Virus record (IMG/VR): IMGVR_UViG_3300009130_001720
Coordinates: 1 to 26,153 of that record
Origin: a virus
Length of the DNA: 26,153 bases
Reading direction: 5' to 3' (one strand)
This document shows positions 1 to 26,153 of this stretch, one piece after another; positions within the stretch are counted from its first letter, which is position 1, and each line of letters starts with the position of its first letter. Under the pieces are notes generated by a model. It searched no databases. It had not been told where the DNA came from and saw nothing but the letters and a program-made list of their open reading frames with translations. The position numbers and the translations under genes are program-made.

Positions 1-1847
1 CTTGTGACAGCCTCTAAAATTGCAGCCGCAATACTGTCCACATAGTCTTCTAATAAGTCGTTAGTGGGAAGCTCGTCAGGAAAATCTAACGTAGGCACTG
101 ATGGCATTTGCGGTATCGCATCAAAAAAATCTTGATCTGGAAGGGGTATAGAACCAGCAGCTTCAGAGGCGGCTCCAACTAACTGCCTTCCTTTACTAAA
201 CCCTTCTCTAACAGTAGAGTCTACTGCATTAGCAAATTCTTCATAATCAGGTACTTGCTTAGCAATACAATTAAGGGCTTCTGCCAGTAACCCATCCACA
301 CTCACCCGGTTCAACAACAGGTGATATGATTCTTCGACACTGTTAATGCCGTTCAGAATATCAGACAGTCGGCTCTGAATCCCGCCAACCTCGTCCGAAA
401 TATTACCAACAATTCGCTGAGCTTCTTCTCTGAAAGAGGTGTTGTCAAGCACCCTGTTTTCTTCAATGGTGCGAGCGAGGGTTTTCACCGGAATCTGGTC
501 TGCTTCAGAGCGCAAATTCCTGATAGCAGTTTCATCTACGTTTTCACTCGCGGTGTCTTCTGAGGCTACTGCTTCGACGCTTGCAGCGGCGTCGAGAGAA
601 TAGGTCGCCATAAAATCTACCCAGCCAACTTCTTCCGCATTAATACGCGAAATAACCGGAGACAACATAACATAATTCATTACAGTGGGGGTAAAGGCTT
701 CTGACTGAAAAGGTTGTAAATCAGTTTTAATGGGTCCTGATTCAATATTCACTAAAAACATCACTAAACGACGGTTCACATCCCAACCCAGTTCAATGCT
801 GCCCTCTTGGGTAGGTTGGATATTGTGTTGACGCAAGATGGCAGTTACTTGGGTTGAAAAATCCCTTAACACGGTGGCGGACTCTTCTGGGGCAAAACCT
901 CTTGTCTGCCCTTCAAAATTGTCAACTTGCTGCTGATAGCCTCCTATAATCTGAGCGGTGCGATCGACAAAAGAAATCAGATCGCGAATCTCATACATTT
1001 TGTAAAATGCTACACCGCCATAACCATAAAGCCCTCCGTCTTGAGACTCAACACTGGCGGCGGCGGCACCATTCTCAATAGAAGGGAGATATTTATGAGG
1101 AATCTGAACTAAGACTTTTAGAGCACCGCCCGGTCTAGAAGACAAATTATAATCTGCTACCTGAAAAGAAATAAAATAATCCTTCAGTAGAGATAGGACA
1201 AAATCCTTATCATTTTTCTTACCTAAAGATTGTAAAATTAAAGTAGCCCCTCGAAATGTTGCATCAACCAGGCAGTCGGCAAGACCCTCAGTAGATGAGG
1301 ATATTAAATCCGCCGAACCCTCCATAACAATTTGGTGAGTCGCACTGGAAGCGTCAAAGTAAGCTGTATTGACTGCTTTCTGGAGCCATGGCGGGGACAT
1401 TATGTTAGAATCAGCGTGCGAGCGAATGTCACTGCAATCTATAGAAAGGGATGGCAACTGACCGTCCATTTTGGTTATTTTAGTGTTCTCCACATACCCA
1501 CGCTGAGAGCCTGTGATAATATGTGACCAGCCGCAGTTGTCCCCGGTGCCCTCGTTTATAACGATTAGCTCAGTGCCCTCAGGAACTTGAAGGAGGGACG
1601 CTGATGAAGTGTTTGGGGATGAATATACCGAAGCAGAAGAGGTGGAAATATGTGTAGAAGTGGCAGGACGCGGGTAGGGCATATCACCACTATATTCCCC
1701 TTTCCAGCGCAGCTCTTCTATCTCTCCGACTGTTAGAGAAGCTTCTGCTTCCGCACTACCGGAAAGACCCACACCGTCGCCAACCCCAACAAGCGAGGTT
1801 GTTAGCGCGTTGATCCTTGATCTAAACTCCCTCAAATCATCGCTCAT
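1..1847 (-). CDS. Virion structural protein (tail/baseplate region), C-terminus cut by window edge
   Basis: An open frame runs from ATG at 1847 to the left edge without a stop, giving 615 visible codons; the C-terminus lies outside the window. The sequence AGGA sits seven bases before the ATG, so the start is well supported. The N-terminus (MSDDLREFRSRINAL) leads to a Ser/Thr/Pro-rich linker and then, at about residues 84-125, a stretch (VPEGTELIVINEG...GWSHII...GYVENT) that looks like a bacterial SH3-type fold, often used to bind cell walls. The rest is long, mixed helical sequence with no motif I recognise. It is the last visible gene of the leftward baseplate cassette, ten bases after the stop of the next structural gene upstream. 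A virion role is inferred from that position; I do not recognise the family. Confidence 0.72.
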   Translation of the reverse strand, partial: MSDDLREFRSRINALTTSLVGVGDGVGLSGSAEAEASLTVGEIEELRWKGEYSGDMPYPRPATSTHISTSSASVYSSPNTSSASLLQVPEGTELIVINEGTGDNCGWSHIITGSQRGYVENTKITKMDGQLPSLSIDCSDIRSHADSNIMSPPWLQKAVNTAYFDASSATHQIVMEGSADLISSSTEGLADCLVDATFRGATLILQSLGKKNDKDFVLSLLKDYFISFQVADYNLSSRPGGALKVLVQIPHKYLPSIENGAAAASVESQDGGLYGYGGVAFYKMYEIRDLISFVDRTAQIIGGYQQQVDNFEGQTRGFAPEESATVLRDFSTQVTAILRQHNIQPTQEGSIELGWDVNRRLVMFLVNIESGPIKTDLQPFQSEAFTPTVMNYVMLSPVISRINAEEVGWVDFMATYSLDAAASVEAVASEDTASENVDETAIRNLRSEADQIPVKTLARTIEENRVLDNTSFREEAQRIVGNISDEVGGIQSRLSDILNGINSVEESYHLLLNRVSVDGLLAEALNCIAKQVPDYEEFANAVDSTVREGFSKGRQLVGAASEAAGSIPLPDQDFFDAIPQMPSVPTLDFPDELPTNDLLEDYVDSIAAAILEAVT

Positions 1848-1856
1848 GTAATTTTC

Positions 1857-2786
1857 CTAATTGACATTATTATATCGACTGTTTATATAATTGTTGCCTG
1901 ACTGTTGTAAATAGTTCGCCTTGAAAGATACGAGGTTTGCCTTGTGAGACATTAGCGAAGTTTGCACTTGTGATAAGTGGCTAGAAACTGTTCTCATTCC
2001 AGATGGAACGACACTCGGGGAAGGTGATGTCGGTGCGCCAAAAAAAGGAGAGTTGTGGAAATGGTGAGTAAGGTCTCTATTAAAATTCATCTGAATCATG
2101 AGCATGTTATGAACGATGCCATTTAATTTATCTAAGTGGTGGACAATCCTATCCAAAGCATCCACTAAATTCTCTCCTTTGGGCATAGGTTGTAAGCCAC
2201 TGTCCTCATTCCCAGCAATAATATCGACACCATAAACCTCTTGCGCTTCACCCCCCTGTGAATTTCTCATGTCGGTCCTTGTAACAAGCTTGATCCCTTC
2301 TCTTGCGATTACGCGCACTTGATCTGCCTTAATGCCAATGCCAGAACGGGCAGTAGAGGTGCCAACTGTGCCCGAAGCTAATGAAAAGTTTTCATCTATA
2401 TCGGTCTTTTGGCTTATATAAATGCGGGCGGCATCGGTCCTAAAGTTAGGATCAACGCGGAGAGGCTCACCGTCCTCAGTAGTTTCACGGGGAGAATATG
2501 ACATTCGCCCCACCACCATATCAATCATAGATGCCTGGGTGTCTCCTCTCCCTCCATATCCGCTGAGGCGTGAAGCATTACGATCCCTTCCTAAAACGAT
2601 AAAAGAGTTGTTTTCTCCCTGTATTGTTGTTTCACATGGGGCTTCATTAAACGCAGGAATAGGTTCCCGTAGCGTAGAACACGCAGTTCCGTTGCGCGAG
2701 GCAGCTACCGAACGAGATTGGCGCTGAAGCATGTCTCTTGCTTCGTTGCTTAAATTATCAATATCATAGGCTCTTCTTCTGGTCAT
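1857..2786 (-). CDS. Conserved baseplate/tail-associated protein of unknown function
   Basis: This 309-residue protein lies between the SGNH-M23 protein and the SH3-containing structural protein. The start at 2786 is preceded by AGGAAAAATA; an earlier ATG seven bases upstream reads ATG TTA TGA and is therefore a two-codon dead end. The middle of the protein (about residues 148-175, KADQVRVIAREGIKLVTRTD) looks like beta structure, and residues about 205-250 (VDALDRIVHHLDKLNGIVHN followed by a His/Phe-rich HHFHNSPFFG) look like a helix followed by a loop. The C-terminus ends with an Asn/Tyr-rich tail (INSRYNNVN). Proteins of this type occur near hub genes in marine T4-like phages as far as I recall, but without an assigned role. 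A structural role in the baseplate is inferred only from position. No enzyme motif is visible. Confidence 0.75.
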   Translation of the reverse strand: MTRRRAYDIDNLSNEARDMLQRQSRSVAASRNGTACSTLREPIPAFNEAPCETTIQGENNSFIVLGRDRNASRLSGYGGRGDTQASMIDMVVGRMSYSPRETTEDGEPLRVDPNFRTDAARIYISQKTDIDENFSLASGTVGTSTARSGIGIKADQVRVIAREGIKLVTRTDMRNSQGGEAQEVYGVDIIAGNEDSGLQPMPKGENLVDALDRIVHHLDKLNGIVHNMLMIQMNFNRDLTHHFHNSPFFGAPTSPSPSVVPSGMRTVSSHLSQVQTSLMSHKANLVSFKANYLQQSGNNYINSRYNNVN

Positions 2787-2803
2787 AACATTATTTTTCC
2801 TAT

Positions 2804-4429
2804 TTAGGTGCTGGACGCTGCTTGAGCTATCTCATTTAGGGTTTTCACTCCAGCCCTTATCCGTCGAGGTCCATCAAACCCTTGTCGTCGGAGCTGTGCA
2901 AGTTTTGCTGCGGTTTCCTCCACGGGCTCACTAAGCAATTCCAATATAGGATAGGGGTTTACACGCTGAAATTCGGATGACTCACCTTGGCGTACTTTCC
3001 ATTCAATATGCACATGCTGTGCGCCATTACCATCCCTATATGCGCTGCCCGTATTGCCCTGAAGTCCCAATTGTTGCCCTCGGCTTACTATTTGCCCTAT
3101 CGTTACGTCAACCTGAGAGAGATGGGCAAAATAAGCCCTATTATTACCAGTGCCATTGGTATCTATTAGTACAACATAATTACCCCCAGCGCCGCCGCCT
3201 GCGCCCTGCTGACCGCTTCTTACCCCAGTCACCTTAGCATTTTCAAATGGCGAACGTACAGGTGCGTTTCTTGGTCCAAACACGTCTATGCCCGTGTGAC
3301 CCTGTGGACGGTTAGGACCCCAGGAGCGCCCATAGCTATTTTTAAATGCCGAACGCCCGTCAACAGGAAACGCAACCCCTGGTCCACTGCTGGGGATGGG
3401 TTCTCCAGTGGGATCTCCAAGTCGAGAAGAAACCGGAGCCGCTGCATTTGTTGTGCTCCCACAGCGGGTGTGCCCTAGAGCAATATTAGGAGAGGAAGAG
3501 CGGGAAGCTGCCGAAGAAGCGGCAGATGTTGCGCCTGCACCCGTACCAGCAGCAACATTTGCACTCGCAGTGTTTTGAGCTTTTTCTAAAGCCCAAGATG
3601 AAATTCTATCTACTGTAGTTCGCCCATTGGTACCACTATGAATATGCAACCCATCACCTAAATTTGGAAAATAAATCCCCGGCAATTGTTCCACGGCACC
3701 AGGAAGGGAACGGCTTGGAATTTCTCGCACATCTAAATAAAGCACGCCAGTATTCGCTAAAGTTCTTTTTAATCTATTGTTATACTCCTCGCGCCTCTGA
3801 GCGGCTACCATCGGGGTTCCGTCTACATTAGCTGTTGCTCCAGATAAATATAATTCTGCATTCCCCCCAATAGCTGGGCGACTTAACACGCTTTGTGCTG
3901 TGATTCTAGTTGAAGGAGCAGGACCAATCCAGATAAGCTTACTGCCAAACAGAGAAGCTAAACGAGAAACAGAGCCTCCAGTATTAAGATAAAATCTGTT
4001 CCATCTACCAGGAGCATTTGTATCATTTCCCCCTGCGAACATAAAAACAATATCATATTCCGATGTGGGAAAAGGGTTTGCAGATGAAGGGTTCCAGTGG
4101 GTTGCCCAATTGCTGCGAGGTCTTCTCCACCGAGGGTCATTATTTAATGACGTGCTCTCTCCCTTGAAATCTCCTCGACCACCATTTGCAGTTGCCATTT
4201 CTATAAGAAACTCGGTAGTCATAGAGACATTGGTACTCACATGCACGTTATTGGCGTTTAGTCCAGCGGCGATAAGCTTCTCTCTGATTTTACTGCCTGT
4301 GCCACGAGGACCACCAGTTTGGCTGTCACCAAATATTAGAACTTTGAGAGAACCTTGATTCTCTGCTGTAATTGATAGGACCGGATTGCCGCTAGAAGAA
4401 GATTCAACATTTGAACTGAGTTCTGTCAT
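2804..4429 (-). CDS. SGNH/GDSL hydrolase fused to M23 metallopeptidase (virion-associated cell-wall hydrolase)
   Basis: This 541-residue protein carries two enzyme domains. Residues about 28-280 form an SGNH/GDSL hydrolase: block I GDSQ near residue 33, block III GGND near 131, and the catalytic DGLHIH (D-x-x-H) near 256-260. Residues about 340-500 form a LytM/M23 zinc endopeptidase: HTGID (H-x-x-x-D) near 377, then AHLSQ, and HVHIEW (H-x-H) near 470, which supply the zinc ligands and catalytic His. A Ser/Ala/Gly-rich linker (about 285-335) joins them. M23 enzymes cut peptide crosslinks of peptidoglycan; SGNH enzymes often remove acyl groups from glycans. The start overlaps the stop of the hub-lysozyme gene (TAATG), so the two are translationally coupled and probably sit on the same tail tip. 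Domain calls are strong; the substrate is inference. Confidence 0.9.
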   Translation of the reverse strand: MTELSSNVESSSSGNPVLSITAENQGSLKVLIFGDSQTGGPRGTGSKIREKLIAAGLNANNVHVSTNVSMTTEFLIEMATANGGRGDFKGESTSLNNDPRWRRPRSNWATHWNPSSANPFPTSEYDIVFMFAGGNDTNAPGRWNRFYLNTGGSVSRLASLFGSKLIWIGPAPSTRITAQSVLSRPAIGGNAELYLSGATANVDGTPMVAAQRREEYNNRLKRTLANTGVLYLDVREIPSRSLPGAVEQLPGIYFPNLGDGLHIHSGTNGRTTVDRISSWALEKAQNTASANVAAGTGAGATSAASSAASRSSSPNIALGHTRCGSTTNAAAPVSSRLGDPTGEPIPSSGPGVAFPVDGRSAFKNSYGRSWGPNRPQGHTGIDVFGPRNAPVRSPFENAKVTGVRSGQQGAGGGAGGNYVVLIDTNGTGNNRAYFAHLSQVDVTIGQIVSRGQQLGLQGNTGSAYRDGNGAQHVHIEWKVRQGESSEFQRVNPYPILELLSEPVEETAAKLAQLRRQGFDGPRRIRAGVKTLNEIAQAASST

Positions 4430-6324
4430 TATTCTTCATCCTCGCCACCGCCGAAAGCATCCCTAATAGCTTGGGAGCCAGCGTCCATAAATCCAGTGGG
4501 CTGCTCTTCCATAATTCTTGCACGCTCAGGGTGAGAGGCACTCCTGAACCTATTGACCTCTTCTTCTAATTCTTCCCGATTACTCCCCGAACGACTCAAG
4601 AAAGTAAGGCGTTCTTGAAGCCATGCATCTTCGGGGGGTGTAAATTCTGCCGGGGATGAAGATTCAGAAGATTCAGAAGATTCAGAAGATTCAGCAGAGG
4701 GTGGTGATGTTGAGGCTGTTTCTTCGCTTGTGCTAGACGTACCAGAGGTAGAACCAATTTGCTGCATTACTTGGATTCTTGTTCCAAAATATCGCATTCC
4801 CCAGTGTGGTAGACCTCCTTGTCGAGTTCCTTCAACCTTATTATAGTTAGCATAAAGAGCCATACCGGGCATTAAAGAGGCACCCCCCGTGCTATCTGGC
4901 TTAGTCATCAACTCGCCTTCCCGCTCTCGGCGTTTCTTTCGATGTTCGCGAGCATTGGCTCCATTAGCTACAATGAGATTTTTAGCTTGTTGGGGATTTC
5001 CTGCATTGATAGCACTAATGGCTTGACGCAACCACGACGGAACACCCGCATTAAACACCGCGGAGGCTAAACCGTCAAACTGGTTTTGGGTAGGAACAAC
5101 CTTAAGAAGACGAATAAAACGATTGCAATGTTCGTCTATAACATACCCATAAAGATCCTCTGCCTCATCAGTAGATAAAGAAGCGGGACCAGGGGTAAGA
5201 TAGGGAGTCCATAATTGACGGTGACGTTCATCATTGAATAATAAAAGACCAACACCTACCGTGGGTCGACTTGTCCTTCCATTACTGGCTGGACGGCTTT
5301 CGAGGCTGCTTGGGTATCGATTGCGACCGCTCGTCAAGTCCAAATAAACTTTAGATTCATTACCTTCCAATATGCGTAACATATGACGACCGGCATCACT
5401 CATTGTCATAAGCCCGAGAGCTTCCTTTACATCTGCTGGAGCATCGCTATGATAGCGCCTTCTTTGGGCTTTTTGCCTGTAATAATTCCTAATAGGTTCA
5501 TAATGACCACCAGCTTGCAGGGGCGACTCCGCACGACCCTGACGACCTGTATATAAGCCAGTAAAAGTGCCTCCGTCAAGCCGCAAACTACTTCTTCTCC
5601 CGGTCGTACCTGGCACATGAACAAGAGATGGATCGCGAGGGATTCCTCCCGCCAAAACAGCGCAATCTTGACTTGCACAACTATTAACACCGGATATGGG
5701 ATTAGAAGAAGTGATACCAGGAAGCGATGTACAATTAGCATTAAACGCGCCTCTAGCTGAAGGAGCCGCATTGCCCGACTCCGTAGCGTTACCTGCCTGG
5801 CTTACTACCTTGCCTAGATAAATTCCACCTTCGCGGTCTTCAACATTTTGAAAAGTGGTCCAAACAAGATCCCCTGGAGATGCTGGTTCCGTCGCTGTGC
5901 TCTGTGCCGTGAAGGTCATATAAGTATCGATAACCGTCTGATGCTCTCCCGCTTCACTATAAGAAGCAGCCACGCGAGATGGTATCATGAGCATGGCGTC
6001 AATTTCAGGAATGCGTATTTTATATTTTTTACGCACGGTGGCACCGGCATTACCCACGCCAATTGCAGATAAAATACTATCAATAATGCCCGTAGGTTCG
6101 CCAGGTTCCGCCGCAACAGTGTCTTCTTCAACACGAAGTACAATTCCCTGAAACACTGTGAGTCCCGCAAACGCATTAGGTGTATGTGTTTGAACTACTG
6201 ATTCTCTAAGAGCAGCTTGCGGGGTTGTCTGATTAGTGAGTGAGGGGGTTCGAGGGGAACGCGGACGAACAGGGTTTAGATCACCAAAAGCAAAGTTTCT
6301 TAGGGTATCGCCTTCATCAGTCAT
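4429..6324 (-). CDS. gp5-like baseplate hub protein with T4-type lysozyme domain
   Basis: This 631-residue protein has an N-terminal region (about 50-180) that fits an OB-fold hub domain: GLTVFQGIVLRVEED, KYKIRIPEIDAMLM and GDLVWTTFQNVEDREGGIYL resemble a phage hub that threads the spike. Residues about 300-470 form a GH24 T4-type lysozyme. The catalytic Glu (ILEGNE, near 318) and Asp (VYLD) are nine residues apart, exactly as Glu11 and Asp20 in T4 lysozyme; the Thr of RPTVGVG follows after about 24 residues rather than 6, so a loop is inserted. LSTDEAEDLY and QNQFDGLASAVFNAG match the C-terminal lysozyme lobe. A Ser/Glu repeat (about 544-556) leads into a charged tail. Known T4 gp5 uses this lysozyme to pierce peptidoglycan during injection. 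The Shine-Dalgarno match before the ATG is weak. Confidence 0.88.
   Translation of the reverse strand: MTDEGDTLRNFAFGDLNPVRPRSPRTPSLTNQTTPQAALRESVVQTHTPNAFAGLTVFQGIVLRVEEDTVAAEPGEPTGIIDSILSAIGVGNAGATVRKKYKIRIPEIDAMLMIPSRVAASYSEAGEHQTVIDTYMTFTAQSTATEPASPGDLVWTTFQNVEDREGGIYLGKVVSQAGNATESGNAAPSARGAFNANCTSLPGITSSNPISGVNSCASQDCAVLAGGIPRDPSLVHVPGTTGRRSSLRLDGGTFTGLYTGRQGRAESPLQAGGHYEPIRNYYRQKAQRRRYHSDAPADVKEALGLMTMSDAGRHMLRILEGNESKVYLDLTSGRNRYPSSLESRPASNGRTSRPTVGVGLLLFNDERHRQLWTPYLTPGPASLSTDEAEDLYGYVIDEHCNRFIRLLKVVPTQNQFDGLASAVFNAGVPSWLRQAISAINAGNPQQAKNLIVANGANAREHRKKRREREGELMTKPDSTGGASLMPGMALYANYNKVEGTRQGGLPHWGMRYFGTRIQVMQQIGSTSGTSSTSEETASTSPPSAESSESSESSESSSPAEFTPPEDAWLQERLTFLSRSGSNREELEEEVNRFRSASHPERARIMEEQPTGFMDAGSQAIRDAFGGGEDEE
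4658..4693. repeat. Four perfect tandem copies of a 9-base unit inside the hub gene
   Basis: The plus strand reads GAAGATTCA four times in a row without mismatch. On the coding strand it encodes the Glu-Ser-Ser repeat in the linker after the lysozyme domain. Because the unit is a multiple of three, gain or loss of copies changes linker length without a frameshift. Confidence 0.95.
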
Positions 6325-6344
6325 GATATAAAAACTCTAGCTTC

Positions 6345-6749
6345 CTAGCCTCCGTTTTGGTCATTAAGTAAATCAAAAATTTCCTCTTTCTCTGTAGAGG
6401 ATAAATTACTATTCTTGCTCTCTTTCTTTTGAAGTAAAGAAGTAACTTTTACAAGCTGCTCATTAGACCTCTGTAGTGTTTCAACATATTTAGAAGCAAT
6501 AAGCCCCAATCTCTCGTGAGTGTGGGTCCCTTCTCCTTTCATGTGAATCATAAGTTCGGTAAGGAGAGTAGAAGTAACTGCTCGATCGGCGCGTAGATTA
6601 TTGACAGCCTCGGCAATCAACTCTTCACCACTAGTTTCTTTAAGAGGTGCTTTATCAGTCGAGGACTTCTTGGATGAGCGCGAAACTGTCTTTTTGGGTG
6701 CCGCTCTCTTTCTTGTTGTCTTTTTTTTCTTTGGCGATGTGTTTGACAT
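6345..6749 (-). CDS. Basic small protein of unknown function, overlapping the sigma factor gene
   Basis: This 134-residue protein starts with a strongly basic, Lys/Arg/Ser-rich tail (residues 2-36) and continues as a helical, probably coiled-coil, body (EELIAEAVNNLRADRAV, then KYVETLQRSNEQLVKVTSLL). The tail could bind nucleic acid; that is inference. The ATG at 6749 has AAGGG close upstream and lies 95 bases inside the 3' end of the sigma factor gene in another frame. The next in-frame Met is beyond residue 60 and would remove much of the protein, so I keep the long form. It sits between the sigma factor and the hub gene, so it may be a late-expression partner or a structural protein. I do not recognise the family. 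Confidence 0.7.
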   Translation of the reverse strand: MSNTSPKKKKTTRKRAAPKKTVSRSSKKSSTDKAPLKETSGEELIAEAVNNLRADRAVTSTLLTELMIHMKGEGTHTHERLGLIASKYVETLQRSNEQLVKVTSLLQKKESKNSNLSSTEKEEIFDLLNDQNGG

Positions 6750-7491
6750 TTCCCTTATCCCACTCCGATTTGAAAGTCCTGTATTTAGCTCTAAGTTTAT
6801 TAAGGTTATTGACCACTTGCTTGGTGTTAAGTCCGGTCAATTCCCTTAGATACAGATAAATAGCTTTCTTGTTGAAAATTTCAATGTCGTCAGGATTGTC
6901 TAAAAGTATCTTAACTGCCTTGTATACTTTCTCTTCAGTCGCCTTCATTTGAACCGATTGCCAGGAGTTTATCTCCTGGGAAAGAGCTTGCCAAAATTCC
7001 TTCTTTTCAAGCTCCTCAATAAATGTGTTATCTGTGGTGATATATTTTTCTTCAACAGCGGCAGTAATGTCGTCGATAAGAATTTCCCGGCGGCGGCGGT
7101 TCTTGTTCTTCTTCACCTCGTGGATAAACCAATTCTTCGTTATTACGCTATAATAGGAAAATGCCTTATACCCTTTATCTTTATCAAACTTATCTAAAAT
7201 CGTAGTAAGCCAAACTTTACACTCGCTGCGTAAGTCATCAATATTGGGCAAATTAGTAAATTTATATGTATACACAATCTTGTCCACCATCTCGCTAAAT
7301 GCTGGTTGGATATAGGTGCGATACAATTCTTCTCTTTCATATTGATCGGTGCTGTTCGCATACTTGATTATTGCGTCCTCGTGGACTTGTGTAAAATAAT
7401 ATTTCTTTGTGCCCCGGCGGCGGCGCTTTCTTTTTTTAGGAGCTGGGGGTGGCTCATTCGTTGTGTCTTCGTTGGTGGTTTCATCAGTCAT
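6655..7491 (-). CDS. RNA polymerase sigma factor, T4 gp55-like late sigma factor
   Basis: This 278-residue protein has a sigma region 2-like core at about residues 55-150. The run VYTYKFTNLPNIDDLRSECK, then WLTTILDKFDKDKGYKAFSY and YSVITKNWFIHEVKKNK, matches the helices of region 2 that bind the polymerase clamp and the -10 element. T4 gp55 is a minimal sigma of this kind that directs late (structural) gene transcription. The N-terminus carries a Pro/Lys/Arg-rich tail (PKKRKRRRRGTKK) and the C-terminus is Lys-rich. AAGG precedes the ATG at nine bases, and the start overlaps the stop of the upstream membrane-protein gene by eight bases. It lies just upstream of the baseplate cassette, which fits a late-gene role. 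Length and composition fit phage late sigmas; a classical region 4 is not obvious. Confidence 0.85.
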   Translation of the reverse strand: MTDETTNEDTTNEPPPAPKKRKRRRRGTKKYYFTQVHEDAIIKYANSTDQYEREELYRTYIQPAFSEMVDKIVYTYKFTNLPNIDDLRSECKVWLTTILDKFDKDKGYKAFSYYSVITKNWFIHEVKKNKNRRRREILIDDITAAVEEKYITTDNTFIEELEKKEFWQALSQEINSWQSVQMKATEEKVYKAVKILLDNPDDIEIFNKKAIYLYLRELTGLNTKQVVNNLNKLRAKYRTFKSEWDKGNVKHIAKEKKDNKKESGTQKDSFALIQEVLD

Positions 7492-7780
7492 TTTTATCGC
7501 CTTCTTCTTCCAAATCTAATTCTTCAAGACCAGGGGTAAAAACAGCGACAAATTCACGACAACTGTTCGCGTGATATTTGGTGTGCTTCAACAACTCCTT
7601 CAAGGTCGCATCTTCATAAAACAAAGGGAGGTTATAAACCTTAACCAAGTGGTTTTCATATTCAGAAGTCAATTCAAAAAGAGAATAGACCTCCTGTGAG
7701 ATATAACTCATCCGTCGGACAAGCCAAAAAATATAAACTACAGCAAGGAGGAGGAGTACAGCTAAAATTGTAGTCAACAT
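7484..7780 (-). CDS. Small single-span membrane protein of unknown function
   Basis: The 98-residue product begins with an N-terminal hydrophobic helix (residues 2-20, LTTILAVLLLLAVVYIFWLV) followed by RR, which predicts one membrane segment with the C-terminal part in the cytoplasm. The rest is soluble and acidic toward the end (ELDLEEEGDKND). GGAG lies seven bases before the ATG and overlaps the last codons of the zinc-ribbon gene, so translation of the two is probably coupled. It also overlaps the sigma factor start by eight bases. One could suspect a lysis or envelope role, but one helix and no family match do not support a name. Confidence 0.72.
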   Translation of the reverse strand: MLTTILAVLLLLAVVYIFWLVRRMSYISQEVYSLFELTSEYENHLVKVYNLPLFYEDATLKELLKHTKYHANSCREFVAVFTPGLEELDLEEEGDKND

Positions 7781-7784
7781 AATC

Positions 7785-8033
7785 TTACTCCATGTCTTCC
7801 TGTAGATCGCTCTTTATACTATCAAGGGTGCGGCGGGCATCTTCTATAAATTCTTTAACCCGAGTTTCCGCGGTTGAATTCTTGACCTTTTTGTTCGTAT
7901 TTGTAAACTGAGCAGGGATCTTCTCTAATGGATTTCCACACTCCGTACAAAGCTCCTGTTGGGGTTCTCCCATCGGGACCATCTTCTCTATAATGGTCTT
8001 ACACCCGCCGCACTCATAACAGTAAATTGGCAT
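7785..8033 (-). CDS. FmdB-like zinc ribbon protein
   Basis: The 82-residue product opens with MPIYCYECGGC, the typical beginning of FmdB/CxxC_CxxC_SSSS regulatory zinc ribbons. Cys5 and Cys8 pair with Cys29 and Cys32 (CTEC) to form the zinc site; Cys11 is an extra cysteine. The rest is a charged helical tail (ETRVKEFIEDARRTLDSIK). I chose ATG 8033 because the motif must start there and because it begins one base after the stop of the preceding gene; a longer in-frame start at 8066 would overlap that gene and add eleven residues foreign to the family. Such small ribbons are common in marine phages; their role is not known, with DNA or protein binding the usual guess. Confidence 0.85.
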   Translation of the reverse strand: MPIYCYECGGCKTIIEKMVPMGEPQQELCTECGNPLEKIPAQFTNTNKKVKNSTAETRVKEFIEDARRTLDSIKSDLQEDME

Positions 8034-8034
8034 T

Positions 8035-8247
8035 TTATTCTTCTTCAGATGAGGCGATAGGTGCATCTACATGAACCACGGGAGGGTTCTTTACATCTAG
8101 TTCACCGCTCTTGGTGCCCCACTTCTTTGTATCCGAGGACTTGACCAAATCCATCGACTTGAAAATCTCTACAACATCGATCTTCTCTAATAGACCTTTT
8201 TGAAGGGTCATCATAATTGCTCCAATAGCTTGATTGCTTAACTTCAT
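8035..8247 (-). CDS. Small hypothetical protein
   Basis: This 70-residue product starts at an ATG with AAGGAG seven bases upstream, one of the best ribosome sites in the window. The first half is helical (AIGAIMMTLQKGLLEKIDVV) and the second half is polar, ending in an acidic tail (SSEEE). The start overlaps the end of the upstream glycosyltransferase gene by four bases (ATGA), and the stop is one base before the zinc-ribbon start, so it belongs to one coupled operon. I see no known domain. Confidence 0.75.
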   Translation of the reverse strand: MKLSNQAIGAIMMTLQKGLLEKIDVVEIFKSMDLVKSSDTKKWGTKSGELDVKNPPVVHVDAPIASSEEE

Positions 8248-9434
8248 TTTTCTATCTCCTTGCTGACATTAGTGATAATATCATTGATTCTAGTATTTAT
8301 TGCCTTCTCGTTATAACGCAAAGACAAATTATTTTGTAGACGGCGAGCCTTGCGCTTTGAAGGTCTCCAATTAGAATAAATCTCGCGCATATTTTCTCGC
8401 AAACTTTTCATATCTGGGTAACACCACTGAGAGTCAGGTGTCAGTACATCTTCCCAAACATCCCTCGGAGCTACATTCTCTAAGGTAAAGGCTAGATCGA
8501 GTGCTGCCAGCTCTTTCTTCTTAGACTTGCCGGTTTTGTGGATACTTAAGAAATCCTTATGTCCTCCCCAGTTAGGCGCAATAACCGGAAGTGCATGACA
8601 AGCAGCCTCAAAGGTGGGAAGCCCAAAACCCTCCCCACGGGAGGTAGATACATAGCACTTAATCTTCTCATGCTCATACAGCGCAGACATCTCGTCATCC
8701 GATAAAGTCCCGTGCAGCAAATAAATTTTACACTTCCGCTCTTCAGTTCCTTTGAGGAACATTCTCAAACGCTCTTCAATGTAATGTCGATCAATATGAG
8801 AACCATTTTTAATAAATGCCTTCAAGACAAGACCTACGTCCTCGTTCTTGAATTCTTCTAAAAAGGCAAAGATGGTCTGCTCTACATTCTTGCGATTAGA
8901 CCACTGTGAGACATTCAAAAAGTTAAATTGAGGCTCAAGGTTAAGTTCAATCGAAGAAGATCTAGAACCCCTGAAAGGGAATCCAATGACATTAAACTTG
9001 TCAGTAATCTCAGCATCATAAGATGCAAAACATTCTTTTGAATGTTCAGAAGGTACAATGACTTGATCCATCATCTTGATTGCCGCTGCCCACGGTTCGG
9101 AGGCTTTCGTCGTTTCAATTCCTGCGAATACGCCAATATTCTTTTTAGCTAGCAAGTCCCATTCAGTTGGCAACTGAACCTGTACAGAGACGTCGAACTC
9201 CATGTTCTGAAGTTCTCTAGCGTGACCGGCGGCGACGGTCTTCATAATGATTCCATCAATCCAATTCCGCTCGTCATTGTCTTCAAAAAGCCAACCAGTT
9301 TCGCCCCAGCCCGTGTTCACAAGGTAGAGGTTATAATCCTGTTCTTGGGCGCGGAGAGCACGCAATACAGCCCTACAATGCTCCCCATACCCCGACCGGG
9401 AAAGTGCCGGTCCTCTTATAATAATATTCTTCAT
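8244..9434 (-). CDS. GT4-type glycosyltransferase (GT-B fold)
   Basis: This 396-residue protein has the two-lobe layout of GT-B enzymes. The N-terminus (GPALSRSGYGEHCRAVLRAL) carries the glycine-rich acceptor-side loop, IVPSEHSKECF is the usual mid-protein turn, and the C-terminal lobe has FNFLNVSQWSNRKNVEQTIF followed by the donor-binding E-x7-E motif in GEGFGLPTFEAACHALPVIA (about residues 265-285). GT4 enzymes move a sugar from a nucleotide-sugar to an acceptor with retention. Here the acceptor could be phage DNA, a virion protein or host surface glycan; the sequence does not decide. It follows a second glycosyltransferase gene by four bases, so the two probably act in one pathway. No signal peptide is visible, so it should be cytoplasmic. 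Confidence 0.88.
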   Translation of the reverse strand: MKNIIIRGPALSRSGYGEHCRAVLRALRAQEQDYNLYLVNTGWGETGWLFEDNDERNWIDGIIMKTVAAGHARELQNMEFDVSVQVQLPTEWDLLAKKNIGVFAGIETTKASEPWAAAIKMMDQVIVPSEHSKECFASYDAEITDKFNVIGFPFRGSRSSSIELNLEPQFNFLNVSQWSNRKNVEQTIFAFLEEFKNEDVGLVLKAFIKNGSHIDRHYIEERLRMFLKGTEERKCKIYLLHGTLSDDEMSALYEHEKIKCYVSTSRGEGFGLPTFEAACHALPVIAPNWGGHKDFLSIHKTGKSKKKELAALDLAFTLENVAPRDVWEDVLTPDSQWCYPDMKSLRENMREIYSNWRPSKRKARRLQNNLSLRYNEKAINTRINDIITNVSKEIEK

Positions 9435-9438
9435 CTGC

Positions 9439-10704
9439 TTATCCTACCTCTTTCAATTCCCAAGAGACATAGTTTTTACGACTTGCCCAAGAGCCAGATT
9501 CTTCATGCAATTTTGTAAGAACTTCATCCCACTTTTGTGCAAAACTACTCAAACTATAATTTGCTTCTAGGTGCTTTCTGCCTTGAGCGCCGAGATCTTG
9601 TAGCTTTTGGGGACCTGCATTATACATTTCCCTCAAGGCATTAATAAAGTCGTCCTTGCTAATTCTGTCTTCAAAAATATATGGAACCTCCTGAGAGCCT
9701 ATAACAGCCTTTGAAGAAGGTGTGATTCCAACACCGAATGTTTGTACGCCATCCGTAACCTGCTCTTGAAGACCTCCAGTGAGTGTTACAATGATGGGGG
9801 TCTCGCACGCTAAAGATTCAAAGGTAGCAAGCCCGAACCCTTCCGCGTCAGCAATATTAATCGTACAATCTGCAATATTATACAAATACGCCATCTTCTC
9901 AGGAGGGTACTTCATGGGAGAAATCATAACCTCTCCTTGGTTCATATCAATGTGGTCTAAAACTGTCTCTAGATCAGGTCCATGTGGGTCTTTGGGGTCC
10001 GTATGCATAAGCAAGCAGGCTTTATCGTGACCAATCTCATCCAGAAATTCTTTAAACCACCATACAACGCTGTTAGATTGCTTTCTCTTTGCATTACGAT
10101 TATTCCAAAAGAAGATAAAACGGTCATCAGTATCAGCAAAATGGGCAGACTTAAACATTGCGAGGTCCTCCTCTTCAAGCTTCTTATAGATATCCATATC
10201 TACCGTATGAGGGATATAACACTCTTCAACAGTTGGAGCAACTGTTTGCACAACATCACTCGTAAGCTTGGAGATGGTAACAATCAAATCATTGGACTCG
10301 TAATACTTTTTATTAAACTGGGGGTATGGATAATTGTCCCACACATGATAATAAACAATGGGCATGTTAGCTCGAATCTCGTCATCTATATGCCAGAGCC
10401 ACGCCCAAAACCTCGGATCTGTCATAATCCACATGATATCCGGCTTTTCAGTACGCATGATAGAACGAACCATTTCCTGAGTTCCAAAACCTTCCACCGG
10501 GAAAATCTTCCAGTCTTCACCATATTTCTCTGTCATGAGTGGAGTCATGTCTTTTGGTTTTGTGGCACCGGCAAGACTAATGAATTCATATTTACCAGTA
10601 TCAAGCATCGCTTCAATAAAATACTTGGTTTGAATCCCCACTCCTGACGGTGCAAGAGGGTGATCGCTCAAAGTCATAATTTTTATTTTTTTGTTATCCG
10701 ACAT
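9439..10704 (-). CDS. GT4-type glycosyltransferase (GT-B fold)
   Basis: This 421-residue protein starts at ATG 10704, where AGGAGAAACAAG gives a strong ribosome site; a longer frame from 10767 would run into the preceding nuclease gene. The N-lobe has KIMTLSDHPLAPSGVGIQTK with the SGVG loop, then PDIMWIMTDPRFWAW and IVTISKLTSDVV. The C-lobe has FFWNNRNAKRKQSNSVVWWF, a typical nucleotide-sugar region, and the E-x7-E motif in DAEGFGLATFESLACETPII (about residues 284-303). It is clearly related in fold to the next gene but not a close copy, so the pair probably add successive sugars or use different donors. The target is unknown: DNA base modification, virion decoration and host-surface change are all possible. 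Confidence 0.88.
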   Translation of the reverse strand: MSDNKKIKIMTLSDHPLAPSGVGIQTKYFIEAMLDTGKYEFISLAGATKPKDMTPLMTEKYGEDWKIFPVEGFGTQEMVRSIMRTEKPDIMWIMTDPRFWAWLWHIDDEIRANMPIVYYHVWDNYPYPQFNKKYYESNDLIVTISKLTSDVVQTVAPTVEECYIPHTVDMDIYKKLEEEDLAMFKSAHFADTDDRFIFFWNNRNAKRKQSNSVVWWFKEFLDEIGHDKACLLMHTDPKDPHGPDLETVLDHIDMNQGEVMISPMKYPPEKMAYLYNIADCTINIADAEGFGLATFESLACETPIIVTLTGGLQEQVTDGVQTFGVGITPSSKAVIGSQEVPYIFEDRISKDDFINALREMYNAGPQKLQDLGAQGRKHLEANYSLSSFAQKWDEVLTKLHEESGSWASRKNYVSWELKEVG

Positions 10705-10714
10705 CTTGTTTCTC

Positions 10715-11488
10715 CTACACCCGAGGGCACTCCTCTGTATCAAAATATTCACATCGTGAACACGCAAGCTTATTTTTTATAAAATTGTTCGAATCGATGT
10801 TTTTAATAGCTTTTGACAAAAGATTAGAAGCGTTTACAAGCTTGCGGTCCCCACTAGAAACTCTAAAAATTTCCACTTGGTCTTTCTTTGCAGTTCTCTT
10901 AAGTAAACCAAAGTGCGTTTCAATCTGCGACAGTTCAATCGAGTGCTTCTTGGCAAAATACTTCTTATATAAAGTTAGCTGATAGGTCACCATCGGATCA
11001 TTCTTCTTGCGATAGTCCCACCCCCATGAGCAACTCTTCCAATCAATTATGTGATAAGTGTCATCACTAGTCTTAATGACTAAATCAATAAAACCCTTAA
11101 AGAGATATTCACTTCCTTCGATCTCCTCATACAACTGTTCTTCGGTTGAAACAATTTCAAACTCACCAAAATGCTCTCGAAGTGCTGGGATTGCTAGCGG
11201 GGCGAGAGCACGACCTTGGGAGAGGAAGCTCTCATACTCACTAGCATCGACGCTGACTCTCTCTTCATCGGGGAGTTTTGATATCTCCTGTTCAAAACAC
11301 GAATCAAAAAACTCTACTTCACAAATCGACTCATTGAGTAGTTTTTGTTCACACACGCTGTGGATAGCAGTTCCAAATGCCGTATATTTATTTCCGGCGA
11401 AGAGGCGAATACCATCTATGTATGCGAGCTTGTAGGAAAAAGGACATTCATTCCACTTCTTTAAAGCTGAAAAAGATAAATGAGCCAC
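10715..11488 (-). CDS. PD-(D/E)XK nuclease of the RecB/Cas4 type with probable Fe-S cluster
   Basis: The conserved order is GTAIH (the RecB-family His), FKGFIDLVIK (catalytic Asp), YHIIDWKS (D-x-K) and QLTLYKKYF (Q-x-x-x-Y). Cys15 in KKWNECPFSYK and three C-terminal cysteines in ACSRCEYFDTEEC form the four-cysteine pattern seen in Cas4 and AddB, which hold a 4Fe-4S cluster. Such nucleases act on single-stranded DNA ends. I chose GTG 11488: it falls one base after the preceding stop, has GGGG six bases upstream, and starts the product as MAHLSFSALKKW, where the domain begins. ATG 11506 (263 residues) is possible but has GAGG directly against it; an even longer frame from 11653 lies inside the preceding gene. 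The role could be recombination, end processing or packaging. Confidence 0.85.
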   Translation of the reverse strand: MAHLSFSALKKWNECPFSYKLAYIDGIRLFAGNKYTAFGTAIHSVCEQKLLNESICEVEFFDSCFEQEISKLPDEERVSVDASEYESFLSQGRALAPLAIPALREHFGEFEIVSTEEQLYEEIEGSEYLFKGFIDLVIKTSDDTYHIIDWKSCSWGWDYRKKNDPMVTYQLTLYKKYFAKKHSIELSQIETHFGLLKRTAKKDQVEIFRVSSGDRKLVNASNLLSKAIKNIDSNNFIKNKLACSRCEYFDTEECPRV

Positions 11489-11489
11489 C

Positions 11490-11906
11490 TCATGCCCCGC
11501 TTTCATCCTCAGGAGTGTCTTCATCCTCTGCGCTCTCAGCTTCAACTTCAGTCGAGCTAGCGGAAGCTTGAGGCTCAGCCTTAGCTGAGGTCTTTCGCTG
11601 GCGTCTGGACTTCCCTCCTTGCTTCTTTTCCGTGCCAGAGGTGGAAGTGACAAGTGAAAATTCCCAACTCCCTTGGAGTGTGTTATCGTCCTGATTGGAA
11701 ATAGTAAGGGGGGTACTTAGCAATTTCCCTGCGGCGACGCCTTTGAGGGCGGCGACGCGGCGGGCACGGGCGGGAGTGATGCTTAAAGCACGCTCTCCGG
11801 TTCCGTGGGTGCGGCTTCCCAGAGTAATTGAAACTTTGACTTTTTCGTTTTTAGTGTCGACTTTAACATCGCTAGTCGTAATCTTTTCAAGTAGTTTTTT
11901 TATCAT
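11490..11906 (-). CDS. Hypothetical protein with charged low-complexity tail
   Basis: The 138-residue product has a beta-rich N-terminal half (VKVDTKNEKVKVSITLGSRT, then GSWEFSLVTS) and a tail rich in Ser, Lys and Arg that turns into an acidic Glu/Asp/Ser run at the C-terminus. The start at 11906 is preceded by GGAGAG at five bases; an ATG four codons earlier overlaps the upstream stop and lacks such a site. It lies between the zincin gene and the nuclease gene in a tightly packed operon. No known domain is visible. Confidence 0.68.
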   Translation of the reverse strand: MIKKLLEKITTSDVKVDTKNEKVKVSITLGSRTHGTGERALSITPARARRVAALKGVAAGKLLSTPLTISNQDDNTLQGSWEFSLVTSTSGTEKKQGGKSRRQRKTSAKAEPQASASSTEVEAESAEDEDTPEDESGA

Positions 11907-11917
11907 TTTTCTCTCCA

Positions 11918-12601
11918 TCAGACCAAAAAATCATTAATCTGTTTAATTTTTTTATACAATACCGGACTCACTTCTTTCAGTGTATCTTCTTCTCCTACAA
12001 AGTACTGTTCTATGCCTTCGGCAAAATATTCAGCTAACGAGGTTGCTGAGTAAGGAGTAGCAAAAAGCCCCAGCGTGAGCGAGACCAAGGTAGGATAACC
12101 TACATCAAACCAAAGAAATTCATCTACTTCTTTATCATATTCAGGGTTCATTAATTTAGAAATATCAAACCCAATAGAAGAACCCGCTTGTGAAAGGTGA
12201 GATGCTAGGCGCTTTCGTTTTCCTAAAAATTCATTCTCCATCTTACCATCATAGTATAGCTCAACTTGAGAGTGTTGTTCAATAGAATGTGCCATTTCGT
12301 GAATTATATTTTTCACGAAGTCCTCTGAAGTGGGGTGAGCGTTGGTAGTATAGATTGCCCCGTCTAAATATACGGAGGACACACCACGTTCCTCTAATTC
12401 AGGAAACTGACCAATATAGATCGCATCTATGTTGTAGAACATACCTTCAGGGACTATGTCTTGAATCTCCTCCAGAGCACTCGCCAAATCTAGCTCAGCG
12501 TCCATATGATCTTTTACCAGAACCATGATTCGCCCATGAAGATTATATTCGCGGCGCGTGGAAGCAGCTTCGGAGAGCTGTGTTTTGATATAAGACGTCA
12601 T
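11918..12601 (-). CDS. Zincin metalloprotease-like protein (HExxH, lethal-factor-like layout)
   Basis: The 227-residue product carries HEMAH at residues 101-105, in the setting VKNIIHEMAHSIEQ of a zinc metalloprotease helix. About 85 residues later SLAEYFAEGIEQYF supplies glutamates in an A-E-Y/F-F-A-E setting, like the third-ligand helix of the anthrax lethal-factor-like (ATLF) group of gluzincin-type peptidases. No signal peptide or membrane segment is present, so the protein probably works in the host cytoplasm or is carried in the virion. The start overlaps the stop of the preceding gene (ATGA). Substrate is unknown. The HExxH and downstream Glu are seen; the ATLF relation is an inference from spacing and context. 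Confidence 0.75.
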   Translation of the reverse strand: MTSYIKTQLSEAASTRREYNLHGRIMVLVKDHMDAELDLASALEEIQDIVPEGMFYNIDAIYIGQFPELEERGVSSVYLDGAIYTTNAHPTSEDFVKNIIHEMAHSIEQHSQVELYYDGKMENEFLGKRKRLASHLSQAGSSIGFDISKLMNPEYDKEVDEFLWFDVGYPTLVSLTLGLFATPYSATSLAEYFAEGIEQYFVGEEDTLKEVSPVLYKKIKQINDFLV

Positions 12602-12936
12602 TCAGAAGTGTCGTCCTTTAGAGCGGCAGCGTTCACCTCTTCTTGAATTGCTTGACGACCTGCCTCTACGTCAGCAATTCCTTGGCGATATCCGCGCAGC
12701 CAATTTTCCTCCGCCAAAGCAAGAACAAAATCAGGGAACTCATCAGCTAAAACATCCACAATCATTGACACTGTCACTTCCCCGTTCTTCGGCTGAAGTT
12801 TGTCACCAACATAATTTAGCAACCATTCCTGAACCGGCGTATCTCCCTCTGGAGTTTGGGTTAGGACTGGATTTTCATCCTCATTAAAATTCGAAGCCTT
12901 AGGTAATTGTGGGTCAATAGTCGTATCTGTAGACAT
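12598..12936 (-). CDS. Hypothetical acidic protein, first gene of a sigma70-promoted operon
   Basis: The 112-residue product starts at ATG 12936, with AGGAGG six to seven bases upstream, the strongest ribosome site in the window. A longer frame from 12987 would cross the promoter and is rejected. The N-terminal 35 residues are polar and disordered; the rest is helical and acidic (VSMIVDVLADEFPDFVLALA, then YRQGIADVEAGRQAIQEEVN). It heads the leftward unit leading to the zincin and the nuclease. No domain is recognised. Confidence 0.75.
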   Translation of the reverse strand: MSTDTTIDPQLPKASNFNEDENPVLTQTPEGDTPVQEWLLNYVGDKLQPKNGEVTVSMIVDVLADEFPDFVLALAEENWLRGYRQGIADVEAGRQAIQEEVNAAALKDDTSE

Positions 12937-12958
12937 GGTCTTTCCTCCTGTATTACAC

Positions 12959-12987
12959 AGTATAACGACATTATGACATAAAGTCAA
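12959..12987 (-). promoter_or_regulatory. Sigma70-type promoter for the 12936-leftward operon
   Basis: On the minus strand TTGACT (12982-12987) and TATACT (12959-12964) are separated by exactly 17 bases. Each box differs from the consensus by one base. The predicted start of transcription is near 12952, giving a short leader that contains the AGGAGG ribosome site of the 12936 start. This suggests early or middle expression by the host polymerase. Confidence 0.8.
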
Positions 12988-13005
12988 CAGGTTTGTTAAC
13001 TTTTT

Positions 13006-14328
13006 TTATAATTTGTTAGACGCCAAAGTTGCAATTGGGGACCTCTCACCCTTTGTAAGAGTGATATGACCCGTCAAATGCGAGTCCTTTAGACGCTCGA
13101 CGGCATGGGCAAGCCCATTAGTTGTTTCATTAATGTAGATATTGTCAATTTGTTCAATATCGCCAATTAATATAAGCTTGGTGCCCTCCCCCACGCGAGT
13201 AATAATAGTTTTAATCTCGTGTTGTGTAAGGTTCTGAGCTTCGTCAATAATAATAAAACTGTTGCTGATGGAGCGTCCACGGATGTAGCTCAACGCTTCT
13301 ACTTCGATGGTGCCTTTCTCCATGTATAATTCAAGAGCCAGTTTATCATTACCAAACAAGGTTCGTAGATTATCTTGGATAGGCTTCAACCATGGTAACA
13401 TTTTCTCTTCCATGGTGCCCGGTAGAAAGCCGATATCCTTACCTAAGGATTCGACGGGGCGAGAAATAATCATCTTAGTATAAATGGCTGTTGATTTTTC
13501 CATAATCTGTTGTAGTCCGGCGGCGATGGCGCACAGTGTTTTACCCGTCCCGGCTTTACCAACTAAAGTAACTAATGAAATTGTAGGATCGAGCAACAAG
13601 TCCATGGAGAGTGTTTGTTCGCGGTTCCGTGGATCAATGCCCCATACATTATTTTTTTGTATGACAGGCTCTAGAGGCTTATCTTCAGCTATGTATCTTG
13701 CCAGTGCCGTTTGTTTTGGATTTCCTTCACACTGGAGCATAACAAACTGGTTTGGGAATAAATCAACCGTAGGGGATTCCAAATATACATTGTTTTCTTG
13801 GTAGAACTCATTTATCTGGGTTGTGGTGGTTGTGTGTGTGTAAAATCCGCTATACAGGTCTTCAGAGGAAACCACCGCTTGATCTAATACATAATCTTCA
13901 GTGGGGAGCCCAATTGCGTCACACTTTACACGCATGTTTATATCGCGAGTAACAACCACAACAGTATCACCAATTTGTTTTCTAGCGCCAAGAGCGGTGC
14001 AAATGATTTGGTTGTCAGGGTCCGTCAACAACCATTCATTAGGAATTTCTCGGTCTTTGATCTCCATACAAGAGAGAGTGCGGATACTCCCCTTGTCAGG
14101 ACCTAGCGATACTCCTTTATGGAGGTTTCCTGCTTGGCGTAATTCGTCGAGAATGCGAATAGTTTGCCGGGCGTTGTACCCTACCGCATCTTGCCTCTTT
14201 TTGTGCTTATCAATCTCTTCTAAGACCTTAAGGGGGACGATAATATCGTTCTTGCCAAAAGAGTGTAAAGACTCATAATTTGTCAAATACACATTAGTAT
14301 CCAACACATAAGACTTCTTGCTAGTCAC
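13006..14328 (-). CDS. phoH: PIN domain-PhoH family ATPase
   Basis: The 440-residue product joins two domains, as in bacterial PhoH2/YlaK proteins. Residues about 5-150 form a PIN ribonuclease domain: VLDTNVYL with Asp10, then DPDNQIICTA and VTRDINMRVK provide the acidic cluster. Residues about 215-435 form the PhoH ATPase: Walker A GKAGTGKT at 257-264 and Walker B FIIIDEAQN near 357-365, followed by TKLILIGDIEQID. PhoH2 proteins are described as RNA helicase/nuclease pairs; phoH is a common gene in marine phages, but its role in phage growth is unsettled. Translation starts at GTG with GAGGAC directly upstream; the GTGA also holds the stop of a five-codon ATG frame beginning at 14342. It faces the protease gene across a 97-base divergent spacer. 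Confidence 0.92.
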   Translation of the reverse strand: MTSKKSYVLDTNVYLTNYESLHSFGKNDIIVPLKVLEEIDKHKKRQDAVGYNARQTIRILDELRQAGNLHKGVSLGPDKGSIRTLSCMEIKDREIPNEWLLTDPDNQIICTALGARKQIGDTVVVVTRDINMRVKCDAIGLPTEDYVLDQAVVSSEDLYSGFYTHTTTTTQINEFYQENNVYLESPTVDLFPNQFVMLQCEGNPKQTALARYIAEDKPLEPVIQKNNVWGIDPRNREQTLSMDLLLDPTISLVTLVGKAGTGKTLCAIAAGLQQIMEKSTAIYTKMIISRPVESLGKDIGFLPGTMEEKMLPWLKPIQDNLRTLFGNDKLALELYMEKGTIEVEALSYIRGRSISNSFIIIDEAQNLTQHEIKTIITRVGEGTKLILIGDIEQIDNIYINETTNGLAHAVERLKDSHLTGHITLTKGERSPIATLASNKL

Positions 14329-14348
14329 ACGTCCTCGCTCATGCTTCT

Positions 14349-14378
14349 TATATAAGTAGGTCTTTGTTGATTGATCAA
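14349..14378 (-). promoter_or_regulatory. Candidate leftward promoter for phoH
   Basis: On the minus strand TTGATC (14373-14378) is followed after 18 bases by TATATA (14349-14354). Both boxes are imperfect, so this is a candidate only. The -35 lies in the palindrome ATTGATCAAT (14370-14379), which also supplies the -35 of the opposite promoter. Confidence 0.4.
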
Positions 14379-14399
14379 TGATTTATTATTGTTGATTAT
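14371..14399 (+). promoter_or_regulatory. Candidate rightward promoter for the trypsin-like protease gene
   Basis: On the plus strand TTGATC (14371-14376) is followed after 17 bases by GATTAT (14394-14399), placing the start near 14406 just ahead of the AGGAGAG ribosome site. The match is weak. The -35 shares the palindrome with the leftward phoH promoter, so one bound protein could control both genes. Confidence 0.35.
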
Positions 14400-14425
14400 A
14401 TTTATTTTATGAAAGGAGAGATTTT

Positions 14426-15259
14426 TTGTCCCACCTTCTACTTTATCCTCCATTATTCGCTTTATCCCTCATGTTCGGGTGTTGTTCGTCTTGGTCGCTT
14501 CCTGCGGACCAAAGTCACACTCCACAACCGGCAACGCCTTCAATAGACTTAGAAACATTACGACATTCATTTCTCAAAGTAGAGCGGCGCATTTTTGTTA
14601 GACTGTGCGGACTGGTTGCAAGCGGCGAAATTGAATGTTTGGACACAACTCCCAGTAGGGCTACTGCATCATCCATTGTATACAGTCACGAAAATGACAG
14701 AACTCTAATTTTGACTGCCGGTCACACTTGCGAGCCTGTAACTCAGCTTACCATATTTCATTATATTTATAACGTCCCTCAATCTGACGCTGTAGCGCGG
14801 CAGTTGGCTCGATTCGTTGATATTCGCACTATGGAAAAAGTCACCCAATTTGAATTACGAAACGTCAGAGGTGAGACATTCATTGACGACGTTGAAGTTG
14901 TAGCTGTTGATACGCCATCCGATCTATGTGTCCTATCAATGCCTGAAGCAGAACACATTAACGCAGTCCCGATAGCTGAGAGTGATCCCCGAGTTGGTTC
15001 GCCCATTTGGAATATTGCCGCACCCTATGGCATTTTCAACACTGGTATGGTGCCTATCTTAAGTGGTATATGGTGCGGACGAACCCCAAGCGGACAGTCT
15101 TTTCTCTGTGATCTTCCGGCATCGCCGGGAAGTTCGGGTTCCGCTGTGTTCAATACTGAAGGAGAGATAGTCTCAATCGTGCTCGCTACTAACATGCAAT
15201 TTCATCACGCATCTTTTGGCGCGACGCTCGAACAAATTCGAGACATCATTGGAGAATAA
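14426..15259 (+). CDS. Secreted trypsin-like serine protease, possible lipoprotein
   Basis: This 277-residue product has an N-terminal hydrophobic segment (residues 4-18) ending in GCCSS, which suggests a signal peptide and perhaps a lipid-anchored Cys19, although the lipobox is not perfect and the n-region lacks Lys/Arg. The S1/DegP-like triad is complete: His100 in LTAGHTCE, Asp166 in SDLCVLSM, and Ser237 in SPGSSGSAVFN. There is no PDZ domain. Translation probably starts at TTG with AGGAGAG five bases upstream; no earlier start exists after the phoH promoter region. It reads rightward, opposite to most of the genome, from a divergent spacer shared with phoH. A periplasmic or outer-surface role in the infected cell is inferred; the substrate is unknown. 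Confidence 0.85.
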   Translation: MSHLLLYPPLFALSLMFGCCSSWSLPADQSHTPQPATPSIDLETLRHSFLKVERRIFVRLCGLVASGEIECLDTTPSRATASSIVYSHENDRTLILTAGHTCEPVTQLTIFHYIYNVPQSDAVARQLARFVDIRTMEKVTQFELRNVRGETFIDDVEVVAVDTPSDLCVLSMPEAEHINAVPIAESDPRVGSPIWNIAAPYGIFNTGMVPILSGIWCGRTPSGQSFLCDLPASPGSSGSAVFNTEGEIVSIVLATNMQFHHASFGATLEQIRDIIGE

Positions 15260-15283
15260 AAAAAACAGCCCTTTTGGGGCTGT
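15257..15283 (-). terminator. Rho-independent terminator (strong leftward, weaker rightward)
   Basis: ACAGCCC (15265-15271) and GGGCTGT (15277-15283) form a seven-base stem around a five-base loop. On the minus strand the hairpin is followed by eight T residues, so it ends the small membrane-protein transcript; on the plus strand the tail is only CTAATTT, so it may also slow transcripts from the protease gene. Confidence 0.82.
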
Positions 15284-15292
15284 CTAATTTGA

Positions 15293-15469
15293 TTACCATG
15301 ATTGTGGTGGCAATCTCTCTAATACCTTTTCACCAATAAACTCAGAAAGCTTATAAACGCCGATACAGAGGAGGGTCCCTCCAAGGTCTGTGGGTGCTTC
15401 GCCTACCAGACGAGCTAGTAATAGAAACGCCAATGGTGCTGCAAGCCATCGTAAAAGTGATCTGAACAT
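15293..15469 (-). CDS. Small membrane protein of unknown function
   Basis: The 58-residue product starts at ATG 15469, with GAGAGG six bases upstream; a longer frame from 15517 has no such site. It has one clear hydrophobic segment (LLRWLAAPLAFLLLARLVG) and a second, weaker one (GTLLCIGVYKLSEFIG), and ends in a short polar tail (RLPPQSW). Size and topology would fit a small holin or an envelope peptide, but nothing specific supports that. It is a single-gene unit: a terminator follows its stop by nine bases and the J-domain gene diverges upstream. Confidence 0.68.
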   Translation of the reverse strand: MFRSLLRWLAAPLAFLLLARLVGEAPTDLGGTLLCIGVYKLSEFIGEKVLERLPPQSW

Positions 15470-15492
15470 AATTCCTCTCTTCTCTTCTTTTA

Positions 15493-15508
15493 TTTGTCTC
15501 GCGACAAA
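15493..15508. promoter_or_regulatory. Inverted repeat between divergent genes, possible operator
   Basis: TTTGTC, a four-base spacer TCGC, and GACAAA form a perfect six-base inverted repeat in the 58-base spacer between the small membrane-protein gene and the J-domain gene. It could be a repressor site for either gene or form a small hairpin in a transcript. Confidence 0.4.
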
Positions 15509-15527
15509 AAGAAACATACTTACCTAT

Positions 15528-16124
15528 ATGAGCAAAAAGCTAAAATATAGGAAAATCTTTGCTAAACTGGATTATCTTGTTTTAGAAAAAGAAGAATGTG
15601 AGGTTCTTCTCGAAGATTACACTCAAACATTCCATGAAGACTTTAAAGATGAGTTGGAATTCCTTCAGGTCAAGCAAAATGCTGAGGGGGTTGATCCTCC
15701 AAAGAAAACTGACGAGGATATGGAATCTTCAAAAAATTCAATTTCAAACAAGACCATCACCGCTTTATATAAGAAAATTGCTTTGAAGTGCCACCCAGAT
15801 GTATCAAAGTTAGAAAATGCTGAGGAGCTTTTTATGAAAGCAAAAAAGGCTCACCTTGAGGAAGATTGGGTGACGCTCATAACTCTTGCCAAGGAACTGA
15901 ATATCAATATTCCTGAGTTCTCAGATGAAGAAATCGAACAAATCAATGAACACATGACCAAGATAGAACTAGAGATTGCTATGGCTAAAAATAACAATGT
16001 TTGGTTCTGGGCTAACGCCTCAGAGAGTCAGAAAGAAGATTTTCGAAAGCTCTTTCTGATTAGTCAGAGAATTGATCCTGAGGAATTTGAGGCGTTCCTA
16101 GAGAAGAAAAAGAAAGAAGAATAG
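15528..16124 (+). CDS. J-domain (DnaJ-like) protein
   Basis: The 198-residue product contains a J-domain core in its middle: TITALYKKIALKCHPDVSK with the HPD motif at residues 89-91, preceded by the usual basic helix II and followed by a helix (AEELFMKAKKAHLEEDW). J-domains stimulate the ATPase of DnaK/Hsp70. The N-terminal 75 residues are charged and helical and the C-terminal part is helical and ends in a Lys/Glu tail; no Gly/Phe or zinc-finger region is present, so it is a minimal class III J-protein that may redirect host DnaK. I chose ATG 15528 because the longer frame from 15390 lies over the opposite-strand membrane gene. No Shine-Dalgarno is visible before the ATG. The stop touches the 3' end of the tRNA-Thr gene on the other strand. 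Confidence 0.8.
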   Translation: MSKKLKYRKIFAKLDYLVLEKEECEVLLEDYTQTFHEDFKDELEFLQVKQNAEGVDPPKKTDEDMESSKNSISNKTITALYKKIALKCHPDVSKLENAEELFMKAKKAHLEEDWVTLITLAKELNINIPEFSDEEIEQINEHMTKIELEIAMAKNNNVWFWANASESQKEDFRKLFLISQRIDPEEFEAFLEKKKKEE

Positions 16125-16197
16125 AGCCACTTGTCAGAGTCGAACTGACGACCTATGGTTTACAAAACCAGTGCTCTACCAACTGAGCTAAAGTGGC
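16125..16197 (-). tRNA. tRNA-Thr (anticodon UGU)
   Basis: On the minus strand the 73 bases fold as a full cloverleaf: acceptor GCCACTT with AAGTGGC, D-arm GCTC-AGTTGGTA-GAGC, anticodon loop TTTGTAA with anticodon TGT, and TpsiC arm GTCAG-TTCGACT-CTGAC. The discriminator base is U, and CCA is not encoded. The lowest anticodon-stem pair (C-U) is mismatched. The 3' end abuts the stop codon of the convergent J-domain gene. It would read ACA codons. Confidence 0.92.
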
Positions 16198-16284
16198 TTA
16201 AAGGCCTTATATTAAGTTATAAAAGAACTACTTTTTATCTTATTTAGATTTAATTTAAGATACTTAAAAGATAAGATCTATATC

Positions 16285-16313
16285 ATTATACCCAAGAATT
16301 CATTTCTGTTAAG
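16285..16313 (-). promoter_or_regulatory. Candidate promoter for tRNA-Thr
   Basis: The minus strand has a perfect TATAAT (16285-16290) with CTTAAC (16308-16313) 17 bases upstream. The -10 is convincing and the -35 poor. It lies in the otherwise empty 181-base spacer between the tRNAs, about 85 bases before tRNA-Thr. The spacer is AT-rich and also holds a small inverted repeat (16254-16268, TTTAAG-ATA-CTTAAA). Confidence 0.5.
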
Positions 16314-16340
16314 CTTTTTTTGAAAAAAGTCACTTAAGGC

Positions 16341-16365
16341 AAAAAAGCAGGACGAATGTCCTGCT
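16341..16365 (-). terminator. Rho-independent terminator after tRNA-Asn
   Basis: AGCAGGAC (16346-16353) and GTCCTGCT (16358-16365) form a perfect eight-base stem with a four-base loop. On the minus strand it is followed by six T residues. It ends the unit that contains the DUF1599 gene and tRNA-Asn. Confidence 0.92.
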
Positions 16366-16378
16366 CTGATGCTCATGT

Positions 16379-16453
16379 TGGCTCCGACGGATGGGCTCGA
16401 ACCACCGACCAGACGATTAACAGTCGTCCGCTCTACCACTGAGCTACGTCGGA
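16379..16453 (-). tRNA. tRNA-Asn (anticodon GUU), CCA encoded
   Basis: On the minus strand the sequence forms a complete cloverleaf: acceptor TCCGACG with CGTCGGA, D-arm GCTC-AGTGGTA-GAGC, anticodon stem GACGA/TCGTC around CTGTTAA with anticodon GTT, and TpsiC arm GGTGG-TTCGAGC-CCATC. The discriminator is G and the 3' CCA is encoded. It lies eight bases after the stop of the DUF1599 gene and is followed by a strong terminator. Confidence 0.95.
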
Positions 16454-16461
16454 AAAGAAAA

Positions 16462-16746
16462 TTACTCTTGATCGTTAGCAATACCCAAGACAGCGTATCC
16501 GCAGATATCTCTCCATGGGCTTTCACCAAAAGCATCTTTCTTGTTAGCAATTCGAAAGAGCTTATCAATGACACGGACAATAGCTAGCATGTCAGTGTAT
16601 TGGTCTCTTTCAATTCCATTGGGGTAAAGCACTTCGAGAATCTCTTGGGCTTGACCAAAAGAATTCCCGTATGCTTTATTCTTTTCAGAAACAAGTTCGC
16701 CAACTTCAGCGGCTATTTGTTGAAATAAATCAGTCTTACTCATCAT
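16462..16746 (-). CDS. DUF1599 / nucleotide-modification-associated (MazG-like) protein
   Basis: The 94-residue helical product reads EVGELVSEKNKAYGNSFGQA, then YTDMLAIVRVIDKLFRIA and SPWRDICGYAVLGIA. This E..K...YG..F / D....R..DK..R / D..GY order is the pattern of the DUF1599 family (nucleotide modification associated domain 1), a relative of MazG-type all-alpha nucleotide pyrophosphohydrolases. It would act on a small nucleotide, but the substrate is unknown. GGAG lies six bases before the first of two adjacent ATG codons. It is transcribed from its own sigma70-type promoter and shares the transcript with tRNA-Asn. The family call rests on remembered motif order. Confidence 0.72.
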   Translation of the reverse strand: MMSKTDLFQQIAAEVGELVSEKNKAYGNSFGQAQEILEVLYPNGIERDQYTDMLAIVRVIDKLFRIANKKDAFGESPWRDICGYAVLGIANDQE

Positions 16747-16757
16747 GCTGTTCTCCG

Positions 16758-16774
16758 TTCTACCGAAGGTAGAA
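16758..16774. promoter_or_regulatory. Inverted repeat over the DUF1599 promoter, possible operator
   Basis: TTCTACC, a three-base spacer GAA, and GGTAGAA form a perfect seven-base inverted repeat. It overlaps the -10 box (16771-16776) and the predicted transcription start, the usual position for a repressor site; in RNA it could instead form a 5' hairpin. Confidence 0.5.
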
Positions 16775-16799
16775 TACCATAAGAATGGAGAATTGTCAA
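16771..16799 (-). promoter_or_regulatory. Sigma70-type promoter for DUF1599 gene and tRNA-Asn
   Basis: On the minus strand a perfect TTGACA (16794-16799) is followed after 17 bases by TATTCT (16771-16776), with TGG just before it as an extended -10. The predicted start is near 16764, in the inverted repeat. This is one of the two best promoters in the window and marks host-polymerase (early or middle) expression. Confidence 0.85.
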
Positions 16800-16806
16800 G
16801 TAAAAA

Positions 16807-17268
16807 CTAATTCTTTTTCTTCCAAGTTGTCTTTTTAGAAGCAGCTTTTTTTGCTGTATTGGCGTTGGTGGCTTTTGTTTTCGCCGCAGTAGCAGCCTTT
16901 GCAGCAATCTTTGCCTTTGCAGCCTTTTCAGCAGCCTGTGCTTTAAGATCTTCAAGCGCAGGAGCCGCAGCAGCAGCAATTGGAGCAGCCTCAGTTTGGT
17001 TATTGTTCTCAATAGCCTCTACAATGACCTCAATGTCAGCCGCTTGCGTCGACGACGCAGCATTTGTAGCATTGTTAGCTTCTGCTATAATCGCTTGAGC
17101 CTTGGGGTTCTTATGAGCGAAGCCTTCGACCAATGTAATCGCTTTAGCGCGAAGATCTGTAGCCAAAGCTGTATTACCAGCAGCGGCGGCTTCATTCGCA
17201 GCCTGTAGCGTCGCTTTAGCTTTAGCCATGGCAGCGTTCTTCTTTTTATTTTGCATCTTGATGCCCAT
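16807..17268 (-). CDS. Ala/Lys-rich basic protein, histone H1-like in composition
   Basis: The 153-residue product has a basic, Ala-rich N-terminus (NKKKNAAMAKAKATLQAANE), an acidic to neutral middle (ADIEVIVEAIENNNQ), and a long Ala/Lys/Thr tail (KAAKAKIAAKAATAAKTKAT) ending KKTTWKKKN. The tail resembles the C-terminal domain of histone H1 and of bacterial H1-like proteins, which bind DNA by charge. It could condense DNA or be packaged with it; this is inference from composition. AAGGAG lies nine bases before the ATG, which follows the stop of the ligase-nucleotidyltransferase gene by one base. The stop lies just before the DUF1599 promoter; I see no hairpin terminator there. Confidence 0.72.
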   Translation of the reverse strand: MGIKMQNKKKNAAMAKAKATLQAANEAAAAGNTALATDLRAKAITLVEGFAHKNPKAQAIIAEANNATNAASSTQAADIEVIVEAIENNNQTEAAPIAAAAAPALEDLKAQAAEKAAKAKIAAKAATAAKTKATNANTAKKAASKKTTWKKKN

Positions 17269-17269
17269 T

Positions 17270-20005
17270 TTAAATTTCTCCTTTGATATCTACCATTTCT
17301 TCCTTCTCTTCTTCATACTCAGGTGTTGTCGGTTCAGGAAGAATATCTGACAATTCATCTTCAAATTTGTCAAAGTATAATTTGATATTAGTTATTAAAT
17401 AGTCATAGAATAGTTCTCTATCCATGTCATTTTCTAACAACGCATAAGCGTCAACTATTTGATTTTCTATCTTTTCAAAAGTGTTGATAGCAAAGTTTCT
17501 TCCCGTGGCTTCATCAGCATCGCCAGGAATTCCACCAAATTGCCCCAAATCATCGCTTGGGCTACGGGCATCGATATCAATGAACTGTTCCCCATCGACA
17601 ATGTCTTCTTCCTCGCCCACTTCAACTTCCAATTCGGCAAGATGAACATCTAAGTCTTCTAAACCTGCTTGGTCTTCAATGCTGGTACCAGTTGCGTCCT
17701 GAGCCGCCTTTGTAGGAGCCAAGGTATTCTGTACAGCATTAATGATATGAGAACGGAAAGATTCTCTTTGTGAGGCACTGGTGGTAAGTTGCTTAAAGTG
17801 ATCTTCCAGTATCGGGACAATTTTCTTCAGCAAATCTTCTAGTACGTTGATGCCGGTCGAATGACTCGGGACTTCATCATTTACTGCGGTTTCAGCAAGC
17901 AAACGCCTGATGATTTTTCGCAACTCCCTCTCTTCTTGGACACCGCGCCTCTGTCTCTCTTGCAAAGATTTTTTTATAGCCTTGGATACCAGCTCTCTCA
18001 GCTCCAGCTCTTCGCGACACTGCTTTATCAATTTGTTTCTATCAATTGCCATATTTGTATCTTCACTGTTACTACTACTAAATAGTCTAATATTTTCTTC
18101 AAGCACCTGATTTATCATTTCATATATAGTCTCAGACGTTTGAGCTTTAGGCATGAGATTACGCAAAAGCTCTTCGCCGTCGCCACGAAGCTTCACCGGC
18201 AGGTATTCCACGAAAGTCTCCACATCATTTTCAGAGATAGCTTTCCGCATTGTTGAGGCGCTCAAAGGCTCTCCATTTCTCCCATCTGTAAAGTCTTCAC
18301 CTGACGGACTAATAGCGTAGTCGCCTCCTGCGAGTACGGTGACTCCTTCGCGAGCGTGCTTTTGTACGTTCTTCGAAAACCTTTCTTGGTCCCCTCCTTT
18401 AGTGCTTACTCCCAAGACCACTGTCTCTCCTGGTTGAGCCCAATCAGGATTATCTTCTTCATTCTGAATAAAATGAAAAGAGGCTCCCACCGGAGAATTT
18501 ACCGGGGATTCCAATACTGTCACTTTTCCAGCAAGACCATAGGCTTTTAAATATTCCTCCCAAAGATCTGCCGATTGTTCGAATGAAATACTTTTCCCAT
18601 CTGGCATTTTGCGCGGAAGAGGGGACATAAAAACCACCACTCGGTCTGCCATATTCGCATATGCCATAACCATTGCAAGGTGACCACGGTGCGGAGGCTT
18701 AAAAGCTCCCGGCACAACTGCAACATCTACTTTTTTAGATTCAGAGATAACACCTGTCTCTTTGATCATGGGAGGGATATTACCTCGACCATATTTAAAC
18801 AGCCCAAGAATTTGATTGATTGGTGCAAAGTTTCCTGTAAATTTATAAGTGTGCCCATCATAATCAAAAACAAAACCCTCTGCCGCCGTAGAAACATTTT
18901 CGGCTGTTTTGAGTTTTGCCATTTGTTTTTTCAATACTTCAATTGCTTCTTCGTTACCGGAACTTTCAATAGCCTTTATTGCTGTATCTACCTCTTGGCG
19001 AAGGCGCGACACTTCTTCCTTGTTATTTAAAACGAACGCGCTTTCCAGCCCCTCAAGCATCGCTACAGAGAAATCGTGGACAACCTGCTCCAAAGGAAAA
19101 ATAGCCTGTGACAATAGAGACTTGTTCTTTACAATTGCCCTGACCGCCTCTTTTTGTTCAGGGTTTAAATTTTTTACAAGCTGGGTAAGGGTCTTACCCC
19201 CCGGCAACTTCAACAAACGCTTTAAAACGTCCTTCTGAGTCGATTGCGGGGTATTTGTGGATGCGACTACAGGTACCAATCTCGCTATCATATATTCGGT
19301 AACCGTACTGTTATCAGAAAGACCGTTTTCTCCCATTATCTTATCAAGAGATACGAGAGCATTTTGAAGCGCAACATCATCACTTAGGGCTTCCAATTCT
19401 CGAATAGCATTAATTTGAACACTATAGTCCGCTTTGGATTCTTGATCCTGAGCTTGCTCTAGCGCCCTCTGAAGGAGATCCACGTTTTGTGACGCATCCT
19501 CTGCCTTCGATCCCGTTTCTTTATCAAATCTTCCGTGACCTTTTTGGTGGATTACTAACGTCTTAGTATCGTAATTCACAACATTGGGTGAACGTGGGTC
19601 CATCAACTCAGCGTTGAAATATATATCAGCATCCTCTCCAAAGATATTAATCTGTTGCTCAGGAGTAAGGGATTCAACTGCTTTTTCGAAAGCGTCAAAA
19701 GCTTCTACAAAGACTTTGGTGAGGTCACCCCGACCGGCGAATTTACTCGCTAGCTCTTGTGCGTCTAACCCTCCGGCTTTAATATTGCCTTTGTTTCGGG
19801 CTGCTTTAGCTTTGCCGTCTTTAACGGAATAAGAGACGAACAAGTTCTGCCCATCAGTTTTTTCAGTGCCTTTTAGCTCCCCGCGAGATGCCTTACTAAA
19901 GACATCTTTCATTTGAGCAAAAGTGAGATCTCCATTGTCATAGAGGTGGGACATATGCCCAGCTACACCGCCTTCCAAAAGTATTTTTTTACTGTTCTTC
20001 GTCAT
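17270..20005 (-). CDS. Fusion of ligase-like adenylyltransferase and HxGH nucleotidyltransferase, with C-terminal helical domain
   Basis: The 911-residue product has three parts. Residues 1-400 carry covalent nucleotidyltransferase (DNA/RNA ligase) motifs: Lys49 in EKTDGQNL, Arg70 in AARNKG, Glu133 in FNAELMDP, Glu376 in AAEGFVF, and Lys388 in TYKFTGNF. Motifs III and IV are about 240 residues apart because of a helical insertion. Residues about 428-610 form an HxGH nucleotidyltransferase (GAFKPPHRGHLAMV, His439/His442; later LSASTMRKAI), like NMN adenylyltransferases and cytidylyltransferases. Residues about 652-911 are helical then acidic and start at an internal Met (MAIDRNKLIKQC). ATG 20005 has AAGG just upstream and overlaps the previous gene by 17 bases; a longer frame from 20035 is rejected. 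Nucleic-acid end joining or nucleotide-cofactor chemistry is inferred. Confidence 0.83.
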   Translation of the reverse strand: MTKNSKKILLEGGVAGHMSHLYDNGDLTFAQMKDVFSKASRGELKGTEKTDGQNLFVSYSVKDGKAKAARNKGNIKAGGLDAQELASKFAGRGDLTKVFVEAFDAFEKAVESLTPEQQINIFGEDADIYFNAELMDPRSPNVVNYDTKTLVIHQKGHGRFDKETGSKAEDASQNVDLLQRALEQAQDQESKADYSVQINAIRELEALSDDVALQNALVSLDKIMGENGLSDNSTVTEYMIARLVPVVASTNTPQSTQKDVLKRLLKLPGGKTLTQLVKNLNPEQKEAVRAIVKNKSLLSQAIFPLEQVVHDFSVAMLEGLESAFVLNNKEEVSRLRQEVDTAIKAIESSGNEEAIEVLKKQMAKLKTAENVSTAAEGFVFDYDGHTYKFTGNFAPINQILGLFKYGRGNIPPMIKETGVISESKKVDVAVVPGAFKPPHRGHLAMVMAYANMADRVVVFMSPLPRKMPDGKSISFEQSADLWEEYLKAYGLAGKVTVLESPVNSPVGASFHFIQNEEDNPDWAQPGETVVLGVSTKGGDQERFSKNVQKHAREGVTVLAGGDYAISPSGEDFTDGRNGEPLSASTMRKAISENDVETFVEYLPVKLRGDGEELLRNLMPKAQTSETIYEMINQVLEENIRLFSSSNSEDTNMAIDRNKLIKQCREELELRELVSKAIKKSLQERQRRGVQEERELRKIIRRLLAETAVNDEVPSHSTGINVLEDLLKKIVPILEDHFKQLTTSASQRESFRSHIINAVQNTLAPTKAAQDATGTSIEDQAGLEDLDVHLAELEVEVGEEEDIVDGEQFIDIDARSPSDDLGQFGGIPGDADEATGRNFAINTFEKIENQIVDAYALLENDMDRELFYDYLITNIKLYFDKFEDELSDILPEPTTPEYEEEKEEMVDIKGEI

Positions 20006-20264
20006 TACCTTCTCTAAGGCTCTGCACTTCTTCAAGCACTTTTACTTGCTCTTCTAGAGTGGTGATTTTATTCTCTAGGTTGCGTGTAAGCTTACGCACC
20101 TCTTTGATATTGTGGCGAATCATTTCTACGTTACGATTTCCGCGTTGCGTTCGTAAATTCAAACCACCCAATAACTCCTCTATTGTCTGGAGATACATTC
20201 TAATAGTTGGTTTGGTGGTTCCTTCATTTATGAAGTTCCTTGTCATTTTTCTCCAATTTATCAT
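19989..20264 (-). CDS. Coiled-coil protein of unknown function
   Basis: The 91-residue product starts MINWRKMTRNFINEG and ends in a long heptad-like helix (KLTRNLENKITTLEEQVKVL) that should form a coiled coil. Two starts are possible: ATG 20264 with GAGGAAG about eight bases upstream, or ATG 20246 with GGAG five bases upstream; I keep the longer. It overlaps the ligase-nucleotidyltransferase gene by 17 bases and follows the large adhesin gene by 16 bases, so it is co-transcribed with both. No known family is visible. Confidence 0.75.
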   Translation of the reverse strand: MINWRKMTRNFINEGTTKPTIRMYLQTIEELLGGLNLRTQRGNRNVEMIRHNIKEVRKLTRNLENKITTLEEQVKVLEEVQSLREGNDEEQ

Positions 20265-20280
20265 AATAGTCTTCCTCTCT

Positions 20281-23200
20281 TTATAATGTGCCCCATTTGT
20301 TTCTCAGGTAACTAGTCACAACATTCCTTTCATGGTCACTCAGTTTTCTAGAGAAAACAAGCACCTCTCCAATCAGCCCCTTGAAATAATAAGTAGAGCC
20401 GCTGGCTGGTCTATACCCTAGATGTGTTTGGGATGTCATGCCAAGTGTTCCAAATTGAGTGACTACCGGGACACTGTTTATTGCACCATCTTGAGAAGTA
20501 TCAAAAGGATTAGTATTGGGGCTACCACCAGGATCAGTTTGAGCTATTCCATAGATATGGGCTGAACCCGCCGCTTGGGTATATTCTACCTTAGCTGGAC
20601 CCGCGGTGCCAACATCATACATATAGCATTGTACCGTGGGAGTGGCAGTTTCCGCATCTTTAACAAAGATGCCGCCATAACCCAAGTCATCTGTAATGAC
20701 CGGCGAGTTCTGCCAGGGGTTGGCGCTATTATTGCCACAATTTCCGGCACCATGAGGACATCCAGTGTTATCATCAGGGCGTGTGACTGTGATAATTTCA
20801 TAGCTTCTGCCTCCGAACAAGTGCGCCCAGTGCAAAGGATTAACCCCAGCGTCTTTTGTTCCATTCAAGAAATCTAAGTCACCATCAAGCTGCAACCAAA
20901 CTTTTCCGTTATAGGTGAGCAACGTAGGCTGGCTAACCCCGACAGGCTGTTCAAACCATGCTGAAGTGAGAACCCCGGCTTTATCGGTGATCCTTACGAC
21001 GTTTGGACCTGCCATACCAAGAGAGCTGGCATCATTAGGATCAAGCCACAGAGAAAGCCCCGAGATTGCACCAATATCAAACAAAGGATATTCACAAAGC
21101 TCAGTACCCTCCTCAGAGACTCCATAAGCTCGTCCTGTTCCGCGAAGGCTCTGTCCGCCGCGACGTGAAAGAGAGAACGGCGGCTGATCAATTCCAGTAA
21201 GCGTATATTCATCTTTTATCATGCTAAGATCCATAATAACATAGTTGTTTTCTTCGTCAGTGAATCCTGGGCATGGGCAATCTTTAACCACAATTGTAAC
21301 TGTTTGAGCAGGTGAAACTATAGTACATGCGGTAGCGGTATATTGGAAGGTATAGGTTCCCGCCGCGACACCTGTTGCATTATAAGTAAATGCTCCGGTT
21401 CCTGGCGTGAGCGTGAGCACACCAGCGGCAGGAGGAGCGGTTACTGCAAATGTTACAGGTTCTCCTGTTGTGACGGTGCCAACTACTGAGCCGCTGGAGG
21501 TTTCGTCGGAACAGAACTCAAAAGAACTAGCGTAAGTAGTCGGCGTCGGCGGGCAACATGGAATTACCGCAGTGGCAGTAGAGCCACCAGTTGTACAAGG
21601 GTTGCCAGGCACACCAGTACCCCACGCAGCATCATTTGGATCGCCACTTGGACCACTTTCTGACATGGCGACAATTCGATATAGAGCATTATAAGTGCCG
21701 GGAGCACCTGCTACACAATCTTGACAAAAATCAGGCGAGTCGTCGTGAGCAGTTGATTCAGTGAGCCCGACAAGTGTATATACAGTTTCCCCAGGAAGCA
21801 TTCGCCAAATTTGATAATTGATAGCGCCCGCGATAGCTGGCCAGCTTAAAGATACCACCGGATGCCCTGGCGCTCCACAGGCAGTAACCACGGGCGCGAT
21901 AGGAACAGGGTTGCTAGGAACTAAGCCTGCTGCGGCGCGAGCAATAACCGTAGCCGTCGACTCATAAGATTCGACAGTCAGTTTTTTACCGGCAGGTGCC
22001 GTGGCAGCGAGACCGTCAAAGCCGACGGCGTCGACTCTATAAGTATATACATTATCAGTGAGGGCTGCATTACATGGATCGGGAATGGCTAATCCTGTAT
22101 CAGCATATACAAAATTCTTTTTACTTATATCCCACGGACCATCGAGTGTCGCAATAAGTGAATAGGCTCCAGCACCCAGCTTCCGATAAATTTCATATTT
22201 TAGAATGTTTCCTGACAAACGGTCCCAATTCACTTTAGCAGTTCCATACTGAGGGGTGTTTACTGCTCCGCTTATAACCGTAAGATCGAATTTGGATGGG
22301 AATACGTTGATTCGTAGTTGATTTTCTGCGCTGCACCCGTTAGATGTAGTAACTCGATAACGAATAAAGGAGGGTCCGACATAATCTTCAGCCGGATAAA
22401 AAATGAACTTGCCAGTTTGATTCTTTGTTTCGTTAAAGGTACCTCCTTTTAGATCTGGGAAGACTTCAAAGGTCAAATCGTCACATGCTCGAACCGCGGG
22501 ATCACAAGTGCCCCAAGGTTTGATAGAGTTTGTATTGGTCACAAGTCCTTCTAAAGAAAAGGATAATTTGTTATTAATGGTTGTTTCAAAAACTCCCGTA
22601 CTCAAGGCAGTTGGTGAACTATTACAATTCACTACAGTAGTTGTTGTGGAATTTGTTCGCTCTCCATGTAAATTAGAAGCTACAACAATATAAGTAATTT
22701 CTGGGTTGTCAGTAGCCGCGCATGAATTTATATTTTGAGGGGGGTTGTTATCAATATATTGAGTCGCAGTCGGATCGTTTATCACTACCAGCTCTTCATA
22801 CACCATCTTTTTACTAATTGGAATGTAAGATGTGGTGCCTGATTGCGCCATCGCTTGTTCCATTTGCATACCAGTTAAGGCAGTCTTCTTGTCCACATAT
22901 GGGGAAGAATTATAAAAATCTCCATCAATTCCACGATAGATGGTATAGAAAGAAACACTAGAAGGAGCAGCAGTCCAATCAACAAGCACTTTACCTTCAT
23001 TGGCGTCGCCACAAGGATAAGCACTAGCAACCAAGTTAAAGGTTCCTGGCTTAGTGGTAGTGCAGCAGTCTAGAGGGATAGCCGTTAGTCCTAATTGTGT
23101 AGCGGCTCCAATTCCTTGGCTTAGAATATGGTTATAAACAGCCCAAATATCAACGATGTCTAATGGCGCTGCGTCAACCTCAGCATCAAAATTAGCAGCG

Positions 23201-24822
23201 TCGGCTGCGAGGGTTGCCAATGAAGAAGCAGTGCTTACACCACCAAGCTTTACATAAGAAATAATTGTTGCCAAGCTTATGGCGCTCACTCCAACACCGC
23301 CAAAAATGCTTGAAATTCCAGTCCATGGACCAATCAGGGTGCCAGGAATGGGATCGTTTGTTACAAACCGGAAAGCATCTATAGTGGGAGCACCTTCAAA
23401 AGAGTAAGGATTGACAATAAGCTTAGTAAGGATTTTTGGCTCTTTGCCACGAGTCTTAGGAAGAGCCCACGGTTGATATGCCTCTGTCCCTAAAATCCCA
23501 TAGTCAATTAATCTCTGATGGTCTACCGGGTCGCTTAAGTCTAGATCAGTAGGGTATGTCTCGTCAATTGCGGACAACCCAAAGGCTAATTTATTATGTG
23601 TTTTGGGTCGAGTGGAACCATCTCTTTGGAAAATGGTAGAGGAGTCTACGCTAGGATCTCCCCCTGGTGACTGAAACCATCGGCGCTCACCAGCTTCTCC
23701 CGCTTGAGCCATCACCGACATGACGCCGCTAGTTTCTCCTCGAACATCTTCTATGTTTTTAAAATTTCCTAGCTGTAGCCAGTAGCCATCAATATCGCAA
23801 CGTGACTGGTAGCTGATGGTAACAACCCCATACGGTGTAAAATTAGAAATACTTTCAGGCGTACTCATTTGATCAGGTGGCTGATCTATAATCTGATAAT
23901 CGCTTATAAAAATATTACTTAAACAGACTGTTTCATCGATATCTTCTAGGAGGTCGGGACATGAACATGGTAAGCATTCCGATGCCTCTAGGGTTGTAGA
24001 ACAAGAGGCGCTCGCTAGAACTTTATTCGTTTTTGGAAAGCCGGTAGGTGTTACAATTCCTGAAATCCTGACATTCAGGGGGTTGGCTGGATCAAAATTG
24101 GTGCCATTTCCGATAATATGGGCTAATGTGGTAGCAATATCGACGGCGTTTAAGATACCATTGTAGTCGGCATCTGAACTTGATGGTGCGTAGACTGGCG
24201 AAAAGGGATTATCATAACTATCCGGTATCATAGTTGCCAAAGTTTGTATATCGGTATACTGCACATTCCCGTCGCCTATAGTATCCCCAGTCCAGAGAAT
24301 ATAGGGTGCTGATGTGCCTCCGCTTAAATAATTGCCGCTGCCATCATAGGTAAAATCAATGGGCTGTTCGCCAAATACAGGATGAGGGGATGACGGTGTA
24401 TCTTGCCCACTAGGATTAGTAGCGATGGAAGCAGTACCTAAAACCCATCCGCCAAATGCCCCAGCGTGGGTGATGGTAATAGTAAGGAGGGGGGTGGCAG
24501 CAGCCGCCGCGGGTATTTCTGCTGTAGAGGTGGTCGATAGGTGTCCCACGATCCAAACACCATCCGCTGCGGTTTTGGGGGAGTTTTTAATTTGTGCTGT
24601 TACCTCACAATTATAAGGAGCACCTGTAACACCCAAGGAAAAAGCAAAGTCGACGGCGGGATCTAAGACAGCCGGTAAACCATTGATGACAAAACTAAAC
24701 GCCAGCCCTTTGTTCAGCGGGTTTGCAATATATTCAATAGGCAATATAAGCGTATTCGCATCAGGGGTTGATGGATTATTGATAGCGATCTGTACCGCAC
24801 AAGTTTTGTCAGGACAAGTCAT
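20281..24822 (-). CDS. Large modular adhesin/tail-fibre-like protein: cohesin-like, dockerin, FN3/Ig-like and LamG domains
   Basis: The 1513-residue product is a string of extracellular modules. Residues about 1-145 look like a cohesin-type beta domain. Residues about 176-245 hold two dockerin-type calcium loops: DTIGDGNVQYTD followed by IQTLATMI, and DADYNGILNAVD followed by IATTLAHIIGN. Fibronectin III-like units lie near 590-680, 845-950 and 975-1065 (KYEIYRKLGAGAY, NYQIWRMLPGETVY), and Ig/cadherin-like units near 755-845 and 1108-1190. The last 257 residues form a LamG/concanavalin-like lectin domain (SLWLDPNDA, RPDDN, YYFKGLIGEVLVF). It lacks a signal peptide, which fits a virion protein that binds host glycan rather than a secreted host adhesin. 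AAGG is upstream but distant (12 bases). Domain boundaries are approximate; the cohesin call is the weakest. Confidence 0.82.
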   Translation of the reverse strand: MTCPDKTCAVQIAINNPSTPDANTLILPIEYIANPLNKGLAFSFVINGLPAVLDPAVDFAFSLGVTGAPYNCEVTAQIKNSPKTAADGVWIVGHLSTTSTAEIPAAAAATPLLTITITHAGAFGGWVLGTASIATNPSGQDTPSSPHPVFGEQPIDFTYDGSGNYLSGGTSAPYILWTGDTIGDGNVQYTDIQTLATMIPDSYDNPFSPVYAPSSSDADYNGILNAVDIATTLAHIIGNGTNFDPANPLNVRISGIVTPTGFPKTNKVLASASCSTTLEASECLPCSCPDLLEDIDETVCLSNIFISDYQIIDQPPDQMSTPESISNFTPYGVVTISYQSRCDIDGYWLQLGNFKNIEDVRGETSGVMSVMAQAGEAGERRWFQSPGGDPSVDSSTIFQRDGSTRPKTHNKLAFGLSAIDETYPTDLDLSDPVDHQRLIDYGILGTEAYQPWALPKTRGKEPKILTKLIVNPYSFEGAPTIDAFRFVTNDPIPGTLIGPWTGISSIFGGVGVSAISLATIISYVKLGGVSTASSLATLAADAANFDAEVDAAPLDIVDIWAVYNHILSQGIGAATQLGLTAIPLDCCTTTKPGTFNLVASAYPCGDANEGKVLVDWTAAPSSVSFYTIYRGIDGDFYNSSPYVDKKTALTGMQMEQAMAQSGTTSYIPISKKMVYEELVVINDPTATQYIDNNPPQNINSCAATDNPEITYIVVASNLHGERTNSTTTTVVNCNSSPTALSTGVFETTINNKLSFSLEGLVTNTNSIKPWGTCDPAVRACDDLTFEVFPDLKGGTFNETKNQTGKFIFYPAEDYVGPSFIRYRVTTSNGCSAENQLRINVFPSKFDLTVISGAVNTPQYGTAKVNWDRLSGNILKYEIYRKLGAGAYSLIATLDGPWDISKKNFVYADTGLAIPDPCNAALTDNVYTYRVDAVGFDGLAATAPAGKKLTVESYESTATVIARAAAGLVPSNPVPIAPVVTACGAPGHPVVSLSWPAIAGAINYQIWRMLPGETVYTLVGLTESTAHDDSPDFCQDCVAGAPGTYNALYRIVAMSESGPSGDPNDAAWGTGVPGNPCTTGGSTATAVIPCCPPTPTTYASSFEFCSDETSSGSVVGTVTTGEPVTFAVTAPPAAGVLTLTPGTGAFTYNATGVAAGTYTFQYTATACTIVSPAQTVTIVVKDCPCPGFTDEENNYVIMDLSMIKDEYTLTGIDQPPFSLSRRGGQSLRGTGRAYGVSEEGTELCEYPLFDIGAISGLSLWLDPNDASSLGMAGPNVVRITDKAGVLTSAWFEQPVGVSQPTLLTYNGKVWLQLDGDLDFLNGTKDAGVNPLHWAHLFGGRSYEIITVTRPDDNTGCPHGAGNCGNNSANPWQNSPVITDDLGYGGIFVKDAETATPTVQCYMYDVGTAGPAKVEYTQAAGSAHIYGIAQTDPGGSPNTNPFDTSQDGAINSVPVVTQFGTLGMTSQTHLGYRPASGSTYYFKGLIGEVLVFSRKLSDHERNVVTSYLRNKWGTL

Positions 24823-24836
24823 TCTATATTATACCT

Positions 24837-25118
24837 TCATTCTGGTCCTTGAGGTGGTGGGAAGTAGCCCAGTGCTACAGCTTCATCTCTTGTCAACTTT
24901 GGCTCGTGTGCTGCCGCTACGGCGTCGCCTGGGTTGTATCCGCAAATAACCGTATCCGTGAGAGGGTGGACTACCGGCACTGTATAGATGGTGACAAATT
25001 GACCTTCCAGCGGCTCACCTGTCCCATAATTATACATTTGAATAGGAAAACCTAATTCTGCTTTGACCGTATCATGCCAGGTGTTGAATGCTTCTAAATT
25101 ATCAAATAAATTATACAT
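24837..25118 (-). CDS. Small hypothetical protein between two adhesin genes
   Basis: The 93-residue product has a helical start (MYNLFDNLEAFNTWHDTVKA) followed by Pro/Gly/Tyr-rich sequence ending FPPPQGPE. AGGA lies about nine bases before the ATG. It is 15 bases after the stop of the upstream LamG protein and 14 bases before the large adhesin start, so all three are in one operon. A role as fibre chaperone or fibre connector is possible by position only. No family is recognised. Confidence 0.7.
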   Translation of the reverse strand: MYNLFDNLEAFNTWHDTVKAELGFPIQMYNYGTGEPLEGQFVTIYTVPVVHPLTDTVICGYNPGDAVAAAHEPKLTRDEAVALGYFPPPQGPE

Positions 25119-25133
25119 TATCTTTTTTCCTCA

Positions 25134-26153
25134 TTATGGAGTTGTCCACTTGGTGCTCAAATAATTAGACAAGTCTGCTCTTTCTGGAGCAGTCAATTCG
25201 CGGGTGAAAACGAGGACTTCTCCGATCAGTCCCTTGAAATAATAGGCGGAGCCTCCCTGATTACCAAGCTGAAGCTGTTGGAGACTCCATGCAGAGCTGT
25301 GAAGCGCACCGACGCCCGCGATAGTGGTAGCCGCGGCGTCCTTATAGGTATAGAAAGGTCCGGTCCCTGCACCTGGATCAGTCATTCCCATTCCGTAAAC
25401 GCCCTGTGTGCCCGCAGTTGTCGGATATACTGTAACTCGGGTTGTGGTATCCCACATATAAGATTGGATGTCCGGTGTCGCACTGTCGTTATCCTTTACA
25501 TAAAGTCCAAAGTATCCTCCGTTGGTAGCAAAAACCGGAGTATTGGACCAAGGACTCGCAGAACTATTACCACACGAACCTCCACAGCCTGAATTGTCGT
25601 CTGGTCGCATTACGACATGAACTTCAAAAGTCTTTCCTCCCGAACCAAAGATATCGCTCAAGTAGATGGGAGTTGCACCCGCATTCTTATATGCATAAAG
25701 ATCGTCATTAACACCATCAAAATTCATCCAGTTTTTGCCTACATAAGAAGTTATGGCAGGCTCGGTAGCCGCACCGTCGTCAGCATTAAACCAGGCATTT
25801 GTGAGAACTGATGCCTTATCCGCGATGCGGGTAATTCCGGTAGCTGTAGTGATAGTTGCGGCGTCCGACGGATCAATCCATAAACTAAGAACCCCTGCGG
25901 GCAAATCAGAAGGGCTCCACGCTGCCGCGGCACCCGCACATGCTGGAGCGCAGGGAAGTTCGGCTGTTGTAATAATACTCGCACTCTTGGTGTTATCGCG
26001 AATACAAATTTTATCAGTAATATATTTTGCGCCTGCACGTTGGCTCAAGAAGGTTTTATTATATGGATCAATGTATTCATCGATCACTTCCTGTGCATCT
26101 TCTTCAGTGTCTCCAAGGAATGTATAAAGTTCGGACTCTACCTTATAAGGATG
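25134..26153 (-). CDS. LamG/concanavalin-like lectin-domain virion protein, N-terminus outside window
   Basis: The frame is open to the right edge: 22 further codons (including ELYTFLGDTEEDAQE) precede the first possible internal start, a GTG at 26087, so the gene almost certainly begins beyond the window. The visible 339 residues have a short N-terminal segment (EYIDPYNKTFLSQRAGAKYI) and a C-terminal LamG-like domain of about 260 residues (SLWIDPSDA, ADKASVLTNAWF, RPDDN, YYFKGLIGEVLVF). This domain is a clear paralogue of the C-terminus of the 1513-residue adhesin, sharing 13 identical residues in a row near the end. LamG folds bind sugars, so a role in host or matrix recognition is inferred. 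Confidence 0.82.
   Translation of the reverse strand, partial: HPYKVESELYTFLGDTEEDAQEVIDEYIDPYNKTFLSQRAGAKYITDKICIRDNTKSASIITTAELPCAPACAGAAAAWSPSDLPAGVLSLWIDPSDAATITTATGITRIADKASVLTNAWFNADDGAATEPAITSYVGKNWMNFDGVNDDLYAYKNAGATPIYLSDIFGSGGKTFEVHVVMRPDDNSGCGGSCGNSSASPWSNTPVFATNGGYFGLYVKDNDSATPDIQSYMWDTTTRVTVYPTTAGTQGVYGMGMTDPGAGTGPFYTYKDAAATTIAGVGALHSSAWSLQQLQLGNQGGSAYYFKGLIGEVLVFTRELTAPERADLSNYLSTKWTTP

Follow-up and report, generated by a model that had tools for sequence, protein, structure and literature searches.

A 911-residue protein encoded in IMG/VR virus record IMGVR_UViG_3300009130_001720 (26,153 bases, analyzed over its full length and called the window here) joins a ligase-fold covalent nucleotidyltransferase and an HxGH-type nucleotidyltransferase in one chain, and the pair constitutes a widespread phage family that is apparently undescribed. 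With middling confidence, we interpret the protein as a bifunctional nucleic-acid end-processing or repair enzyme, most likely for RNA. The initial annotation had read both enzyme types in this chain, and the predicted folds, the invariant motifs and repeated fusions among relatives all agree with it; K49, R70, E133, E376, K388, the HxGH motif at 439-442 and the STMR motif at 584-587 lie exactly where it had placed them (Table 1).

The fused gene and its surroundings

An artefact of frame or strand is excluded, as the open reading frame is intact and homologous along its full length; an alternative TTG start at 20035 would add 10 residues, giving 921. The coiled-coil-like gene upstream is a conserved neighbor, recovered as the same cluster in 20 loci and by additional direct blastp matches.

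Table 1. Features of the fused gene and its neighbors, in window coordinates
Feature	Position	Strand	Basis or remark
Fused-protein gene	17270..20005	minus	ORF calling; 911 aa, ATG at 20005, stop 17270-17272
91-aa coiled-coil-like gene, upstream	19989..20264	minus	Overlaps fused-gene start
Ligase-fold covalent nucleotidyltransferase domain, residues 1-405	18791..20005	minus	AlphaFold2 and structure search
Motif I EKTDG, residues 48-52, nucleophile K49	19850..19864	minus	57/57 homologues
R70 in ARNK, motif Ia position	19796..19798	minus	57/57 homologues
E133, motif III position	19607..19609	minus	56/57 homologues
Mainly helical insertion between motifs III and IV, residues ~172-365	18911..19492	minus	Model secondary structure
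Motif IV EGFVF, residues 376-380	18866..18880	minus	E376 in 57/57
Motif V YKFTG, residues 387-391 (K388)	18833..18847	minus	K388 in 57/57
HxGH nucleotidyltransferase domain, residues ~425-620	18146..18733	minus	AlphaFold2, fold and profile matches
HxGH motif HRGH, residues 439-442	18680..18691	minus	H442 in 30/31
STMR motif (SxTxxR), residues 584-587	18245..18256	minus	R587 in 29/31
C-terminal region, residues ~641-911	17273..18085	minus	blastp over loci
tRNA-Asn	16379..16453	minus	Downstream of fused gene
tRNA-Thr	16124..16197	minus	Downstream of fused gene

Elsewhere in the window, positions 11918-12601 encode a small metallopeptidase-like protein (IHEMAH; sub-threshold M90/ATLF Pfam matches) that is conserved in 11 loci, and an ORF on the plus strand at 14426-15259 resembles a secreted trypsin-like serine protease (TAGH, GSSGS), with a similar-looking protein near the gene in other ligase-first loci. 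Two adjoining glycosyltransferase genes at 8244-10767, both matching phrog_2170, look like tandem paralogues. Their presence, together with the link between HIGH nucleotidyltransferases and NDP-sugars in cyanophages made in PMC7824862, would suit a role in surface chemistry, in which the HxGH half makes an NDP-sugar that the ligase-fold half transfers in the service of the glycosyltransferases. We judge this very improbable, given that the glycosyltransferases lie 7 kb off, that such genes are near the fused gene in only a few relatives, and that the catalytic motifs of the ligase fold are intact.

The ligase-fold domain

The ligase core anticipated for residues 1-400 was recovered in the AlphaFold2 model of residues 1-405 (pLDDT 91.7, pTM 0.89). 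All 50 entries listed in a VIA-align comparison of this model with the PDB are nucleic-acid ligases or capping enzymes, with Naegleria Rnl5 (6vt0) at the top (Z 9.4, 4.0 Å over 188 residues), followed by T4 Rnl1 (Z 8.6), T. brucei REL1 (8.6), T4 Rnl2 (8.4) and Trl1 (8.0). Foldseek matches to the PDB are weak (E 0.013 to 0.08), yet each of the first eleven rows is a ligase. Motifs I, Ia, III, IV and V are all present in the expected order (R70, E133, E376-G377, K388), and K49, the motif lysine singled out in the initial annotation, is invariant in 57 of 57 aligned homologues along with D51, G52, N54, R70, E376 and K388; H17 and H20, upstream of motif I, are invariant in the same alignment. Motif V of the window protein reads KxT with a single lysine, whereas classic ligases have KxK, and motifs III and IV are spaced 243 residues apart because a mainly helical insert of ~190 residues separates them. 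The Z values alone could reflect a common arrangement, but taken with motif order and invariance they place the domain securely in the superfamily, and residue invariance together with the predicted fold excludes a chance motif.

Kinship to known ligases is nonetheless remote, since the window protein has no match to any Pfam family of RNA or DNA ligases (E up to 1) and the best Foldseek E value against the PDB is only 0.013. Sequence-profile searches of the PDB with the ligase half found no ligase, and library searches of the first half matched nothing useful.

These structural matches bear on the main rival to an RNA role, namely that the ligase half substitutes for a DNA ligase, sealing nicks in the DNA of large phages otherwise without a ligase, with the HxGH half providing or regenerating an adenylylated factor. 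We consider this unlikely. AsfvLIG does appear among the top Foldseek rows, and the gene content of the 18 phage records carrying the module is in keeping with a vacancy: an ATP-dependent DNA ligase is found in two and an NAD+ ligase in one, and 13 are without a canonical ligase, although several records may be incomplete. The top structural matches, however, are RNA ligases, and no separate OB-type domain was seen among the model elements within the first 405 residues. Two records, moreover, also carry canonical RNA ligases; a canonical RNA ligase was scored in 4 of the 18, one of the four being better read as a DNA ligase.

The HxGH domain

The second half belongs securely to the T/HxGH nucleotidyltransferase superfamily. 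Its AlphaFold2 model (pLDDT 92.9) aligns with PPAT (3otw; Z 15.3, 2.8 Å over 150 residues) and with NadM-type NMNAT (2r5w; Z 14.8), and its profile matches PPAT and NMNAT at E 7.5e-11 to 3e-10 (NadM-type NMNATs at 3e-10), the two enzymes, of the kinds that make NAD and coenzyme A, tying in profile and fold alike. NCBIfam equivalog cut-offs were not reached by the window protein, and library searches of the second half gave sub-threshold or weak cytidylyltransferase-like matches. The Foldseek list for this model also includes TmcAL, an enzyme of the HxGH type with tRNA as its substrate. Across an alignment of 31 HxGH sequences, G433, F435 and P437 are invariant alongside the near-invariant H442 and R587 (Table 1). 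The first histidine of the motif varies (18 H, 8 G, 5 T), as the first motif position does in T/HxGH enzymes, and one large group of homologues reads GxHH at this position.

The initial annotation had suggested, as one option, that one half makes or salvages the cofactor used by the other; the HxGH half would then be an NMN adenylyltransferase, providing NAD+ for the ligase half or against NAD+-depleting defenses. The part of this proposal that stands is the fit of the HxGH half to NadM-type NMNATs, and PMC9503650 does report NadM, NadR and NadV in phages. As a whole we find the proposal distinctly improbable. PPAT fits the HxGH half equally well, the HxGH subfamilies have been exchanged among relatives (see below), and the nearest folds of the ligase half are ATP-dependent RNA ligases. 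Moreover, the 48 residues before K49 leave too little room for the Ia domain with which NAD+ ligases bind NMN, and a search of the window protein for the LigA Ia domain (PF01653) gave no match. A nicotinamide phosphoribosyltransferase (NadV-type) gene occurs in only one of the 18 phage records, and phage NMNATs are paired in PMC9503650 with Nudix or NR-kinase domains and not with ligases.

A recurrent fusion in phages

Among annotated phages, matches to the first half come from only three records, those of Microcystis phage Mel-JY01 and of two uncultured huge phages: Mel-JY01 carries both domains in reverse order in a single 639-aa protein, LR756508 has a 915-aa protein composed of ParB_N, HxGH and ligase domains, and in LR756500 a 421-aa ligase adjoins a 653-aa gene that ends in an HxGH domain. 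The window protein as a single query found no relative among viral contigs, but an alignment of it with these three homologues, used to search IMG/VR, matched at least 581 related stretches, and the best 80 of these were retained. They contain 58 complete ligase ORFs, 54 of them fused (28 ligase-HxGH, 20 HxGH-ligase and 6 kinase-HxGH-ligase) and four with the ligase alone, in a census whose seeds were mostly fused themselves and in which a few loci are near duplicates. A single odd fusion is thereby excluded. A cellular origin was also considered and rejected, the eight genome-contig loci all coming from metagenome-assembled genomes, mostly on short contigs; a plasmid search gave no match to the family.

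Annotated members are labeled hypothetical protein or cytidyltransferase. The latter label is probably wrong for Syn19 gp185 (L093, 7067-8866), which shows no HxGH motif on reading and was not used. The accessible text of PMC7824862 and PMC9503650 does not describe the ligase-HxGH pair, and the literature searched yielded no paper combining ligase and HxGH enzymes in phages. What the initial annotation presented as a new arrangement in one protein is a large family.

In the ligase tree, all ligase-first proteins fall in one clade (25 tips, support 0.99) and all HxGH-first proteins in a second (support 0.98), which also holds the unfused LR756500 ligase. From these two order-specific clades we conclude that the fusion arose at least twice, in opposite domain orders. 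The HxGH tree does not track this split: in L020 and L023, both ligase-first, the HxGH domain is of the type found in the HxGH-first clade, and the HxGH domains of L033 and L014 cluster with the cyanophage type and with LR756500. On these trees, the ligase has stayed paired with an HxGH domain through swaps of that domain among subfamilies, swaps that within one ligase clade took place at the same position in the chain.

This history bears on whether the two halves need cooperate at all, since domains that share a chain need not share a pathway, and the gene could be a loose string of unrelated effector domains. Relatives do carry ParB_N and an AAT-like hydrolase, a Peptidase_M91-like gene sits beside the locus, roughly half of the relatives encode the counterpart of the window protein's C-terminal region in a gene of its own downstream (blastp over loci), and polyvalent injected phage proteins are described in PMC7824862. 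Against this, the other domains vary while the ligase-HxGH pair persists in 54 of the 58 complete ORFs from the best 80 of at least 581 stretches, and the pair recurs in both orders, in two separate clades and again with DUF6267. A loose string thus seems to us a rather poor prospect.

HxGH-first and kinase-first proteins (L038-L046, L054-L057, L061-L069, L080) start with a short leader that looks helical and has (L/I/F)xE at its end; it recalls capsid-targeting and prohead-protease sites and could mean packaging and injection. Many N termini fit such a leader (LxE near the N terminus), but many ligase-first members start directly at MGG.

DUF6267, a probable distant relative

A search of the ligase-half model against BFVD matched a 591-aa protein of S-PM2 (A0A0M6VVW4, E 2.5e-4), and several lines of comparison suggest that DUF6267 is probably a distant relative of the new ligase family. 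The K-x-D-G, EGxV and K motifs of DUF6267 are ordered and spaced as in the new family (KWDGAPA, EGYVA and VKLVDR in pelagiphage HTVC008M), and the upstream HxxH motif is shared as well. An hhalign comparison of the two families is in register but not significant (E 0.011, where a kinase control gave 0.21), and the DUF6267 profile (PF19782) does not match the window protein.

Gene order is alike as well, with an HxGH gene adjacent to DUF6267 or fused to it, although DUF6267, unlike the new family, is usually a separate gene. HTVC008M encodes in succession DUF6267, a small protein, a P-loop kinase and an HxGH protein; in several cyanophages DUF6267 adjoins or overlaps a gene named cytidyltransferase, beside uvsX, gp41 and mazG; in S-CRM01 the two genes are some genes apart; and in S-PM2 one frame joins the C-terminal half of DUF6267 to an HxGH domain. 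The S-PM2 record itself (L107 1489-3268, NC_006820) has DUF6267 split over two frames, the second of which continues into the HxGH domain. Each of 14 phage records tested has a single copy of the new ligase family and no DUF6267, and 8 records with DUF6267 lack the new family; the two fill the same slot and never occur together in the 22 records. DUF6267 is present in 471 phage records and goes unmentioned in the literature searched, and the new family offers it a candidate role. The position of DUF6267 beside the replication genes of cyanophages fits a role in DNA and counts against the RNA reading.

Accessory domains and neighboring RNA genes

Among the loci from the best 80 of at least 581 stretches, a P-loop kinase is fused in nine ORFs and adjacent in three. 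The solved structures nearest to its profile are L-seryl-tRNA(Sec) kinase (E 1.3e-3) and 4mde/4gp6 (1.6e-3), which we take to be the kinase domain of C. thermocellum Pnkp, with zeta toxin at 0.13, and it also matches zeta/AAA_33 Pfam models. NadR was considered as the parent of the kinase-HxGH pair, and the kinase-profile match list contains no NadR kinase. The kinase is an optional component, because it is present in only 3 of the 18 phage records carrying the module; no polynucleotide kinase was found within this 26 kb fragment. One locus (L076) encodes the ligase fused to a Pol-beta nucleotidyltransferase, five others (L010, L012, L024, L031, L033) have a Pol-beta nucleotidyltransferase gene upstream, and Flavobacterium phage Immuto combines a weak Pol-beta match with an HxGH domain in one protein. 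Some kinase-HxGH-ligase proteins also have a domain related to AAT acyltransferase, an Ntn hydrolase (L066, residues ~418-680; L087, 3974-4798).

As in the window, where both are tRNA genes, 17 of 27 ligase-first loci have tRNA or tmRNA genes in the 6 kb downstream of the fused gene, 33 in all, of which 8 are tmRNA. None lies upstream in these 27 loci, and 0 of 51 HxGH-first loci, some of which are cut, have such genes nearby. In 8 of the 27 loci (L006 12800-13161, L011 11148-11504, L022 13474-13763, and L015, L020, L025, L029 and L036) a tmRNA gene follows the fused gene at a distance of 0.3-3.3 kb, and three that were tested score well above the Rfam cut-off. This placement agrees with a link to translation or tRNA, and may also be synteny within one phage group. 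Both the likeness of the accessory domains to RNA kinases and the tRNA and tmRNA neighbors of the ligase-first clade argue against a DNA ligase substitute.

Proposed function

Independent fusion in opposite orders is strong comparative evidence that two enzyme classes, with no earlier link between them in the literature searched, work together. Phage RNA repair, as described in PMC7824862 and PMC9503650, joins a ligase and a kinase with other nucleotidyltransferases such as RlaP; the enzymes reported there include Rnl1, Rnl2, kinases and RlaP, besides NadM, NadR and NadV. The option of end repair raised in the initial annotation gains support from the folds, the motifs, the repeated independent fusions, and the optional Pnkp-like kinase and Pol-beta domains. 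The scarcity of the kinase weighs against RNA end repair, for a full heal-and-seal set is not general.

For the favored enzyme of RNA ends, the substrates could be, for example, tRNAs cut by host defenses. We infer from fold and motifs that the N-terminal domain would take AMP from ATP onto K49 and pass it to a 5'-phosphate end, which would then be sealed to a 3'-OH in the manner of RNA ligases. The HxGH domain, built like enzymes that place AMP on a phosphomonoester, would act on the same ends, either activating a phosphate terminus or, in reverse, clearing stalled adenylylated ends. In relatives, the P-loop kinase and the Pol-beta nucleotidyltransferase, in the same chain or operon, might add optional healing steps, the former by 5'-OH phosphorylation and the latter by base restoration. 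All of these reactions and substrates are put forward as proposals, and the role of the HxGH domain is the least certain among them.

A bolder version holds that the NMNAT/PPAT-type HxGH domain acts directly on polynucleotide ends and forms, with the new RNA-ligase family, a heal-activate-seal machine of large phages. To our knowledge, no PPAT- or NMNAT-type HxGH adenylyltransferase is known to act on polynucleotide ends; if true, such a machine would be without counterpart among known repair systems, and we advance it as a tentative and rather unlikely idea. NMNATs acting on RNA ends are a matter of speculation in PMC8131947, which reports that none was found. The analysis assigns a fold and catalytic residues to a new phage ligase family, and hundreds of phage sequences carry the enzyme pair. 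That the pairing arose at least three times in water-living phages suggests an unstudied repair or end-joining machine.

Comparison with known systems

The T4-type and Rnl5-type RNA ligases (Rnl1, Rnl2, Naegleria Rnl, fungal Trl1) share with the window protein the adenylyltransferase fold and motifs I, Ia, III, IV and V in the same order and identity. The window protein differs from them in the lack of a sequence-profile match, in its ~190-residue helical insert, in its lone motif V lysine and in its fused HxGH domain. On the side of the second half, NadM/NadR-type NMNAT and PPAT (CoaD) have the HxGH fold and the T/HxGH and SxTxxR motifs in common with the window domain, but in place of a Nudix or ribosylnicotinamide kinase domain the partner here is a ligase-fold domain. 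Pnkp, Pnkp1-Rnl-Hen1 and plant-fungal tRNA ligase unite healing and sealing in one chain or complex, and some relatives of the window protein likewise combine kinase and ligase. In contrast to these kinase-ligase systems, the kinase is only optional in the new family and absent from the window, no phosphoesterase was found, and the constant partner of the ligase is an HxGH nucleotidyltransferase.
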